Below are positions 1-64,000 of a stretch of DNA of 64,000 nt, piece by piece. Both the position numbers and the translations under genes were made by a program. The notes beneath the pieces were generated by a model. The model searched no databases and was not told the origin of the DNA. It saw only the letters and a list, made by a program, of their open reading frames with translations. Origin of the DNA: Virgibacillus ndiopensis (GTDB lineage: Bacteria > Bacillota > Bacilli > Bacillales > Amphibacillaceae); the NCBI RefSeq assembly GCF_900187325.1, contig NZ_FZMZ01000006.1, positions 372,001-436,000 of the forward strand, in the 5' to 3' direction. Each line of letters starts with the position of its first letter. Positions within the stretch are counted from its first letter, which is position 1.

Positions 1-2
1 AT

Positions 3-1769
3 GTATATTATGATGATGGAGATAATGATCCTACTAATGACAAACATTTTTTTGAACCATATAAAATCATGCAAAAGCAAGTAGTAGATACGAATGGCAC
101 TACCCAAACAGTTGATGTTGGGGTTATAGGCTTTGTCCCACCACAAATCATGCAATGGGATAAAGCTAATCTTGAAGGAAAAGTCATTACAAAAGGAATC
201 TATGAAACTGCTAAAAAGTATGTACCAATCATGAAGGAACAAGGTGCAGACATTATCGTTGCGATTCCACACTCTGGTCTGGGATCAGTAGAATTACAAG
301 AGCGTGAAGAAAATGCTACATATAACCTTACACAGGTCGAAGGTATTGATGCTATTATGTTTGGCCATGCTCATGAAGTTTTCCCTAGTGAAACATTTGC
401 AGGAATTACAGGTGTTAATTTGGAAAAAGGAACAATCAATGGTGTTCCATCTGTAGAAGCAGGATTCTGGGGTGATCACCTTGGTATCATTGATTTGAAG
501 CTTGAAAAGGATGGAGAAAGCTGGAATGTGATTGACTCTAGTGCCGATGTACGAGCAATTCACGATGAGAACGGAGAAGCTCTTGTCGAACCAGACCAGG
601 AAATTCTCAATGCGGTAGCGGGAAGTCATCAAGCAACACTTGAGTATATTCGTTCTGAAGTCGGTCAAACGACAGCACCGATATACAGTTATTTTGCACT
701 TGTAAAAGATGATCCATCTGTGCAAATTGTCTCCAATGCACAAAAATGGTATACAGAGAAAGCAGTAGAAGGAACAGAATATGAAGGGTTACCGATTTTA
801 TCTGCAGCAGCTCCATTCAAAGCTGGAGGCAGATCTGGTGCCAATTATTATACGTATATCGCTGAAGGTCCAATTGCTATTAAAAACGTAGCAGATCTTT
901 ATGTTTATCCGAACACGTTAAAAGTTGTGAAGTTAACAGGTAAAGAAATTCGTGACTGGCTGGAAATGTCGGCAGGACAATTTAATCAAATCGACCCAAA
1001 TGCTGCTGGGCAGCAGGAATTAGTTGATACTGATTTTTCAACGTACAATTTTGATGTGATTGACGGTGTAACGTACGAAATTGATGTGACTGAACCTTCC
1101 CGTTATAGTAATGACGGTGAATTAACTAATCCGGATGTCGGGCGCATTGTTAATTTACAATACAACGGTGAACCGGTAAAAGATAATCAAGAATTTCTTG
1201 TTGCAACAAACAATTATCGTGCAAGTGGGGGCGGAAATTTTCCTAATTTAGACGGAAGCCAGGTTATCCTTTCTCCACAAGCACAAAACAGGCAGGTAGT
1301 CATCCAGTATATTCAAGAAAATGGAACAATTGACCCCTCAGTAGATGGTAACTGGTCATTTAAACCGATTGATGGTAATCCTGAGCTAACATTTCAGTCT
1401 TCTCCGGATGCACAGCAATTAATCAAACCTGATGGAAATATCTCTTATTTCGGTGAAGGAACAAACGGTTTTGCCAAATATTCACTTGATGTATCAGAGT
1501 CAGATCCCGTGACGCTTTCGTCTCTGCAACAAAAGGTAGCTGATTTTGTCCAATCAGATAAAATTGATCATCCATTGGCTGTTCAATTGACGAATAAGCT
1601 GAAACAAATTGAACACCAATTGGCTAAAGGACATGACAAGCAAGCCAGTAAAAAGATGGAAGGATTCTTAAAACACTTGAATAACAAATCGATGGATAAA
1701 TTCATTACCGACAATGCAAAAGAAAACTTGAATAAGGATGCTGACGAGCTTTTGAATGCTTGGAAGTAA
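3..1769 (+). CDS. 2',3'-cyclic-nucleotide 2'-phosphodiesterase/3'-nucleotidase, C-terminal part (5' end outside window)
   Basis: The frame is open to the left edge, so the true start and the N-terminal metal motifs (DxH, GNH) lie upstream; the first in-window ATG, at base 69, is internal. What remains is the end of the metallophosphatase domain, with IPHSG and GHAH metal-ligand motifs near bases 260-375, and the C-terminal nucleotidase substrate domain (NYRASGGGNFPNL near base 1210). The last ~90 residues are charged and helical, with no LPXTG motif. Family role: an exported enzyme that hydrolyses 2',3'-cyclic nucleotides and 3'-nucleotides to scavenge phosphate and nucleosides (CpdB, or the first half of B. 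subtilis YfkN). A plain 5'-nucleotidase is the alternative; the sequence around the GHAH motif reads more like CpdB. Family call firm, exact substrate less so. Confidence 0.85.
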   Translation, partial: VYYDDGDNDPTNDKHFFEPYKIMQKQVVDTNGTTQTVDVGVIGFVPPQIMQWDKANLEGKVITKGIYETAKKYVPIMKEQGADIIVAIPHSGLGSVELQEREENATYNLTQVEGIDAIMFGHAHEVFPSETFAGITGVNLEKGTINGVPSVEAGFWGDHLGIIDLKLEKDGESWNVIDSSADVRAIHDENGEALVEPDQEILNAVAGSHQATLEYIRSEVGQTTAPIYSYFALVKDDPSVQIVSNAQKWYTEKAVEGTEYEGLPILSAAAPFKAGGRSGANYYTYIAEGPIAIKNVADLYVYPNTLKVVKLTGKEIRDWLEMSAGQFNQIDPNAAGQQELVDTDFSTYNFDVIDGVTYEIDVTEPSRYSNDGELTNPDVGRIVNLQYNGEPVKDNQEFLVATNNYRASGGGNFPNLDGSQVILSPQAQNRQVVIQYIQENGTIDPSVDGNWSFKPIDGNPELTFQSSPDAQQLIKPDGNISYFGEGTNGFAKYSLDVSESDPVTLSSLQQKVADFVQSDKIDHPLAVQLTNKLKQIEHQLAKGHDKQASKKMEGFLKHLNNKSMDKFITDNAKENLNKDADELLNAWK

Positions 1770-1778
1770 GTTTGTTAT

Positions 1779-1815
1779 ATCCCCTGTACAGAAATAAGTA
1801 TAGGGGATTTATTTA
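1779..1815 (+). terminator. Rho-independent terminator after the nucleotidase
   Basis: ATCCCCT pairs with AGGGGAT around a short loop and is followed by a T-rich stretch (ttatttattt). Confidence 0.7.
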
Positions 1816-1890
1816 TTTAGTTTCTTGAAACATAATCCAGACTATGGCCGTATTATGAATAAATAAGAAGGCTTGTTATGGAGGTATGAA

Positions 1891-2082
1891 ATGCTAAAAA
1901 GCTTAACACTATTCGGGAAAATATCGTTGTTAATAGGAATTATGTGTCTTATGCTGGGCATTTTTAAATTAATCCAGGAGATAAACGATGATACCTTTAT
2001 TGTTTATAGGTCAATGGCGATTGTATTTTTAGGACTTGGAGTTGGTATAACAATCGGATCATTTCTTTATAAAAAGGATTAA
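1891..2082 (+). CDS. Small two-helix membrane protein, function unknown
   Basis: This is a 63-residue protein of two hydrophobic segments (about residues 7-25 and 40-58) joined by a short acidic loop (EINDD), ending in a basic tail (YKKD). An ATG at 1891 sits six bases after a good GGAGG, so it is preferred over an in-frame TTG at 1873 that would place the ribosome site inside the gene. It stands alone between the nucleotidase terminator and the des promoter. I do not recognise the family. The size, topology and ribosome site make it likely to be real. Confidence 0.6.
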   Translation: MLKSLTLFGKISLLIGIMCLMLGIFKLIQEINDDTFIVYRSMAIVFLGLGVGITIGSFLYKKD

Positions 2083-2113
2083 TAAAATTTACAACTTTCT
2101 CCTAGACAATTCA

Positions 2114-2183
2114 TATGACATTTGTCATACCTGTTACTTGACGTTTATGACTTATATGTCCCCCTCGTTTAGTATAGTATAAG
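2114..2183 (+). promoter_or_regulatory. des control region with candidate DesR operator
   Basis: TATGACATTTGTCATA at 2114-2129 is a perfect palindrome (7-bp arms). A looser related sequence (TTATGACTTATATGTCC) follows at about 2146-2162. A -10-like TATAGT is at 2173-2178 with no good -35 at the right distance, as expected of a promoter that needs an activator. In B. subtilis, phosphorylated DesR binds two adjacent sites just upstream of a weak des promoter. The operator assignment is by analogy. Confidence 0.6.
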
Positions 2184-2216
2184 GATATTGAAAAGTATTA
2201 ATTCTAGGAGGAAGAC

Positions 2217-3269
2217 ATGAGTAAACAAAAACAAGTTCAGTTAAGAAAAAATGTCGCACCCTATGAAAAATCGAATACGAAATCGAGCATAATGCAGCTA
2301 ATAAATACACTTATTCCCTTTTTCCTTGTATGGTTTCTTGCATACCAGAGTTTATCTATTTCTATTTGGTTAACGATTGCATTGGATATTGTTGCCGCAG
2401 GGCTTGTTGTTCGGATCTTTATTATTTTTCACGATTGTACGCACATGTCTTTTTTCAAAAATAAAAAGGCAAATCGAATTCTTGGTACGGTTACCGGGAT
2501 CATTACACATTTTGCTTATGAAAAATGGAAACGGAGTCATGCGATTCATCATGCTACAAGCAGTAACTTGGATAAACGTGGCACTGGTGATGTGTGGGTG
2601 ATGACGGTGGATGAATATCTATCTGCGTCAGTTTGGGGCAGACTGACTTACAGGCTTTATCGTAATCCATTTGTCATGTTTGGTTTAGGGCCACTTTATC
2701 TATTCCTTATATCAAACCGTTTTAACCGTAAAGGACCAAAGCAAAAGGAACGGTTGAACACATACTTGATTAACGGTTCAATTGCTATAATATATACGCT
2801 TTTGATATGGGCAATTGGCTGGCAGGCATTTGTAATCGTTCAGGCGCCAATTCTATTCGTTTCAGGTTCACTTGGTATTTGGTTATTTTACGTACAGCAT
2901 CAATTTGAGGATTCCTACTTTGAAAATGAAGATGAGTGGGATTATGTAAAAGCCGCAGTAGATGGAAGTTCCTACTATAAGCTACCAAAAGTTATGCAAT
3001 GGATTACGGGTAGTATTGGGTTCCATCATGTGCATCATTTAAGCCCGAGAGTGCCTAACTATAACCTGGAAAAAGCACATGAGTCTACACCGCCATTACA
3101 AAAGGCAACAACGATAACATTTGCTTCTAGTTTAAAGTCGATTCGATTTCGTCTGTATGATGAAGCAAACAAATCGTTTGTCAGCTTTAAAGAGGTCAAA
3201 GATCTTATGAATAAACCAAAGCCAACAGTACAGATAAACACAAGAGGGACAAGCATTCAGGAAAAATAA
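2217..3269 (+). CDS. des: Membrane acyl-lipid (delta-5 type) fatty acid desaturase
   Basis: This integral-membrane desaturase introduces a cis double bond into acyl chains of existing phospholipids to restore fluidity after a cold shift. The three histidine boxes of the di-iron centre are present: HDCTH (residues 72-76), HAIHH (108-112) and HHVHH (270-274); hydrophobic segments lie between them. Its 350 residues match the ~350 of B. subtilis Des. The start has a strong ribosome site (aggagg, 7 bases upstream). The DesK/DesR pair that controls this enzyme family follows, so all three genes of the thermosensing pathway are together. Confidence 0.95.
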   Translation: MSKQKQVQLRKNVAPYEKSNTKSSIMQLINTLIPFFLVWFLAYQSLSISIWLTIALDIVAAGLVVRIFIIFHDCTHMSFFKNKKANRILGTVTGIITHFAYEKWKRSHAIHHATSSNLDKRGTGDVWVMTVDEYLSASVWGRLTYRLYRNPFVMFGLGPLYLFLISNRFNRKGPKQKERLNTYLINGSIAIIYTLLIWAIGWQAFVIVQAPILFVSGSLGIWLFYVQHQFEDSYFENEDEWDYVKAAVDGSSYYKLPKVMQWITGSIGFHHVHHLSPRVPNYNLEKAHESTPPLQKATTITFASSLKSIRFRLYDEANKSFVSFKEVKDLMNKPKPTVQINTRGTSIQEK

Positions 3270-3430
3270 ATAGTAAGTCAAAAGTGCAAGAGTCCGTGTA
3301 ACGCGGGGTGATGGGGTTTTGTCCGCGCAAAATCGTGATTAGCCAAACATTCTTTTGCAAGACATGGCTGACGCTGTTTATAACTTTGGAGAGCAAAAAA
3401 TGTATGCGTTCTTATTCTTAGATAAAATGG

Positions 3431-3466
3431 TCCTTCAATTTGTTATTGGAGGGCTTCTTTTTTGAT
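3431..3466 (+). terminator. Terminator between des and desK
   Basis: TCCTTCAAT pairs with ATTGGAGGG (one G-T pair) and is followed by cttctttttt. It should limit read-through from des into the kinase, allowing strong des induction while desKR stay low. Confidence 0.65.
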
Positions 3467-3504
3467 ATACTTTAGTAAAGAATGTGAGAAGGGCTTGGTA
3501 CATA

Positions 3505-4647
3505 ATGGGAATTAAAAATGGCGCTTCAATGCAAAATTGGTATCATATCATTCCAAAAAATACGGGGCTTAGCGCTTATGCATGGATTATCTTTTGCATC
3601 TTGCCTTTTTATTTTGTTTTTCGATCGTCGACCACATTAGGAATAATTTTTGGTATTGTGATGATTCTACTATTTTTTACTGCATACAGAGTATCGTTTA
3701 TTTCTAATGGTTGGACGGTTTATTTATCTGTGGGTATAGAAATGGCGATAAGCATTGTAATGACAATGTTTTTAGGCTATGTATATTTCTCACTCTTTTT
3801 AGCATTCTATATCGGAAATATTCAACATAAAGCTGGATTTATAACTCTTTACACCATTCATCTTGTAACTACAATCGGTGCAGTAAGTATTGGATTTTTT
3901 ACCCAAACAGAAATGTTTCAGTCACAATTACCGTATATCATAATAAGTGTATTAGGCGTAATTCTATTACCGTTTACTATTTACAGTAGAATTAAACGAG
4001 AAAAATTACAGGATCAATTAAAGGATGCTAATGAAAAAATATCACAGTTGGTAGTTTTGGAAGAGCGACAGCGAATTGCGCGTGATCTGCATGACACCTT
4101 AGGGCAAAAGCTTTCACTAATTGGGTTAAAGAGTGATTTAGCTAGTAAACTTATTAACGTCAATCCTGACTCAGCAAAATCGGAAATTGATGATATCCAC
4201 CAGACTGCACGAACAGCATTAAAAGAAGTGCGTGAAATGGTTTCAAATATGAAAGGTGCAAAGCTAAAGGATGAACTTGTTCGTATCCAGCAAATATTGA
4301 AAGCGGCCCAAATAGAATTTCATGTTGATGGAAGTGCAGAGCTATCCAAAACGCCTCTACTTGTAGAAAATGTACTCAGTATGTGTCTGAAGGAGGCAGT
4401 AACTAATGTTGTGAAGCATAGCCAAGCTTCTTCATGTAAGATCTCTATTATACAATCGCCTAATGAGGTGCTTATTAAGGTGCAGGATAATGGAATTGGT
4501 ATGATCGAGAAAATAGATTCCTTTTCCGAACATGGTGTTCAGGGAATGAAAGAACGGTTGGATTTTGTAAACGGTAACTTAAGTCTTGAATCATCAAATG
4601 GAACTACACTAACTATTCAGGTGCCAAATGTTATCCAACAAACGTAA
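3505..4647 (+). CDS. desK: Thermosensor histidine kinase DesK
   Basis: Membrane kinase/phosphatase that senses bilayer thickness and order on cooling and phosphorylates DesR. The N-terminal ~165 residues hold about five hydrophobic helices. A linker with charged heptads (DANEKISQLVVLEERQ) leads to the HisKA_3 phosphoacceptor RIARDLHDTLG, whose His corresponds to His188 of B. subtilis DesK, and a C-terminal ATPase (N-box EAVTNVVKH, G1 DNGIG). I chose ATG 3505, after a gaaggg about 12 bases upstream; GTG 3484 has no ribosome site, and ATG 3529 is also possible. It closely resembles B. subtilis DesK from LPFYF to the end. It is followed by desR 15 bases on. Confidence 0.95.
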   Translation: MGIKNGASMQNWYHIIPKNTGLSAYAWIIFCILPFYFVFRSSTTLGIIFGIVMILLFFTAYRVSFISNGWTVYLSVGIEMAISIVMTMFLGYVYFSLFLAFYIGNIQHKAGFITLYTIHLVTTIGAVSIGFFTQTEMFQSQLPYIIISVLGVILLPFTIYSRIKREKLQDQLKDANEKISQLVVLEERQRIARDLHDTLGQKLSLIGLKSDLASKLINVNPDSAKSEIDDIHQTARTALKEVREMVSNMKGAKLKDELVRIQQILKAAQIEFHVDGSAELSKTPLLVENVLSMCLKEAVTNVVKHSQASSCKISIIQSPNEVLIKVQDNGIGMIEKIDSFSEHGVQGMKERLDFVNGNLSLESSNGTTLTIQVPNVIQQT

Positions 4648-4662
4648 ACAGGAGGAATTAAC

Positions 4663-5262
4663 TTGATTCGAATTGTAATTGCTGAAGATCAGCGTATGTT
4701 GTTAGGAGCTCTTGGGTCATTACTTGATTTAGAAAAAGATATGGAAGTGGTAGGTAAGGCAAGCAATGGGGAGGAAGTGTTGACATTAGTGAAACGACTT
4801 CAGCCTGATATCTGTATCATGGATATTGAAATGCCAATAAAGAGTGGACTCGATGCAGCAGAAGAATTAAAGAATGATTCTTGTAAAGTGATTGTGTTGA
4901 CCACCTTTGCTCGAACGGGGTATTTTGAACGTGCCCGCAAGGCTGAGGTGAGTGGATATTTATTAAAGGATAGCCCAAGTGAAGATTTAGCTAATTCAAT
5001 TCGGACGATCATGGATGGAAGGCGTATTTATGCTCCTGAATTAGTTGATATGGCCTACGATAATGAAAATCCACTTACTGCCAGAGAAGAACAAGTGATA
5101 AAGCTAATAGCTGAGGGAAAAAATACAAAAGAAATTGCTAAACAGCTTTACCTCACTAACGGGACTGTCCGTAATTATGTTTCTGTCATCCTGGATAAGT
5201 TGGATGTGAGTAATCGAATTGAAGCCATTTCGCTTGTGAAGGAAAAGGGTTGGTTTAAGTGA
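4663..5262 (+). CDS. desR: Response regulator DesR
   Basis: NarL-type regulator of 199 residues that activates des when phosphorylated by DesK. The receiver domain has the acidic pocket AEDQ and phosphoacceptor Asp54 in CIMDIEMP, the switch Thr in LTTFAR and Lys in LLKDSPSE. The C-terminal LuxR-type helix-turn-helix covers about residues 133-190 (LTAREEQVIKLIAEG, then TKEIAKQL). The start is TTG, 6 bases after GGAGGA; the protein N-terminus matches DesR from this codon. It ends KEKGWFK, as in B. subtilis. The likely operator is the palindrome upstream of des. Confidence 0.95.
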   Translation: MIRIVIAEDQRMLLGALGSLLDLEKDMEVVGKASNGEEVLTLVKRLQPDICIMDIEMPIKSGLDAAEELKNDSCKVIVLTTFARTGYFERARKAEVSGYLLKDSPSEDLANSIRTIMDGRRIYAPELVDMAYDNENPLTAREEQVIKLIAEGKNTKEIAKQLYLTNGTVRNYVSVILDKLDVSNRIEAISLVKEKGWFK

Positions 5263-5396
5263 AAATTCTTATTCGTATGTAGACAATAGAAATCCATCCT
5301 TAACTTAGAATTAAAGTCTTGCATCTTGAGTTACTGCTTTTTTACAAAGCAATATATAGGTAATTAGATTCATTACTTACTTTTTAATACTAATTT

Positions 5397-5441
5397 ACTT
5401 GAAATAAGTTAAAAAATCATATATAGTACTTATATAAAGTA
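5397..5441 (+). promoter_or_regulatory. Sigma-A promoter overlapped by two matched palindromes, upstream of wrbA
   Basis: TTGAAA (5399-5404), a 17-bp spacer and TATAGT (5422-5427) make a near-consensus promoter. Two copies of ACTT-N5-AAGT overlap it: 5397-5409 covers the -35 and 5428-5440 (extended to TACTT/AAGTA, 5427-5441) abuts the -10. Their centres are 31 bp apart, three helical turns, a layout typical of a dimeric repressor. The redox context suggests a YodB/CatR (HxlR) or MarR-like thiol or quinone sensor; the regulator is not identified. Confidence 0.6.
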
Positions 5442-5489
5442 ACCTTCTTCTGAAAGATAGTGTTTGCAGGAGTTTATTTTTATAAAAAG

Positions 5490-5538
5490 GCTTTTTCGAA
5501 TTGATTGCTGCTATTCATAGAAAAAGCAACAATCTTTT
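5490..5538 (+). other. Leader hairpins upstream of wrbA (possible attenuator or repeat relic)
   Basis: Inside the ~190-nt leader, GCTTTTTC (5490-5497) pairs perfectly with GAAAAAGC (5520-5527). Alternatively GATTGCTGCT (5503-5512) pairs with AGCAACAATC (5525-5534), followed by TTTT. The two pairings share bases 5525-5527 and exclude each other. The segment also resembles the ends of the dispersed repeats near 16878 and 27857, so it may be only a repeat remnant. Apart from this and the promoter, the 360-bp gap 5263-5622 shows nothing. Confidence 0.4.
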
Positions 5539-5622
5539 ATAAAAAAGAAGAACTTGCAAAGAATAAAAATGCTAAGTGGCAGGGTTATGCTTATAAAATT
5601 GACTTAAAAGGAGACAAACATA

Positions 5623-6228
5623 ATGGCAAATGTAAAATTAGCTGTTATTTATTACAGCTCAACAGGAACAAACTATGAACTGGCAAGGTGGGCAGAAGCA
5701 GGTGCTAAAGAAGTTGGTGCTGAAGTGAAAGTATTGAAAGTGCCGGAACTTGCACCGCAAGCAGCAATTGATTCAAATCCAGCTTGGAAGGCTCACGCAG
5801 AAGCAACAGCAGATGTACCAGAAGCAACTTCAGCTGATATTGAGTGGGCAGATGCAATTATATTTAGTGTTCCAACACGTTTTGGTAATGTACCATCTCA
5901 AATGAAGCAATTTCTTGATATGCAAGGTGGATTGTGGGGATCTGGTAAAACAGTAAACAAAGTAGTAAGCGCAATGTCATCAGCTGGAAACCCTCATGGT
6001 GGTCAAGAGGCTACAATTTTATCTCTTTACACTTCTATGATGCACTGGGGTGCAATTATTGCTGCCCCTGGATACACAGATCAAGTTCTATATGGTGCTG
6101 GCGGTAACCCATATGGAACAAGCGTAACACAGGGACAAGATGGGAAAATGGTAGAGGATGTTGAAGGTGCGGTAAAACATCAAGCAAAACGTACTGTTGA
6201 AATTGCTGGTCGAGTTGTGGGACAGTAA
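5623..6228 (+). CDS. wrbA: NAD(P)H:quinone oxidoreductase, WrbA type
   Basis: Flavodoxin-like FMN enzyme that reduces quinones by two electrons and so avoids semiquinone radicals. The FMN phosphate loop YYSSTGTNYELA is at residues 10-21; the FMN-contact loops are SVPTRFGNVPSQMKQFLD (about 86-103) and SSAGNPHGGQEATILSL. The 201-residue length fits WrbA (~200). The ribosome site is aaaggaga, 9 bases before ATG. It is a single-gene unit with its own promoter and a strong terminator. The double operator upstream suggests induction by electrophiles or quinones (inference). The family is clear; the physiological acceptor is not. Confidence 0.9.
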   Translation: MANVKLAVIYYSSTGTNYELARWAEAGAKEVGAEVKVLKVPELAPQAAIDSNPAWKAHAEATADVPEATSADIEWADAIIFSVPTRFGNVPSQMKQFLDMQGGLWGSGKTVNKVVSAMSSAGNPHGGQEATILSLYTSMMHWGAIIAAPGYTDQVLYGAGGNPYGTSVTQGQDGKMVEDVEGAVKHQAKRTVEIAGRVVGQ

Positions 6229-6242
6229 TCTAAAAAATAGAG

Positions 6243-6288
6243 AATCGGTATTAGGACAAACTCTCCTAGTACCGATTTTATTTTTTTT
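6243..6288 (+). terminator. Strong rho-independent terminator of wrbA
   Basis: AATCGGTATTAGGA pairs with TCCTAGTACCGATT around a 7-nt loop and is followed by TTATTTTTTTT. Confidence 0.9.
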
Positions 6289-6400
6289 GCAAGTAAGATG
6301 TAGCATTCTCCATTTGGATTATCCCAAGGAACTTTTTCAATTTGGGCCAATATAATAGTATGAAAGCAAATTTTTCAAATGTTTAGTTTGCTGGGACTGG

Positions 6401-6722
6401 GTGAGTAAATTGGATAAATATGTTGGTCATAAACAGTATAATAAAAATAGGAATAATAATTATGGTTATCAAGAGCCAATTGGTGGTAAAACTGGAAATT
6501 TCATTCAATTAATTGGAAATATGGCGTCCGCATTTGGAGATTCCCTTCAAGCTTTAGGGCAAGGTATTTCAATGATAGAAGACCAGCAGCAACAGCACAA
6601 CAAAAAGAGCAACAACAACAAATTCAACAACAAATTCAGCAATTACAAGAACAGGTAAGCAACAACAACAAATGGATATATTAAAGGATTTATTGGAACA
6701 GCTAAAAAATCAAGAGAAATAA
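6401..6722 (+). pseudogene. Glutamine-rich small protein gene, frameshifted twice in a CAA/CAG tract
   Basis: A GTG start at 6401 opens a basic, asparagine-rich N-terminus (VGHKQYNKNRNNN), an amphipathic middle (MASAFGDSLQALGQGISMIE) and a glutamine run; this frame stops at 6656-6658 after 85 codons. From about 6595 the +2 frame reads QQKEQQQQIQQQIQQLQEQ, and from about 6657 the third frame reads QQQQMDILKDLLEQLKNQEK up to a stop at 6720-6722. Joined, the three give one sensible protein of ~107 residues with a helical Gln-rich tail. Slippage in the CAA/CAG repeat is the simplest cause: a disabled gene, a contingency locus, or a sequencing error. No clear ribosome site precedes the GTG. Family not recognised. 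Confidence 0.5.
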
Positions 6723-6898
6723 TTATCGATTGTACATTTATATTCAATGATGTAACTATTAAGATAGCTGATTGGGACGTTTTGTCTCATCAGCTATTTT
6801 TATAAATGCGTTTATGTTTATATAGGTAATATTTTATCCATCGACTAAAAAGGGTTAAAATATTGAGTAGGATTTATAATGTGAAAGGTGTATGAAGA

Positions 6899-7543
6899 AT
6901 GGAAAGACTAACATTAGGTTCGCTTTTGAACGTCATTGGGGAATTGTTTTCAGATGAAATTTCGATTGCGGTGTCCAATAAAAATGAATATATCTATTAT
7001 CGTCCGAGTAAACGGGTTGATTTAAAAATAAGACCAGGTGATGTGATAAAAGAAGGTACAATAGCGTACAAAGCATTAATAACCGGACAAAAGGTTTCTG
7101 AGTTTATCAACCGTGATGTTTATGGAGTTCCTTATCACGGGATGGCAGTACCTTTTCACCATGAGGGAAATCTTGAAGGCAGTGTTCTGGCAATTTATCC
7201 TGCTCTTACAGAAGGAAAATCAGTAGTGACAGTGAAAACTCAGGATGGATGGAAGCCTATCCCGTTTGACGATGTGAAATATTTAGAGGTAAACGACCGG
7301 AAAACTCATGTAGTTGCTGCTGGGGTTTTGGGTACAAATAAAAATTCTTTGCAGGATTTTGAGTACATGCTGCCACGGGAATCATTTGTGCGGTGCCATC
7401 GGTCATTCATCGTAAATGTAAATCATATTGATGAGGTCTATCCAGATACTCATTCCACTTTTGTATTATCTATGAATAACGGTGAAAGGATCCCTGTCAG
7501 CCAATCATACTCAAGTTATTTCCGGAAATTACTGGGTTTTTAA
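6899..7543 (+). CDS. LytTR-family transcriptional regulator
   Basis: A 214-residue protein whose C-terminal half (about 108-212) is a LytTR DNA-binding domain: VKTQDGWKPIPFDDVKYLEVNDRKTHV, then LPRESFVRCHRSFIVNVNHI and a closing ISQSY-like VSQSYSSYF. The N-terminal ~100 residues resemble a small PAS/GAF-like sensor (ISIAVSNKNEYIYYRPS ... GSVLAIYP) rather than a receiver, so no kinase partner is expected. The start ATG 6899 lies beyond a weak purine site (gtgaaagg). It sits just upstream of, and co-directional with, the CoA-transferase, which is probably its target; the effector could be an acyl-CoA or organic acid (inference). Confidence 0.8.
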   Translation: MERLTLGSLLNVIGELFSDEISIAVSNKNEYIYYRPSKRVDLKIRPGDVIKEGTIAYKALITGQKVSEFINRDVYGVPYHGMAVPFHHEGNLEGSVLAIYPALTEGKSVVTVKTQDGWKPIPFDDVKYLEVNDRKTHVVAAGVLGTNKNSLQDFEYMLPRESFVRCHRSFIVNVNHIDEVYPDTHSTFVLSMNNGERIPVSQSYSSYFRKLLGF

Positions 7544-7673
7544 AAATCTGCTGTTTTGCACGTCGATTTTAATACTTTAAACAATTATTCTCTATTACCG
7601 TCAATAATCTCCTAGGAGCAAGGTTTATTAGTTAAAATAATTCTAAATACTTTAATGGGAGAGGGGATTTAAC

Positions 7674-9188
7674 ATGGGGGAGAATAGAAAGCGCATTCAA
7701 GACCCTCGCTTGCAGGATCGTGTAGTTTCTGCAGAAGAAGCTGCATCTTGGATTGGGGACGGTATGACATTGGGTTTGAGTGGTTTTACCCGTGCAGGCG
7801 ATGTGAAAGCGATACCAACTGCGTTGATTAAACGTGCTGAAAATGAAATGTTTAAGGTGAATGTTTTTACAGGTGCATCACTTGGGTCTGATATTGATAA
7901 AATGTTTGCTGAAGCTGGTATTATAAATAAGCGATTGCCATTCCAAGCGGATGCAACCATGAGGAAAAAGATTAACCAAGGTGAGCACTTATTCGTGGAT
8001 CATCACCTATCACATACAGCAGAGCTAGTGAGAGCGAATGTTTTGGATACAATTGATTATGCTATTTTGGAAGCGGTTTCTATTTCAGGGGATGGAATGA
8101 TTATTCCAACTACATCAATAGGAAATTCATCTATATTTGCTGAGTATGCAAAAAATATTGTAATTGAGATTAATATGGCGCAACCGCAATTACTAGAAGG
8201 GTTACATGATATATATAGTCTTGAACAACAGGGAGACCGCTCGCCAATTCCATTAACAAAAGCGGATGATCGTATTGGTACAGTTGGAATTCAAGTTGAC
8301 CCAGAACGAATAAAAGGAATTGTTTTTACAAATCAGCTGGATTCGCCATCGACAATTGTAGAGCCAGATCATGAAACAGAAATTATGGCTCAGCACTTGA
8401 TAACATTTTTACGTAAAGAAGTTGATGCAGGTAGATTAACAGAAAAGCTAGCACCACTACAATCAGGAATCGGTTCCGTTGCCAATGCGGTACTACACGG
8501 CATGATTAACTCTGAGTTTAACGAGTTAGAAGTTTATTCCGAAGTATTGCAGGATGCAGTGTTTGATTTAATTGATGCAGGAAAAGTGAACTTTGCTTCA
8601 TGCTGTTCAATTACGTTGTCCGAAGAGAAAATGGAACAAGTTTTTGGTAGTTTCGAAAAATATCGAGACAAACTAATCATGCGTCCACAAGAAATTTCTA
8701 ATCATCCAGAAATCATCCGCCGCCTTGGATTGATTTCGATTAATACAGCGTTGGAATTTGATATATACGGAAACGTTAATTCTACGCATGTATCAGGAAC
8801 GAAGATGATGAATGGAATTGGTGGGTCCGGTGATTTCGCACGGAACGCTCGATTAGCTATTTTTGTAACAAAATCAATAGCCAAAGGTGGCGACATTTCG
8901 AGTGTTGTCCCATTTTCTCCGCACGTTGACCATACAGAACATGATGTAGATGTGGTGGTTACGGAGCAAGGGTATGCTGATTTACGTGGACTAGCTCCAA
9001 GAGAACGTGTACCGTTAATCATCGAAAACTGTGCACATCCAATGTATCGTGAACAGTTATGGGATTATTATAATGAAGCACTTGAAAGAGGCGGACAAAC
9101 TCCACACGTGCTGGAAAAGGCATTGTCATGGCATACCAATTTTGCAAAGAATGGTACAATGCGAGAACTCGTTATGAAGAGTTTTTAG
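7674..9188 (+). CDS. Acetyl-CoA hydrolase/succinyl-CoA:acetate CoA-transferase family enzyme
   Basis: Class I CoA-transferase of ~504 residues (the usual length of the AarC/Cat1/ScpC group). It moves CoA between succinate/propionate and acetate, or hydrolyses acetyl-CoA. Visible marks are the N-terminal SGFTRAGDVKAIPTAL, the GIGSVANAVLHG substrate loop, the long central and C-terminal blocks VSGTKMMNGIGGSGDFARNA and VVTEQGYADLRGLAPRERV, and ENCAHPMYREQLWDYY at the end. Start ATG follows gggagagggg. A transcription stop hairpin lies 70 bp after it. Control by the LytTR protein upstream is likely. The family is firm; donor and acceptor cannot be fixed from sequence. Confidence 0.88.
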   Translation: MGENRKRIQDPRLQDRVVSAEEAASWIGDGMTLGLSGFTRAGDVKAIPTALIKRAENEMFKVNVFTGASLGSDIDKMFAEAGIINKRLPFQADATMRKKINQGEHLFVDHHLSHTAELVRANVLDTIDYAILEAVSISGDGMIIPTTSIGNSSIFAEYAKNIVIEINMAQPQLLEGLHDIYSLEQQGDRSPIPLTKADDRIGTVGIQVDPERIKGIVFTNQLDSPSTIVEPDHETEIMAQHLITFLRKEVDAGRLTEKLAPLQSGIGSVANAVLHGMINSEFNELEVYSEVLQDAVFDLIDAGKVNFASCCSITLSEEKMEQVFGSFEKYRDKLIMRPQEISNHPEIIRRLGLISINTALEFDIYGNVNSTHVSGTKMMNGIGGSGDFARNARLAIFVTKSIAKGGDISSVVPFSPHVDHTEHDVDVVVTEQGYADLRGLAPRERVPLIIENCAHPMYREQLWDYYNEALERGGQTPHVLEKALSWHTNFAKNGTMRELVMKSF

Positions 9189-9256
9189 TAGTGGGCATGG
9201 CTCTGGCTCTTATTATTTTGTTTATTTGAAATTTTTGTTATAATTTAATCAGAATA

Positions 9257-9300
9257 AATAACCATTATTATTTAGCTGTAATGCTGAAGTAATGGTTATT
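9257..9300 (+). terminator. Hairpin after the CoA-transferase
   Basis: AATAACCATTA pairs perfectly with TAATGGTTATT; the loop contains a further AGC/GCT pair. It is followed by only a short T-rich stretch, so termination may be partial. Confidence 0.55.
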
Positions 9301-9324
9301 TTGTGCTTTGGCGGAGGTGTTTCA

Positions 9325-9795
9325 GTGGGGTATAAGTTTACTGATGAGAACAAGTGGGCACGTAAAGGTATTAATGGATTTCTTACAGCTATTATAGGTT
9401 TTATGTTAATTATAGTTCAAATTTATTTAGTTGATTCAATAGATAGTTTGCTCTTTTATAGTAGTTTCATTTCCGTCCTTATCGGATTATTACAGGGAAT
9501 TTATTATATGAATCGTACTCAGCATGATTATATTTTTTTGGAGGAGAATTGTTTGTCTATATACCGAGGACCACTGTTTCCTAGGAAAAAAATTGAGTAT
9601 AACGATATTAATTATTGTGTGGAAATGAGCGGGCTTATAATATGTTACCTCAAGGACGATAAAGAAGCCCAATTTAATACCGAATGGCTATCAGTTATAG
9701 ACGTCGTTCAAATAAAGAAACAGCTTAAACTGAGGGTAAAGGTGGAAAATGTATTTCGGACTGAGGCTGAAAATTATAGACTCTTTGGTCATTAA
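9325..9795 (+). CDS. Two-helix membrane protein with PH-like cytoplasmic domain, unknown function
   Basis: A 156-residue protein starting at GTG 9325, five bases after GGAGGTG; an upstream in-frame ATG at 9292 lies in the hairpin and has no ribosome site. Two hydrophobic helices (about residues 18-35 and 42-60) are followed by a beta-rich tail (IFLEENCLSIYRGPLFPRKKIEYNDI) of the kind found in bacterial PH-like (YdbT/DUF304-like) membrane proteins. No catalytic motif is visible. It stands alone. The coding call is supported by the start context and composition; the function is unknown. Confidence 0.6.
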   Translation: MGYKFTDENKWARKGINGFLTAIIGFMLIIVQIYLVDSIDSLLFYSSFISVLIGLLQGIYYMNRTQHDYIFLEENCLSIYRGPLFPRKKIEYNDINYCVEMSGLIICYLKDDKEAQFNTEWLSVIDVVQIKKQLKLRVKVENVFRTEAENYRLFGH

Positions 9796-9912
9796 AGAGT
9801 TATGTCATATACTTGAGAGGATAAAAACTTAACATTTTTTCACTCTCTTGCGTTGTATAAGTCTTATTATATATTCGACTAATTTATGAGCCCCACTTTT
9901 TTAAAATGAAAA

Positions 9913-10152
9913 GTGGCCAGGACAAAAGTGTTTTAACCAAAGAAAAACCGAATAATATAATGGTTCGTGCTATAATCCGTTCCGGGGATATACTTCGCTT
10001 TCCGCGGGCGGCTGTTGAGCCTTCTCGTGCTTGCTTTTTTAGGTGTCTCACCGATGCTTTTCCTCCCGCAGGAGTCTACGTATATTTCCTCCACTAAAAC
10101 AGCACTTTGTTCGTCTTTATACTTAAGAAGTTTAGTTATGTCCCAGCTTCCA
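9913..10152. repeat. MITE-like dispersed repeat, copy 2
   Basis: The ends resemble inverted copies of each other (ggccaggacaaaag at left; ttatgtcccagc at right). The right half carries, on the minus strand, GGAGGAAATATACG followed by AGACTCCTGCGGGA, also found at 27930-28070 and, changed, at 38010-38060. The left half carries tttccgcggg. An open frame at 9906-10097 is inside the repeat and is not a gene. The rest of the gap 9796-10159 shows nothing else. Confidence 0.7.
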
Positions 10153-10159
10153 TGTTCTG

Positions 10160-10603
10160 TTACTTGTCCATATCTTTTTCTTTCGTAATTTCAGGATCCA
10201 TTTCTTCAGCAAATTCGGTTTGTAATTGATTCATTGTACGTAAATCTTCCCGCGATTCAACAGGAATGTGGTTGACGATATAGCTATGAATGAATGGTTC
10301 ACAGCAGGCTATAAAGAAGGCTGCCAATATGGAAATGGTAACAATTGGTATGTTTCCTTCTAAAAAGACGTTTCCGAACAACCATAATGATAAAAATGCT
10401 AACACGAAATCCGAAATGGTAGCTGTCATATTACCGTATTTTCGCAGTAAGAATAAATCACCAATAGCATAAGAAATTCCCGTAACAAGAACACTTATCC
10501 ACAATAAGCTGGCCCAAGAAACATTATAAAATAACCCAAATAAAGCAAAAACGGTAAAAGCAATTGCAACAAATTTTATTAACAATGATTTTATATGGTC
10601 CAT
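10160..10603 (-). CDS. YndM-like membrane protein (DUF2512)
   Basis: A 147-residue protein with four hydrophobic helices (about residues 8-27, 30-50, 60-80 and 84-105), then a hydrophilic acidic tail (EEMDPEITKEKDMDK). Length, the GISYAIGDLFLLRKYGN loop and the tail fit the DUF2512/YndM family of Bacillaceae, whose function is not known. It is transcribed leftward from the region it shares with the decayed TetR gene, which raises the possibility that it was once a target of that repressor (inference). Confidence 0.8.
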   Translation of the reverse strand: MDHIKSLLIKFVAIAFTVFALFGLFYNVSWASLLWISVLVTGISYAIGDLFLLRKYGNMTATISDFVLAFLSLWLFGNVFLEGNIPIVTISILAAFFIACCEPFIHSYIVNHIPVESREDLRTMNQLQTEFAEEMDPEITKEKDMDK

Positions 10604-10707
10604 TTAATAACAAGTCCTTTCTTTCTTTTTTATAGTATTGGACAAGTTGATAGAAAATATCATGACTTTGTATTGTCGTGGTTGACAATGCAGTTCCCTT
10701 CTTAAAA

Positions 10708-10724
10708 TGAATGAAAGTCAGTCA
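10708..10724. promoter_or_regulatory. TetR/FadR-like operator in the yndM-tetR intergenic region
   Basis: TGAATGA-AAG-TCAGTCA is a 7-3-7 palindrome with one mismatch, resembling the TGAATGA/TCATTCA sites of FadR-type TetR repressors. It lies just downstream of a TTGACA (10682-10687) and ahead of the broken tetR. Confidence 0.5.
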
Positions 10725-10741
10725 TTTTACATGGAGGTTTT

Positions 10742-10940
10742 ATATGGATAACAAAAAAGAGCTTATTATTCAATCTGCAATTAATGTTTTGTTTTCCCAG
10801 AAAAAGGAATTGAAAAAACGAAGATATCAGACATTGTCAAAGGAGCGGGCATTGCTCAAGATACTTTTTATTTATATTTTTCTTCAAAGTTTGCTGCTGC
10901 TATTATTGTTGGGGTAGTTGAGCTGAAGGCTTTATCATAA
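10742..10940 (+). pseudogene. TetR-family regulator remnant, frameshifted and truncated
   Basis: ATG after GGAGG opens MDNKKELIIQSAINVLFSQK. At the A5 run in ccagaaaaagg the frame shifts, and another frame continues GIEKTKISDIVKGAGIAQD, TFYLYFSSKFAAAIIVGVVE and then a stop at 10938-10940. Together these are a complete TetR helix-turn-helix (~50 residues) and the start of helix 4; the ~130-residue ligand domain is missing. In the unshifted frame the sequence is lysine-rich nonsense. A dead gene, or a sequencing error plus truncation. Confidence 0.75.
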
Positions 10941-10989
10941 GATCTAACTATTTGGCTCGTATTTTTAAAATTCCGCTCGTATTGTAATA

Positions 10990-11035
10990 TTTTTATAAAT
11001 AAAAGTGGGACAAAGGGTCTGACCCCATGTCCCAC
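10990..11035 (-). terminator. Terminator of the LLM oxidoreductase gene
   Basis: GTGGGACA (11005-11012) pairs with TGTCCCAC (11028-11035), with an inner GGGTC/GACCC pair; read leftward it is followed by TTTTATTTATAAAAATA. Confidence 0.8.
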
Positions 11036-12040
11036 CTAGTCCATCAATTGTGCGATTATTTCATAAGATCGTAATCGGTCATTGTGGTTATAAATTTGTG
11101 AGTTAATGATAAATTCATCTGCCTGTGTTTCTTTTAAAAATTGCTCGAGTCCGCGTTTAACCGTTTCTGGTCCACCAACAATTGTTGAGCGTGAGTTGAG
11201 GGATTGTTCAACCGCTGCTTTTTCCATCTCAGACCACACATCGTTAATATTTTTAATTGGTGGTTTTAATTTAGTTGGTTCACCTCTTCGTATACTTAAA
11301 AATTGCTGTTGCTGTGAGGTGGCAATATATCGTGCTTCTTCATCTGTATCAGCCGCTATTATGTTGACTCCGAGCATCGCATACGGTTTTTCCAGAGCAG
11401 CAGACGGTGTAAAATTACCACGGTAAGAATTTAATGCTGGAATTGTATAGTCTGGTGAAAAATGACTAGCAAATGAAAAAGGTAGTCCTTTCTCTGCTGC
11501 AAGGCGGGCACTAAAGCCGCTTGAACCAAGTAGCCATATTGGAATGTTAAGACCTTCACCAGGTACTGCATGAACACGGGCAGTTCCTTCAAAATAACTT
11601 TGTAACTCATCAACCTGCAAAGGGAAATCTTCTACGCGCATATTAAGTGTACGGCGCAATGCGTATGCTGTAGCCTGGTCACTTCCTGGAGCACGACCAA
11701 GTCCAAGGTCAATACGTCCTGGATATAATGTTTCCAGTGTGCCGAATTGTTCAGCAATTACAAGGGTAGCGTGATTAGGTAACATGACACCACCTGAACC
11801 AACTCGCATATGTTTTGTTGCACCAGCAATATGTCCAATAATTACGGAAGTGGCGGAGCTTGCAATACCGGGCATATTATGGTGTTCTGCTAGCCAATAG
11901 CGATGAAATCCGAGATTTTCAACATGTTGTGCTAATGAGACGCTATTTTTAAAAGATTGTTCTGGAGTCCCCCCTTCCGTTACTGGAGCAAGGTCGAGAA
12001 CAGATAATGGTATATTGTTAAACATTTTCATTGAAGTCAA
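11036..12040 (-). CDS. LLM-class flavin-dependent oxidoreductase (luciferase-like)
   Basis: A TIM-barrel enzyme of ~334 residues that uses reduced flavin; the family includes bacterial luciferase-like monooxygenases. Diagnostic stretches are [18 protein letters not shown] near the N-terminus, [33 protein letters not shown]-like [32 protein letters not shown] and IVGGPETV near the C-terminus. The start is uncertain: aaggag precedes TTG 12040 by eight bases; GTG 12047-12049 overlaps the ribosome site, and ATG 12031 is possible. It is a single-gene unit. B. subtilis YwcH and YceB belong to the same subgroup. The substrate is unknown. Confidence 0.88.
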
Positions 12041-12128
12041 TTTTATCACTCCTTCTTAATAGGAAATGATACGACTTTTGGGGGAGAGCGTCTAATGATT
12101 AGCTTACAAAAATCAAATAATCATGAAA

Positions 12129-12160
12129 AAGGGCTGAAACCAACAAGTTTTCAGCCCTTA
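12129..12160 (-). terminator. Terminator of the SHOCT operon
   Basis: AAGGGCTGAAA pairs with TTTTCAGCCCTT; read leftward a run of T (from aaaaa at 12126-12130) follows. Confidence 0.8.
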
Positions 12161-12165
12161 ACAAA

Positions 12166-12375
12166 TTAATTTTTTAACGTCTCTTTTATTTCCTTATATT
12201 CTTCCATGGTAACTTCCCCTTTAGCAAGACGATTGTCCAAGGTAGATTGTGCATTTTGTGTGTTGTAATAGCACCTTCCACTTCTACGCTTCCACATAAC
12301 AATGTTTGTAATTAATAAACTAACAAGTAATAAAAAGAAAAAGAAACCAAATGGATGAAAATGTTCCCAATACAT
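12166..12375 (-). CDS. SHOCT-domain small membrane protein
   Basis: A 69-residue protein: an N-terminal hydrophobic helix (FGFFFFLLLVSLLITNIVMW), a basic stretch (KRRSGR) and a C-terminal SHOCT motif (LDNRLAKGEVTMEEYKEIKETL). SHOCT helices are short oligomerisation tails found in many bacterial proteins. Last gene of a three-gene leftward operon, 28 bases after the DUF6220 gene, with taggagttgat as ribosome site. The function is unknown. Confidence 0.8.
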   Translation of the reverse strand: MYWEHFHPFGFFFFLLLVSLLITNIVMWKRRSGRCYYNTQNAQSTLDNRLAKGEVTMEEYKEIKETLKN

Positions 12376-12403
12376 ATATTGATCAACTCCTATAAAATAA
12401 TGT

Positions 12404-12787
12404 TTAATTTTTGACTAAGCCTATTGCAGTACTTGCAGTTACAAGCGATCTCCAGAATAGTACTAACGCGATCACAGGATGAAGTGCAGTTAAATAAGAA
12501 ATACTCCCCAACAATTGGATCGTTATATACTGTAAGATAATCATGAGGTAAAGTCCCGCACACTGCCATCGCAAGCTTTTTGGAATACCGCCAAAAAAAG
12601 ATATAATTAGCATGACGATTGGTGTAAATTCAACGTAATGAACAAACGTTGTGTGATAGTTCCATTGACCATAATCAACAAACAATGCAACGCCTGCCAA
12701 AAATACTTGAATGACGATGCTGAGGAAAAATAGTACTGCCAGTATTGCAAAAATTCCATGTATCAAACGACTTTCGCCTTTCTTCAT
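12404..12787 (-). CDS. Four-helix membrane protein (DUF6220-like)
   Basis: A 127-residue protein made almost wholly of four hydrophobic segments (about 8-33, 46-65, 72-92 and 98-120). Histidines and acidic residues face the membrane edges (YHTTFVHYVEFTP; LTALHPVIALVLFW), a pattern of the DUF6220 family that suggests cofactor or metal binding in the bilayer (inference). Ribosome site gaggtgaa before ATG. It lies between the DUF2269-like and SHOCT genes with short gaps, so it is probably cotranscribed. Confidence 0.7.
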   Translation of the reverse strand: MKKGESRLIHGIFAILAVLFFLSIVIQVFLAGVALFVDYGQWNYHTTFVHYVEFTPIVMLIISFFGGIPKSLRWQCAGLYLMIILQYITIQLLGSISYLTALHPVIALVLFWRSLVTASTAIGLVKN

Positions 12788-12828
12788 ACTCGTTCACCTC
12801 CATTGGATAAAATATCTATCTCTAAGAA

Positions 12829-13311
12829 TCATGTGGATGCGGTCTGTCGCTTTCCCCATGGCTTAAAAACAGATAGTACAAACATTAGGACTAGTGAAAT
12901 GAGCTGAATGATGATACCTGTCCATAATTCTGTCTGCAACATAGGATTATTTGACTTTTGAATCATATCTATAGCATCTGATGTCCAGTAGTACATACCC
13001 CACATATTCAACACAAATGGTACGATGGTTAGGGCTTCTTTCGCGATAATCCAATAAAATTTAAACAGTCCCCATTTTGTTAAAACGGAAAGTAAAATAC
13101 CCGTAACAATTGTTCCAAATGTGGATGCTTTTACAGATGTTTTAGACAGCACATGCATGATTTGATAACTACTTTTCATAAGCTGTGGATCATTTGTTGT
13201 TGCTACGGTAATGCTCAAGATTAAAAAAGTAACCATATTTCCAACCATAATTGCAGCAAATAGAATATGAACGGTTATTAGCCATCTTCTCGGTGTGATG
13301 GATAGCTTCAT
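12829..13311 (-). CDS. Four-helix membrane protein (DUF2269-like)
   Basis: A 160-residue integral membrane protein with helices at about 9-34, 58-80, 85-107 and 128-150. The N-terminal motif RRWLITVHILFAAIMVGNM has the His-containing first helix seen in DUF2269/CopD-like proteins. Start ATG follows aggaggtgaaatga, an ideal ribosome site. It is the first gene of the leftward three-gene operon with the DUF6220 and SHOCT proteins and lies downstream of the two-component system, separated by that system's terminator. No enzymatic role can be read from the sequence. Confidence 0.7.
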   Translation of the reverse strand: MKLSITPRRWLITVHILFAAIMVGNMVTFLILSITVATTNDPQLMKSSYQIMHVLSKTSVKASTFGTIVTGILLSVLTKWGLFKFYWIIAKEALTIVPFVLNMWGMYYWTSDAIDMIQKSNNPMLQTELWTGIIIQLISLVLMFVLSVFKPWGKRQTAST

Positions 13312-13413
13312 TCATTTCACCTCCTGTTCTCTAATCAAATGTACCAAGCAAGTCTAAAAACCATCTGAAGCATTTATAAACTTTTTATAAAGAGAAGCGA
13401 AAGTTTCAATAAA

Positions 13414-13447
13414 AAATCACTCAACCTAATGTGAAGTTGAGTGATTT
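13414..13447 (-). terminator. Terminator of the two-component operon
   Basis: AAATCACTCAAC pairs with GTTGAGTGATTT; in the leftward direction it is followed by a T run (from aaaaaa at 13411-13416). Confidence 0.85.
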
Positions 13448-13452
13448 ACATA

Positions 13453-14142
13453 TTACTTGTTAAATCGGTATCCTGACCCCCAAACGGTTTGAATGTATTG
13501 TGGGTTGTCCGTATCTTTTTCAATTTTTTTGCGTATCTTTTTAACATGAACCGTAACGGTTGCGTTATCTCCTATTGAATCAAAGCCCCAGATTCGTTCA
13601 AATAAGTGTTCCTTTGAAAAGACTTGATTCGGATGTGTAGCAAAAAACGTTAATAAATCAAATTCTTTTGTCGTAAAAGGTATTTCTTTCCCGTTCATAA
13701 AGACTTGCCGAGATGATGTATTTAGTTGAAGTCCCCGAACAGTAATTTCTGTTTTAGGTGAATCATTATGAATCAACCGTTCATATCTGGCTAGATGTGC
13801 TTTTACTCGTGCAACTAATTCGCTGGGACTAAAAGGTTTGACGATATAATCATCTGCCCCTAGTCCAAGCCCACGTACTTTGTCAATATCCTCGTATTTG
13901 GCAGTGACCATCAGAATTGGGATGTTTGTTCGTTCTCGTATTTGTTTACACAGGTCAAAGCCATTAATATTAGGGAGCATCAAATCTAGCAAAATTAAAT
14001 CATAATGATGATGCACGACAGCCTCTAGACCGCTTTTTCCTTCTGAAGCCATTTCCACTTCAAATCCTTCAATTTCAAGGTAATCTCTCTCTAGTTCGGC
14101 AATACTTTGATCATCTTCAATGATTAATATGTTCTTACTCAT
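13453..14142 (-). CDS. OmpR/PhoB-family response regulator
   Basis: A 229-residue regulator starting MSKNILIIEDDQ at ATG 14142; aaggtgat precedes it and lies inside the kinase gene, whose last codons it overlaps by 8 bases (ATGAGTAA), so translation is coupled. The receiver has IEDD, the phospho-Asp in LILLDLMLP, and Lys in DDYIVKPF; the C-terminal winged helix (about 130-228) ends in VTVHVKKIRKKIEKD and VWGSGYRF. Partner of the kinase upstream. Targets may include its own operon or the adjacent membrane-protein genes; the stimulus is unknown. Confidence 0.92.
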   Translation of the reverse strand: MSKNILIIEDDQSIAELERDYLEIEGFEVEMASEGKSGLEAVVHHHYDLILLDLMLPNINGFDLCKQIRERTNIPILMVTAKYEDIDKVRGLGLGADDYIVKPFSPSELVARVKAHLARYERLIHNDSPKTEITVRGLQLNTSSRQVFMNGKEIPFTTKEFDLLTFFATHPNQVFSKEHLFERIWGFDSIGDNATVTVHVKKIRKKIEKDTDNPQYIQTVWGSGYRFNK

Positions 14143-15574
14143 GATTATCACCTTCATACTTTTTAAGAGTAAAATGTATACTTAATCCCTTATTTGGTTT
14201 ACTTTCTGCCCAAATCGTACCACCATGGGCTTCGACGATTTGGGCTGCGATGGCTAGACCTAGTCCACTACCACCTGATTTGCGTGATGGATCTGTTTGA
14301 TAAAAGCGAGTGAAAATAGTTGAAAGGTTTTCCTCGGATACTCCTGGTCCATTATCGGTTAAGACCATTTCGATAAAGTTTCCCTTATCTACAAGCGAAA
14401 CGTTGATTATGCAAGTGTCTTTATCCGTGTATTTAACGCTATTATAAATAATGTTTTCCATAACGCGGATGATTTTATCCCTATCTAGCAGTACATTTGC
14501 TTGCGTGTCTCCGGTATCAATCGCTAATTGGATACCCTTTTCATTTAGTTCATCTTCAATTTCCTCAAGATAATCTCTCACAAAGGCTTTAATGTTTACC
14601 TTATCGAAGTGAAAGGGTAGTTTTTTTACATCTAATTTCGAATACAGTGCTAGTTCCTCAATTAATCTATTCATGTAAGTTGCTTTTCCATGGATGGTAT
14701 CAAGGTAACGTTCTTGTTTCGTTAAAGTATTCGCTACTCCATCTTGAATTCCTTCAACATAGCCAAGAATGGAAGTGATTGGTGTTTTAAGATCGTGTGA
14801 AATATTTGCAATCAATTCTTTTCGGTTATTCTCATACCTATCTCGTAACTCCAATGATTCTTTTAGTTGTGAGCGCATATCGTCAAAGGATTGAACAAGC
14901 TTACCAAGTTCGTCCTTTCGTTTAGGTTTTATGGAGAAATCAAGATAACCCGTTTTAATTTTCTGTGCAGCTGCTGCTAATTGATTAACAGGACGTAAAA
15001 TACTTCGTGACATGAAATAGGAGAGAAGTACATTCGTCAATATTAATAGTAGCAGTAGACTTATAAACAGAATTGGAAAAAACGTTCTAGCAAATGTTAC
15101 AAATGATGCTGAATTATTTAAGACAAAGATAGAGCCTTTCGTACCATCGTTAAAGTAAAAATCATGCTGTCTAACCGAATAATGTTCTTCTCTTAGCCGT
15201 ATTCCTGCTGGGTCATACCCTTCATTGCCAAAATTGGGTAGTTCTTTACTTGAAATGTCTTGAACATGTTCTGTTGTTTGAATCAGCTCATTGCCTTTTC
15301 GAATGACTATCTTCAAATTACCGTCGCTTGATTTTTCTACTAAACTTTTTAGGTATTGCGTATCGAGTAACTTTTCCTGTTCCAATGAAGCGGTCTTTGT
15401 TAAATCATTCATTAGCTCTGTATTCTGAGGTTCAGGGCCATGCCAACGATTGCCATTAACCTCATGGCCACCATTAATAACGACATTTATTAAGAAAAGG
15501 ATTATGATAATAACACCAATTGGCATTAGTATCATTGCAGCATTGGAAAGAAAAAGGCGTTTGCGAATTGACAT
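14135..15574 (-). CDS. Sensor histidine kinase (HAMP-HisKA-HATPase)
   Basis: A 479-residue kinase starting at ATG 15574 after aaaaaggagattaat; the longer frame to 15610 places the ribosome site inside the gene. Order: first membrane helix (about 10-32), an extracytoplasmic loop of ~130 residues (to ~160), second helix (about 162-185), HAMP (~190-240), HisKA with ANISHDLKTPITSILGYVEG, and the ATPase with NIIYNSVKYT, DNGPGV, GGSGLGLAI. The divergent rlmN start is ~160 bp away. The extracytoplasmic loop is not a recognised sensor fold, so the ligand is unknown. Confidence 0.92.
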   Translation of the reverse strand: MSIRKRLFLSNAAMILMPIGVIIIILFLINVVINGGHEVNGNRWHGPEPQNTELMNDLTKTASLEQEKLLDTQYLKSLVEKSSDGNLKIVIRKGNELIQTTEHVQDISSKELPNFGNEGYDPAGIRLREEHYSVRQHDFYFNDGTKGSIFVLNNSASFVTFARTFFPILFISLLLLLILTNVLLSYFMSRSILRPVNQLAAAAQKIKTGYLDFSIKPKRKDELGKLVQSFDDMRSQLKESLELRDRYENNRKELIANISHDLKTPITSILGYVEGIQDGVANTLTKQERYLDTIHGKATYMNRLIEELALYSKLDVKKLPFHFDKVNIKAFVRDYLEEIEDELNEKGIQLAIDTGDTQANVLLDRDKIIRVMENIIYNSVKYTDKDTCIINVSLVDKGNFIEMVLTDNGPGVSEENLSTIFTRFYQTDPSRKSGGSGLGLAIAAQIVEAHGGTIWAESKPNKGLSIHFTLKKYEGDNHE

Positions 15575-15734
15575 ATTAATCTCCTTTTTAAATAGTTGTA
15601 TATGTATCACATCATAACCGTAAAAACAAAACAGTACATAAATAAATTATAAAGTTTTTATAAACTAATTTGCCACACAACAAATTTTTCAGTAGAATGG
15701 ATAAGAAATGCACGTATTGAAATGAGGGTACACA

Positions 15735-16808
15735 ATGAGTAAAACTTCCATTTATGGATTAACATTTGACCAACTGACAGACTGGTTGGTAGATCATGGA
15801 CAAAGGAAATTCCGCGCACAACAGGTGTGGAATTGGTTATATAAAAAGCGTGTTATGAAATTCGATCAAATGAATAATGTTAATAAAGATTGTATTGCAT
15901 TATTAGAGGAGAATTTTGTACTTCATACGTTAGAAGAAGAAATCAGACAGGAATCTTCTGATGGGACCAAGAAATTTTTATTTAGATTGAAGGATGGCAA
16001 TTTAATTGAAACAGTTTTGATGCGATTCAATTATGGGTTATCCGTTTGTGTTACGACACAAGTTGGCTGTAATATCGGGTGTACATTCTGCGCTAGCGGT
16101 CTTTTGAAAAAAAGTCGTGACTTATCTAGTGGCGAGATTGTTGAGCAAATTATGAACGTGCAAAAGCATCTTGATGAAGAAGGTAATGAAGAGCGCGTAA
16201 GTCATATTGTTGTGATGGGGATTGGTGAACCATTTGATAACTTTAATAACTTAATTGATTTCTTACGTGTCGTAAATGATGATAAAGGTCTTTGCATTGG
16301 AGCAAGACATATTACCGTTTCAACAAGTGGTTTGGCACATAAAATATACGAATTTGCAGATACTGGATTGCAAGTGAACTTAGCTATCTCGTTACATGCG
16401 CCAAATAATGAATTACGAACAAAAATCATGAAAATCAACAAAGCTTTTCCAATTGAAAAGCTTATGAAATCAGTCGATTATTATTTAGCAAAAGTTAATC
16501 GGCGAATAACGTACGAGTATATCATGCTTCGTGATGTGAATGATCATAAGGAAGAAGCAGAGCAACTTGCCAAATTGCTTCGTAAAAATCGCCATTTGGC
16601 ATATGTGAATCTAATTCCTTACAATTCTGTTGATGAGCATAACCAGTACCAACGTAGTAAACCAGAAGTGATTCAGGCATTCTTTGAAACTTTGAAGGGC
16701 CAAGGTATTAACTGTGGTGTTCGTTGGGAAAACGGTGCCGACATTGATGCAGCGTGTGGACAGTTAAGAAGTAAGCAGATTAAAAAAAAGAAAGAGATTG
16801 TAGGGTAA
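15735..16808 (+). CDS. rlmN: RlmN-family radical-SAM rRNA (adenine-C2) methyltransferase
   Basis: Radical-SAM enzyme family that methylates C2 of A2503 in 23S rRNA (and A37 of some tRNAs). The cluster motif is [12 protein letters not shown] (Cys112, Cys116, Cys119), the SAM motif is [11 protein letters not shown], and the methyl-carrying cysteine is Cys341 in [12 protein letters not shown]. The 357-residue length is typical. The C-terminal part ([12 protein letters not shown] ... [16 protein letters not shown]) departs from the housekeeping NHVPER/IRREQG pattern, so this may be a second, diverged RlmN copy. Single gene with its own terminator. The family is certain; the position methylated is not proven. 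Confidence 0.9.
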
Positions 16809-16827
16809 AAACAGGCTAACTAGGTGG

Positions 16828-16859
16828 AACGTGTCTATTTTATATAGATGCGTTTTTTT
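16828..16859 (+). terminator. Terminator of rlmN
   Basis: An AACG...TCTAT/ATAGA...CGTT hairpin with two weak central pairs, followed by TTTTTTTA. Confidence 0.7.
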
Positions 16860-16877
16860 ATGGGCTCTTTTTGCATA

Positions 16878-17100
16878 GTTTGTTGCTATTTATAGAAAAT
16901 ACGACATAACTCGAAATCTTGTTTGCACGCTGCGACCACTACGGGAAAATACTACGCTTAGTAAAGCATATATTTTTTTAAAAGCAGCCCGTATTCATGT
17001 AGATTTCTGGGGGATGAGAGGCATCAGTGAGACTCCTGAGTGCGTTAGCATGAGGAGGATTTCCAGCCGCCAAGAATGCGCGAAGTAGTTACGGATGCGG
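16878..17100. repeat. MITE-like dispersed repeat, decayed copy 3
   Basis: The left edge TTTGTTGCTATTTATAGAAAA resembles 5504-5524 and the edge near 27877. The core at about 17000-17075 (gggggatgagaggcatcagtgag) matches the core at 38036-38055 in the same orientation. No gene is visible in the gap 16809-17274; open frames here have no ribosome site. Confidence 0.5.
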
Positions 17101-17274
17101 GTCAAAATGCAATAAAATATGCGAATAAACACAGCATTTACATCGCAGATTTTATCAACTATTAAATAAGATTCAGCATGTGAAGAAGCAATAATCATCT
17201 AGAAAACTGCCATTTTATAACATAATTTATTACAGGATAAGCAAACTAAAAAATACATAATGGAGGGTGAATTA

Positions 17275-18285
17275 ATGGAACAAAATAAAAGACTTACATC
17301 TGCTGAACTATCACAGCTTTGGACTTCCTATATGAATGATAGTATGGCAATTTGTGTAATTAGTTATTTTTTAACCTATGTAGAAGACGAAGAAGTTCAT
17401 TCTGTTTTACATGATGCATTAGCGCTATCGGAAAAACATCTGGAAGAGATTACAGATATTTTTAATACTGTTAATCAGCCAATTCCTCAAGGGTTTACGG
17501 ACAGCGATGTTGATTTAAAAGCTCCACGTTTGTTTTCCGATACGTTTTCGCTTATCTATTTACAGAATATGGCTCGGTTAGGATTAATGGCTTATAGTTT
17601 AGCTTTCCCCCTAATGACACGAAAGGATGTTATTAATTATTATGATAAATGTTTGGCCTCTTCTGCAAAATTGATAACAAAACTTACTGATATTATGTTA
17701 AGGCGAGGTATATATTCTAGGTCACCATATATACCAACCACAGAACAGGTTGAATTTATTGAGAACCAGGGTTATATGCATGGTTATTTTGCCAAGCGTC
17801 GACCTGTAAACTCGGTTGAAATTACTGCAATATTTGTATGTTTAATGTCTAATATATTTGGTAAGGTTCTGTTAACTGGGTATGCACAGGTTGCCAAATC
17901 AAAGAAAGTGAGAGAATACATGTCACGAGGTGTGAAAATAGCTACAAAGCAAACGGAAGTCTTAGAAAGTATCTTAAAAGAGGGTAGTCTTTCATCACCA
18001 TCTACTTGGGATTCAGAGGTTACGACATCGACTGTTGCTCCGTTTTCGGATAAATTGATGATGTATCATACACGGGCATTAAGCGTTGCAAGTATTGCTA
18101 ACTATGGGGCTGCAACATCGACAGCAATGAGGCATGACTTAATACCGCACTTTTTCCGGCTTACAACTGAAATGGGGAAATTCGGTGATGATGGTGCCGA
18201 GTTAATGATTGAACATAACTGGTTTGAGGAACCTCCAAGTGCACCAGATCGGAAAAGGATTGTTCGTGAGAGGAAGAAAGAGTAA
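17275..18285 (+). CDS. DUF3231 family protein
   Basis: A 336-residue protein starting at ATG 17275 after ggagggtgaatta. It consists of two similar all-helical halves (about 5-165 and 180-335), each with a ferritin-like pattern: LSQLWTSYMNDSMAICVISYFL and ITAIFVCLMSNIFGKVLLTGYA, LALSEKHLEEITDIF and RGVKIATKQTEVLESIL. This is the layout of the DUF3231 family, common in spore-forming Bacillaceae and sometimes linked to coat proteins. No enzymatic residues are evident. Single-gene unit with a strong terminator. Confidence 0.8.
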   Translation: MEQNKRLTSAELSQLWTSYMNDSMAICVISYFLTYVEDEEVHSVLHDALALSEKHLEEITDIFNTVNQPIPQGFTDSDVDLKAPRLFSDTFSLIYLQNMARLGLMAYSLAFPLMTRKDVINYYDKCLASSAKLITKLTDIMLRRGIYSRSPYIPTTEQVEFIENQGYMHGYFAKRRPVNSVEITAIFVCLMSNIFGKVLLTGYAQVAKSKKVREYMSRGVKIATKQTEVLESILKEGSLSSPSTWDSEVTTSTVAPFSDKLMMYHTRALSVASIANYGAATSTAMRHDLIPHFFRLTTEMGKFGDDGAELMIEHNWFEEPPSAPDRKRIVRERKKE

Positions 18286-18321
18286 GCGATATACAACATA
18301 ACTTTTTTAAATTGAATAAAT

Positions 18322-18362
18322 CGCATGAAATCAATTTTAAAATCTTGATTTCATGCGGTTTT
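18322..18362 (+). terminator. Terminator after the DUF3231 gene
   Basis: CGCATGAAATCAA pairs perfectly with TTGATTTCATGCG around a 10-nt loop, followed by gttttagttt. Confidence 0.85.
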
Positions 18363-18489
18363 AGTTTGGCGATTAGAATTAGAACTTTTTAATTTTTCAC
18401 TTATGACTATGCCTCATTAGTTATTTTATTTACAGTATTTCTCCACTTATTAAGAAATTTACTTAAGTAATTGGTTAAATTATTACACC

Positions 18490-18515
18490 GTTTATTTCCA
18501 TGGTCTAAAGGGAAG
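18490..18515 (+). promoter_or_regulatory. Sigma-B-type promoter of katE
   Basis: GTTTAT, a 14-bp spacer and GGGAAG match the general-stress sigma-B pattern (GTTTAA, 12-15 bp, GGGWAW). It is 53 bp upstream of the catalase start; B. subtilis katE is itself a sigma-B gene. Confidence 0.7.
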
Positions 18516-18567
18516 GCATTGTATATAGATTCATTTAACAATTAACTTTAAGGGGAGGACTTATAGA

Positions 18568-20610
18568 ATGAGTGACGATCGCAAAGTTAATAAGAATAGT
18601 AAAAATGAACAGCTGAACATGTACAGAGTGGATGATAAGGATAAGAAAATGACGACTAACCAAGGGTTAAAAGTATCAGAGGATGCGTTTTCTTTAAAAG
18701 CTGGTGAACGTGGGCCAACGTTAATGGAGGATTTTCATTTTCGAGAAAAGATGACCCATTTTGATCATGAACGGATTCCTGAGCGTGTTGTGCACGCTAG
18801 GGGTTATGCAGCACATGGTGAGTTTGAACTCTATGAATCAATGAAAAAGTACACAAAGGCAAAATTTCTACAGGAGCCAGGTTCAAAGACTCCTGTATTT
18901 GTCAGGTTTTCAACGGTGGCAGGGTCACGCGGATCTGGTGAACTTGCGAGGGATGTACGAGGGTTCGCTACGAAGTTCTATACAGAAGAAGGTAATTATG
19001 ATTTGGTAGGTAACAATATGCCAGTCTTTTTTATACAAGATGCTATAAAATTTCCTGATTTGGTACATGCGGTAAAGCCCGAACCCCATAACGAGATCCC
19101 GCAAGCAGCGACAGCGCATGATACATTTTGGGATTTTGTTGCTAATAACCAGGAGTCTGCACATATGATTATGTGGGCTATGTCTGATCGGGCAATACCG
19201 CGGAGCTTTCGCATGATGGAAGGATTCGGTGTTCATACATTTCGCTTTGTGAATGAAGAAGGACAAGCCTACTTTGTTAAATTTCATTGGAAGCCGACAC
19301 TGGGAGCACATTCTGTTGTATGGGATGAGGCACAAAAGATTAATGGTAAAAACCCTGATTTTCATCGTGCTGATTTGTACGAGTCAATTGATAATGGTGA
19401 TTTTCCTGAGTATGAATTAGGTGTGCAGATTATTGACGAAGCGGATGAATTTAAGTTTGACTTTGATATTTTAGATCCGACAAAAATTTGGCCAGAGGAA
19501 GAGGTACCGGTAAAAATAATTGGTAAAATGACGTTGAATCGTAATGTGGACAATGTCTTTGCAGAAACGGAACAAGTAGCATTCCATCCTGGGAGTGTTG
19601 TGCCAGGAATTGACTTTTCCAATGACCCACTGCTACAAGGAAGGTTATTTTCTTATACAGATACCCAATTATTTCGACTTGGTGGACCTAATTTTCATGA
19701 ATTACCAATCAATCGTCCAGTATGCCCATTCCACAATAATCAACGTGATGGGTATGGAAGGCAAACGATTAATAAGGGCCAGGTAAGCTATCATAACAAT
19801 TCCCTAGCTGCGAATACTCCGGAGACTGCAAAGGAAGATGAGGGCGGATATGTGCATTATCAAGAAAAAATGGAGGGTAGAAAGGTTAGGGCTCGTAGTA
19901 ATAGCTTTAAAGACCACTTTTCTCAGGCAGTTATGTTTTGGAATAGTATGAGTGATGTTGAAAAAGAACATATCAAAGACGCATTTAGTTTTGAACTTGG
20001 TATGGTACAAAGTAAGTCCATACAACAGCAGATTGTGGATATGTTTGCCAACGTTGATTTAGAATTGGCTAAAACTATTGCTGGCAATATCGGTGTTACA
20101 GAACCGCAAAGCGGTGGATCTAGTATAACGAAATCATCTCCAGCGTTAAGCCAGGAAAATATGACCAAAAAGCCTAATACACGTAAAGTGGCAGTACTGA
20201 TTGGAGATGGATTTGAAGAGAAAGAGGTCAAATCTGTTTTGGATGTATTGAAATCAGGTGGTGTGCAACCTGAAATCATTAGTGAAAAATTAGGTAGACT
20301 AGAAGGGACTGATGGTTTGCAGTTAGAAGTTGACCATACCTTTTTAACAGGTGAATCCGTCTTGTTCGATGCTGTTTATGCAGTCGGAGGAGCTAATATT
20401 AATGATAAATTCTGTGAGGATGCACAGTACTTTATCAATGAAGCGTTTGCTCATTTTAAGCCAATTGGTGCTTCACAGAGCGGAGATAAGTGGGTGAAGA
20501 ATATAATCGATAAACCAGGTGTCATTACAAGTAATAACACGAAGTCATTCGCCTCCACCTTTGTAGAAGCCATTGCGTCACATCGTTATTGGAGTCGTCA
20601 AGTAAGCTAA
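18568..20610 (+). CDS. katE: Large-subunit (clade 2) monofunctional catalase, KatE/HPII type
   Basis: Haem catalase that dismutates hydrogen peroxide. Its 680 residues match the large-subunit class. The catalytic His76 lies in RVVHARGYAAHG, the distal Asn in GNNMPVFF (149-150), and the haem-ligand Tyr in GRLFSYTDTQLFRLG (around 360). After the ~500-residue catalase core comes a linker and a C-terminal DJ-1/PfpI-like flavodoxin domain (about 534-680; VAVLIGDGFEEKEVKSVLDVL), typical of HPII enzymes. Ribosome site aaggggagga. A sigma-B-like promoter precedes it, so expression is probably part of the general stress response. Confidence 0.95.
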   Translation: MSDDRKVNKNSKNEQLNMYRVDDKDKKMTTNQGLKVSEDAFSLKAGERGPTLMEDFHFREKMTHFDHERIPERVVHARGYAAHGEFELYESMKKYTKAKFLQEPGSKTPVFVRFSTVAGSRGSGELARDVRGFATKFYTEEGNYDLVGNNMPVFFIQDAIKFPDLVHAVKPEPHNEIPQAATAHDTFWDFVANNQESAHMIMWAMSDRAIPRSFRMMEGFGVHTFRFVNEEGQAYFVKFHWKPTLGAHSVVWDEAQKINGKNPDFHRADLYESIDNGDFPEYELGVQIIDEADEFKFDFDILDPTKIWPEEEVPVKIIGKMTLNRNVDNVFAETEQVAFHPGSVVPGIDFSNDPLLQGRLFSYTDTQLFRLGGPNFHELPINRPVCPFHNNQRDGYGRQTINKGQVSYHNNSLAANTPETAKEDEGGYVHYQEKMEGRKVRARSNSFKDHFSQAVMFWNSMSDVEKEHIKDAFSFELGMVQSKSIQQQIVDMFANVDLELAKTIAGNIGVTEPQSGGSSITKSSPALSQENMTKKPNTRKVAVLIGDGFEEKEVKSVLDVLKSGGVQPEIISEKLGRLEGTDGLQLEVDHTFLTGESVLFDAVYAVGGANINDKFCEDAQYFINEAFAHFKPIGASQSGDKWVKNIIDKPGVITSNNTKSFASTFVEAIASHRYWSRQVS

Positions 20611-20612
20611 CT

Positions 20613-20660
20613 GTTAGTAACCGTGAGAGACTTTGTTTGTCTCTCTGGTTACTAGTTAAC
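20613..20660 (+). terminator. Long hairpin after katE
   Basis: GTTAGTAACC-GTGAGAGAC pairs with GTCTCTCT-GGTTACTAGTTAAC; only a short T-poor tail follows, so it may act as terminator or as mRNA stabiliser. Confidence 0.6.
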
Positions 20661-21005
20661 TTCCAATCTTTCGTTAATGCACAAAAAAAGGGAAGGATAC
20701 TAGATAGGGAACGAGAAAGTTTTAACAAATGTATTCCATTCCTATCTATCCTTATACCTTCTAAAGTAACAGCAATTATGACAGCAGACATAAAAATAAT
20801 AGTAATAAATATATTATTTGCGTTCCTCTCTGTACGTTACCCCTCCTTAATAGATTATCTATTACTAATATACTAATTCTAATACAACTGTATATATATA
20901 TTTTAATAATTAATGTTTGATTCGTTCTTTACCCCTATTGCAATTCTCTTTTGACAGAAGTATTTGGACTGAGTTTATAGGGTCTATAGTTTCTTTGATA
21001 TCTAT

Positions 21006-21136
21006 TGTATACAAAAATGTTTGCATGTATACAATATGAAAACTTAGAGACTGCAATCACGTGCACATGTTTACAAATAAGTATACATGTTGTCATGGCG
21101 GCGAATGCTGAAATGTACACAAGTAAACAAATAAGA
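21006..21136. repeat. Candidate partition centromere (parC-like) of short repeats
   Basis: About six copies of an 8-bp near-palindrome, TGTWTACA or close variants: TGTATACA at 21006 and 21026, TGTTTACA at 21068, AGTATACA near 21080, TGTACACA at 21114, and AGTAAACA at 21122. Two are followed by AATAAG. The first two are 20 bp apart and the third 42 bp on. They lie ~90-220 bp upstream of parM, where type II systems keep the ParR-binding centromere that doubles as operator. From 20661 to 21005 nothing else is seen. Confidence 0.5.
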
Positions 21137-21225
21137 AAACACGATAAAAGTCGGATTGATAATTTTCTAGTAATCTATTAAAGTGATAATGTAAGTCATT
21201 TTCATACTGGAGGGGAATCACTATC

Positions 21226-22398
21226 ATGACAAAAACAAGAATTGCAGCAGTTGACGTAGGAAATGATGCAGTAAAAGCAAACTTTGGAAAGCTGGAAAAC
21301 GAACTATACATTCCAAACGTTGTCGCACAGGATATGGAAGATCGACCTGTCATCGGAATAGAGGATTTGGACGAGAAGGAGCCGGTGGATAATTTACATA
21401 TTCGATTGCATTCACCAGCTTTAGAAGAGAACAATGTTGTTTATCGTGTAGGTAATCTTGCAACGAAAACAAATAACTCAACGGAACTGGACCCAGGAAG
21501 CAGTAAATCAGAAGAGGATCAAACGTTAGTTATGTTATTTGCATCAATTGCACTTGATGCGGTTAGCAGCGGGGCTTTTAAGGAGAAAAATAATGTAATA
21601 GACGCAAATTATACTTTAGGATCGGGGTTACCGCTACGAGAGGTTAAAGAAGGTAAGGATGTCGGTTATCGTTCGCAACTATTAGGGTCAGTACACCAAG
21701 TAGAATTTTTAGTAACACCACGATACCAAGGGAAAAAGATTAATATTAAATTTGACGAAGTAAAGATTTATCCAGAAGGTTTTGCAGCATATGTTAACTT
21801 GATTATGGATAATGAATTAAAGGTTATTAATAAGGAATTAATTGATAAACAAATTTTAATTCAGGATATTGGTGGGCTTTCAACTGATATCGCAGTTATT
21901 CGTAATCGTAATGTTGACGATGATAAGGCACAAGGATTTAACCTCGGTGTAGCGGAATCATTAGAGGAAATTCGTGAAGAAATCAGGTCTCGACATGGGA
22001 TAGAGTTAGACAGCCGTCGTGATGTTGTTGACATTATTACTCGTAAAAATGACCGACACCACATTATGGTAAAAGGTAGTCGTACCAACGTTCATGATAT
22101 TACTGATCATATACTATTAGAACTTGCTAAGAAGGAATACCGCTTTTTAAGGAACGTATGGGCTAAAAATTCACAATCAGAGATTTGCTATTTTGTCGGT
22201 GGTGGTTCGGCAGTTTTAAAAGATTATTTGAAGGCATTAAACAATAAGCTGGATGGATTCAATATTGAATTTTTTGAAGATGAAAATGAGAGCATTTGGA
22301 TGATGGCAAATGCATATTACAAGCTGGTTACTGATTTCTTAAACAAATCTACTAAAGATCAAAAGGAAGAGGAAAAAGTAGCAGCGAAAGAAAAATAG
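21226..22398 (+). CDS. parM: ParM/StbA-family actin-like segregation ATPase
   Basis: Actin-like protein of 390 residues that polymerises with ATP to push apart DNA copies held by ParR. The phosphate-1 loop VDVGNDAVKANFGK is at residues 9-22; phosphate-2 is QDIGGLSTDIAV (about 217-228); the adenosine motif is YFVGGGSAVLKDYL (about 324-337). It ends in a charged tail. Start ATG follows ggaggggaa. Six bases after its stop begins a small gene with ParR features. No replication, integrase or phage gene is nearby, so this looks like a chromosomal copy of a plasmid-type system. Partition could be its role, or a domesticated filament function. Confidence 0.85.
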   Translation: MTKTRIAAVDVGNDAVKANFGKLENELYIPNVVAQDMEDRPVIGIEDLDEKEPVDNLHIRLHSPALEENNVVYRVGNLATKTNNSTELDPGSSKSEEDQTLVMLFASIALDAVSSGAFKEKNNVIDANYTLGSGLPLREVKEGKDVGYRSQLLGSVHQVEFLVTPRYQGKKINIKFDEVKIYPEGFAAYVNLIMDNELKVINKELIDKQILIQDIGGLSTDIAVIRNRNVDDDKAQGFNLGVAESLEEIREEIRSRHGIELDSRRDVVDIITRKNDRHHIMVKGSRTNVHDITDHILLELAKKEYRFLRNVWAKNSQSEICYFVGGGSAVLKDYLKALNNKLDGFNIEFFEDENESIWMMANAYYKLVTDFLNKSTKDQKEEEKVAAKEK

Positions 22399-22407
22399 GG
22401 TGATATG

Positions 22408-22989
22408 ATGGGTGATACGAAAAAAAGTATAGAGCGGGGACAATCCATAACCTTTCGTGTTCCTTCTGATACACCTGATTATTTAATAAAACAATTGCAA
22501 AAGCTTAAGGAAACAGAACGAAGAAATTTCTCCAGTCAAATCGCTCAATTTGTTCTAAAAGGGGTTAACGAGACATTTGCAAAAGAACGCGAAACCATCA
22601 CAATCCCATTGCCGAAACAGCTAACAAAGGAGCAGAAGAGCTGGTTGAAGCATGAACATTCAGAAGCGTTGATTGGAAGTATTTTATACCAGTTATTGAA
22701 CGATCCAATGCGTGCAACAACGCTGCTCGCAGCATTAAATAGTAATTCGTCCAATATTGATGAGGCACTGTATTTGCAGGAGAATATGGATTTGTCTGCT
22801 GCAGCCGAAGCCGAAGATTTGGTAGAGAGACAAATAGAAGATTCAACTAGCGAAGAAACACTAGACGACCTTGGGGATGTATCAATGGATAGTTTACAAG
22901 GTATGTTAGACGAGGATTCTAGTGAAGAAGCTAATGATGAAGAAGATGATAATCCATTAGGTGACTTTTTCTCAAGGATGAATCAATAG
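22408..22989 (+). CDS. ParR-like DNA-binding adaptor
   Basis: A 193-residue protein starting at ATG 22408 (or 22405) after agggtgat. Residues 8-60 (RGQSITFRVPSDTPDYLIKQ, LQKLKETERRNFSSQIAQFVL) have the strand-helix-helix form of a ribbon-helix-helix DNA-binding domain. After a middle helical region comes a very acidic, flexible tail (DEDSSEEANDEEDDN) ending in a short amphipathic peptide (PLGDFFSRMNQ), which is how ParR proteins cap ParM filaments. The pairing with ParM and upstream repeats supports the call, although sequence similarity within ParR is always low. Confidence 0.65.
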   Translation: MGDTKKSIERGQSITFRVPSDTPDYLIKQLQKLKETERRNFSSQIAQFVLKGVNETFAKERETITIPLPKQLTKEQKSWLKHEHSEALIGSILYQLLNDPMRATTLLAALNSNSSNIDEALYLQENMDLSAAAEAEDLVERQIEDSTSEETLDDLGDVSMDSLQGMLDEDSSEEANDEEDDNPLGDFFSRMNQ

Positions 22990-23069
22990 TAAAATTACAT
23001 GCTCAGGAGTTTACGCTTTTGGGCACTTTTTTTGTGTGGAGCTGATTAGAGTTGAAACGTTACACCACA

Positions 23070-23102
23070 AATAACCCCTCCCTATAAACGAGAGGGGTTA
23101 TT
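23070..23102. terminator. Bidirectional terminator between parR and fdhD
   Basis: AATAACCCCTC pairs with GAGGGGTTATT around a 10-nt loop, in the gap between convergent genes. Confidence 0.8.
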
Positions 23103-23103
23103 C

Positions 23104-23898
23104 TTAATTCACTTCAAAAATCCGATATGGATGCGTATATACATTCATTTTATTACCACGCACAAAGCCAATTGTTGTAATTCCCAAGTCATTAGCTAAT
23201 TTTAGTGCGAGATCTGTTGGTGCAGATTTGGATATAAGTATTCCTACACCAATTTTTGAAATTTTCAATAAAACCTCCGATGAGATCCGACCACTAAAGG
23301 CAATTAATTTATCGTGCAAAGGTATTTTATCTTGTAGTATTTGGCCGTAAATTTTATCCAAAGCATTGTGTCTTCCAATATCTGTTCGAATGCTAAAGAT
23401 TTTATTTGGTGTGCACAGTGCTGTGTTATGTACCCCACCAGTTCTTTGGAATTGTTCAGATTGTATTTGTAATTGTTTCATTAAGTCATAACACTGGTCA
23501 ACCGTTATGGACAAACGACTTGCAATTGTTTTCGCTGTTTTAACATCACTTTTGAAATAAAACTGGCGACTTTTACCACAGCATGATCCGATAAACCGTT
23601 TTGAATGTTCGTGTTGGACCTCAGTAAGAGGTTTGTCAATTTCAACGTATGCGAATCCAAGTTGCTTATCTACGTGTAGAGTGTTGATTTCATCAGTATA
23701 ACGAATGACCCCTTCGGATGCGAGAATCCCGATTAAAAGTTCTTCAATATCCGTCGGTGTACAAACAACTGTAGCAAATTCCTCGCCATTTAACATGATT
23801 GTAAGAGGGAATTCAGTTGCAATTTCTTCTTTTTCTTTTGAAAAGGAGTCACCATCAAATCGAATAATTTCCCACCCATATTGTGTGGTATCGTTCAT
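23104..23898 (-). CDS. fdhD: Formate dehydrogenase accessory sulfurtransferase FdhD
   Basis: FdhD passes sulfur from the cysteine desulfurase to the molybdenum cofactor so that formate dehydrogenase becomes active. The 264-residue protein has the cysteine-bearing loop FIGSCCGKSRQF (about 115-126), the GGVHNTALC and RTDIGRHNALDKIYG motifs, FSGRISSEVLLK and ILISKSAPTDLA. ATG 23898 is chosen because agaaggtg lies six bases before it; GTG 23907 overlaps that site. It follows the FdhF-like gene by 12 bases in the same operon, consistent with a dedicated maturation factor. Confidence 0.93.
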   Translation of the reverse strand: MNDTTQYGWEIIRFDGDSFSKEKEEIATEFPLTIMLNGEEFATVVCTPTDIEELLIGILASEGVIRYTDEINTLHVDKQLGFAYVEIDKPLTEVQHEHSKRFIGSCCGKSRQFYFKSDVKTAKTIASRLSITVDQCYDLMKQLQIQSEQFQRTGGVHNTALCTPNKIFSIRTDIGRHNALDKIYGQILQDKIPLHDKLIAFSGRISSEVLLKISKIGVGILISKSAPTDLALKLANDLGITTIGFVRGNKMNVYTHPYRIFEVN

Positions 23899-23910
23899 AT
23901 ATTTCACCTT

Positions 23911-26262
23911 CTAACTCATCTCTGTTTCTAACTCTTCCACACGTTTCTCTACATATTTTGTATCTTTATGTGCATAATAAGTTTCTGCCTTTTCTACAAT
24001 TACCGCAGTATTATATTCAGGAATACCTGCATGTTCTTCATAAACCCCTTTTGGAATTAATGCGTTTCCTTCTGGCCAGTGAACTTCAATATTACCTGAT
24101 TTTAATGATACAAATTTTGCGCGTCCATTAAATGTTCCGTGGTGATTGTATACCACGATTGCATCGCCTTCATTAATTTGATGTTTTTCGCCGTCTTCCA
24201 TATTCATCAGTACATCATAACGGTCTGCATCATTAAATGGATCCGTATCACTATAAATCATTGAATTGAATTGCTTGCCTCTCCTTGTTGTTACGTAAAA
24301 ATGACCTTCAGGTTTACGAAGCTCAGGTAGTTCAATAGGAATTAAGTTGCCTTTTCCATCTGGGGTTGGGCAAACACCATCCTCACACAACCAAGCACCG
24401 CCCCACTGAAATACATCACCGCTGTTCTTCAGGTGCTGGATGCCATTATAGTTTGGTGCGGCTTTAGCAATTTCATCACGAATTGCATAGGCATCTTTGA
24501 AATCAACTAAATGTGTATCATCTGGTTTTACCCGTTTAGCAAGGTCAACGTAGATCTCCCATTCTGGACGTGCTTCTTCGATTCGTGGGCCTTTAATCTC
24601 TGGTGAAAAATAAACCATTCGTTCTGTTGACGTAGATGTTCCGCCTCCAGGCTGCTCATACCTTGTCATAGCTGGTAAAACAATCACCGCTTCTTTTGCG
24701 TCAACGAACGTAGATGTATTAAAGATGATATCCTGATGGACTCTAATATCCATGTTCTCCAGGCACTCTTTGACAAAATCAGGATTAGGCATCGTTTCTA
24801 GAAAATTACCTCCGGACATGTAATAGAGTTTCAGTTTTCGTTCGTGATCTTCAGGTAATAAAGCATTTTCAAGAGATACACCAACAATATCACCTTGCCA
24901 ATCTGGAATATCAAAACCCCATATATCTCCTACCCGTTTTCTATTTTGTTCATTCATGCTGCCTCCCGGTAAAACAAAAGGATCGGCACCCATTTCACCA
25001 GACCCTTGCACACCTGAATGGCCCCGGATTGGCATGACACCACAATTTTCTCGACCGATAAAACCGCGAAGCATAGCAAGATTGGCAACTTGTGAGATAT
25101 TGTCGGTACCAAAACGATGTTGGGTAAGCCCCATTGACCAAACAAAAACTGCTGAATTAGATTTGGCGAGTAGTTCCGCTAGTTCTATCATACGTTCTTT
25201 TGGTATTCCTGATGATTGAACAAGCTGCTCCCATTCATAGGAAATTGCCTTATCTTTTAATTCCTTGTAGCCATTGACATGCTCGTTAATAAAATCAAAG
25301 TCAATTGCTGATCCAGGTGTCACATCTTCCATTTCAAACCAATGCTTCATGATACCATGCATGAATGCAATATCCCCGCCAATATTTACTTGATAAACAT
25401 CGTCAGCAATTTTTGTGCCGAACAATGCAGATTCTGCAATGGAAGGAATCCAGTAATTATCCATTGATGGCTCGTGATAAGGATTGATAATAATTATTTT
25501 CGTTCCTTTTCGTTTAGCAGCATACATATATTTTGTTGATACAGGCTGGTTGTTTGCTGCTACCGACCCCCAAAATACAAGAACATCAGTCCCTATCCAA
25601 TCTTTATAGTTACAGCTCGATGCCCCAATGCCAAGGGAGCGATTTAACGCTGTTTTCGAAGGGGAATGACAAATACGCGAAGCATTGTCGATATTATTTG
25701 TACCTAGAAATCGTGCAATTTTTCCAGCTGTATAATAGGATTCATTTGTAATACCGCGCGATGTTAAGTAAAAAGCAAATTGTTTTGGATCAAGTGCTTT
25801 CATTTTTGTAGCAATCGTTTCCATTGCTTCGTTCCAGGAGAGGCGTCTAAATCTATTTTCACCGGGTCTTCGAATAAGTGGATAGGGAATACGTCCTAAC
25901 TTGCGAAGCTCCGTACTACTCATTTTTCGTAGATCCTCAATATCTGCATGAACAACATTTTCTTTCATAGCAGACATTGTATTTAATCTAAGTACGTTTA
26001 ATCTAGTTGTGCACAGATGTGGCCCTTGTAATGTCTGATCCTGAAGTCCCTGAACACCTAGTGCACAGCCGTCACAGACACCTTTAGTTAAAATTCTAGT
26101 TGCATATGGAAGGTTGTCGCGATTTTCCCAAACAACTTTCATCGTATCACGAATATGATGAGGTTTAATTTTTCCTAATCCAAATGGAATTTTGCTTACC
26201 CAAAGATCTGGACTAGGTTTCTTCAATAATTTAATTGGACCTGTATGGTTTGTTTTCCCCAA
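23911..26262 (-). CDS. FdhF/YdeP-family molybdopterin oxidoreductase (formate dehydrogenase alpha-like)
   Basis: A 783-residue cytoplasmic molybdenum/tungsten bis-MGD enzyme. The N-terminal Cys set CDGCALGVQGL ... HLCTTRLN can bind a 4Fe-4S cluster or be a degenerate version. In SRICHSPSKTALNRSLG (about 197-213) the Cys sits where E. coli FdhF has selenocysteine, so it is a Cys-type enzyme. Further marks are VFWGSVAANNQPVSTKY, RGHSGVQGSGEMG and a C-terminal nucleotide-binding domain (INEGDAIVVYNHHG). No separate beta or gamma subunit is encoded. With FdhD and an OFA carrier beside it, formate oxidation is the likely role; the electron acceptor is not evident. Confidence 0.88.
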   Translation of the reverse strand: MGKTNHTGPIKLLKKPSPDLWVSKIPFGLGKIKPHHIRDTMKVVWENRDNLPYATRILTKGVCDGCALGVQGLQDQTLQGPHLCTTRLNVLRLNTMSAMKENVVHADIEDLRKMSSTELRKLGRIPYPLIRRPGENRFRRLSWNEAMETIATKMKALDPKQFAFYLTSRGITNESYYTAGKIARFLGTNNIDNASRICHSPSKTALNRSLGIGASSCNYKDWIGTDVLVFWGSVAANNQPVSTKYMYAAKRKGTKIIIINPYHEPSMDNYWIPSIAESALFGTKIADDVYQVNIGGDIAFMHGIMKHWFEMEDVTPGSAIDFDFINEHVNGYKELKDKAISYEWEQLVQSSGIPKERMIELAELLAKSNSAVFVWSMGLTQHRFGTDNISQVANLAMLRGFIGRENCGVMPIRGHSGVQGSGEMGADPFVLPGGSMNEQNRKRVGDIWGFDIPDWQGDIVGVSLENALLPEDHERKLKLYYMSGGNFLETMPNPDFVKECLENMDIRVHQDIIFNTSTFVDAKEAVIVLPAMTRYEQPGGGTSTSTERMVYFSPEIKGPRIEEARPEWEIYVDLAKRVKPDDTHLVDFKDAYAIRDEIAKAAPNYNGIQHLKNSGDVFQWGGAWLCEDGVCPTPDGKGNLIPIELPELRKPEGHFYVTTRRGKQFNSMIYSDTDPFNDADRYDVLMNMEDGEKHQINEGDAIVVYNHHGTFNGRAKFVSLKSGNIEVHWPEGNALIPKGVYEEHAGIPEYNTAVIVEKAETYYAHKDTKYVEKRVEELETEMS

Positions 26263-26291
26263 TTTTATCCCCCTTTAAATGGATTATTCGA

Positions 26292-26330
26292 CAAGCGACA
26301 GGCACCTGCATATTACAGGCGCCTGTTATT
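26292..26330 (-). terminator. Hairpin between the OFA transporter and fdhF-like genes
   Basis: AACAGGCGCCTG pairs with CAGGTGCCTGT around a 7-nt loop in the 74-bp gap. It lacks a T run, so it may be partial and help set relative expression. Confidence 0.5.
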
Positions 26331-26336
26331 TACTAT

Positions 26337-27620
26337 TTATTGTACGTTACTTGCTACACCTGAAAGGCTTTGCTGTGATTTAGCTTGCTGATTTCTTAAT
26401 TTATTTATATCAACTCTAATCCAAAGAGATATCAATAATGAAACAATGAAGATGATACCGAAAATAAACATTGTTACGTTGTAGCTATTGGTAGAGTCAT
26501 AGATTAACGATAATAGAATTGGACCAACGACACCTGCCATTGCCCATGCGGTTAAAATATAGCCATGAATAGCACCAAGCTGTTTTGTTCCAAACAAGTC
26601 ACCGATATATGCTGGAACGGAGGAAAAACCACCACCATAACACGTTAATATTGCGAAAACTAAAATTTGAAACAGAATTGCACTTGCTGCGAAAGGTAAT
26701 AGGAAGAAAGCTACAATTTGGATTATAAAGAAAGCTGTATACACATTTGGCCGTCCAATGTAATCGGATAATGTAGCCCAGCCAAGTCTACCTCCACCGT
26801 TGAACAGCCCCATAACCCCAACCATTGCAGCTGCTGCAATCGGAGTCATTCCTGCAATTTCCTGCGCCATTGGTGATGCAACTGAGATGACTGCGATTCC
26901 ACAGGTTACATTAAGGAATAACATTGTCCACAACATCCAAAATCGACGGGTTTTAATTGCTTCATTTGCTGTAAGCTGTGAAAGGTCTGTTTTAACATTA
27001 ATTTTTCCTTTTTGGTCACTTTCCTTAAACCCTTTAGGAGCCCATCCCTCAGGGGGTGGCGATAAATATTGTGCAGCAAGCGTCATAACAATGAAATATG
27101 CTGCACCAAGAATAAAGAATGTATTCGAAATGCCAGCTGCCTCGATTAAAGCAGCTGCTGCAGGCCCACTAATGAGTGCAGCGAAGCCAAACCCCATAAT
27201 TGCTAGTCCGGTTGCAAGGCCACGGCGGTCTGGAAACCATTTAACAAGCGTAGAAACCGGCGAAATATAGCCTATTCCTAAACCTATACCACCAATTACT
27301 CCATAAAATAAGTACAATAAAAATAATGATTCCATCGCTGTTGCTAATCCTGATCCAGCTACACCAACACCAAAGAACAACGCTGCTAGCATACTCGACT
27401 TTCTTGGTCCGTTTTTCTCAACAAATCTCCCCATAAAAGCAGCTGCAAACCCCAGTATAAAGATAGCAATACTGAATGCCAGTGAAACTTCTGTTGTCTC
27501 CCAACCGTATTGATCCACCATTGGTTTCGTAAAAACACTCCATGCATAGGCAGATCCGATCGAAATGTGAACACCAACAGCGGATGCAGCAATCAACCAA
27601 CGATTTTTAACCTTCTCCAT
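26337..27620 (-). CDS. OFA-family MFS transporter (oxalate/formate antiporter type)
   Basis: A 427-residue carrier with twelve hydrophobic segments and the OFA signature around the first helix (AASAVGVHISIGSAYAWSVF) and after the fourth (GIGLGIGYISPVSTLVKWFPDRRGLATGLAIMGFG). The central loop contains SPPPEGWAPKG, typical of the family. Family members exchange oxalate and formate or carry other monocarboxylates. First gene of the leftward unit with the FdhF-like enzyme and FdhD, so formate uptake is the simplest role (inference). Ribosome site aaggagg before the ATG. Confidence 0.85.
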   Translation of the reverse strand: MEKVKNRWLIAASAVGVHISIGSAYAWSVFTKPMVDQYGWETTEVSLAFSIAIFILGFAAAFMGRFVEKNGPRKSSMLAALFFGVGVAGSGLATAMESLFLLYLFYGVIGGIGLGIGYISPVSTLVKWFPDRRGLATGLAIMGFGFAALISGPAAAALIEAAGISNTFFILGAAYFIVMTLAAQYLSPPPEGWAPKGFKESDQKGKINVKTDLSQLTANEAIKTRRFWMLWTMLFLNVTCGIAVISVASPMAQEIAGMTPIAAAAMVGVMGLFNGGGRLGWATLSDYIGRPNVYTAFFIIQIVAFFLLPFAASAILFQILVFAILTCYGGGFSSVPAYIGDLFGTKQLGAIHGYILTAWAMAGVVGPILLSLIYDSTNSYNVTMFIFGIIFIVSLLISLWIRVDINKLRNQQAKSQQSLSGVASNVQ

Positions 27621-27856
27621 CCTTTTCCTCCTTGAAAAAATAATATAGAAAAACCCATGTTATTTTGTAAGTTTTAGCAAAATACAAGGGCTTGTTCTTT
27701 TCAAGAATACAAATGTGCCATAATCAAGGATGTAATGTGAGCTTTAAAAAAATTTATTACGTAAATTATAAACTTTCTGTTAACAAATTGATCGTACCAT
27801 GTAAGCGCAACCAAAGCAATAGTTATTTTTTATTATTTACTATTATTATATAAGGT

Positions 27857-28107
27857 AAAAAGGCTTTTCCATAAACTTTGTTGCTTTTTTAAGCTTTGTA
27901 GTTTCAGTAAAATGCGACGTAAATTAATGCTAGGGCTGTCGTTCCGGAAATACACATCGCTTTCCGCGGGCTCGCGCTGAGCCTCCTCGCTCGCAAAGAC
28001 CGCTCCCTGTGGGGCTCAGCGTCTTCGCTTTCCCGCAGGAGTCTCCGTATATTTCCTCCACTGGTTTGTGTAAAAACAAAATAACAAACTTTTGTAAAAC
28101 AACAAAG
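27857..28107. repeat. MITE-like dispersed repeat, copy 4
   Basis: About 250 bp with inverted ends (aactttgttg near 27876; caacaaagg near 28099). The centre is GC-rich, with tttccgcgggctcgcgctgagc and, on the minus strand, GGAGGAAATATACG then AGACTCCTGCGGGA, shared with copy 2. Bases 27621-27856 upstream of the OFA gene hold its promoter region; no gene is visible. Confidence 0.7.
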
Positions 28108-28112
28108 GTAAA

Positions 28113-28141
28113 AAACCCCTCTTTCAAATAAAGAGGGGTTT
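28113..28141 (-). terminator. Terminator of the first nhaC-like gene
   Basis: AAACCCCTCTTT pairs perfectly with AAAGAGGGGTTT around a 5-nt loop; the leftward tail is T-rich (from ggtaaaa). Confidence 0.9.
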
Positions 28142-28148
28142 GACTAAA

Positions 28149-29570
28149 TCATACTAGGAAAAAGCCGGCACCTAAGTACAACACAGCTGCTATTCCGGCA
28201 CCGATCGCAGCAATTTTTAGCTTATACCGAGCATAACCAACAAGTGGCATGTCAAGAATGGATGCGGTAGTAATGGTTGTATCACCAAGTGGTGATGTGA
28301 ATGCACCGAATGCTCCACTTGCAAATACAGCCCCAACAGTTAACGGAATAGATGCGTCTGTGGCCGTCGCTAGTGTGAATCCAAGTGGCATAAATAACCC
28401 CCAAGTTCCCCATGATGACCCAATAAAATATGCTACAATCGCACCAATTACAAAAATAATTGCCGGAATGGTAAACGACGGCAAAAAGGAACCGAGAGTA
28501 GAACTAATAAACTGGGAAAATCCGAGGTCCTCCGCTACCAATGATAATGACCAAACAAGGACCAGAAGAACGATAGCTTGCATTAACTGATTTCCACCTT
28601 CAAAGAAGTGGTAGATAGTTTCATGTAAAGATTGTTTGCGGATCATGTAAAAGATAAAGGTTAAAATGAGTGTAATGAAAATTGCGAGCAGCATGACAAA
28701 TGTAGCATCAGCGACTGAGAACGCCTGAAAGATGGTATCTGCTCCCTTTGCGATTCCATCCTGCCATAATAAAAATAGTGACAAACCAAGGAGTAAAAAA
28801 AGAGGTACAATCAAGTTCCATGGTTGTGCTTTTACAAGTGAGAGTTCCTTTTTCAAGCCCATACCGTGGAAATCGTGTTCTGTTCCACTAACATCCTTCG
28901 CTTTGTTTGGTTCGTCTTTATTCTTAGATGGAGACCAAAAGATTCCTACTACCCCGATGATTAGAAGCACAATTGCAAAAAAGTTGAAAGGAATACTGAG
29001 TAAAAAAACATGATAGGCTGTCATATCTAACTGATGTTTTTGAATACCGCCTTCGACCAATGAAATCATAAATCCTACAAATGCCGTCGCTACTGGTAAT
29101 AACACAATAACAGATTCGGTTGATGCATCCATTGCAAATCCAATTTTCGATTTTGACAGCTTCATTTTTTCCATTATTGATTTAATAACAGGACCAATCA
29201 TCATGATTCGAAACATTGGCATCATAAAGGTGAAAGGAAGGGTTAACCAGATTAAACCGATTAAGCCACGTTGCGACTTGATTTTTCCTCCAATCCATTC
29301 GGAGAAACCTTTAATTCCGCCAGCTATTTTCATCATGCCAACTAGTCCACCGAATAAATAAAGAAAGCCAATTATTTTAATATTTTCTTCATCTGATAAT
29401 GTCGTAACAATATAGTTTACCGATTGCTGTGACCCACCTAATACTTCTGATTCAACAAGAAAAGCCCCAACAATAATACCTAAAACAAGTCCAGGTAAAA
29501 TTCTCTTCAGCCAAATAGATAGGCCAATGACAATGAGAAAAGGTAGTAATGATAACCAAGCATGTTCCAA
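28149..29570 (-). CDS. NhaC-family Na+/H+ antiporter (copy 1)
   Basis: A 473-residue membrane protein with 10-12 helices. The C-terminal half has the family signature: GSSWGTWGLFMPLGFTLA, then GAVFASGAFGAFTSPLGDTT. The N-terminal half has GLVGMMKIAGGIKGFSEWIG. Such proteins exchange sodium for protons, and some carry dicarboxylates or amino acids with them. It lies between the repeat element and the BCCT/carnitine island and has its own terminator. In a salt-loving Bacillaceae member, sodium export is the natural role, but a substrate-coupled carrier is possible. The start at ATG 29570 follows ggagtgggttac. Confidence 0.85.
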   Translation of the reverse strand: MEHAWLSLLPFLIVIGLSIWLKRILPGLVLGIIVGAFLVESEVLGGSQQSVNYIVTTLSDEENIKIIGFLYLFGGLVGMMKIAGGIKGFSEWIGGKIKSQRGLIGLIWLTLPFTFMMPMFRIMMIGPVIKSIMEKMKLSKSKIGFAMDASTESVIVLLPVATAFVGFMISLVEGGIQKHQLDMTAYHVFLLSIPFNFFAIVLLIIGVVGIFWSPSKNKDEPNKAKDVSGTEHDFHGMGLKKELSLVKAQPWNLIVPLFLLLGLSLFLLWQDGIAKGADTIFQAFSVADATFVMLLAIFITLILTFIFYMIRKQSLHETIYHFFEGGNQLMQAIVLLVLVWSLSLVAEDLGFSQFISSTLGSFLPSFTIPAIIFVIGAIVAYFIGSSWGTWGLFMPLGFTLATATDASIPLTVGAVFASGAFGAFTSPLGDTTITTASILDMPLVGYARYKLKIAAIGAGIAAVLYLGAGFFLV

Positions 29571-29637
29571 TGTAACCCACTCCTTCCATTGTTACGTTGC
29601 CCAATTGGAAACACTTCATGCGAGAAATAATATAAAA

Positions 29638-29670
29638 AAGGGTGTAAAGCTTTATTCGCTTTACACCCTT
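29638..29670 (-). terminator. Terminator of the first BCCT gene
   Basis: AAGGGTGTAAAGC pairs with GCTTTACACCCTT around a 7-nt loop; a T run (from aaaaaa) follows leftward. Confidence 0.9.
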
Positions 29671-29680
29671 CTAAATAACT

Positions 29681-31324
29681 TTATTTTATTTCTTTGTCCT
29701 GCATGGCTTCTAATGCTGAACGTTTTGACTCTCTATTCTTCCGCTTTCGCAGACGTTCTACTATTTCACGTCGATTGATATGAATTGTAGGTGGCTCATA
29801 GTCCTTTGATTCCTGTATATCCGTATTGGATGCTTTCATAAATGACCAGGCAAGTAAAAACATGATAAAGATAACAGGGAACCCAGCAACAATACTAGCG
29901 GTCTGCAATGTTTCTAAATCCCCCACAAACATTAATACAAGTGGTAACAAACATAGTGTAAAAGCCCAGAATAGACGATTCCAGCGCAGAGGTTCTGATT
30001 GTACTTCCTTTTGAACAACAGCTGCTAGAATGTAGGAAGATGAATCAAATGTCGTTGCTAAAAATATAACTGCAAGAATTGTAAATAATGCAATCATGAT
30101 ATTTCCCATGGGAAGCTGATGCAGGATCTCAATAATCGCAGCTGGTGCACCATGTTCATTCATGAAGCCTATCACATCAAAACTTCCTGAAAGCTGCAGA
30201 TAAAGTCCAAAGTTACCCATAATGCCAAAGAAAAGAACACAACCTAATGTACCGTATATCATCGTACCTAAAATCATTTCCCGGATTGTTCTCCCCCGAG
30301 AAATTCGTGCAACAAACAAGCCAACAAACGGTGCATATACGACCCACCATGCCCAATAGAAAATAGTCCATGATTCTGGGAATTTAGTTTCGTTAAATCC
30401 TGCCAAGTTACCAAATGGTTCTAACCATGTTGCCATATGGAAAAAGTTATCCATGATAATTCCAATACTTGAGAATGTTGTTTCGCTAATAAATAATGTG
30501 GGACCGAATAAGAAGATGAATCCTAGTACGAAGATGGCAAGCCATAAATTTATATCACTTAAAACCTTTATCCCTCTTTTTAACCCAGAATAGGCACTAA
30601 CAGCAAATATTAGCGTACAAATTAGCATTATAACTGCCTTCATTCCAAGTGTAATTGGGATTCCTGTCAGTTCATTTACTCCTTCTGCAATCATAGGTGT
30701 CCCTAATGCAAGGGTAGTACCTGCACCACCCATTAGTCCAAACATAAATAGTACATCGATAATGACACCGACTGGTCCGTCAACCAATCGTCCAAGGACA
30801 GGTCGAGTCGCTTCACTAATTTTAAGAACAGGTTTTTTTCGAACATAGTAGAAATATGCAATTGGTAATGCTGGTAATGTGTATATAGCCCAAGCGATTG
30901 GCCCCCAATGAAAGATACCATAAGCTGATGCCCATTCAATTGCATCTTTTGATTCTGGAGTAATACCAAATGGTGGCCCTTGATAATAATACGCCCATTC
31001 AATCATTCCCCAATAAAGAATACTTGAACCAATACCAGCAGCAAATAGCATTGCTGCCCATGAAAAAGTTCCAAATTCTTTTTTTGCATCTTTGTTTCCC
31101 AGCTTGATATGACCATTTTTACTGAAGGCTACAAACAAAAGAAAAGCAAATGCAGCCAGTCCAACTAATAAATAAACAACACCAAAATTTCCGGTCATGA
31201 AGTTGTTCGCTGTATTAACCACTTGTGCACCTTGTTCAGGAAAAAGAATAAGTGGTATAGATACACCTAAAATAAGTATTAAAGCCCCTAAAAAAGTTGG
31301 CCAATCAATTAGCTTAGCATTCAT
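29681..31324 (-). CDS. BCCT-family betaine/carnitine/choline transporter (copy 1)
   Basis: A 547-residue sodium- or proton-coupled carrier with twelve helices. The BCCT core is present: SSILYWGMIEWAYYYQGPPFG (helix 3-4 region), IFHWGPIAWAIYTLPALPIAY, and the helix-8 stretch SWTIFYWAWWVVYAPFVGLFVARISRGRTIREM with the aromatic box. The basic C-terminal tail (RLRKRKNRESKRSALEAMQD) is typical of osmotically regulated members. Start ATG lies ~14 bases after gaaagga, the same layout as copy 2. Divergent from the GbsR-like gene across the long inverted repeat. With the carnitine enzymes next door, L-carnitine is the likely substrate. Confidence 0.92.
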   Translation of the reverse strand: MNAKLIDWPTFLGALILILGVSIPLILFPEQGAQVVNTANNFMTGNFGVVYLLVGLAAFAFLLFVAFSKNGHIKLGNKDAKKEFGTFSWAAMLFAAGIGSSILYWGMIEWAYYYQGPPFGITPESKDAIEWASAYGIFHWGPIAWAIYTLPALPIAYFYYVRKKPVLKISEATRPVLGRLVDGPVGVIIDVLFMFGLMGGAGTTLALGTPMIAEGVNELTGIPITLGMKAVIMLICTLIFAVSAYSGLKRGIKVLSDINLWLAIFVLGFIFLFGPTLFISETTFSSIGIIMDNFFHMATWLEPFGNLAGFNETKFPESWTIFYWAWWVVYAPFVGLFVARISRGRTIREMILGTMIYGTLGCVLFFGIMGNFGLYLQLSGSFDVIGFMNEHGAPAAIIEILHQLPMGNIMIALFTILAVIFLATTFDSSSYILAAVVQKEVQSEPLRWNRLFWAFTLCLLPLVLMFVGDLETLQTASIVAGFPVIFIMFLLAWSFMKASNTDIQESKDYEPPTIHINRREIVERLRKRKNRESKRSALEAMQDKEIK

Positions 31325-31457
31325 ATAAAAAACTCAATCCTTTCTGATTTCACTTCGTCGCAGCGGGATGTCTTACATGTAGTAAAATTGAATAGTTAAG
31401 AAATAAATGGAGATATGTTAACCTAACACCTTCATTATGGTAAGGGCTAATATTTAG

Positions 31458-31508
31458 TTTGTAAACTTTATAAACTATATAAATTTTTTTGTTTATAAAG
31501 TTTACAAA
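31458..31508. promoter_or_regulatory. 18-bp perfect inverted repeat, candidate GbsR-type operator
   Basis: TTTGTAAACTTTATAAAC (31458-31475) and GTTTATAAAGTTTACAAA (31491-31508) are exact inverted copies separated by 15 bp. Each arm is itself nearly symmetric (GTTTA ... TAAAC/GTTTAC). It is centred between the divergent BCCT and GbsR-like genes and should bind a dimer or two dimers of the regulator. Confidence 0.7.
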
Positions 31509-31619
31509 TTAAAATTCGTCAAATTTCTCTAAAATGCTTAAAATTACTTTATTATTTGTAGTTTTATTGAAAATTTATTTTATGTTACAGTTCCATAAGG
31601 CATAGATGAAAAGGAGATT

Positions 31620-32162
31620 ATGATGCGAAACAATCCAGGTGAAATTTCTGATGTGAAAACACAGTTTATCGAAAAAATCGCTGATAATATGAACTATTTT
31701 GGTGTCTCAACTAGTGTAGGGCGTGTTTTGGGAATAATTTACATGCAGCGTGAACCAATGACGTTGGACGAGTTATCTGCTGAAACAGGTATGAGCAAAA
31801 CACGTATGAGCCAGGTTGTACGTGAAATGATTGACTATAATATCGCTGAACGTGTATTTAAAAAGGGCGTTCGAAAGGATTTATACCAAGTTGAACAAGA
31901 TTATTATCAAACCTTTGTGTTCTTGTTTACGTCTACATGGCAAAAAGCAATTAATAAAAGCAAACACTTTGAGAAGAGGCTGCAAACACAGTTGAAACTG
32001 TTGCAGGAGGAACGTAATTTAACGGAAGAAGAGGAACAAACAGTTAATGAGATATTAATAGAAATCCGTGAATGGATGGATTATTATGATTGGATTAGTC
32101 GTTTGGTCGATTTTTTCGAAAGTGGAGAAATATTTAAACATGTACCTAAAAAGAGAAGATAA
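31620..32162 (+). CDS. GbsR-family (MarR-like) regulator of osmolyte genes
   Basis: A 180-residue winged-helix protein. The DNA-binding part (about 25-85) reads VGRVLGIIYMQREPMTLDELSAETG, MSKTRMSQVVREM and then the wing ERVFKKGVRKDLYQV; the C-terminal part is a long coiled helical dimer arm (FEKRLQTQLKLLQEERNLTEEEEQ) and a closing WISRLVDFFESGEIF. These match GbsR/OpuAR, which in B. subtilis sense choline and repress glycine-betaine synthesis genes. Start ATG 31620 (or 31623) after aaggaga. It is followed 15 bp on by the carnitine-degrading enzymes, so carnitine or betaine may be its ligand (inference). Confidence 0.85.
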   Translation: MMRNNPGEISDVKTQFIEKIADNMNYFGVSTSVGRVLGIIYMQREPMTLDELSAETGMSKTRMSQVVREMIDYNIAERVFKKGVRKDLYQVEQDYYQTFVFLFTSTWQKAINKSKHFEKRLQTQLKLLQEERNLTEEEEQTVNEILIEIREWMDYYDWISRLVDFFESGEIFKHVPKKRR

Positions 32163-32177
32163 TTTGGAGGAATTAAA

Positions 32178-33074
32178 ATGGCAAAGAAAAATGTTATATT
32201 ATCATGTGCTGTAACAGGTGCCGGGGAAACAACAGGGAAAAGTCCGCATGTACCGGTCACACCTAGGGAAATAGCTGAATCGGCTATAAAAGCTGCCAAG
32301 GCAGGCGCGACAATTGCACATATTCATGTACGCGATCCACAAACAGGAAAATTAAGTCATGATGTGAATCTTTTTAATGAAGTGGTGGAACGTATTCGAG
32401 AATCGGAAACAGATATCATTATTAATATTACCGCTGGTGGTGGTGGTGATTGGGTACCAAGTGAGGCTGATTCAACTAAAGGCGGAGAAGGAACCGACAT
32501 GCAAACACCTGAAGAGAGGCATGAACCGGTTGAATTGTTGCTTCCAGAAATATGTACATTGGACTGTGGAAGTATAAATTTTGGTAATCAGTTATATATA
32601 AGTCCGACTGATTGGCTCCGTAAGCAAGCGAAATTAATTCAGGCAAGCGGCGTCAAGCCTGAGCTTGAATGTTTTGATACTGGTCATGTACGTTTCGCCA
32701 ACCAACTGGTGAATGAAGGGTTAATTGATGGTGATCCGTTGTTCCAATTTTGCCTAGGCATTCCTTGGGGAGCTGACGCAGATGCGGAAACACTTGCATA
32801 TATGAGAAGCCGAATTCCTGAGAATGCAAAATGGGCTGCTTTTGGAATCGGTCGCATGCAAATGGAAATGGTTGCGCAATCGACTCTTCAAGGCGGAAAT
32901 GTTCGTGTTGGGCTGGAAGATAACCTTTACTTGAAAAAAGGCGTGTTAGCAACAAACGAGCAGCTTGTTGATAAAGCACTTGGGATTATTCAAAGCTTAG
33001 GTAAAGATGTTATGTCGCCGACAGATGCTCGTGATTATTTAAACTTACGAAATCCTAATGGAAAGGTTGAATAA
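32178..33074 (+). CDS. BKACE-family beta-keto acid cleavage enzyme (3-dehydrocarnitine cleavage, CdhC-like)
   Basis: A 298-residue TIM-barrel zinc enzyme of the DUF849 family that condenses a beta-keto acid with acetyl-CoA and cleaves it. The zinc-ligand motif AHIHVRDPQTGKLSHD lies at about residues 46-61, after GKSPHVPVTPREIAESA; PELECFDTGHVRFANQL and GLEDNLYLKKGVLATNEQLV are the other family blocks. Next to carnitine dehydrogenase, its substrate is expected to be 3-dehydrocarnitine, giving betainyl-CoA and acetoacetate, as for CdhC of Pseudomonas. Ribosome site ttggaggaa. One base separates its stop from the next ATG. Confidence 0.88.
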   Translation: MAKKNVILSCAVTGAGETTGKSPHVPVTPREIAESAIKAAKAGATIAHIHVRDPQTGKLSHDVNLFNEVVERIRESETDIIINITAGGGGDWVPSEADSTKGGEGTDMQTPEERHEPVELLLPEICTLDCGSINFGNQLYISPTDWLRKQAKLIQASGVKPELECFDTGHVRFANQLVNEGLIDGDPLFQFCLGIPWGADADAETLAYMRSRIPENAKWAAFGIGRMQMEMVAQSTLQGGNVRVGLEDNLYLKKGVLATNEQLVDKALGIIQSLGKDVMSPTDARDYLNLRNPNGKVE

Positions 33075-33075
33075 T

Positions 33076-34038
33076 ATGACAACGCAGATTAAACACATCA
33101 CAGTAGTAGGTACTGGAGTAATTGGGAATGGGTGGATCACCCGATTTTTAGCAAATGGCTATCGTGTAACAGCATTCGATGTGGACCCGGCAGCTGAGGG
33201 GCGTATGCGAGAAGCGGTGAAAAATGCCTGGCCAGCGATGGAGAGAGCAGGACTAGAAGAAGGTGCATCCATTGATAACTTATACTTTGAACAGGATCTT
33301 GAAGTAGCAGTTCGTAATGCGGACTTTATTCAGGAAAATGTTCCGGAGCGTGAGGCATTGAAACGTAGCGTAATAGCTGAAATTGATCAGTCAGCTAAAA
33401 AAGAAACAATCATTGCATCAAGTACCTCAGGGATTCTGCCAAGTACTCTCCAGGCTGATTGTACGGAAAATCCTGAACGGGTAATGGTAGCACATCCATT
33501 TAATCCCGTTTATTTAATGCCGCTTGTGGAATTAGTTGGCGGTAACGCTACTAATCCGGCTTTTATTGATAAGGCAAAAGAGTTTTATCGTGCATGTAAC
33601 ATGAAACCACTTGTAATAAGACAGGAAATCGAGGGTCATGTTGCCGATCGTTTGATGGAAGCAATCTGGCGCGAGGCGCTTCATATAGTCAATGATGGTG
33701 TAGCAACAACAGAAGAAGTAGATGCCTCAATTGTATATGGACCGGGCCTGCGTTGGGCATTGATGGGACCATTTCTTACGTTGCATATGGGTGGTGGCAA
33801 ACAAGGAATGCGCCATTTACTAGAACAATTTGGCCCAGCATTAAAACTACCATGGACTAAGCTAGTAGCACCTGAATTAACTGATGAGCTCGCTGAAAAA
33901 GTAATTTCTGGTTGTGAGCAACAAACAGCAGGTGTTAATATGGACGATTTAGAAACACGCCGTGATCAGTTTTTGATTGAATTACAGGAATTATTGGAAA
34001 AATATTGGCCGGCAGCCAGTTTGACAGGTAAACTTTAG
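33076..34038 (+). CDS. L-carnitine dehydrogenase (3-hydroxyacyl-CoA dehydrogenase fold)
   Basis: A 320-residue NAD-dependent enzyme that oxidises L-carnitine to 3-dehydrocarnitine. The Rossmann motif VVGTGVIGNGW is at residues 9-19, the catalytic His is in VMVAHPFNPVYLMPLVELVGG, and the dimer domain has EGHVADRLMEAIWREALHIVNDG and GPGLRWALMGPFLTLHMGGG. The last two blocks separate carnitine dehydrogenases from ordinary 3-hydroxybutyryl-CoA dehydrogenases. ATG 33076 is chosen, with aaaggttg upstream in the BKACE gene; the longer frame from 33058 overlaps that gene. Middle gene of the three-enzyme set. Confidence 0.9.
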   Translation: MTTQIKHITVVGTGVIGNGWITRFLANGYRVTAFDVDPAAEGRMREAVKNAWPAMERAGLEEGASIDNLYFEQDLEVAVRNADFIQENVPEREALKRSVIAEIDQSAKKETIIASSTSGILPSTLQADCTENPERVMVAHPFNPVYLMPLVELVGGNATNPAFIDKAKEFYRACNMKPLVIRQEIEGHVADRLMEAIWREALHIVNDGVATTEEVDASIVYGPGLRWALMGPFLTLHMGGGKQGMRHLLEQFGPALKLPWTKLVAPELTDELAEKVISGCEQQTAGVNMDDLETRRDQFLIELQELLEKYWPAASLTGKL

Positions 34039-34054
34039 GTGGGGGAGGTTACGT

Positions 34055-34528
34055 ATGATGGTTGGAAAAGTAATTATCAAAGATAACGTTCGTAAGGAGT
34101 GGATTGATTATAATGGTCACATGAATGATGCTGAATATGTACGGGTATTCAGCTGGGGTGTTGACCGCTTTATGAAAATAATCGGTATTGACGATACATT
34201 TCGTGAGGAAAACAACTATACTATTTTTACAATGGAAAGTCATGTTTGTTATTTAGCCGAAATGAAGATTGACGAACCAATTGAGGTCCACTTGTCCATT
34301 ATTGATTACGATGCAAAACGAGCACACGTCTTTTTTGAACTATATGGTGCTGATGGAAAGCGTGCTGCAACGAGTGAACAAATGCTAATGGGGATGAATC
34401 AATTAACTGGACGACCAGGGCCATTTCCGGATAGAATCTTAGCAAATATAAAAGAACTTGCCGCCAGACATACACCTAAAAAGAAACCGGGAGAAGTGGG
34501 TCGTGTAATCGGAATTAGACGAAAATAA
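34055..34528 (+). CDS. Hotdog thioesterase (betainyl-CoA thioesterase, CdhB-like)
   Basis: A 157-residue hotdog-fold protein. WIDYNGHMNDAEYVRVFSWG (about 13-32) contains the Asn-Gly-His-Met turn and the acidic residue on the central helix used for hydrolysis in 4-HBT-like thioesterases. Third enzyme of the carnitine set, so it should release glycine betaine and CoA from betainyl-CoA. Start ATG (34055 or 34058) follows gggggaggtt. Its 3' end faces the second BCCT gene across a bidirectional terminator. The function is inferred from neighbours as much as from sequence. Confidence 0.85.
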   Translation: MMVGKVIIKDNVRKEWIDYNGHMNDAEYVRVFSWGVDRFMKIIGIDDTFREENNYTIFTMESHVCYLAEMKIDEPIEVHLSIIDYDAKRAHVFFELYGADGKRAATSEQMLMGMNQLTGRPGPFPDRILANIKELAARHTPKKKPGEVGRVIGIRRK

Positions 34529-34535
34529 TAAGTGG

Positions 34536-34573
34536 AAAGGAGCTATTCTGGAATGAACTGAATAGCTCCTTTT
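34536..34573. terminator. Bidirectional terminator between carnitine operon and second BCCT gene
   Basis: AAAGGAGCTATTC pairs perfectly with GAATAGCTCCTTT around a 12-nt loop, with a T run on the right and an A-rich run on the left. Confidence 0.9.
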
Positions 34574-34591
34574 TGGGTATTTTAAAAGTAA

Positions 34592-36202
34592 TCATTTTTT
34601 TCCTTTATTCTCTAATGCCTCCAGTGCTGAGCGACGCGACTTGCCTTTTTTAACGATGTGAATAGTAGGTGCCTCATATGTATCAGAAGCACGAATATCT
34701 CTGTTCGATGCTTTCATAAACGACCATGCTAGGAGAAACATGATGAAAATGATTGGAAAGCCCGCTACAATACTTGCTGTTTGTAACGTTTCCAAATCTC
34801 CAAGGAACATTAGCGCTAGCGGAAGAATGCACAGTGTAAATGCCCAAAATAAGCGGTTCCATCGAAGGGGCTCACCTTTTACCTCTTTTTGTGTAACCGA
34901 TGCAAGAATAAAGGATGATGAGTCAAACGTTGTTGCTAGAAAGATTATTGCTAAAACGGTAAACACTGCTACGATTATATGGGCCAGTGGAAGCTGATGC
35001 AGAATTGCAATAATTGCTGCTGGAGCACCGTTTTCATTCATAAATCCAATTACATCAAAAGCTCCTGTAAGCTGAAGGTATAAACCGAAGTTACCCATAA
35101 TTCCAAAAAACAAGATACATCCAATCGTACCATAGATCATTGTTCCGAGAATCATTTGCTTAATGGTGCGTCCACGTGAAATACGTGCAACGAACAACCC
35201 TACGAATGGAGCATATACAAGCCACCATGCCCAATAAAAGATTGTCCATGATTCAGGGAAGCCTGTCTTATTAAACCCTGCTAAATTGCCAAATGGCTCT
35301 AACCATGTTGCCATTCGGAAAAAATTATCAGCAATTAACCCAATACTACTAAAACTGGTTTGGCTAATGAAAAGTGTCGGTCCAAATAGAAAAATAAAAA
35401 CAAGAACAAAAATAGCAAGCCATAAATTTACATCACTCAATATTTTAATACCTCTGCTTAACCCTGAATAAGCACTAATAGCAAAAATTAATGTACATAA
35501 CAGCATAATAACTGTTTTTAAGCCAAGTGTAATGGGGATTCCTGTCAGATCATGCACGCCTTCTGCAATCATTGGTGTACCTAGTGCCAACGTTGTACCA
35601 GCACCACCCATTAAACCGAATATAAATAATACATCTATTATTACCCCTAATGGACCATCAACGAGTTTTCCAAGAACTGGACGTACTGACTCACTAATCT
35701 TTAATACTGGTTTTTTTCGAACGTAGTAAAAGTAAGCAATTGGCAGTGCTGGTAATGTGTATATTGCCCAGGCAATTGGCCCCCAGTGAAAAATACCATA
35801 CGAAGAAGCCCACTGAATTGCTTCATTTGATCCAGGGTTGATTCCAAAAGGTGGTCCCTGGTAATAATATGCCCACTCGATCATTCCCCAGTACAAAATA
35901 CTCGACCCAATTCCCGCAGCAAACAACATTGCAGCCCAAGAAAAAGTACCGAACTCTGTTTGTTCTCCTCTACTCCCTAATTTAATACGACCATTTTTAC
36001 TGAAGGCGACAAATAGAAGAAATGCAAATGTTAATAGCCCCATAAAAAGGTAGAGTACACCAAAGTTTTCAGTCATAAATGTATTAGCTAGATCGACAAC
36101 TTTTTTTCCTGCCTCTGGAAACAGCATTAATGGGATTGTAACTCCCAATACTAAAATAAGTGATCCTATAAAGGTCGGCCAGTCAATCAATTTTGTCTGC
36201 AC
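34592..36202 (-). CDS. BCCT-family transporter (copy 2, paralogue of copy 1)
   Basis: A 536-residue carrier nearly the same as the protein at 29681-31324 over its whole length, including WGMIEWAYYYQGPPFG, WGPIAWAIYTLPALPIAY and WTIFYWAWWLVYAPFVGLFVARISRGRTIKQM. The C-terminal tail is shorter and differs (KKGKSRRSALEALENK). GTG 36202 is preferred to ATG 36214: it lines up with the start of copy 1 (QTKLIDWPTF against NAKLIDWPTF) and has the same long gap from gaaagga. Likely one of a duplicated pair with different affinity or control; substrate probably carnitine or betaine. Confidence 0.9.
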   Translation of the reverse strand: MQTKLIDWPTFIGSLILVLGVTIPLMLFPEAGKKVVDLANTFMTENFGVLYLFMGLLTFAFLLFVAFSKNGRIKLGSRGEQTEFGTFSWAAMLFAAGIGSSILYWGMIEWAYYYQGPPFGINPGSNEAIQWASSYGIFHWGPIAWAIYTLPALPIAYFYYVRKKPVLKISESVRPVLGKLVDGPLGVIIDVLFIFGLMGGAGTTLALGTPMIAEGVHDLTGIPITLGLKTVIMLLCTLIFAISAYSGLSRGIKILSDVNLWLAIFVLVFIFLFGPTLFISQTSFSSIGLIADNFFRMATWLEPFGNLAGFNKTGFPESWTIFYWAWWLVYAPFVGLFVARISRGRTIKQMILGTMIYGTIGCILFFGIMGNFGLYLQLTGAFDVIGFMNENGAPAAIIAILHQLPLAHIIVAVFTVLAIIFLATTFDSSSFILASVTQKEVKGEPLRWNRLFWAFTLCILPLALMFLGDLETLQTASIVAGFPIIFIMFLLAWSFMKASNRDIRASDTYEAPTIHIVKKGKSRRSALEALENKGKK

Positions 36203-36272
36203 GGAAAAAATCATTCCTTTCTTGATGCTATCTCTTTAGTATGTTTTATTTAAAAAATGTTAAACAAACTTC

Positions 36273-36303
36273 TTTACCTTTCCGTTACGTTAACGTTTAT
36301 AGT
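36273..36303 (+). promoter_or_regulatory. MerR-type promoter with 19-bp spacer and central dyad
   Basis: TTTACC (36273-36278), a 19-bp spacer and TATAGT (36298-36303). CGTTA-CGT-TAACG sits in the middle of the spacer. An overlong spacer with a central dyad is the hallmark of promoters untwisted by MerR proteins, so the next gene is probably autoregulated. Confidence 0.7.
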
Positions 36304-36323
36304 TAAAAAAGGAGGTGATGGAT

Positions 36324-37361
36324 GTGCATATTAAGGAAGTGGCGAAACGATTAAACACTACAGCAAGATCGATTCGTTTTTATGAGGAGAAAGGATTGAT
36401 TTCTCCTATAAAGGATGCTGAAAATGACTATCGAACTTTTACAGACAATGACATGATGCGGTTGAGTACCATCTTAGCGTTAAGGGAAATTGGTATTTCT
36501 GTTGAAAACATAAGAGAAATTTTGGAAGATCCCGAAATGAACATAAAGCAGTACCTTACTATTCAACGATCTGCACTGTTTGAAAAATGGATTGAAATCA
36601 AGGATATGATTGAGACGATTGATAAAATGGTTGATAGAACAGGCAATCAGGAAAATTGTATAGGAGATATTCAAGAGTTGTCACAGCATTTAAAAACGAT
36701 GAAAAACATTCGTAAAAGCTGGAAAGATAAATGGAATTTTGACAAGCAGGCGGCTGATTATGATCAGAATATTAAAATGCACGGTTATCGCTTCAATGTT
36801 CATCAAGATTATGAACAGGCGCTAGAAAAAGTAGTTACGACAATCTCATTAGCGCCCGGTGATATGTGTTTGGATATTGGCATTGGAACTGGAAATCTTG
36901 GGTCAAGGTTTTTAGACAGCGGCGTAAACGTTATCGGTGTTGATCAATCAGAGGAAATGCTGAAGCAGTGTAAGGAAAAACATCCGTCAATTGAAACAAG
37001 AAAAGGACACTTTCTAACACTTCCGTTAATGGATATTCAGGTAGATGGAGTTGTATCAAGTTACGCATTGCATCACATACCTGATACAGAGAAATTGCTG
37101 GCACTTCAGGAGATGTCGCGGGTTGTTAAAGATGAAGGACAAATTTGTATAGTCGATTTGATGTTTTTAGATACAAATCATCAAATGCAGGTATTGGAGC
37201 GTTTTCGCTCGGAAGGGAATCTGGAAGCGATCGATGCAATTGAGGACGAATATTATGCCGATAGATCTCTGCTAATTAATTGGTTTAACGAACATAACTT
37301 TTATGTGGAAACACACCAGTTTAATGATATTTTAAGTATGATTTATGCTACGAAAAGGTAA
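36324..37361 (+). CDS. MerR regulator fused to a SAM-dependent methyltransferase
   Basis: A 345-residue fusion. Residues 1-70 are a MerR helix-turn-helix and wing (IKEVAKRLNTTARSIRFYEEKGLI, then DYRTFTDNDMMRLSTILAL); a long dimer helix follows to ~125; from ~160 comes a class I methyltransferase with motif I LDIGIGTGNLGSRF, the acidic residue GVDQSEEML and HHIPDTEKLLALQEMSRVVK, as in the UbiE/YrrT group. GTG 36324 is nine bases after ggagg and gives the usual MerR N-terminus; the ATG at 36318 is too close. The fusion suggests ligand-dependent methylation or the enzyme domain acting as sensor. Targets unknown. Confidence 0.85.
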   Translation: MHIKEVAKRLNTTARSIRFYEEKGLISPIKDAENDYRTFTDNDMMRLSTILALREIGISVENIREILEDPEMNIKQYLTIQRSALFEKWIEIKDMIETIDKMVDRTGNQENCIGDIQELSQHLKTMKNIRKSWKDKWNFDKQAADYDQNIKMHGYRFNVHQDYEQALEKVVTTISLAPGDMCLDIGIGTGNLGSRFLDSGVNVIGVDQSEEMLKQCKEKHPSIETRKGHFLTLPLMDIQVDGVVSSYALHHIPDTEKLLALQEMSRVVKDEGQICIVDLMFLDTNHQMQVLERFRSEGNLEAIDAIEDEYYADRSLLINWFNEHNFYVETHQFNDILSMIYATKR

Positions 37362-37376
37362 AGGAGTGGATTAGGT

Positions 37377-37943
37377 TTGGTTTATATTCGGGGAGAGAAA
37401 GTTATTTTAAGAGATATAACAGAGGAAGATGTAAAGGAAATTTATTATTGGAAATATGAGGCGGAAGTCCGTGAACATTTAAATTGGAATGCTCCGTATC
37501 ATCCACCAAAACCGATGACATTAGAGGAGTTCCGTCAATTCGGGAGACTAGCAGATAATTTAAATCGTGTGGTAACCGACAAAGTTAGATTGGAGCTTGT
37601 GATTGAAGCAGATGGCAAGCTTATTGGTACAGTCGGATGGTACTGGGTAGATGAAAGTACAAATTGGCTAAATAACGGCATCGCAATATACGATTCAAGC
37701 TATTGGTCTGGCGGTTATGGAACCGATGCTTTTCGGTTATGGACCAATTATATATTTGAGAACATCGATGTGGAGCGTGTAGGTATTTCCACGTGGTCAG
37801 GGAATGAACGTATGATGGGACTCGCGAAAAAGATCGGGATGATGGAAGAAGGGCGGATTAGAAAAGCCCGTGTTGTTAATGGAAAATATTATGACTCGGT
37901 TAAGATGGGAGTGCTGAGAGAAGAGTGGTGTATGCAATCTTAA
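37377..37943 (+). CDS. GNAT acetyltransferase (RimJ/RimL-like)
   Basis: A 188-residue acetyl-CoA-dependent N-acetyltransferase. GEKVILRDITEEDVKEIYYW opens the fold; GTVGWYWVDESTNWLNNGIAIY is the central strand pair; SGGYGTDAFRLWTNYIFE is the CoA pyrophosphate loop; ERVGISTWSGNERMMGLAKKIGM closes it. Start is TTG 37377 after aaggagtgg, 15 bases past the MerR-methyltransferase stop, so the two genes are probably one unit. The substrate (ribosomal protein, small amine or drug) cannot be told. Confidence 0.82.
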   Translation: MVYIRGEKVILRDITEEDVKEIYYWKYEAEVREHLNWNAPYHPPKPMTLEEFRQFGRLADNLNRVVTDKVRLELVIEADGKLIGTVGWYWVDESTNWLNNGIAIYDSSYWSGGYGTDAFRLWTNYIFENIDVERVGISTWSGNERMMGLAKKIGMMEEGRIRKARVVNGKYYDSVKMGVLREEWCMQS

Positions 37944-37966
37944 TTACTAGGTTGAAGTAGTAAATA

Positions 37967-38140
37967 ATGAGGCAGGGACAAAAGTAAATACGAACAATGT
38001 ACAATTTAGCGGAGGAAATATACGCAGACTCCAGCGGGATGAAAGGCATTGGTGAGTCCCCGAAGCGAGTTAGTTGCACCAACTATAATTTCTAGTTGTT
38101 CGGATTTTTCTTTGATAAAACAATTATGTCCCAGCCTCAT
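37967..38140. repeat. MITE-like dispersed repeat with terminal inverted repeats, copy 5
   Basis: A 174-bp element bounded by ATGAGGCAGGGACA (37967-37980) and ATGTCCCAGCCTCAT (38126-38140), inverted copies with one mismatch. The core has GGAGGAAATATACG (plus strand here) and agactccagcgggatgaaa. It fills the gap between convergent genes and may serve as terminator for both. Confidence 0.8.
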
Positions 38141-38143
38141 CTA

Positions 38144-39235
38144 TTATTGAAAATAATTTTTTAACCCATCAACGATTCCTTCAGCTACATTGTTCTGATA
38201 ATCCGTTGTTTGAATCATGGATAAATCATGCGGATTGGTAATAAAGCCTAATTCTATAAGCACTGCAGCGTCACTATTTTCTCGTAACACATGATAATTT
38301 GACTGCATAATGCCTCTGTTCTGCATGTTTATTCCTTGTGTTACGGAAGCCTGAATATCCCTTGCTAGATCTTGACTTGCCCCATATGAATAGTAGTGTG
38401 TGCTAATACCTTGAATCGGAATTAACGGAAAAGCATTGAAATGGATACTGATGAATGCATCGGTGTTATATGCATTGCTGATCTGCACACGTTCATCCAG
38501 TGGAACAAAGTAATCGTCTGTTCTCGTTAAAATAACAGTAGCTCCCGCTGCGCGTAGTTGTTGTGCAATATTATCTGCTGTCATCATAATAAGATCCTTT
38601 TCAAAAATACCATCAATTCCAATTGCACCAGAATCTTTCCCACCATGTCCAGGGTCAATTACGATATTATATCCTTCCAGTGAAGAACTGGTTACCCCAG
38701 CAACTTGCTGCTTATTGCTCGTTTCACTTGGGTTTGAACCGGTGTATGTACTTGTAAGCCAAGCAGCAATCCAGCCTGTCGAATCATCGTTTAAAGTAAC
38801 TTTGTGCCAGTCATTTTTCGTTTCTAGTAAATTAAACGTATCACCTTTAGACGTCGAGCCAATAACTTTATACGATGTTCCTGGACCTGTCCGAATTTGT
38901 ACCTCATTTTCGGTAATTGTAATCTCCTTCTGATTTGAAGCTGTATTCACTTGAGTACGTTTACTAGCAGGAAACAAATATTGGGATGCAACCCATGCTT
39001 CTTGTCCATCATAATAGGTCTGAACCCACCCAAATGACTCTTGGAAAACAACAACATGATCACCTTCATCCAGGTTTCCAATTATTTTGGCACTGTGTGA
39101 TGGAGCAGAACGGACATTTAGTGATTGAGTGCCGACTTCATAAATCTGTCCCTTTTCAGCATGAACGGTAGGAATAAAAATAAATAAAAATAACAGAAAT
39201 CCAATCCCCGCTGTTAAAAATTCTTTTGACCTCAT
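38144..39235 (-). CDS. Secreted N-acetylmuramoyl-L-alanine amidase with two SH3 domains
   Basis: A 363-residue exported cell-wall hydrolase. A signal peptide (TAGIGFLLFLFIFIPTVHA, about residues 8-26) is followed by two SH3 cell-wall-binding repeats (about 32-90, SLNVRSAPSHSAKIIGNL; and about 103-165, EVQIRTGPGTSYKVIGSTS) and a C-terminal Amidase_3 catalytic domain (about 188-363). Zinc ligands are in IDPGHGGKDSGA, GIFEKDL and ISIHFNA, and the catalytic Glu is in VLIELGFITN. The order is that of B. subtilis YrvJ-like enzymes. Ribosome site aaggagga. It cleaves the amide between muramic acid and the stem peptide. Confidence 0.92.
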   Translation of the reverse strand: MRSKEFLTAGIGFLLFLFIFIPTVHAEKGQIYEVGTQSLNVRSAPSHSAKIIGNLDEGDHVVVFQESFGWVQTYYDGQEAWVASQYLFPASKRTQVNTASNQKEITITENEVQIRTGPGTSYKVIGSTSKGDTFNLLETKNDWHKVTLNDDSTGWIAAWLTSTYTGSNPSETSNKQQVAGVTSSSLEGYNIVIDPGHGGKDSGAIGIDGIFEKDLIMMTADNIAQQLRAAGATVILTRTDDYFVPLDERVQISNAYNTDAFISIHFNAFPLIPIQGISTHYYSYGASQDLARDIQASVTQGINMQNRGIMQSNYHVLRENSDAAVLIELGFITNPHDLSMIQTTDYQNNVAEGIVDGLKNYFQ

Positions 39236-39574
39236 GTGATCCTCCTTTTCTTAGTTGATACTTCCTAACAGTGTAATATTTTCCAAATTAATAATCGGAT
39301 AAACTTAATTGTACCAAAATAAAACAAAAGAACTAGCGAACAAATGATTTATTTTTGCAGGAATATAGATTAAGTTGAGAGAAATAGTAAATATGATTAG
39401 ATAGTCTAAGATAGAAGGTACCTGGAATAAATCTAGCATTGAAGGAGGCGCAACAGTTTTAGCTGAAACAGATCTACAAATTATAATGATAATATAGTAA
39501 ACCCTAACTAAATGAAGGAAACGGGGCACAATGGATTGAACGAATTATGAAGCAAATGAGGGCGAACAATTTTC
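39236..39574. other. Intergenic stretch, no gene seen
   Basis: AT-rich sequence between the amidase promoter and the EutH-like remnant. The short open frames here have neither ribosome sites nor coding character. Confidence 0.5.
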
Positions 39575-39758
39575 GGTAAAGGTATCGAAATAATAGCTGT
39601 TGTTGGTTTAACAGCAATTAATGTTGAAACGATTATTGGATTCATCGTTATACCTAATACTAAACGAATGGATAATAACGGTTGGAAAGATAGTTATATT
39701 TCTTGCCGGGGTATTTGCAATGGTAATGTTTATTTCAAAAACCTTTCTAAAATCATGA
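39575..39758 (+). pseudogene. EutH-like (ethanolamine permease) remnant
   Basis: In one frame the DNA reads GKGIEIIAVVGLTAIN, then VETIIGFIVIPN and TKRMD; from about 39670 a neighbouring frame continues TVGKIVIFLAGVFAMVMFIS and KTFLKS to a stop at 39756-39758. The joined sequence resembles the two-helix block of EutH permeases around (G)IEIVG...LIPGM...VGxIAIxLAGAFPMVYFI. The rest of the ~370-residue protein is absent. A decayed transporter, called from motif resemblance only. Confidence 0.5.
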
Positions 39759-39766
39759 TTAAATGG

Positions 39767-39791
39767 AACACCTTTATAAAGGTGTTTTTTT
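39767..39791 (+). terminator. Rho-independent terminator after the remnant
   Basis: AACACCTT pairs with AAGGTGTT around TATA and is followed by TTTTTTT; it was probably the terminator of the lost gene. Confidence 0.85.
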
Positions 39792-39934
39792 GTTATAAAA
39801 AAATTTATAATTTAATAAATAGATAGATTTTTCTTTTAATTATAAAAAAATTATGTTAATATAATAAAAAATTTAGTGGAGGTGAAAAAAATCCGTTTTC
39901 ACTGTAATTTTAAGGAATGAAAAAGGAAAATTAA

Positions 39935-40477
39935 ATGGAAAACATTCATAAGAAAATAAAGAACCTAAGATTAGAAAATGAAATGACATTAAAGGATCTA
40001 AGCGAGAGTACAGGGCTTTCTGTTAGCTTTTTATCGCAAATAGAACGGGGGTCATCTTCGCTCGCCATAACCTCTTTAAAAAGAATATCAGATGCATTTA
40101 GGATAAATATTTCTTACTTTTTTGAAGAGATTGAGAACCATAATTATGCACTGCATAAAGAGGAGCAAAAGCCATTCAAAATAGAAGGTTCCGATGTCAC
40201 GCATGTACGCTTAGCTGGAAAGTTTCCAGAACGGAGAATGGAGCCTATGATGGTAACATTGCCTCCCAATGAACTATTTATTGAAAGATATAGTCATCCA
40301 GGAGAAGAGTTTTATTACGTATTAAAAGGTATTGTAATCTTTAAGATTGAAGAAAAAGAATATGTCTTAAAAAAAGGTGATTCAATACATTTTCCATCTG
40401 AAAAAGTGCACCAATGGAAAAATCCTACTAATGAAGAATCAATTTTGGTAAGTGTGTTAACCCCGGTTATATTTTAA
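39935..40477 (+). CDS. XRE-family regulator with C-terminal cupin
   Basis: A 180-residue regulator: residues 1-65 are an XRE helix-turn-helix (IKNLRLENEMTLKDLSESTG, LSVSFLSQIERGSSSLAITSL), and 100-178 a cupin (ERYSHPGEEFYYVLKGIVIF, then KKGDSIHFPSEKVHQWKN). The cupin senses a small molecule in this family (SutR/PuuR-like). Start ATG lies beyond a weak ggaaaatta; an aggaatgaaaaagg is nearby. It precedes HyuA by 42 bp in the same direction and is probably the regulator of the hydantoinase/oxoprolinase and permease genes. Confidence 0.88.
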   Translation: MENIHKKIKNLRLENEMTLKDLSESTGLSVSFLSQIERGSSSLAITSLKRISDAFRINISYFFEEIENHNYALHKEEQKPFKIEGSDVTHVRLAGKFPERRMEPMMVTLPPNELFIERYSHPGEEFYYVLKGIVIFKIEEKEYVLKKGDSIHFPSEKVHQWKNPTNEESILVSVLTPVIF

Positions 40478-40519
40478 AAGTTTATTATTCTATAAATTTA
40501 TTTAGGAAGGGTGAAAAAA

Positions 40520-42565
40520 ATGAGAGTTGCAACAGATATTGGAGGAACATTCACGGATTTAGTATATGTTGATGATAATGGGCAAGTTGAAGTTGCCAAG
40601 AGCCATACTACACCTCCGAATTTTGAAAAAGGAGTTATCGATGTTCTTGATAAAAGTAATATAAATAAAGAGGCTATATCCACATTCATTCATGGGACAA
40701 CCGTTATCATTAATGCTCTTACGGAAAGAAAAGGTGCAAAGACAGGGCTAATTACGACGAAAGGGTTTAGAGATGTTCTTGAAATTGCTCGGGGTAATCG
40801 TCCTGATTTGTTTAATATTCGTTATGCGAAACCAAAACCATTTATTGAACGATACTTGAGACAGGAAGTTAAAGAACGTCTCAATTATAAAGGGGAAGTT
40901 CTAACACCTATAGATAAAGAACAAGTAAAAGAAATTGTTGAATACTTCAAACGTGAAGAAGTAGAAGCAATTGCTGTAGCTTATTTGCATTCCTATGTAA
41001 ATCCAGAACACGAAAAGGAAACAATTCGGTTGATTAAAGAAATATGGCCAGAGGTAGCAGTGTCTGCCTCACATGACGTGACAAAGGAATGGCGCGAATA
41101 TGAACGGACAAATACAGCGGCATTGAATGCATATGTACAACCAGCAGCAGCTACGTATGTGAACAAATTATATAACAAATTGACCAATTTTAATACGAAT
41201 AGCCAAAACTTCATCATGCAGTCAAATGGTGGTACCACAACATTTGAGGAGGCCAAAAAGGTTCCAATTAATATGGTTGAATCTGGTCCTGTTGCAGGAA
41301 TCTATGGTGCTGCGGTACTTGGAAAATTGATTGGTGAGAAAAATATCATCGGATTTGATATAGGTGGAACAACAGCAAAATGTTCGCTAATAGAGAATGG
41401 AGAGGTAAAGGTTTCCACGGATTACTATATTGAACGAAATGATCGAAATGCCGGATACCCAATAAAAACACCAGTAGTTGATATTGTGGAAATTGGTAAT
41501 GGTGGTGGTTCTATTGCCTGGTTGGATGAAGCTGGTTCATTAAAGGTCGGCCCACAATCGGCTGGAGCTGTGCCTGGTCCGGTGTCATATGGGCAAGGTG
41601 GAACAGAGCCAACTACAACAGATGCAAATCTATTAACTGGCCGGCTATCCGCTAAGAACTTCGATTACGATGTCAACTTGGATTTGGTTAGGAAGGTTAT
41701 TCAAGAGGAAATCGCAAATCATTTTGATATGACTGCTGAAGAAGCGGCACTTGGTATTATCCGAATTGCCAATTCCAATATGCTGAATGCGTTAAAACTA
41801 ATATCGATTAGAAAAGGACATAACCCGCAAGATTTCACATTAGTTGCTTTTGGTGGCGGTGGATCAATGCATGCTCCAGCTTTAGCCAAGGAATTAGGTG
41901 TTAAAAAAGTTGTTATTCCAATAGCTTCACCTGTATTTTCTGCATGGGGTATGTTGATGAGTGATCTTCGTCATGATTATATCAAAACATATATAAAGCG
42001 CATAGCAAATTTAGAACTCGATGAAATGATGGCACAATGGAATGAGATTGAAGGTGAAGCATATCAGCAGTTTGGTGATGAGGGTATTCAGAACGAGGAT
42101 GTCGTATTTAACCGTTTTGCAGACATGCGTTACCTGGGCCAAGAACATACGGTAAAAGTACCTGTTCCGGATGGTAATTGGACTGAAGATGATGTACAAG
42201 AAATTGTTGGAAAATTCCATCACTTGCATGAGCAAAACTATACATTTAGGCTTGACAATTCTGAAACAGAAATAGTCAACATACACGTTACAGCACTTGG
42301 AAAAGTGAAGAAGCCTATGATTAATAGAATAGAACGTCAAACAACGCTTGAAGATGCAAAAACAGAAACAAGAAATGTATATTTTGAAAATCCAAAGGGC
42401 TGGGTTCAAACAGATGTATATCAACGTGAACTACTACCTATAAACGAAATAATTCAAGGACCTTCAATTGTCGAAGAAAAAGCAGCGGTTACTGTAATTT
42501 ATGAAGGGCAAACACTTAAAGTGGATGATTATGGAAATTTAATAATTGAAACGGGGGCGAGATAA
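40520..42565 (+). CDS. hyuA: Hydantoinase/oxoprolinase subunit A (HyuA family)
   Basis: A 681-residue ATP-binding subunit of the hydantoinase/5-oxoprolinase/acetone-carboxylase superfamily. The actin-like fold shows ATDIGGTFTDLVYVDDNG at the N-terminus, HGTTVIINALTERKGAKTGL, a second phosphate loop FDIGGTTAKCSLIENG (about 282-297) and AFGGGGSMHAPALAKELG. It works with HyuB in ATP-driven opening of a cyclic amide such as N-methylhydantoin, hydantoin or 5-oxoproline. ATG 40520 follows aggaagggtg; the GTG at 40511 overlaps it. Its stop abuts the HyuB start. The exact substrate is open. Confidence 0.9.
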   Translation: MRVATDIGGTFTDLVYVDDNGQVEVAKSHTTPPNFEKGVIDVLDKSNINKEAISTFIHGTTVIINALTERKGAKTGLITTKGFRDVLEIARGNRPDLFNIRYAKPKPFIERYLRQEVKERLNYKGEVLTPIDKEQVKEIVEYFKREEVEAIAVAYLHSYVNPEHEKETIRLIKEIWPEVAVSASHDVTKEWREYERTNTAALNAYVQPAAATYVNKLYNKLTNFNTNSQNFIMQSNGGTTTFEEAKKVPINMVESGPVAGIYGAAVLGKLIGEKNIIGFDIGGTTAKCSLIENGEVKVSTDYYIERNDRNAGYPIKTPVVDIVEIGNGGGSIAWLDEAGSLKVGPQSAGAVPGPVSYGQGGTEPTTTDANLLTGRLSAKNFDYDVNLDLVRKVIQEEIANHFDMTAEEAALGIIRIANSNMLNALKLISIRKGHNPQDFTLVAFGGGGSMHAPALAKELGVKKVVIPIASPVFSAWGMLMSDLRHDYIKTYIKRIANLELDEMMAQWNEIEGEAYQQFGDEGIQNEDVVFNRFADMRYLGQEHTVKVPVPDGNWTEDDVQEIVGKFHHLHEQNYTFRLDNSETEIVNIHVTALGKVKKPMINRIERQTTLEDAKTETRNVYFENPKGWVQTDVYQRELLPINEIIQGPSIVEEKAAVTVIYEGQTLKVDDYGNLIIETGAR

Positions 42566-44299
42566 ATGTTGTTGAATGAAACAAAAGCCGATCCATTTAC
42601 ACTGGAAATTGTAAAAGACTCGCTACTTGCTACTGGAGATGAAATGTTTATTGCGTTAGCGAAAACATCGATGAGCCCAATTATTTATGAAGTACTGGAC
42701 TATGCCAGTGGACTAACTGATGCGAAAGGCCAATTATTAACACAAGGTAATGGAGTTACAGGATTTATCGGAATGCTGTCTTTTATGGTTAAACAAACAT
42801 TAAAAAAGTACGGTGAAAAAGGTGAACTTAAACCGGGAGATATCATTATCGTTAATGACCCGTATGGTGGCGGTGGATCTCACTTATCGGATGTCGGATT
42901 AGTAATGCCGATATTTTACGATGGTGAACTGATCGCGTTCTCTGCAAATAAAGCACATTGGACAGAAGTTGGCGGTAAAGATCCGGGTTCATTTACGAAT
43001 GATTCAACGGACATCTTCCAAGAAGGCTTGCAATTCCCATCTATTAAATTATATGATGCCGGTCAACTAAATGAGGGGCTTGTTGAAATTATCCGCGCGA
43101 ACGTGCGCTTCCCTGATTTGTCCCTTGGTGATATGTGGGCGCAAGTCGCAGCACTTAAAACAGGAGAAAAAAGAGTAAAGGAAATTTGTGAAAAATACGG
43201 AAAGGAGATGATACTTGCAGCTATAAACAACCAGTTGGATCATGGTGAAACGATATCAAGACAGGAGCTTTCAAAGTTACCTAATGGCACGTATAAAGCA
43301 GACGGATTTGTAGAAACGGATGGAATTGGAAATGGACCTTTTCCGATACAAGTTGAAGTTACGATTACGGATGATGAATTCGTTTGTGATTTTAAAGGCA
43401 GCAGTCCGCAAGTTCCTGGCTCTGTCAATTGTTCATTTACTGGTCTTGCATCTGCTGTACGAACGATTTTTCTAGCAATAACGAATCCAGACCAAAATGT
43501 TAATGATGGCGTATTTAGACCATTAAAAATTATTGTCGATGAAAAATCAATTATGTCTGCTGAAAGACCTGCTCCTACATCGAATTATTTTGAAACGATG
43601 CTAGGATGTACGGATTTGATATGGAAGGCATTGGCACCACATATACCACATAGACTCGCGGCAGCACATTTGTTATCTGTTTGTTCTGTTACATTATCGG
43701 GTTCTCATCAAGATACCGATGAACCATTCCTAATTGTAGAACCTTCTGTTGGTGGATGGGGTGGAGCCGATGGAAAAGATGGGGCAAGTGGACAGTTCTG
43801 TATTTTAGATGGGGAAACTTACAATGTTCCTGTAGAAGTTGCTGAAACTAGATACGGTGTCATGCTTGATGAATATAGTTTACGGATTGATGGTACAGGA
43901 GCTGGTGAGTACATCGGTGGTAAGGGTGTCATTCGATCCTATCGGGCACTGACTGATGGACAAGCAGCTACTATCACCTATGGCCGTAATCAATATCGCC
44001 TATGGGGAACAGGTGGTGGACTAGAAGGCTCTGTTAATGAATTTTATATTCATAAATCCAGTGGGGAAGTCGATGGGCCACATGGTGTTTACCCACGTTA
44101 CGCATTACAAAAAAATGATGTTCTAAAATTAATGACTGCAACTGGTGGTGGATATGGGGATCCATTAAAACGGCCAGCTGAACAAGTTGCACGCGATGTA
44201 AAAAATGAATACTACACGGTTGAAGAAGCAAAAACTTTATTTGGTGTCGAGGTTAATCCAACAACATTTAGTTATCAAGAATTAGCTGTCAGAAAATAA
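42566..44299 (+). CDS. hyuB: Hydantoinase/oxoprolinase subunit B (HyuB family)
   Basis: The 577-residue catalytic partner of HyuA. Family blocks are DPFTLEIVKDSLLATGDEMF at the start, GDIIIVNDPYGGGGSHLSDVGLV, SANKAHWTEVGGKDPGS, FKGSSPQVPGSVNCSF and the glycine-rich end MTATGGGYGDPLKRP. The ATG starts immediately after the HyuA stop, with gggggcgag inside the hyuA end, so the two are coupled. The length matches family members. Together with the NCS1 carrier downstream this suggests uptake and opening of a hydantoin-like ring (inference). Confidence 0.9.
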   Translation: MLLNETKADPFTLEIVKDSLLATGDEMFIALAKTSMSPIIYEVLDYASGLTDAKGQLLTQGNGVTGFIGMLSFMVKQTLKKYGEKGELKPGDIIIVNDPYGGGGSHLSDVGLVMPIFYDGELIAFSANKAHWTEVGGKDPGSFTNDSTDIFQEGLQFPSIKLYDAGQLNEGLVEIIRANVRFPDLSLGDMWAQVAALKTGEKRVKEICEKYGKEMILAAINNQLDHGETISRQELSKLPNGTYKADGFVETDGIGNGPFPIQVEVTITDDEFVCDFKGSSPQVPGSVNCSFTGLASAVRTIFLAITNPDQNVNDGVFRPLKIIVDEKSIMSAERPAPTSNYFETMLGCTDLIWKALAPHIPHRLAAAHLLSVCSVTLSGSHQDTDEPFLIVEPSVGGWGGADGKDGASGQFCILDGETYNVPVEVAETRYGVMLDEYSLRIDGTGAGEYIGGKGVIRSYRALTDGQAATITYGRNQYRLWGTGGGLEGSVNEFYIHKSSGEVDGPHGVYPRYALQKNDVLKLMTATGGGYGDPLKRPAEQVARDVKNEYYTVEEAKTLFGVEVNPTTFSYQELAVRK

Positions 44300-44318
44300 A
44301 TTGCGAAGGGGAAACGAT

Positions 44319-44636
44319 ATGGAAGTAAAGGAACGTGGTTTTGATAAAAAAGGATTGCTGACGTTATTTGAAGAAAAGACTGATAATATTGATGTAAAGT
44401 TTGGTACCGTAACAATTTCTCCTGGTGAAAGGGTGCCTAAGGAAGGTTTATCGCTACATGAGGAAAATGAATACTCCGTTATTGTTAAAGGAAAAATTGA
44501 AGGTGAAAGTGGGGGGGAACCATTTACGGTTTCCGAATCCAGTTCAACTTTAATACCTGCCGGAGAACAACATTGGGCAAAAAATTCAGGTGAAGAGCCA
44601 TGTGAAATTGTGTGGGCGCTTGTAAAAGAAAAATAA
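44319..44636 (+). CDS. Small cupin protein
   Basis: A 105-residue single cupin: VTISPGERVPKEGLSLHEENEYSVIVKGKIEGE (motif 1, without the usual pair of histidines), then SSTLIPAGEQHWAKNSGEEPCEIVWALV (motif 2). ATG 44319 after gaaggggaaac is chosen over an earlier in-frame codon at 44301. It lies 19 bp after hyuB and ends before a perfect hairpin, so it is the last gene of that transcript. Possibly an isomerase or binding protein for the hydantoin-type substrate; no assignment can be made. Confidence 0.75.
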   Translation: MEVKERGFDKKGLLTLFEEKTDNIDVKFGTVTISPGERVPKEGLSLHEENEYSVIVKGKIEGESGGEPFTVSESSSTLIPAGEQHWAKNSGEEPCEIVWALVKEK

Positions 44637-44647
44637 CTGAATATATG

Positions 44648-44677
44648 GTAGTAGAAAAGTGTAGGCTTTTCTACTAC
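44648..44677 (+). terminator. Terminator of the hyu transcript
   Basis: GTAGTAGAAAAG pairs perfectly with CTTTTCTACTAC around a 6-nt loop; the T tail is weak (tattacttg). Confidence 0.75.
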
Positions 44678-44773
44678 TATTACTTGATAAATTTTCTGAA
44701 TTTTGCATATTAAATATGAACATCCAAGATTGGAGCAAAACATTCTTAAATTAAAAAGGAAGTGTGCATTAAT

Positions 44774-46120
44774 ATGAATGATAAAAATGTAAATAGTATA
44801 GAAAAGGATGAAGCACTTCATGCTGTTCCAAATGAACAACGACAACATTGGCTTACCCCAGCAATGATTTTTGGTGGGCTTGAATTTACAATTCCTGTAT
44901 TAATGGTAGGTGCAACGTTAGCAGGAAGCTTTGGTCTTAGTAAGATTTTCTTTATCCTAATCATTGCTCTTTTTGGTATCCAATGGATCGGAAACGCCTT
45001 ACAAGGTTATATTGGTGCCAAAACAGGCCGATCCTCATCTGTTATTGCTCGTACTAGTTTTGGAGCAATGCAAGCACGGTTTATTGTTGGATTAACCATT
45101 TTCGTTGTTTCACTTGGTTGGTGGGCGGTGCAGACATCTGTTGCGGGAAATGCGATATCCGCAATGTTTGGTGTGGATTATACATCACAATGGGGATTAT
45201 GGGCATTAATTACAGTAGTAGCAGGATTGCTTTTTGCTATTCCATCAATTATTGGGTATAGTTCGATGAAATGGACGGATTATATCGCAGTTCCTGCTGG
45301 TTTACTCTTAATTGCTGCTGGTATTTATTTTGCTTTAAAAAATACAGGATGGGAAACGATTTCTAACTGGAATCCAGAACCAACAATGGGAATCTTAGCA
45401 GCGATTAGTCTTGTTATTGGTGCAAACGTATCACAGTGGGTTATTGCTTCTGACTATACCCGATATGCAAAACCAACTATTAAAGATAATGCATTAATTC
45501 CAACAGGTATTGTTCTAGTAGGTTTTCCATTATTTATTGTTGGAGCTGTCATGTCTGTAGGCGTAGGAGATGCTGATATCGTCAATGTAATGATGAATTT
45601 AGGATTTCCGGTTTGGGGATTTTTAATTCTATGGTTTGCAACATGGACCAGTCAACTAGTAAACAATTACAGTATGGGCTTGGCTCTTGCAAATATGTTA
45701 AATGTTAACTCGAACAAAGGAAGAGCTTTACTAACATTTGCCGGGACCATAATTGCTATTATCGTGGCATTGGCAGGGATTCTCGATTATTTTATGGATT
45801 TCTTATATTTAACAGCATTAGTATATCCCGCAATTGCTGGCGTCATGATGGTTGATTTCTTTCTTATACGTAAGCGTACATGGACGGATAATAAGGGCTG
45901 GAACTGGATGGCGACTATTGCTTTAGTTGCTGGTACATTATTAGGATATTTAACGCAATATGTAACAACTTTTGGGCTACCGGCAGTTCAATCACTAATT
46001 GCATCCGGCATAGTATATTATGTTGCAATGAAAATAAAAGCTAAAGTAGCACCGGATCAATTTACGGAAGATACTAGAGGCGATATCGCAATGGATGATC
46101 TAGAAGTGGAAATTAAATAA
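44774..46120 (+). CDS. NCS1-family permease (cytosine/purine/allantoin/hydantoin type, CodB-like)
   Basis: A 448-residue sodium- or proton-coupled carrier with twelve helices. FGGLEFTIPVLMVGATLAGS begins helix 1; GAKTGRSSSVIARTSFGAMQARF is the intracellular loop typical of CodB-like members; GANVSQWVIASDYTRYAKP (helix 6) carries the substrate-binding region. ATG 44774 follows aaaggaagtg. It lies downstream of the hyu genes behind their terminator and a possible promoter (TTGATA, 18 bp, TATTAA). NCS1 relatives include the hydantoin carrier Mhp1, so uptake of the ring compound split by HyuAB is plausible. Confidence 0.88.
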   Translation: MNDKNVNSIEKDEALHAVPNEQRQHWLTPAMIFGGLEFTIPVLMVGATLAGSFGLSKIFFILIIALFGIQWIGNALQGYIGAKTGRSSSVIARTSFGAMQARFIVGLTIFVVSLGWWAVQTSVAGNAISAMFGVDYTSQWGLWALITVVAGLLFAIPSIIGYSSMKWTDYIAVPAGLLLIAAGIYFALKNTGWETISNWNPEPTMGILAAISLVIGANVSQWVIASDYTRYAKPTIKDNALIPTGIVLVGFPLFIVGAVMSVGVGDADIVNVMMNLGFPVWGFLILWFATWTSQLVNNYSMGLALANMLNVNSNKGRALLTFAGTIIAIIVALAGILDYFMDFLYLTALVYPAIAGVMMVDFFLIRKRTWTDNKGWNWMATIALVAGTLLGYLTQYVTTFGLPAVQSLIASGIVYYVAMKIKAKVAPDQFTEDTRGDIAMDDLEVEIK

Positions 46121-46224
46121 ATACAGTTTGTGAAAAAGGTGATTATTTCCCTGTATGAATGATATGAAATCATTATGCGGTATTTTTTTGTCATCAACAT
46201 AATGTCTGTTTCATTTATTAGAAA

Positions 46225-46248
46225 TCCAGTGGGGGATGCCCCACTGGA
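46225..46248 (-). terminator. Hairpin at the end of the first M24 gene
   Basis: TCCAGTGGGG pairs perfectly with CCCCACTGGA around a 4-nt loop, in the convergent gap; leftward it runs into an AT-rich tail. Confidence 0.75.
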
Positions 46249-46260
46249 TAAAGTTTATTT

Positions 46261-47367
46261 CTATAAAATCTGCAACTCCCTAGGGAATGAGGTTAATACT
46301 TCAGCTTTACCATCTTCATTGATATAAACCTCATCTTCAATACGAACGCCGCCATAATTAGGGATGTATATCCCAGGTTCGATTGTAAATAATAAGCCAT
46401 TTTCAGCTATTTGCTCGTTATTTTCATGGATAGAAGGTTCCTCATGAACTTCAATTCCCAAACCGTGTCCGACACGATTGTTGAAATAATCCCCGTAGCC
46501 ATTTTCTTTAATAACATTTCTTGCTTCGATATCAAAAGTTTTAAGTGGTACACCTGCTTTAACAGCAGTTACCCCTGCTTGATTAGACTGCATGACAATG
46601 TCATAGATTTTTTTCTGTTCTTCAGTTGCTTCTCCAATAATGAATGTTCTTGTAATATCTGAACAATAGCCTTCTTTTGTTATTACCCCCATATCAATAA
46701 GTAAAAAGTCCCCTTTTTGGAAAACACGATCACCTGGTGTTCCATGTGGTAGTGCTGCTTTTTCGCCAGTTAGTACAATCGTTGAAAATGACGGACCTTC
46801 TGCACCATATTTCTTCATCAGATATTCCAACTCGGCTGTTAATTCCAATTCCGTCATGCCATGCTTTACCTTTTTTACCCCCTCGTCCAACACTTTTTCA
46901 ATTATATCAACAGCTTTTTGTACATACACCAGTTCTTCTCTGGATTTTTTTAGTCGCTGTGCGTTAATAAATGACTGGATGTCATCATAATAAGCTTTTG
47001 GAAAAGCAGCTGACAAATGCTTGTGTTGGAACATGCTCACGGTTTTCATTTCTAGACCGAAATGCTTTATATTTTCTCCAAGCTCATTTTTAAGTATGGC
47101 AAATGGATCTTCTTCATCGGAAATTGGAACAATGGTTTGAACGGAGGATTCATCATCGGCAATTTCCTTATCCAATGCCGGAACGAACAGGGTGCATGCA
47201 TTATTGCGGCTATCTAAAATTAATGCCATAAATCGTTCATGCGGATCGGAATTAAAACCAGTATAGTAGAAAACATTTGCTGGTGAAGTAATCATTGCTA
47301 CGTCGATGTTATTTTCGTTCAAGCAATCTTTTAGCGTGTTTAATCTAGTTTCGTAATTAATTGTCAT
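46261..47367 (-). CDS. M24-family Xaa-Pro dipeptidase/aminopeptidase (copy 1)
   Basis: A 368-residue metallopeptidase (pita-bread fold) that splits bonds before proline. All five metal ligands are visible: Asp in LLIDMGVITK, Asp in YCSDITRTF, His in VGHGLGIEVHEEP, Glu in FTIEPGIY and Glu in GGVRIEDEV. The N-terminal creatinase-like domain covers ~1-130. ATG 47367 is used because a sigma-54 promoter (47405-47421) occupies the longer frame's start, and gggggttc precedes the ATG. Likely role: hydrolysis of proline- or hydroxyproline-containing di- and tripeptides in the cytoplasm. Confidence 0.9.
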   Translation of the reverse strand: MTINYETRLNTLKDCLNENNIDVAMITSPANVFYYTGFNSDPHERFMALILDSRNNACTLFVPALDKEIADDESSVQTIVPISDEEDPFAILKNELGENIKHFGLEMKTVSMFQHKHLSAAFPKAYYDDIQSFINAQRLKKSREELVYVQKAVDIIEKVLDEGVKKVKHGMTELELTAELEYLMKKYGAEGPSFSTIVLTGEKAALPHGTPGDRVFQKGDFLLIDMGVITKEGYCSDITRTFIIGEATEEQKKIYDIVMQSNQAGVTAVKAGVPLKTFDIEARNVIKENGYGDYFNNRVGHGLGIEVHEEPSIHENNEQIAENGLLFTIEPGIYIPNYGGVRIEDEVYINEDGKAEVLTSFPRELQIL

Positions 47368-47404
47368 CGTAGAACCCCCTATTAGTTTCATATATAGTTT
47401 AACA

Positions 47405-47421
47405 TGCAATATTCGTGCCGT
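47405..47421 (-). promoter_or_regulatory. Sigma-54 promoter of the first M24 gene
   Basis: Read leftward: ACGGCACGAATATTGCA. GGCACG and TTGCA match the -24/-12 consensus with exactly ten bases between GG and GC. It is 38 bp before the chosen ATG. Confidence 0.75.
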
Positions 47422-47494
47422 TTAAGGAGTTGTAAAATCCCCTTCATAAATTAAAATAAATGCCAATCCTTACATTATTATTTTGCCATAAATA

Positions 47495-47533
47495 AAAAAG
47501 CCGTAACTTTTTTAGATGGCCTTACGGCTTTTT
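47495..47533 (-). terminator. Terminator of the second M24 gene
   Basis: AAAAAGCCGTAA pairs with TTACGGCTTTTT around a 15-nt loop; read leftward it ends in a T run. Confidence 0.9.
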
Positions 47534-47573
47534 ATTTCATCAGAAATAATCATTAAGAAGAAAAAAATTATTA

Positions 47574-48644
47574 TTAAATCATAATTAGGTTTTTGGGTGA
47601 ATGTGTTAATATTTCAATTCCATCAGATTTAATCAGCACATCATCCTCAATTCGAACACCACCTAATTCAGGTATATAAATACCAGGCTCAATTGTTACA
47701 ACCATACCAGGTGCCAGTGTTTGTTTAGAATTTTTTGAGAAGTAGGGATCTTCATGTATATCTAAGCCGATACCATGGCCGCCACCGTGTCCGAAGTATT
47801 TTCCATAACCTTTACTAGAAATAAAATCCCTAGCCACTGCATCCACTTCTCTACAACCCATACCTGATCTAACGGTTGTCAGACTTAAATTTAATGCATC
47901 ATAAACAATTTGATAGATTTCTTTTAACTTTGAATTAGGTTCACCTACAGAAACAGTTCTTGTCATATCAGAAGAATAGCCTTGATATAGAGCCCCGTAA
48001 TCGAAAGTGATCATATCTCCGTTTTCTATAACTTTTTCACTCGCACCTCCATGTGGATAAGCAGAACGATAACCAGATGCGGCAATAATTCTTGCCGAAG
48101 CATTTGAAGTTGCTCCTTTTTTCCGCATAAAGTATTCGATTTCATGAGATAAGTCTAACTCAGTTATGCCTGGCTTAATAAGTTTAAGCAAATGGTTAAA
48201 CGTCTTATCTGTGATTTCCGCCGCTTTTTTGATTCGTTGTATCTCGTCCTCTGATTTGATCATTCTCAGCTCTTCAATAACATTTTTTGTTGGTTTTAAC
48301 TCAAGGTTTAAATTATTTTTTAATTGCGAGTAAAGATCAAAACTTACATCCGTGGACTCAAAACCAAGATATTTAATATTCATATGTGTGAGTTGATTAG
48401 AAACATTTTTTAATAATGATTCAGAAGACCCACAAATGATAATTTCAAAATCTGTTACTTGTTTTTGAGCCTGATCACTATACCTGAAGTCCGTTATAAA
48501 CTTTGCTTCTGTTTCGCTTATTAAAGCAATTCCTGCTGTTCCATCAAAACCTGTTAAATAGCGACGATTGTATGGGTTTGTAACTATAAATCCATCAATA
48601 CCTAGATGCTTAATACCCTCTCTTAACTTGTCTAACCTCGACAT
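47574..48644 (-). CDS. M24-family Xaa-Pro aminopeptidase (copy 2)
   Basis: A 356-residue enzyme that removes the residue before proline. The metal ligands are complete: Asp in MITFDYGALYQGYSSDMTRT (both), His in GGGHGIGLDIHEDP, Glu in VVTIEPGIYIP and Glu in GGVRIEDDV. It resembles B. subtilis YqhT/PapA in length and motifs. Ribosome site aggaggaaat. Divergent from pepF; its start is ~80 bp from a possible sigma-54 site and shares the pepF upstream region. Part of the peptidase cluster expected to process proline-rich peptides. Confidence 0.9.
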   Translation of the reverse strand: MSRLDKLREGIKHLGIDGFIVTNPYNRRYLTGFDGTAGIALISETEAKFITDFRYSDQAQKQVTDFEIIICGSSESLLKNVSNQLTHMNIKYLGFESTDVSFDLYSQLKNNLNLELKPTKNVIEELRMIKSEDEIQRIKKAAEITDKTFNHLLKLIKPGITELDLSHEIEYFMRKKGATSNASARIIAASGYRSAYPHGGASEKVIENGDMITFDYGALYQGYSSDMTRTVSVGEPNSKLKEIYQIVYDALNLSLTTVRSGMGCREVDAVARDFISSKGYGKYFGHGGGHGIGLDIHEDPYFSKNSKQTLAPGMVVTIEPGIYIPELGGVRIEDDVLIKSDGIEILTHSPKNLIMI

Positions 48645-48724
48645 AATAAATTTCCTCCTTTGATCCCAACTTGTAATAAAAGTTAGAATTTTATTAATAA
48701 AATTTTGTTCACTATAAATATGTA

Positions 48725-48741
48725 TGCAATTTTTGAACCAA
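48725..48741 (-). promoter_or_regulatory. Possible sigma-54 promoter of the second M24 gene
   Basis: Read leftward: TTGGTTCAAAAATTGCA. The TTGG and TTGCA blocks and the ten-base GG-GC spacing fit, but the CAC after GG is replaced by TTC, so it is weaker than the other sites here. Confidence 0.45.
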
Positions 48742-48911
48742 CTTAATTAGCATAAATAGTTTTAACTTCTTTATTACGGTATAAAGGATAATTTAAGTTT
48801 ATATGAAATTTATGAAAAGTGAATTAAGTGTCAATGAAAATAAAATGTTAGAAAAATTGTGTATAGAAATATTTACAGAATATTATTTCAAAGTCCATTT
48901 GAGGAAAAAGT

Positions 48912-48926
48912 TGTTATTGAATAACA
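48912..48926. promoter_or_regulatory. 15-bp perfect palindrome between divergent peptidase genes
   Basis: TGTTATT-G-AATAACA lies 66 bp upstream of the pepF -24 element, where enhancer sites for sigma-54 activators are found. Its ownership is unproven. The rest of the gap 48645-49137 shows only the two promoter sites. Confidence 0.45.
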
Positions 48927-48992
48927 GCTATAAATAGTTATAATTTTAGGAAATATGTGATATTTTTTTATTTTTAATCTAATTGAGTAAAG

Positions 48993-49009
48993 TTGGCATA
49001 CCTATTGCA
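48993..49009 (+). promoter_or_regulatory. Sigma-54 promoter of pepF
   Basis: TTGGCATACCTATTGCA: both -24 (TTGGCAT) and -12 (TTGCA) elements with the exact ten-base GG-GC spacing. Confidence 0.85.
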
Positions 49010-49137
49010 TTAATAAATGTGAAAAAGAAATGAGCGATTGGATTGTAAAAAGAAAGGGGGCTTTGTTGAACACAATAAGTGGATATGTAGATATATGAAA
49101 TCCAAAAGATAATAACAATTTAAAGGAGAGTTTAAAC

Positions 49138-50982
49138 ATGAGTCAAATTTTACGAAAAGATGTCCCAAAGGAAAAGACGTGGGATCTAACCCCAATATTT
49201 GTTTCGATAAGTGCATGGGAACAATCATTCTCAATTGTTGAACGAAAACTAGACGATTTGTTGGCAGGCAGAGACACATTACCTATCTCTAGTTCAAGAG
49301 AGCTTCTTAATAGCTTGAACCGATTTGATGATTTGAAAGAAAAATTAAATCGTACAACAAGCTATGCTATGTATAAATTCTCTGAGGATGAATCTGATGC
49401 GGAAAACCAAGAAATGATGGGTCGTTCTTTATCCCTAGCTGCTAAAGGTGGTCAGGTCACAACCAACTTTACTAACGAATTATTAAATCTTAAGAAAGCC
49501 GACATAGAAAAATGGGAAAAGGAGGTTAAGGAACTAAATAAATTTAAACGATTTCTGAATAGATTAAACGATATTCGTGACCATACACTATCTCCAGGTA
49601 TGGAAAACACACTAGCAACATTATCAGAAACGTTACGTGTACCTGAAGGTGTGTTTCACTCTGTTACATCATCTGATATTAAATTTGAACCGGTTAAGGA
49701 TAAAAATGGAAGAGAGTTTCCAGTTTCTTTACACATGTACATGACTCAAATTGAAACTTCACCAGATACATTATTACGTCGTAATGCTTTTCAATCTTTA
49801 ACTAACGGATTGAAAAAGTATCAACATACATTGGCAAAATCATTATCTAGTGAAGTGAATAAAAATATCTCTTTAGCTAAATTACGAGGTTATGAATCTG
49901 CTAAGGATATGCTTCTTCAATATTCTTCTGCAGATAAATTCTATGCTGCAGATGGTATTTCGTCAGAATTCCTTGAAGATATCTTAGATACATTTAGATT
50001 TGAACTTTCACCACATATGCAACGTTATGCAAGATTGAGAAAAAGACAACTTGGGTTAGATAAACTTCTGTTTTCAGATGTAAAAGCACCATTAGATCCT
50101 GAGTTTGATCCACCAATTAGCTATGAAGAGGCAGGTCAAATTATTACAGATGCTGTTGGAGTACTAGGTCCCGAATATCAAAATGAAATGTCACGTGTAT
50201 TTTCAGAAAGGTGGGTATATCGAGGAGATAATGTAGGTCGTAGAATGATTGCATTTGGTGGAGGAGTTCATGGTGTTCATGGTTATTCATTTTATCCATG
50301 GGGTGGGAACTTGTTTGACATGCTTCTTTTAGGCCATGAGCTCGGCCATACCTTACACTATTCTCTTTCAATGAAAAATCAACAATATATTAACAATACT
50401 CAATCGCATTTATTTGTAGAGGCCCCATCGACTCTAGTTGAACAACTCATTGTTAATTACTTAAAAAATAATCGAGATGACCCAAGATTAAATCGTTGGT
50501 TAAATATGTATTTAATGATGAGTTATCACCATAATTGTGTTACGCATGTACTTGAAGCTGAGTTATTAAGGAGGTTATATAATTTAGCAGAAAATAAGCA
50601 ACCTCTTTCTACATCAATTATAAGTGAAACAAAGGGTTCGATTTTGTCTGAGTTCTGGGGTGATACTGTAGAAATTGACGAAGGTGCAAAATTAACGTGG
50701 ATGCGACAGCCTCATTATTATATGGGTCTTTATCCATTTACCTATTCAGTTGGTATTTCGGCATCAACCATAATGGCCAGTCGGATTCAAGAAGAAGGAT
50801 CAAATGTTGGCGAACAGTGGACTAAGGTATTAAAACAAGGTGGAAATATGGGTGGTCTTGACTTATATAGAATGGCTGGGATTGATATGTCCAACACGAA
50901 TAATCTAAAGAAAGCTATTGCAAGAGTTGGAACAATCGTCGATGAGTTAGAAGATAGTTTCAAATTGACTGCAAATGAATAG
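49138..50982 (+). CDS. pepF: Oligoendopeptidase F-type M3 metallopeptidase
   Basis: A 614-residue cytoplasmic zinc peptidase that cuts peptides of about 7-17 residues after import. The zinc site LLLGHELGHTLHYSL (HEXXH) lies near residue 400, with the third ligand Glu in HLFVEAPSTLVEQL 25 residues on, as in the M3B family. FYPWGGNLFDM precedes it and QPHYYMGLYPFTYSVG is the C-terminal substrate block with the catalytic His/Tyr. Ribosome site aaaggagag. First gene of a rightward set (pepF, M24-type protein, binding lipoprotein) behind a sigma-54 promoter, so it is likely induced with the rest of the island. Confidence 0.92.
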   Translation: MSQILRKDVPKEKTWDLTPIFVSISAWEQSFSIVERKLDDLLAGRDTLPISSSRELLNSLNRFDDLKEKLNRTTSYAMYKFSEDESDAENQEMMGRSLSLAAKGGQVTTNFTNELLNLKKADIEKWEKEVKELNKFKRFLNRLNDIRDHTLSPGMENTLATLSETLRVPEGVFHSVTSSDIKFEPVKDKNGREFPVSLHMYMTQIETSPDTLLRRNAFQSLTNGLKKYQHTLAKSLSSEVNKNISLAKLRGYESAKDMLLQYSSADKFYAADGISSEFLEDILDTFRFELSPHMQRYARLRKRQLGLDKLLFSDVKAPLDPEFDPPISYEEAGQIITDAVGVLGPEYQNEMSRVFSERWVYRGDNVGRRMIAFGGGVHGVHGYSFYPWGGNLFDMLLLGHELGHTLHYSLSMKNQQYINNTQSHLFVEAPSTLVEQLIVNYLKNNRDDPRLNRWLNMYLMMSYHHNCVTHVLEAELLRRLYNLAENKQPLSTSIISETKGSILSEFWGDTVEIDEGAKLTWMRQPHYYMGLYPFTYSVGISASTIMASRIQEEGSNVGEQWTKVLKQGGNMGGLDLYRMAGIDMSNTNNLKKAIARVGTIVDELEDSFKLTANE

Positions 50983-51059
50983 ATATGAACACAGACATTA
51001 TTTGAATTTAAGTGTTAATTGTTGAAATTGTTTTAAATCTAAATAAGGAGTGAATTGAA

Positions 51060-52238
51060 GTGAAACTTTCTATTTCAAATGAAGAGATTCATGAAAGGCA
51101 AGAAAAGTTCAAGTTACAAATGCATGATAATGGGATTGATGGTGTTATTCTATTTAGCTCAGCTGACATTTTCTATTTAACGAATTTTCACTTCATTTCT
51201 ACTGAGCGTCCGACAAGTTTTTTTGTTGACCTTAAAGGAAAGACGCATCTACTGGTACCACAATTAGATGATGGGTATGCCAAAGAACATGCGTGTGTAG
51301 ATGAAATTCATTACTACCATGAATTTCCTGACCTCTGTCACCCGATGGAAGAGTTTAAAAAACTTTTGGTAAAATACGGATTTATTGGTAAGACGATTGG
51401 TTTTGACTCTGATGGTTACAGTTCACCATATGGATATCGGGGTCCACGCTTAAGCGAAATTATTGATGCTAATTTTAAATCTGTATTCCCTTGGGTCGAG
51501 GAGATGAGGTATGTTAAATCACCAACAGAAATCGAATTGATTAAAGAGTCTTGTAGATGGGGAAATTTAGCCCATCGATTGTTACAAAAGTATTCAAAGG
51601 CAGGATTCAGTGAAGTAGAAATCGCAAGTAGGGCTAGTTATGAGGCAACATTAATCATGGTTGACACATTAGGTAATGGTTATAGACCGTATGGAAATAC
51701 TGCTTTTGCTACCTTTAGAGGACAGGTTGGAAAGTTATCAGCTTATCCACACATTGTGACACAGAATGTTAAGTTAAATAAAGGCGATAATCTTGTTACA
51801 GGTGCTGCTGCGGATGTGTGGCGTTATTGCAGTGAATTGGAAAGAACGATGTTTGTTGAGGAAGTTAGTCCTGAGCAGGAAAAATTTTTCCATCATATGT
51901 ACGAAGCGCAGGAAGTGGCCTTTAGCAATATTAAACCTGGACAACCGACTTCAATTGTTGACAAAGAAGTGCAGAAATATATCGATGAAAACGGACTTAG
52001 AGAATATGTTCCACACCATACCGGACACGCCATTGGTTTAATGATGCATGAAGCACCTTTCTTTGATCTTGGAGATAACTCAATAATGGAGCCTGGGATG
52101 GTTTTTACAGTTGAGCCAGGTATTTTCGTAAAAGGATTAGGAGGATTCCGCCACTCTGATACGGTACTTGTGACAGAGGATGGGATGGAAATGCTGACTT
52201 ATTATCCGAGGGATTTAGAATCAATGATTTGTTACTAA
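51060..52238 (+). CDS. M24/creatinase-fold protein with altered metal site
   Basis: A 392-residue protein of the M24 fold: creatinase-type N-domain (~1-150), then the pita-bread domain. The two Asp ligands are replaced (LVTGAAADV where LIDxG is expected; CSELERTMF instead of SDxTRTF), and the last Glu is His (GGFRHSDTVL). His in HHTGHAIGLMMHEAP and Glu in FTVEPGIF remain. ELERT and GG-R-H also occur in creatinase, which works without metal. It may therefore be a metal-free amidinohydrolase or amide hydrolase, not a prolidase. GTG start nine bases after aaggagtg. Second gene of the pepF set. Fold firm, reaction unknown. Confidence 0.75.
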   Translation: MKLSISNEEIHERQEKFKLQMHDNGIDGVILFSSADIFYLTNFHFISTERPTSFFVDLKGKTHLLVPQLDDGYAKEHACVDEIHYYHEFPDLCHPMEEFKKLLVKYGFIGKTIGFDSDGYSSPYGYRGPRLSEIIDANFKSVFPWVEEMRYVKSPTEIELIKESCRWGNLAHRLLQKYSKAGFSEVEIASRASYEATLIMVDTLGNGYRPYGNTAFATFRGQVGKLSAYPHIVTQNVKLNKGDNLVTGAAADVWRYCSELERTMFVEEVSPEQEKFFHHMYEAQEVAFSNIKPGQPTSIVDKEVQKYIDENGLREYVPHHTGHAIGLMMHEAPFFDLGDNSIMEPGMVFTVEPGIFVKGLGGFRHSDTVLVTEDGMEMLTYYPRDLESMICY

Positions 52239-52310
52239 ATATTTAATTAAGTAGAACAAGTATTTATAAAAGTGAACCATTTATATCAGTTAAATTGGAG
52301 GGGAAATTTT

Positions 52311-53987
52311 ATGGGGAAATTGAAATCACCACTGATTTTGTTATCGATTATAGTAATGGTAATTCTTTTACTAACAGCTTGTTCGTCAGGGAATCCTGCT
52401 ATTTCAGAAGGTAGTGGCGACAATTCTACAGAAGGTAAGAGCAATAAAGAAAGTAGTGAACTGGCCGATGAACAAGTTTTAGACATTAGTCTTTCTGCAG
52501 AGCCACCGACACTCCATCCTGCAAAACTAAACAACGTGACATCAATCATAGTACTTGATCAAATTTTCGATGGCTTGACTCGGTTAGGGCCTGATGGTGA
52601 ACCAGAACTAGCAATGGCATCAGATATCCAAGTATCCGATGATAAAAAAAGGTATACATTTACTATCCGCGAAGATGCTAAATGGACCAATGGGGATCCG
52701 GTCACTGCAAAGGATTTTGAATACGCATGGAAGTACCAATTAGATCCAGAAAATGCCGAAGCACCAAATGCTTACTTGTTTTATATCATTACTAATGCTG
52801 AAAAAGCTAAAAAAGGTGAGGTTGCTGTAGACGAAGTGGGAATTAATGCTGTTGATGACCATACATTAGAAGTTACATTAAAGTACCCTGTTCCTTATTT
52901 TAAAAAATTAATTGCAGGTGCATATTTCTACCCTGTTAATCACAAAGTTGCTGAGGAAAATCCTGACTGGGCACTAGAAGCTGGTAAAAATTATGTCACC
53001 AATGGACCGTTCAAACTCGTTGACTGGGAACATAAAAACAAACTTGTCTTGAAAAAATTTGAGGATTATTGGGATGCTGAAACAGTGAAGTTAGAAACAA
53101 TCAATATGCCAATTATCACTGATCCTAATACGGAACATAAAATGTATCAACAAGGAGATCTAGATTTTGCTGGGAATCCAACTGGAAAACTACCTCTTGC
53201 AGCCATTCCAACTCTTAAGAAAGAAGGCAAGTTGAAGGCCGACTTTATGGGCGGTACGTACTATTATACCTTTAACATAAAGGAAAAACCATTTAACAAC
53301 GTTAACATTCGAAAAGCATTTACGTATGCAATAAATAGAGAAGCAATTGTTGAAAACATAACACAAAGTGGAGAAGAACCAGCATTGAATTATATCGCAC
53401 CAACAATTTGGGACGAATCAGAACCTTATTTCAAAGACAATGACATTGCGAAAGCAAAAGAACTGTTACAAATTGGTTTAGAAGAACTTGGATACAGTAG
53501 TGTAGATGAATTCCCTGCGATTACACTTTCATACAATACATCTGAGGAACATGCTGCAATTGCTCAAGCCATCCAAGATATGTGGAAAGAAAACCTTGGT
53601 GTTGAAGTAATTCTTGAAAATAATGAGTGGGGTGTATACCTAGACAAGCTTGCCACAGGAGACTATCAAGTTGGGCGATTAGGTAATAGTGTTCAGGTAG
53701 CTGATGCTTACACCATGTTGGAAACCTATCAAGAACTAAGCGGTGATAATTATACGAACTGGACTAGTGGTGAGTTTAATAAATATATGGAAGCTTCAAT
53801 TACAGAAACAGATCCAGACAAACGTACAGAATTCCTAAAAAAAGCCGAGGGAGTATTAATGGATGAAATGCCAATATTGCCACTCTATTACTATATGAGT
53901 GCGTATGTCACCAAAGACTATGTTCATAATATTAAGGTACGAAATGGCTACATTCAATTTAAGTGGGCTTATATCAGTGAACATTAA
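52311..53987 (+). CDS. Oligopeptide ABC transporter substrate-binding lipoprotein (OppA-like, SBP family 5)
   Basis: A 558-residue extracellular binding protein anchored by lipid. The signal peptide MGKLKSPLILLSIIVMVILL ends in the lipobox LLTAC (Cys at about residue 25). SLSAEPPTLHPAKLNNVTS, the long SBP_bac_5 core with GDPVTAKDFEYAWKYQLDP, and NIRKAFTYAINREAIVENI are the family blocks. ATG 52311 follows ggaggggaaa; the earlier frame start at 52272 lacks a ribosome site. No opp permease or ATPase genes follow, so it must use permeases encoded elsewhere. The position after two peptidase genes points to uptake of peptides destined for them. Confidence 0.92.
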   Translation: MGKLKSPLILLSIIVMVILLLTACSSGNPAISEGSGDNSTEGKSNKESSELADEQVLDISLSAEPPTLHPAKLNNVTSIIVLDQIFDGLTRLGPDGEPELAMASDIQVSDDKKRYTFTIREDAKWTNGDPVTAKDFEYAWKYQLDPENAEAPNAYLFYIITNAEKAKKGEVAVDEVGINAVDDHTLEVTLKYPVPYFKKLIAGAYFYPVNHKVAEENPDWALEAGKNYVTNGPFKLVDWEHKNKLVLKKFEDYWDAETVKLETINMPIITDPNTEHKMYQQGDLDFAGNPTGKLPLAAIPTLKKEGKLKADFMGGTYYYTFNIKEKPFNNVNIRKAFTYAINREAIVENITQSGEEPALNYIAPTIWDESEPYFKDNDIAKAKELLQIGLEELGYSSVDEFPAITLSYNTSEEHAAIAQAIQDMWKENLGVEVILENNEWGVYLDKLATGDYQVGRLGNSVQVADAYTMLETYQELSGDNYTNWTSGEFNKYMEASITETDPDKRTEFLKKAEGVLMDEMPILPLYYYMSAYVTKDYVHNIKVRNGYIQFKWAYISEH

Positions 53988-54041
53988 TGTTATAAAAGAA
54001 ATATAGATCAAGTGTACAAAAGTTATCTGTTTAACAATAAT

Positions 54042-54112
54042 AAGGGATTAATACCTAAGGGACAACTTTACTAATGATATTAAGTTGTTTAATTGGGATT
54101 AATCCTTTTTTG
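54042..54112 (+). terminator. Terminator of the pepF-M24-oppA unit
   Basis: An outer AAGGGATTAAT/ATTAATCCTT stem encloses an ACAACTT/AAGTTGT stem, followed by TTTTTTT. Confidence 0.75.
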
Positions 54113-54149
54113 TCAGCCTAAAACGCACGAATTATTGGAGGTGTTATTT

Positions 54150-54574
54150 TGATCAAGTTGAAGAAATTAGAATAATTAAAAGTGGATTCTGAAATAACTA
54201 ATCAAGCTTTTTTACACAACCTTGATTTTATACAACTGGAATTATCAGAATTAGCTGTAACTACTACAATGCCTAGTCTTGCTGTTACATTAGGGAAAAG
54301 ATCTCATCTCTCACATGGAAGAGCTATTGAAAAATGTGGTATGCCAATTTGACTATGGTGCTCTTTATGAAAGATACTATCCGGATATGGAACGTACAGT
54401 TTCGATAGGTGAGCCAGTAGAGCAATTAAAAGAAGGAAATTCAACAGAATATTTTACTTCTTTAATAAAAATTGTACAGATAATATAAAAGCAGGATTAA
54501 CAGATACTGAAGTAGATAAATTAATACGAGAACACATAAGTGGGTGTGGTTACAATGATAAATCCCAGCCATAG
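54150..54574 (+). pseudogene. Decayed M24 peptidase gene
   Basis: Fragments in three frames keep the order of an M24 enzyme like the one at 47574-48644: LVTLGKRSHLSHGRAIEKCG-like substrate loop, then FDYGALYERYYPDMERTVSIG (compare FDYGALYQGYSSDMTRTVSVG), then NIKAGLTDTEVDKLIREHIS ending at a stop at 54572-54574. Several stops and frameshifts intervene and both the N-domain and the C-terminal metal ligands are missing. A ggaggtg at 54139 is the only relic of its start. Confidence 0.8.
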
Positions 54575-54715
54575 TATTGTTTTTAAACTACATGTAAAAC
54601 CACTATTCTCCATTCAGCATGACAAGGTATTAAAATCTCATATATGGAATCCTATCATTATCTAAAACCCTCTATTTATACTATTAAATGACCTTGATTT
54701 CCATTGAAATGATAT

Positions 54716-54744
54716 AACCAGTATCGAAATGTTCGATACTGGTT
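54716..54744 (-). terminator. Terminator of the dehydrogenase-subunit operon
   Basis: AACCAGTATCGA pairs perfectly with TCGATACTGGTT around a 5-nt loop, just after the leftward stop codon. Confidence 0.85.
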
Positions 54745-54748
54745 AGTA

Positions 54749-55972
54749 TTAATGAACTAGCTTTTTAACAGATCTTTCATATTCCTTCCATTGCTCCTTC
54801 AATATTCTTTTTCCTTTTTTCACTTCTGGATGAAATTGAATATATGCTTTATCTCTTGTTAGTTCAATAGATTGAATGGAATGTTGGATATCTACATCTA
54901 ATCCGCTTATCCCAGCATTTTCTGCTATCGACAATCCAGCTGTAACCCCTTGGGCTATAGCAACTTTTGCCCCCTCAATACCGGTAATATTGCCCGCAAC
55001 GTATAACCCGTCTAACGTTGTTTCCATACGCTCATTATGTAAAGGGACATAACCGCCTAATTCGTCAATTAAATAAAATGGGCATCCTGCAACTGCGGCT
55101 AATTCTGTCAATGGGTATAGTCCTCCGGCAATGCAGACAAAATCACAAGCTATGTTTTCCTCACTTCCAGAGACTACCTCGCCATTCGCATCTATTGTTG
55201 CCGACGTTATCCCTTCTACTTCACCGTCACCGTAAATATTAATTACTGCTTTCCTTAGCTGGATCGGGATATCCCACATTTTCACACCTTCTTTAGGATA
55301 AAAAGTAACACCCATTTTTTTCATGAAATCATTTTTCATAAGTTTGCTGCCAAACCGAATAAGCGGAGATGGCGCCATGTGGGATACGTGGAGCAGGGAT
55401 TCCAGCACATCTTTTGGTTGTGCAGCATTTTTCGTGATTTTGTTCAACTTTGGTAATGTCAGGCAAGCAACGTCAATTCCCGCTAGCTGTAATTCCATGG
55501 CAATTGCAGCAGAAAGAACATTTACACCAATGATGACCCCTCGTTCTCCCGGCTTAACCCTGTGAACGTTTGTCATCACTTGTGCCGCGCCAACAGACAT
55601 AACCCCGGGTAATGTCCAGCCTGGTACTGGTACTGGGGATTCAGCAGCTCCTGTTGCCAGTAATAAATGATCTGTATTAAATGTATGTTTATCTGTATAA
55701 ATTACCCAACTTTGATCCAATTTTTCTATGTTATTTACGGGTGTATTCAATTGAAATTGAATACCTAAGTCTACTGCATGTTCATATAAACTAGTGGATT
55801 CTTGAATACCATTCCACCATGATCCATTGGGTTCTTCGTAAAGTTGCCCCAAGAGTCTACCACCTGGCTTCATGTATTCATCTATGATCAAGACCCCTAA
55901 ACCTTTTTTAGCACATGTTATTCCTGCAGATAATCCTGCAGGTCCTGCCCCGACAATGATAACGTCATTCAT
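54749..55972 (-). CDS. FAD/NAD-binding subunit of an HcnB/D-hydroxyproline dehydrogenase-type complex
   Basis: A 407-residue flavoprotein of the pyridine-nucleotide-disulfide reductase fold. The first FAD motif is DVIIVGAGPAGLSAGITCAKKG (residues 3-24); ATGAAESPVPVPGWTLPGV and a second dinucleotide region (GERGVIIGVNVLSAAIAMEL) follow; YVAGNITGIEGAKVAIAQG is the C-terminal FAD contact. Relatives are the alpha subunits of hydrogen cyanide synthase, opine oxidase and heteromeric D-hydroxyproline dehydrogenase. The usual C-terminal BFD iron-sulfur domain is absent and is encoded separately two genes upstream. ATG 55972 overlaps the previous gene by 8 bases. It should pass electrons from the DAO-type subunit at 58632. 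Confidence 0.85.
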   Translation of the reverse strand: MNDVIIVGAGPAGLSAGITCAKKGLGVLIIDEYMKPGGRLLGQLYEEPNGSWWNGIQESTSLYEHAVDLGIQFQLNTPVNNIEKLDQSWVIYTDKHTFNTDHLLLATGAAESPVPVPGWTLPGVMSVGAAQVMTNVHRVKPGERGVIIGVNVLSAAIAMELQLAGIDVACLTLPKLNKITKNAAQPKDVLESLLHVSHMAPSPLIRFGSKLMKNDFMKKMGVTFYPKEGVKMWDIPIQLRKAVINIYGDGEVEGITSATIDANGEVVSGSEENIACDFVCIAGGLYPLTELAAVAGCPFYLIDELGGYVPLHNERMETTLDGLYVAGNITGIEGAKVAIAQGVTAGLSIAENAGISGLDVDIQHSIQSIELTRDKAYIQFHPEVKKGKRILKEQWKEYERSVKKLVH

Positions 55973-56303
55973 TTTCAGCACTCCAATCCCTTACCGGTGT
56001 TGGAAGCTTTCCTCCACTTTCAATAACCATTCCTGCTTGAAGTGGTGTAAGGCATGCTCGAACACCTTGCGTTCCATTTACTGTGACTCTGCATTCGAAG
56101 CAATGACCGATATTACAATAAATTCCGCGGGGCGAACCGCTTTCTTCATGGTAACGAAGGGTACGGATTCCGTTAGCTAAGAGTGCAGCTGCAATTGATT
56201 CACTTTCCAGACCTTCATAGTTTTTATTATTAAATGTAAACGAAATATATTTATTGTCTTGTAAATTACCAAGTACAGGATGTTCTAGGATTCGACGGCT
56301 CAT
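55965..56303 (-). CDS. 2Fe-2S ferredoxin-like subunit (HcnA/OoxA gamma type)
   Basis: A 112-residue protein with a plant-type 2Fe-2S fold: GIYCNIGHCFECRVTVNGTQ and VRACLTPLQAGM supply the four cysteines (CxxxxCxxC ... C). The N-terminal strand pair is ISFTFNNKNYEGLESESIAAALLANG. This is the small electron-transfer subunit of HcnABC/opine-oxidase-like dehydrogenases. Its ATG overlaps the stop of the BFD gene (ATGA), and its end overlaps the FAD gene, so all three are translationally coupled. Confidence 0.85.
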   Translation of the reverse strand: MSRRILEHPVLGNLQDNKYISFTFNNKNYEGLESESIAAALLANGIRTLRYHEESGSPRGIYCNIGHCFECRVTVNGTQGVRACLTPLQAGMVIESGGKLPTPVRDWSAENE

Positions 56304-56569
56304 TTATCCTGCCTCCCTAAATCTCCAAAAGTGATTGGACGTATTGGCGGTTGATATTTTAATGATATTTGAGTGCGCTCTTGCGCTTTAATAGTTGAAG
56401 CAACCGTGTCTACCATGCCTCGGCACGTTCTGCCACCGCAATATCCCATGCCAGCTCTTGTACGGAGCTTCAATTCTCTTGGGGAGCAATTGTATTTAGT
56501 AGCTGTTTGTAACAACTCTTCATATGAAACTTCTTCACATCTACAAACAATCATTTCTTCTTCTGTCAA
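56300..56569 (-). CDS. Stand-alone BFD-type 2Fe-2S subunit
   Basis: An 89-residue protein consisting of one BFD-like (bacterioferritin-associated ferredoxin type) domain: VCRCEEVSYEELLQTATKY and LRTRAGMGYCGGRTCRGMV carry the four cysteines (CxC ... CxxxxC). In most related complexes this domain is fused to the end of the FAD subunit; here it is its own gene, as in four-subunit archaeal proline dehydrogenases. TTG 56569 (aggag eight bases before) is chosen over ATG 56554. A sigma-54 promoter is 40 bp upstream. Confidence 0.8.
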   Translation of the reverse strand: MTEEEMIVCRCEEVSYEELLQTATKYNCSPRELKLRTRAGMGYCGGRTCRGMVDTVASTIKAQERTQISLKYQPPIRPITFGDLGRQDK

Positions 56570-56608
56570 TTGGATCACTCCTATTTTTATGTATGTACGT
56601 GTTATACA

Positions 56609-56625
56609 TGCAAGAATGATGCCAA
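56609..56625 (-). promoter_or_regulatory. Sigma-54 promoter of the dehydrogenase-subunit operon
   Basis: Read leftward: TTGGCATCATTCTTGCA, a full -24/-12 pair with ten bases between GG and GC, placed between the activator gene and the BFD gene. Confidence 0.85.
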
Positions 56626-56634
56626 TAGTAGCGA

Positions 56635-58359
56635 TTAAACTTTTATACCTAACTTATTTATACGATTGTAAAGTGTTGCCCTTGTGACCTGAAGATTTTT
56701 AGCACATAATAGTTTATTTCCGCCTACCCTATCCAGTTCTTTAAGAATAATATCTTTCTCTAACTCTTGAACTCTTTCACTCAATGAACGATTGTCAACA
56801 CCGGAGAATATCTTGAGTTTTTCATTGGGTTTATGTGTCACATCTGTTTCGAAGGGGAGGTCATCCAATTTTATTTTACCATCTTCTGAGAATACAATGA
56901 GTCGCTCGACAGCGTTTTTTAGTTCCCTAATATTACCTGGCCATGGATGCTGAAGGAGTGCCTGCATTACACTCTGTGAAATTCCATGAATTGGTCGGTT
57001 GTATTTTATGGATATTTCATGTAGGAAATAATGTGTTAGTTCGATGATGTCTTCTAGGCGTTTTCTTAGTGGTGGAATTTCTATGCTTACCACATTTAAG
57101 CGGTAATAAAGGTCTTCTCTAAATTTACCTTCATTTACAAGTTCATTTAAATCGCGATTTGTTGCTGCTATAACTCTGAAGTCTACTTCTTTTTCCGTTG
57201 TTCCTCCAACAGGATAAAACTTTTTTTCCTGGAGCAACCTTAAAATTTTTACTTGCATCTCCAGTGGCATTTCGCCAATTTCATCTAAAAATAATGTTCC
57301 ACCTTTTGCAAGTTCGACTTTCCCTTTTTTTCCTTTTTGGTCAGCACCAGAAAATGCCCCTTTTTCATATCCGAAAATTTCACTCTCGAATAGGGAGGAA
57401 GGGATGGCACCACAATTGATGGCTACGAATGGGGAGTTTTGAACTTCGCGTATGGTATGCACTGCCTTTGCAAAAAGTTCCTTTCCGACACCGCTTTCAC
57501 CATGTATCAATATATTCGTGTTCGTGGATGCTGCTTTTCTTACTTTATTGATCGTTCGTTTTAAAGCTGGGCTATTCCCTCTGATTTTGATGAAAGGATC
57601 TTCCGTAGACGTTAATTTATTCACTTCTTTTTCTAAATTAAAGAGCCTTTCCGTAGTATCATATAATTCTTTGTTTAATTTGATTTGACTTGTGATGTCT
57701 GATTCAGATACGACTGCACCAATGATTTTCTTATTAAAATACACTGGGTTTGAGTTTATTAATACAACTTGGTTTTCTCTTGCTTTGTGCTGACTATGAT
57801 GAACGGAGGTGCCACTTTCTAGTGTATTTAATATTTCTAAACGATCGGGATTAAAAAAGTCAGTTATGGATTTTCCGATTATTTCTTCTTGTTTGACTGA
57901 AAAAATTTGTTCGGCACCCTTTGTCCATGCCACTACATTTTTATTATTGTCAATTACTGTACAAGATTCATCTATTGTATCGAGAATCGTAGAAATGTAT
58001 GCCTGTACGTACCGATATGCCACGAATAATTCTTTACATAGCTCCTTAGAACCTACATAACCAAGAATCTTTTCATTCTGATCCATAGCCAAAATGTACT
58101 CATGCTCTTCCAATTGTTCTATGACACTAGTAATTTCATCATTTACCGTAATGACACCACATGTCAGGTACTTCAATTGATTTGATTGCTCCTCAGGCAT
58201 GATGTAGTATAGTTCATTCCCGCTAACAAGAAAAACCTTTTTGGGATATTCTGATTTTGCGAACGAATCTACTTCACTTTCCATCACGTTTTCACTATCC
58301 ACTATGACGAACTGGTTATTGATAAAATTTTTGATATCTAAAAAATTTGAAAAAATCAT
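56635..58359 (-). CDS. Sigma-54-dependent transcriptional activator with PAS domain
   Basis: A 574-residue enhancer-binding protein. Residues ~1-110 are an unassigned sensory region with a CBS-like segment (ITSVIEQLEEHEYILAMDQN); a PAS domain follows (~125-235, TILDTIDESCTVIDNNKNVV); then the AAA+ core (~255-480) with Walker A GESGVGKE, the sigma-54 loop GAFSGA (Thr to Ser), Walker B GGTLFLDEIGEM and the arginine-finger region; the C-terminal Fis helix-turn-helix is GGNKLLCAKNLQVTRATLYN. ATG 58359 is chosen, nine bases after aaggga. Located between two sigma-54 promoters, it is the natural activator of the island; proline or hydroxyproline may be the signal. Confidence 0.92.
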   Translation of the reverse strand: MIFSNFLDIKNFINNQFVIVDSENVMESEVDSFAKSEYPKKVFLVSGNELYYIMPEEQSNQLKYLTCGVITVNDEITSVIEQLEEHEYILAMDQNEKILGYVGSKELCKELFVAYRYVQAYISTILDTIDESCTVIDNNKNVVAWTKGAEQIFSVKQEEIIGKSITDFFNPDRLEILNTLESGTSVHHSQHKARENQVVLINSNPVYFNKKIIGAVVSESDITSQIKLNKELYDTTERLFNLEKEVNKLTSTEDPFIKIRGNSPALKRTINKVRKAASTNTNILIHGESGVGKELFAKAVHTIREVQNSPFVAINCGAIPSSLFESEIFGYEKGAFSGADQKGKKGKVELAKGGTLFLDEIGEMPLEMQVKILRLLQEKKFYPVGGTTEKEVDFRVIAATNRDLNELVNEGKFREDLYYRLNVVSIEIPPLRKRLEDIIELTHYFLHEISIKYNRPIHGISQSVMQALLQHPWPGNIRELKNAVERLIVFSEDGKIKLDDLPFETDVTHKPNEKLKIFSGVDNRSLSERVQELEKDIILKELDRVGGNKLLCAKNLQVTRATLYNRINKLGIKV

Positions 58360-58460
58360 GTCATTCAATCCCTTTTTATGTATAAAAAAATTTACACGTT
58401 AAAATTATTTTTACATAGTTAAGTTGGAATATCAACATTATTTTGAATTATTACTAAGTT

Positions 58461-58526
58461 ATTAGAGGTTCATTTCGACATTTGCAAATATGTTAACTTC
58501 CGGCACAGTTGACTCCGACCTCTAAT
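58461..58526. promoter_or_regulatory. Inverted ATTAGAGGT/ACCTCTAAT pair upstream of the DAO-type gene
   Basis: ATTAGAGGT (58461-58469) and ACCTCTAAT (58518-58526) are exact inverted copies, 52-117 bp upstream of the -24 element. Candidate enhancer or a long hairpin; the activator's site is not known. Confidence 0.4.
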
Positions 58527-58577
58527 CTCTAGCTACTGACTTCGAAAAAATTGTGGCGTTAGTCCGAGTTTTTCTAA

Positions 58578-58594
58578 TTGGCATAAAAGTTGCA
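58578..58594 (+). promoter_or_regulatory. Sigma-54 promoter of the DAO-racemase operon
   Basis: TTGGCATAAAAGTTGCA: full -24 and -12 elements with the exact spacing, 37 bp before the first ATG. Confidence 0.88.
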
Positions 58595-58631
58595 GTAATT
58601 AGGATGAATTCTTTTTAGAAAGGGGGATCTT

Positions 58632-59813
58632 ATGAATAACACAATACATAGAGATGTGATCGTGATTGGTGGTGGCATAATAGGCGCAGCTATCTCTTAC
58701 TATTGCTCAAAAGCAGGGATTGATATTACAGTTCTTGAGAAAAAAGAATTAGCTAGTGGTACTTCTTCCAGATGTGACGGAAATATCCTAGCAATTGATA
58801 AAGATCCTGGATTTGATAGCCAAATGTCATTAAGAAGCCAGCAATTAGTGCATGAATTAAATAAAGAATTGGAAACCTCATTTGAATACCGCAATCCTGG
58901 CAGTATTCTTGTTTGCGAGAATGATAATGAATTGGAAGCTGCACAAAAATGGGTACAACAGCAGCAGGAAGCGGGTCTAGACTTCAAGATGTTGGACCGG
59001 GAAGATTTGCGGAATGAGTCAAAGTTTTTTGCTGATGATTTATACGGTGGACTGGAATGTAAAACAGATTCAACCGTGAACCCTTATATGCTAACGTATT
59101 CCATGTTTTATAGTGCACAGAAACATGGGGCGAGAATACATACACACACAGAAGTAAAACGGGTTAACAAAGACCCTTCAGGTCGCTTTGTAATAGAGAC
59201 TAATAACGGAACTTTTACTGCTAACAAAGTGGTAAATGCTTGTGGAGTGTGGGCTCCGCTTATTGGTGAAATGCTGAATGTTGAAATACCAATTAAGCCA
59301 AGAAAAGGTCAATTAATCGTTGCCTCAAGACAGAGGCTGGTTGGATTGAGAAAAGTGATGGAGTTCGGGTATCTTATTTCAAAGTTTGGCGGGGAGCGAG
59401 TAGTAGATCCAGTAACGGAGAAATATGGTGTTGCATTAGTGTTCGAACCCACGGAGAGTCAGAACTTCTTAATCGGAAGTAGCAGGGAGTTTAACGGATT
59501 TGATATCAAAGTAAACCATGAAGTGACAAAATATATCGCAAAAAGGGCTGTTAGATTCTATCCTAAGATGGCTGATATGACTGTTATTAGGCAGTATGCT
59601 GGTCTCAGACCGTGGACCGAAGACCATCTTCCAATTATTTCTCATGTTGATGAAGTCCCGGGATTCTATGTGGCTGCTGGTCATGAAGGGGATGGTATCA
59701 GTTTAGCTGCAATCACTGGAAAGGTTATTGAAGAAATGATTTCTGGCAAAGAAACGACTATACCAATTGAACTGTTACGCCATGATCGATTTAAGGAGAG
59801 GGTGATCAGTTAA
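58632..59813 (+). CDS. DAO-family FAD oxidoreductase, probable D-hydroxyproline/D-proline dehydrogenase catalytic subunit
   Basis: A 393-residue flavoprotein of the D-amino-acid/glycine oxidase fold. The FAD motif DVIVIGGGIIGAAISYYCSKAG is at residues 9-30, followed by ELASGTSSRCDGNIL; RPWTEDHLPIISHVDEVPGF and VAAGHEGDGISLAAITGKV form the C-terminal FAD block. It matches the HcnC/OoxB/LhpB type beta subunit, which oxidises a cyclic imino or secondary amino acid. The electron-transfer subunits are the three genes at 54749-56569. With the racemase next door, D-hydroxyproline or D-proline is the expected substrate. Ribosome site aaaggggga. Confidence 0.82.
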   Translation: MNNTIHRDVIVIGGGIIGAAISYYCSKAGIDITVLEKKELASGTSSRCDGNILAIDKDPGFDSQMSLRSQQLVHELNKELETSFEYRNPGSILVCENDNELEAAQKWVQQQQEAGLDFKMLDREDLRNESKFFADDLYGGLECKTDSTVNPYMLTYSMFYSAQKHGARIHTHTEVKRVNKDPSGRFVIETNNGTFTANKVVNACGVWAPLIGEMLNVEIPIKPRKGQLIVASRQRLVGLRKVMEFGYLISKFGGERVVDPVTEKYGVALVFEPTESQNFLIGSSREFNGFDIKVNHEVTKYIAKRAVRFYPKMADMTVIRQYAGLRPWTEDHLPIISHVDEVPGFYVAAGHEGDGISLAAITGKVIEEMISGKETTIPIELLRHDRFKERVIS

Positions 59814-60836
59814 ATGAATTTTCAACGATTGTTTGAAACCATTGATACACATACTGGAGGAAACCCAACAAGAACGGTTCTTAGTGGTTTACCTAAGCTC
59901 GAAGGCGATACCATGTCCGAAAAGATGCTTTACATGAAAAAACATTATGACTGGATCAGAAAATTTTTAATGAATGAACCAAGAGGTCATGATGTAATGT
60001 CCGGTGCTTTAATGGTAAATCCTTGTCACTCGGATGCTGATATAGGTGTCATTTTTATTGAGACAGGTGGCTACCTTCCAATGTGTGGACACGATACGAT
60101 TGGTTTTTGCACGGCTCTTGTTGAAGCTGGGCTAATTGAAATAATGGAACCATACACAAACCTTAATCTAGATACACCAGCTGGATTGGTGAAAGTAAAA
60201 ATCAAAGTTGAAAATGGAAAAGCAAATGAAGTAACGTTTACAAATGTACCTTCATTTTTACTGAAATCAATTGAAATCGATGTTGAAGATGTTGGTCATG
60301 TGCAATGCGATATCGCGTACGGAGGGAACTTTTACGGAATTATTGATGCCCGAAGGCTGGGGCTTGATTTAACGACTGACAACGCCTCAACCATTATTGA
60401 GCAGGGTATTACAATACGCAATGCCATTAATGCGTCGGTTGAGATTGTTCACCCTGAGCATCCATTTATTAAAGGTTTGACACATATTGAATTTTATACA
60501 GATCCAGTCCATCCAGAGGCAGATCTTAAAAATACAGTAATTGTCCCACCTGGTGGAATTGATCGTTCTCCATGTGGTACAGGTACTTCGGCTAAACTTG
60601 CTGCCATGTTTAGCAAAAACGATATTGGTAAAAATGAGTTATTTATTTATGAAAGTATCGTCGGCACGCTGTTTAAAGCAAGCATCTTGGAAGTAACAAC
60701 TATCAAGGACCATAAAGCAGTTATCCCAGAAGTAACTGGTTCAGCATGGGTGATGGGGATGCACCGCTTTTTCTATAACGAAAAGGACCCATTACGGGAA
60801 GGGTATTTACTTATACCGCCTATGGAAGGTCATTAG
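59814..60836 (+). CDS. Proline racemase/4-hydroxyproline epimerase
   Basis: A 340-residue cofactor-free enzyme that inverts the alpha-carbon of proline or hydroxyproline with two cysteines. Cys 1 lies in GGYLPMCGHDTIG (about 85-97) and Cys 2 in GGIDRSPCGTGTSAKLA (about 246-262); FETIDTHTGGNPTRTV opens the fold. Both catalytic cysteines are intact, so this is an epimerase/racemase, not a trans-3-hydroxyproline dehydratase. The ATG follows the preceding stop directly, so the two are coupled. Converting trans-4-L-Hyp to cis-4-D-Hyp for the dehydrogenase is the likely role; proline racemisation is possible. Confidence 0.9.
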   Translation: MNFQRLFETIDTHTGGNPTRTVLSGLPKLEGDTMSEKMLYMKKHYDWIRKFLMNEPRGHDVMSGALMVNPCHSDADIGVIFIETGGYLPMCGHDTIGFCTALVEAGLIEIMEPYTNLNLDTPAGLVKVKIKVENGKANEVTFTNVPSFLLKSIEIDVEDVGHVQCDIAYGGNFYGIIDARRLGLDLTTDNASTIIEQGITIRNAINASVEIVHPEHPFIKGLTHIEFYTDPVHPEADLKNTVIVPPGGIDRSPCGTGTSAKLAAMFSKNDIGKNELFIYESIVGTLFKASILEVTTIKDHKAVIPEVTGSAWVMGMHRFFYNEKDPLREGYLLIPPMEGH

Positions 60837-60851
60837 GGAGGAGGTATTCAC

Positions 60852-61760
60852 ATGAATTTTGAAAAGATGTTTTCAACTATTGATACACATGTTGCTGGTG
60901 AGGCATTCAGAATTATTATACATTCCGCAATAACGTTGAATGAAAGTAGTTTAGAAATGAATCATGCCTCTATAAAGGAAAAGTACGTTCATGAGAAGGA
61001 ATTGTTGCTGAATGAACCTCGTGGTCACCGTGGGATGAACGGCCTTATCGTGGCTCCTTCTAGGGTGGCTGATTTCGCTTTGCTGTTTGTCAATCATGAT
61101 AGTGGAGTCCGGTTTAAATATGGTGGTTTAGTGACAACCGTAACAGCCTTATTAGAGACGGGAAATTTGGCTAAAAAGGAAGATAACGTATATGAAATTG
61201 AAACAGTAAATGGGATACATTTGGTCTATGCAACGTATGAGGATCAGGAAGTGGAAATGGTCCGCTTTGAAAGTGAAGAATGCCGCGTTATGGAAACTAC
61301 CGAGGAATATGAATTAGTCGAAATAGATAGCAATCGAAATTATTTAATTTATAGTTTGCCAGATTCGATACCAGGTATTCATATGGATTATTTATCTTCC
61401 ATTATTAAATGGGGTAAACAAACTGCTGAAAAAGTAAAAAATACGATTCAGTTCGATGGCATTTTGATTAGGGAACTTTTAGTAAATGGCGTTCGTTCGG
61501 TTACTTTTGAAAACGATGGAAGTATATTACGTTCTCCAGGTATAGATAGTACATTTGCTATTTTTACAGCATTACTAAATGGGTCCGGTAATTTAACAAA
61601 GCTTACAAACCAAAGTATTTTTGACAGTAAATTGACTGCTAGATTAATTGCAGGAACGGATAACCGATTTTCCGTGGAAACACGAGGTTTTGTAACCGGC
61701 ACACATCAGTTTATTTATGATCAGGAAGATCCGCTAAAAAGTGGATTTTTATTGAAATAA
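60852..61760 (+). CDS. Proline racemase-family paralogue lacking both catalytic cysteines
   Basis: A 302-residue relative of the previous protein (MNFEKMFSTIDTHVAGEAFR against MNFQRLFETIDTHTGGNPTR), also sharing LNEPRGHRGMNG and the closing TGTHQFIYDQEDPLKSGFLL. The Cys 1 site reads RFKYGGLVT where PMCGHDT is expected, and the Cys 2 site reads LRSPGIDST where DRSPCGTGT is expected, so neither racemase nor dehydratase chemistry is possible as known. It is ~35 residues shorter than the family. Ribosome site gggaggaggt. It may be a regulatory partner, a heterodimer subunit, or a new enzyme; nothing in the sequence decides. Confidence 0.85.
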   Translation: MNFEKMFSTIDTHVAGEAFRIIIHSAITLNESSLEMNHASIKEKYVHEKELLLNEPRGHRGMNGLIVAPSRVADFALLFVNHDSGVRFKYGGLVTTVTALLETGNLAKKEDNVYEIETVNGIHLVYATYEDQEVEMVRFESEECRVMETTEEYELVEIDSNRNYLIYSLPDSIPGIHMDYLSSIIKWGKQTAEKVKNTIQFDGILIRELLVNGVRSVTFENDGSILRSPGIDSTFAIFTALLNGSGNLTKLTNQSIFDSKLTARLIAGTDNRFSVETRGFVTGTHQFIYDQEDPLKSGFLLK

Positions 61761-61790
61761 TTAAAGGGGGGCTTCAATGAATCGATTTCA

Positions 61791-61805
61791 ATGAAAACGT
61801 TTGCC
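61791..61805. promoter_or_regulatory. Possible CcpA (cre) site upstream of the second nhaC-like gene
   Basis: ATGAAAACGTTTGCC fits the cre pattern WTGNAANCGNWNNCW at all but the last position. In a catabolic island this would give carbon catabolite repression. Confidence 0.45.
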
Positions 61806-61847
61806 CGGAAGGAAGTAATGATCATTAATAATTAGGGAGAGTGAATA

Positions 61848-63272
61848 ATGAGCGCGGAAAAAAGATTGCCAACGTTACCAGAAGTACTATTTGTACTGAT
61901 TGCCTTTATTGTCATTATGTTTTTGTTTGTTGTGCAGCTGGGAATTCCTATTCAACTTGCACTGCTAACAACATGGTTTATGATCATGCTAGTTGGTCTC
62001 CGAATTGGCTACACCTATGCGGAAATGCAGGATGGTATTTTAAAAGGGATTAACGATGGGTTAGAGGCTGTACTTATCCTAATTTCAGTTGGTGCACTGA
62101 TTGGTACATGGATAGCAGGTGGTGTCGTCCCTAGTATTATTTATTATGGGTTGTCAATTATTGACCCTACTATATTTTTAATGGCTGCTTTTATAATCTG
62201 TGCTATTACGTCGTTAGCCACTGGTACATCGTTTGGATCGGCTGGAACTGCTGGTATTGCAATGATGGGAATCGGCGCAAGCTTTGGATTTCCGATTGCG
62301 TTAGTTGCAGGTGCAGTTATATCGGGATGTTATGTCGGGGATAAACTTTCACCATTATCTGACACTACTGTCATGACAGCATCTTTATCTAAGGTTAATT
62401 TAATTGATCATATTAAATCGATGTTATTCGTAAGTACACCGGCATTTATAATAACTGCATTGCTGTTTCTTGGAGCGGGATTCCTTTTTCATAGTGGTGA
62501 TGGCGATTTAAGTCAAGCAAAGTCCACGATGGTTTCATTAAGTGAGTATTTTAACATTACTTGGTATATGTTAATTCCTGCAGCTATTGTAATACTGTTA
62601 CTCGCACTTAAAAAGCCTTCCATACCAGTTATTTTATTTGGTGCGTTACTAGGATCTATATGGGCATTTCTTTTCCAAGATGTGGCCATTTTAGACGCTG
62701 TCAATAGCTTATATTCAGGTAATAACATTGAGTCCGGGGTAGCCTTCATTGACAATCTATTAAACCGCGGTGGTATTGAATTCATGCTTGGTGTCATTGT
62801 ATTAATTCTATTTGCCCTTGGAGTAGGTGGATTAATGGAAAAGATAGGTATTTTGAAAGTAATTTGCATTAAGATGCTAGCGTGGGCAGACAGCGCGGGA
62901 AAGACTACATTAACAACTTTAATTTCTGGCTTTTTCGGTAATTTCTTTGGTGGGGCCGCTTACGTATCCATCATTACAGCGAGTAAAATTACCGAAGAAA
63001 ATTATGATCGCTTGAATATTGATCGACGTGTACTATCAAGAAACACGGAAGCAGGGGGAACGGTTACAACGCCGATGGTACCATGGTCTGATGGCGGTGT
63101 ATTCATGGCTGCGACACTTGGTGTATCAACAATGACTTACCTACCGTTTCTTTGGTTTAACTTTTTAGTTGTAGCAATTTCTATTATATATGGTTTTACA
63201 AATAAATTTATTTGGTACACAAACTCGACTAAAAGAGATGGTGTTACTGATATAAAAGAAAACATTAACTAG
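61848..63272 (+). CDS. NhaC-family antiporter (copy 2), possibly the island's substrate carrier
   Basis: A 474-residue membrane protein with ~11 helices and the NhaC signature: TGTSFGSAGTAGIAMMGIGASFG, GCYVGDKLSPLSDTTVMTA (the SPLSDTT motif), FGNFFGGAAYVSIITASKI and TEAGGTVTTPMVPWSDGG. The last two blocks are typical of NhaC members that sit beside amino-acid catabolic genes and probably exchange an organic substrate with sodium or protons. It lies within the hydroxyproline-type operon, so import of imino acid or export of a product is a fair guess. Ribosome site gggagagtg. Confidence 0.82.
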   Translation: MSAEKRLPTLPEVLFVLIAFIVIMFLFVVQLGIPIQLALLTTWFMIMLVGLRIGYTYAEMQDGILKGINDGLEAVLILISVGALIGTWIAGGVVPSIIYYGLSIIDPTIFLMAAFIICAITSLATGTSFGSAGTAGIAMMGIGASFGFPIALVAGAVISGCYVGDKLSPLSDTTVMTASLSKVNLIDHIKSMLFVSTPAFIITALLFLGAGFLFHSGDGDLSQAKSTMVSLSEYFNITWYMLIPAAIVILLLALKKPSIPVILFGALLGSIWAFLFQDVAILDAVNSLYSGNNIESGVAFIDNLLNRGGIEFMLGVIVLILFALGVGGLMEKIGILKVICIKMLAWADSAGKTTLTTLISGFFGNFFGGAAYVSIITASKITEENYDRLNIDRRVLSRNTEAGGTVTTPMVPWSDGGVFMAATLGVSTMTYLPFLWFNFLVVAISIIYGFTNKFIWYTNSTKRDGVTDIKENIN

Positions 63273-63284
63273 GAGGAAATTATA

Positions 63285-64000
63285 ATGAAAAAACTTGAAG
63301 GCGCATTTCCAGTTCTTATTACACCAATGAATCAAGATGGTGAAGTTAATTATAATGGATTGAAGCAGAACATCGAACACTTTATTAATGAAGGTGTGGC
63401 AGGAATTGTTGTTAACGGAAGTACAGGGGAATTTGTTAGTTTAACGAAGGAAGAAAAGTTTAAAACAGCTGAAGCGGCGGTAGAACAAGTAAATGGCCGT
63501 ATTCCACTTATTGTCGGAACTGCAGCAGAGACGACAGCAGACGCGGTGGAGTATACAAAACATGCCGAGGCAGCGGGTGCAGATGCAGCATTGTTGATCA
63601 ACTCGTATTATGCTCATCCAAAAGACGAAGAAATCTATGTGCACTTTAAAACAATTGCTGAATCAGTCAATTTTCCAATTATGATTTATAACAATCCATT
63701 CACATCGGGTGTAAATATAGGTACTGAAACAATATTAAAGGTTGCACGCGACGTAGACAACATTACCCACATAAAAGAATCAAGTGGAGAAATAAGCAAA
63801 GTTCGCGATATCACTAGACAAGGAAAGGGATTTTTAAAAACATTTTGTGGGGCAGATGACTTGGCATTGGAGTCATTTTTAGTAGGGGCAACCGGCTGGA
63901 TTTCTGTAGCAGGAAACATCGCACCACGATTGGCTACCAATCTTTTTAATACGGTCCAGGAAGGCAACCTTGAAAGGGCATGGGAACTGTATGATCGAAT
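63285..64000 (+). CDS. DapA/N-acetylneuraminate lyase-family protein (3' end outside window)
   Basis: The first 238 codons of a class I aldolase-type TIM barrel, starting MKKLEGAFPVLITPM at ATG 63285 after aggagga and running off the window. NGSTGEFVSLTKEEKF is the carboxylate-binding loop (GSTGE), YNNPFTSGVN supplies the catalytic Tyr, and HIKESSGE the Schiff-base Lys (about residue 163). Family members include dihydrodipicolinate synthase and pyrroline-4-hydroxy-2-carboxylate deaminase. After a D-hydroxyproline dehydrogenase the latter fits: it yields 2-oxoglutarate semialdehyde and ammonia. The specific substrate is inferred from context. Confidence 0.85.
   Translation, partial: MKKLEGAFPVLITPMNQDGEVNYNGLKQNIEHFINEGVAGIVVNGSTGEFVSLTKEEKFKTAEAAVEQVNGRIPLIVGTAAETTADAVEYTKHAEAAGADAALLINSYYAHPKDEEIYVHFKTIAESVNFPIMIYNNPFTSGVNIGTETILKVARDVDNITHIKESSGEISKVRDITRQGKGFLKTFCGADDLALESFLVGATGWISVAGNIAPRLATNLFNTVQEGNLERAWELYDR

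Follow-up and report, generated by a model that had tools for sequence, protein, structure and literature searches.

Activator pseudo-enzymes are known for enzymes other than the one considered here. The S-adenosylmethionine decarboxylase prozyme, for instance, is reportedly a dead paralogue that forms a functional complex with its active partner, as seen in crystal structures; it resembles our case in the dead paralogue and belongs to a different enzyme. In trypanosomatids, an impaired deoxyhypusine synthase becomes 3000-fold more active when it forms a complex with a paralogue that is itself catalytically dead (PMC3663545, available part). This is an analogue from another enzyme and another organism, in which both the complex and the activation were demonstrated, whereas the pair described below, of the intact Cys/Cys protein HypE and its degenerate neighbour (hereafter the partner), is known from sequence alone. 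In the open-licence literature, we found no report of a conserved pair of HypE with a pseudo-enzyme, or of an activator pseudo-enzyme for this superfamily.

Within the 4-hydroxyproline 2-epimerase / proline racemase superfamily (PF05544), proteins lacking one or both catalytic cysteines appeared in print in 2007 (PMC1964878) and 2014 (PMC4113996), here and below as far as the available parts of these papers go. Zhao et al. (2014) described a Ser90/Thr256 dehydratase and sequence clusters without one or both cysteines (PMC4113996), and Ser/Thr homologues of Brucella are listed in PMC1964878. The sequence-only reading of this DNA, which held that known members always keep one cysteine, was therefore wrong on this point. 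The cluster-4 Bacillus proteins, produced alone, were insoluble and were not purified (Zhao et al. 2014, PMC4113996). We only infer, through a weak link, that these proteins belong to the HypE subfamily. The BC2835 primer printed in the same paper reads TDPCHP, like the TDPCHPE of our locus L208, and aligned there with four mismatches. Two recombinant Cys/Cys proteins of Bacillus anthracis were inactive (PMC1964878), which would fit a missing partner but is not counted here as support. These two proteins may belong to another subfamily, because PMC1964878 gives Tyr or His at a pocket position where our alignment has Ser63 in all 63 HypE sequences.

The window, by which we mean the whole stretch of 64,000 nucleotides of Virgibacillus ndiopensis DNA that was analysed, holds HypE and the partner within a larger cluster (Table 1). 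HypE carries the motifs MCGH and DRSPCGTG around its two cysteines and scores 396.3 bits against the Pfam profile Pro_racemase. It stays under all NCBIfam equivalog cut-offs, with 411.6 bits for proline racemase (cut-off 556) and, narrowly, 358.4 bits for 4-hydroxyproline epimerase (cut-off 376). Judged by its neighbourhood and family resemblance, HypE is probably a 4-hydroxyproline epimerase. The common gene order is oxidase - HypE - partner - (NhaC) - DapA-like - aldehyde dehydrogenase, with the PrdR-like sigma-54 activator and a two-gene flavoprotein pair nearby, although the NhaC, DapA and aldehyde dehydrogenase genes are shifted or missing in part of the 40 loci compared. This cluster matches the trans-4-hydroxyproline pathway of PMC4113996, and the known steps of that pathway are covered without the partner.

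Table 1. Features of the HypE locus, in window positions.
Feature	Position	Strand	Basis
FAD/NAD(P)-binding protein, same cluster	54749..55981	-	locus comparison, profile scan
Small protein, weak soxA N-terminal match, same cluster	55965..56303	-	locus comparison, profile scan
Sigma-54 activator, PrdR-like, divergent	56635..58368	-	526.9 bits, below cut-off 795
FAD-dependent D-amino acid oxidase/dehydrogenase-like, gene before HypE	58632..59813	+	locus comparison, profile scan
HypE, intact Cys/Cys relative, 340 aa, probable 4-hydroxyproline 2-epimerase	59814..60836	+	Cys91, Cys254
Ribosome-binding site GGAGGAGGT of partner	60837..60845	+	6/6 match
Partner CDS, putative proline racemase superfamily pseudo-enzyme, 302 aa	60852..61760	+	ATG ORF, Pfam match, orthologues
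Lys89 codon, opposite catalytic Cys1 (Cys91) of HypE	61116..61118	+	ungapped alignment
Tyr90 codon, opposite Gly92 of HypE (Gly after Cys1)	61119..61121	+	Tyr in 32/32 close orthologues
Leu226 codon, opposite Asp250 of HypE	61527..61529	+	alignment
Gly230 codon, opposite catalytic Cys2 (Cys254) of HypE	61539..61541	+	alignment, RSPC to RSPG
NhaC-type transporter	61848..63272	+	514.5 bits, cut-off 370
DapA-family protein, probable Pyr4H2C deaminase, runs off window	63285..64000	+	profile scan; pathway role from PMC4113996 (available part)

Several neighbours deserve a separate remark. The sigma-54 activator, with 527 bits to the proline regulator PrdR, is perhaps a hydroxyproline-responsive relative. 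The DapA-like and aldehyde dehydrogenase genes of the loci L103-L142 come in two kinds, with about 57-90% or 31-40% identity to the reference copies. In the same loci, distances compared with those of HypE gave rho 0.63 for the DapA-like protein, 0.55 for the aldehyde dehydrogenase and 0.96 for the oxidase. Three loci (L105, L107 and L119), two of them from genomes without the partner, have an additional Cys/Cys proline-racemase-like gene of the CGHG type in the same stretch. Elsewhere in the window (29681-36214), two similar membrane transporters surround three genes that, by eye, resemble a carnitine degradation cluster.

The partner is a full-length gene that begins 15 nt after the HypE stop codon, so that it adjoins an intact paralogue, as had been claimed. 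It is a member of the superfamily by its Pro_racemase match (74.1 bits, cut-off 27), and the Pfam scan found no other domain in it. Its identity to HypE is 24%, and it reaches 66.1 bits or less against the NCBIfam equivalogs, whose cut-offs are 376-556. The likeness to the 4-hydroxyproline 2-epimerases and proline racemases lies in the family profile and in the THxxG, NEPRGH and C-terminal DPLxxGF blocks, in agreement with the earlier observation that the opening motif, the LNEPRGH block and the C-terminus are kept. In contrast, the positions of the catalytic Cys, His and Asp are all replaced.

The stretch from F79 to TALLETG is equally long in partner and HypE, and hence the alignment is ungapped here and places Lys89 opposite Cys91 and Tyr90 opposite Gly92. 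Where HypE has MCGH, the partner reads FKYGG, and where the second motif DRSPCGxGxxA would have Cys2 and Asp, it reads LRSPGIDSTFA. The sequence-only reading was right that neither catalytic cysteine is present and that Cys2 became Gly. Its replacement of Cys1 by Tyr was one residue off; Cys1 is indeed absent, but it is Lys89 that faces it, and Tyr90 replaces the Gly that follows. Neither is the copy free of cysteine altogether, since C144 lies outside both motifs; this column has Cys in 21 of 32 close orthologues and Ser or Ala in HypE. Tyr90 stands where, presumably, the Gly that follows Cys1 would contribute its backbone to holding the substrate carboxylate. At this place the Tyr may occupy the pocket or serve to bind another ligand. 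In the proline racemase of Trypanosoma cruzi, Leu127, His132 and Asp296 are named as helpers of catalysis (PMC1964878). By our own numbering, His132 is Cys1 plus 2 and Asp296 is Cys2 minus 4, where the partner has Gly91 (at the position of His93 in HypE) and Leu226. The Ser/Thr trans-3-hydroxyproline dehydratase B9K4G4 (PMC4113996) likewise lacks a catalytic Cys. However, it keeps a catalytic Ser and Thr, whereas the partner has a variable residue, here Lys, and Gly at these sites, with Tyr at the position next to the first.

To extend this comparison, 58 partners (27 from the family, L002, 15 from the order and 15 from a second family, f48; L208 lies outside the alignment) were aligned with 63 HypE sequences, the five additional ones being HypE without a partner. 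All 63 HypE read PMCGHD and DRSPCGTG, with Cys at both sites, whereas Cys is absent from both columns in all 58 partners. Thirteen different residues occur at site 1, with Ser the commonest (22), and site 2 is Gly in 43 partners and one of eight other residues in the remainder. So many different replacements at the catalytic sites fit a relaxed catalytic constraint. Six divergent partners (L100, L101, L102, L183, L184 and L185) have a Cys 1-3 residues before the site-1 column, in a part where the alignment is unsure, and none within four residues of site 2. The partners of L047 and L048, about 200 nt after HypE and on a tree branch of their own, carry Tyr at the very position of Cys1 and Ser at that of Cys2.

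An alternative explanation is that the partner is an enzyme with changed chemistry. It could be, for example, a one-base dehydratase or isomerase whose substrate is another hydroxyproline and which would work with Ser in the Ser/Gly relatives or with Tyr90 in the window copy. The f48 partners speak for it. Twelve of the 15 are of the Ser/Gly type, similar to the Ser90/Thr256 dehydratase (PMC4113996), and eight of these have full SGHG and DRSPGG motifs. The only one scanned (in G604) gave 287.4 bits to Pro_racemase, and hence partners of this type have degenerated little and could be active enzymes. Tyr90 is invariant among the close orthologues, and the best NCBIfam match of the window copy is trans-3-hydroxyproline dehydratase, although its 66.1 bits compare with a cut-off of 540. 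Yet a trans-3-hydroxyproline dehydratase has Cys or Ser at site 1, where the window copy has Lys89, and the His and Asp positions are altered as well. In other genomes, partners have no Ser, no Tyr or no second motif that can be recognised, and the length of two of them is only ~245 aa. A dehydratase would also need a Pyr2C reductase (PF02423 or PF02615). None was found in the ten ORFs around the G604 pair, and the members in the genome of the window copy lie outside the window, on other contigs except for a weak PF02423 match ~297 kb before it. The dehydratase reading is lowered by the lack of a nearby reductase at both loci, new chemistry seems less likely for the window copy, and for the partners as such we regard it as fairly unlikely. 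The active site is better preserved in the Ser/Gly partners of f48 (L162, L172-L182), which may be either intermediates or working one-base enzymes.

Our results also bear on whether the gene is decaying. Among 32 close orthologues, the Tyr90 column is Tyr in all and the Gly230 column Gly in 31, whereas the Cys1 column varies among K, S, Q, H, T, M and N. All 58 partners share the residues D11, H13, G16, R20, E55-G58, D293, G298 and F299. By the NG86 method, dN/dS was 0.11-0.33 for the partner and 0.03-0.155 for HypE, and higher for the partner in each of the 14 pairs (of 15) that could be scored, one of them of the L047 type; synonymous sites were saturated in about half of these pairs. The seven pairs with dS < 1 for both genes gave 0.20-0.33 for the partner and 0.055-0.155 for HypE. 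The mean distance was 1.64 for the partner against 0.44 for HypE, about 3.7 times as large. This faster evolution, together with the shortened copies in G073 and G078, is what a decaying duplicate of the neighbouring epimerase might display. In contrast, there were no internal stops among the partner matches listed in other genomes, the dN/dS values point to purifying selection, the invariant residues persist and the partners fall outside the HypE clade (100/98). We therefore reject decay as very improbable. The invariant residues, combined with the varied replacements at the catalytic sites, indicate a conserved scaffold around a drifting active site, as expected for a structural or regulatory partner rather than for one common new chemistry. 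Like a prozyme, the partner has lost its catalytic residues while its gene stays under purifying selection.

HypE and the partner also occur together. Searches seeded with HypE (E of 1e-100 or better) matched 27 of 159 sampled genomes of the family and at least 20 others among 397 in the order, where at most five candidates per genome were scored and misses are possible. A degenerate proline-racemase-like ORF lies beside HypE in all 27 family genomes, two of them weak matches (G073 and G078; 21-23 bits, ORF about 245-250 aa), and in 15 of the 20 others, or 42 of 47 in total. In the remaining five (G230, G288, G363, G427 and G528), no partner was found in the 18-19 kb around HypE, and thus it is not strictly required. 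The five genomes occupy at least two separate positions in the HypE tree. Alignment columns that separate lone from paired HypE numbered 14, against a random mean of 3.5, a 95th percentile of 10 and a maximum of 43, a comparison that is confounded by kinship and carries no weight here. Conversely, partner matches with E of 1e-40 or better were found in 22 of the 27 family genomes with HypE and in 0 of the 132 without it. In f48, all 15 genomes matched by the partner profile, out of 245, hold the pair, a count open to seed bias because this profile also detects HypE. One genome of family f29 has a Tyr-type pair (HypE in 1 of 43 searched). A phylum-wide search matched 42 of 398 genomes; the 29 loci read besides the window's own, with 12 matched genomes left out, contain relatives of the Cys/Cys and Cys/Thr types, and G604 alone among them has the two genes of a pair side by side. 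Hence two properties proposed as a check, orthologues that keep the Tyr/Gly sites and the gene pair, were both found, and the two findings named as refuting, decay and other cysteines in the active site, were absent, the latter in the window copy and its 32 close orthologues.

The adjacency is tight as well. The HypE stop and the partner start are at most 30 nt apart in 49 of 58 pairs, and the frames overlap in 13 (by a start-codon heuristic). Partner and HypE lie within 250 nt of each other on the same strand in 34 of 35 loci; the corresponding counts are 15 of 22 for partner and NhaC and 8 of 34 for partner and DapA. Over 28 loci, distances of the partner correlate equally with those of HypE and of the oxidase (rho 0.91 each), and the partial correlations (HypE 0.37, oxidase 0.29, DapA 0.29) do not single out HypE. 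Instead of contacting HypE, the partner might be a ligand-binding regulator, for example a hydroxyproline sensor for the PrdR-like sigma-54 activator or the transporter. By our own count, 35 of 40 loci have the activator next to the oxidase gene in divergent orientation, and its distances track those of the partner over the 28 loci (rho 0.90). Yet their partial correlation is -0.07, Pro_racemase is the only domain of the partner, and its fixed neighbour is HypE, with which it stays where the other genes have moved. Such a regulator therefore appears improbable.

The origin of the partners was addressed in a tree of 70 rows, comprising 26 of the 58 partners, 25 of the 63 HypE and 19 others, with the most degenerate partners left out. 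The HypE rows form one clade (100/98) that contains none of the 26 partners, and hence a tandem duplication of the neighbouring HypE is rejected. In the best tree the partners split into more than one group, but a single origin is not rejected (AU p 0.46, for the 26 of 58 partners included). Four Cys/Cys rows (L027, L046, L049 and L054) stand beside the f48 partners in an unresolved fork. Finer placing is unsafe, because the branches are long and the tree has no root.

In summary, the catalytic Cys, His and Asp positions of the partner are altered, its gene is under purifying selection, and it is inherited together with HypE. The sequence-only reading had proposed a kept regulatory or heteromeric partner. 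The part that is supported is a kept partner that would not be a racemase, in view of co-occurrence, adjacency, purifying selection and the lack of a catalytic-site Cys in any lineage seen. We give about an even chance to the reading that this is a catalytically dead protein of the proline racemase fold, kept as a partner subunit of HypE. The two proteins, made from adjacent and sometimes overlapping frames, would then assemble into a hetero-oligomer that either replaces the HypE homodimer or coexists with it. As in a prozyme, the partner's role would be to make HypE more stable or to adjust how active it is, possibly by way of a ligand or with Tyr90 occupying the former pocket. Since some lineages have HypE without the partner, its benefit is likely conditional, a tuning or stabilising one rather than absolute. 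Moreover, the Ser/Gly partners are far less degenerate and may be enzymes, and hence the whole set of partners need not share one role. AlphaFold models, one for the partner by itself and one for a read-through fusion of HypE with it, were built from five or six alignment rows each and had pLDDT 35 and 34, respectively, too low for use.

A bolder version, which we put forward tentatively and hold to be somewhat unlikely, is that the 4-hydroxyproline epimerase of Bacillales would combine, in a heteromer, a Cys/Cys subunit and a dead one drawn from another branch of the superfamily, whose Tyr90/Gly230 pocket would bind substrate or product and set the activity of the live subunit. If true, this would be a prozyme system for a cofactor-free amino acid epimerase. 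More generally, a dead partner subunit of HypE, if the reading is right, could explain why the Bacillus-type 4-hydroxyproline epimerase resisted purification, and would caution against annotating the second gene as a racemase. The nearly 60 natural pairs, from mildly to strongly degenerate, offer material for studying the evolution of dead subunits.
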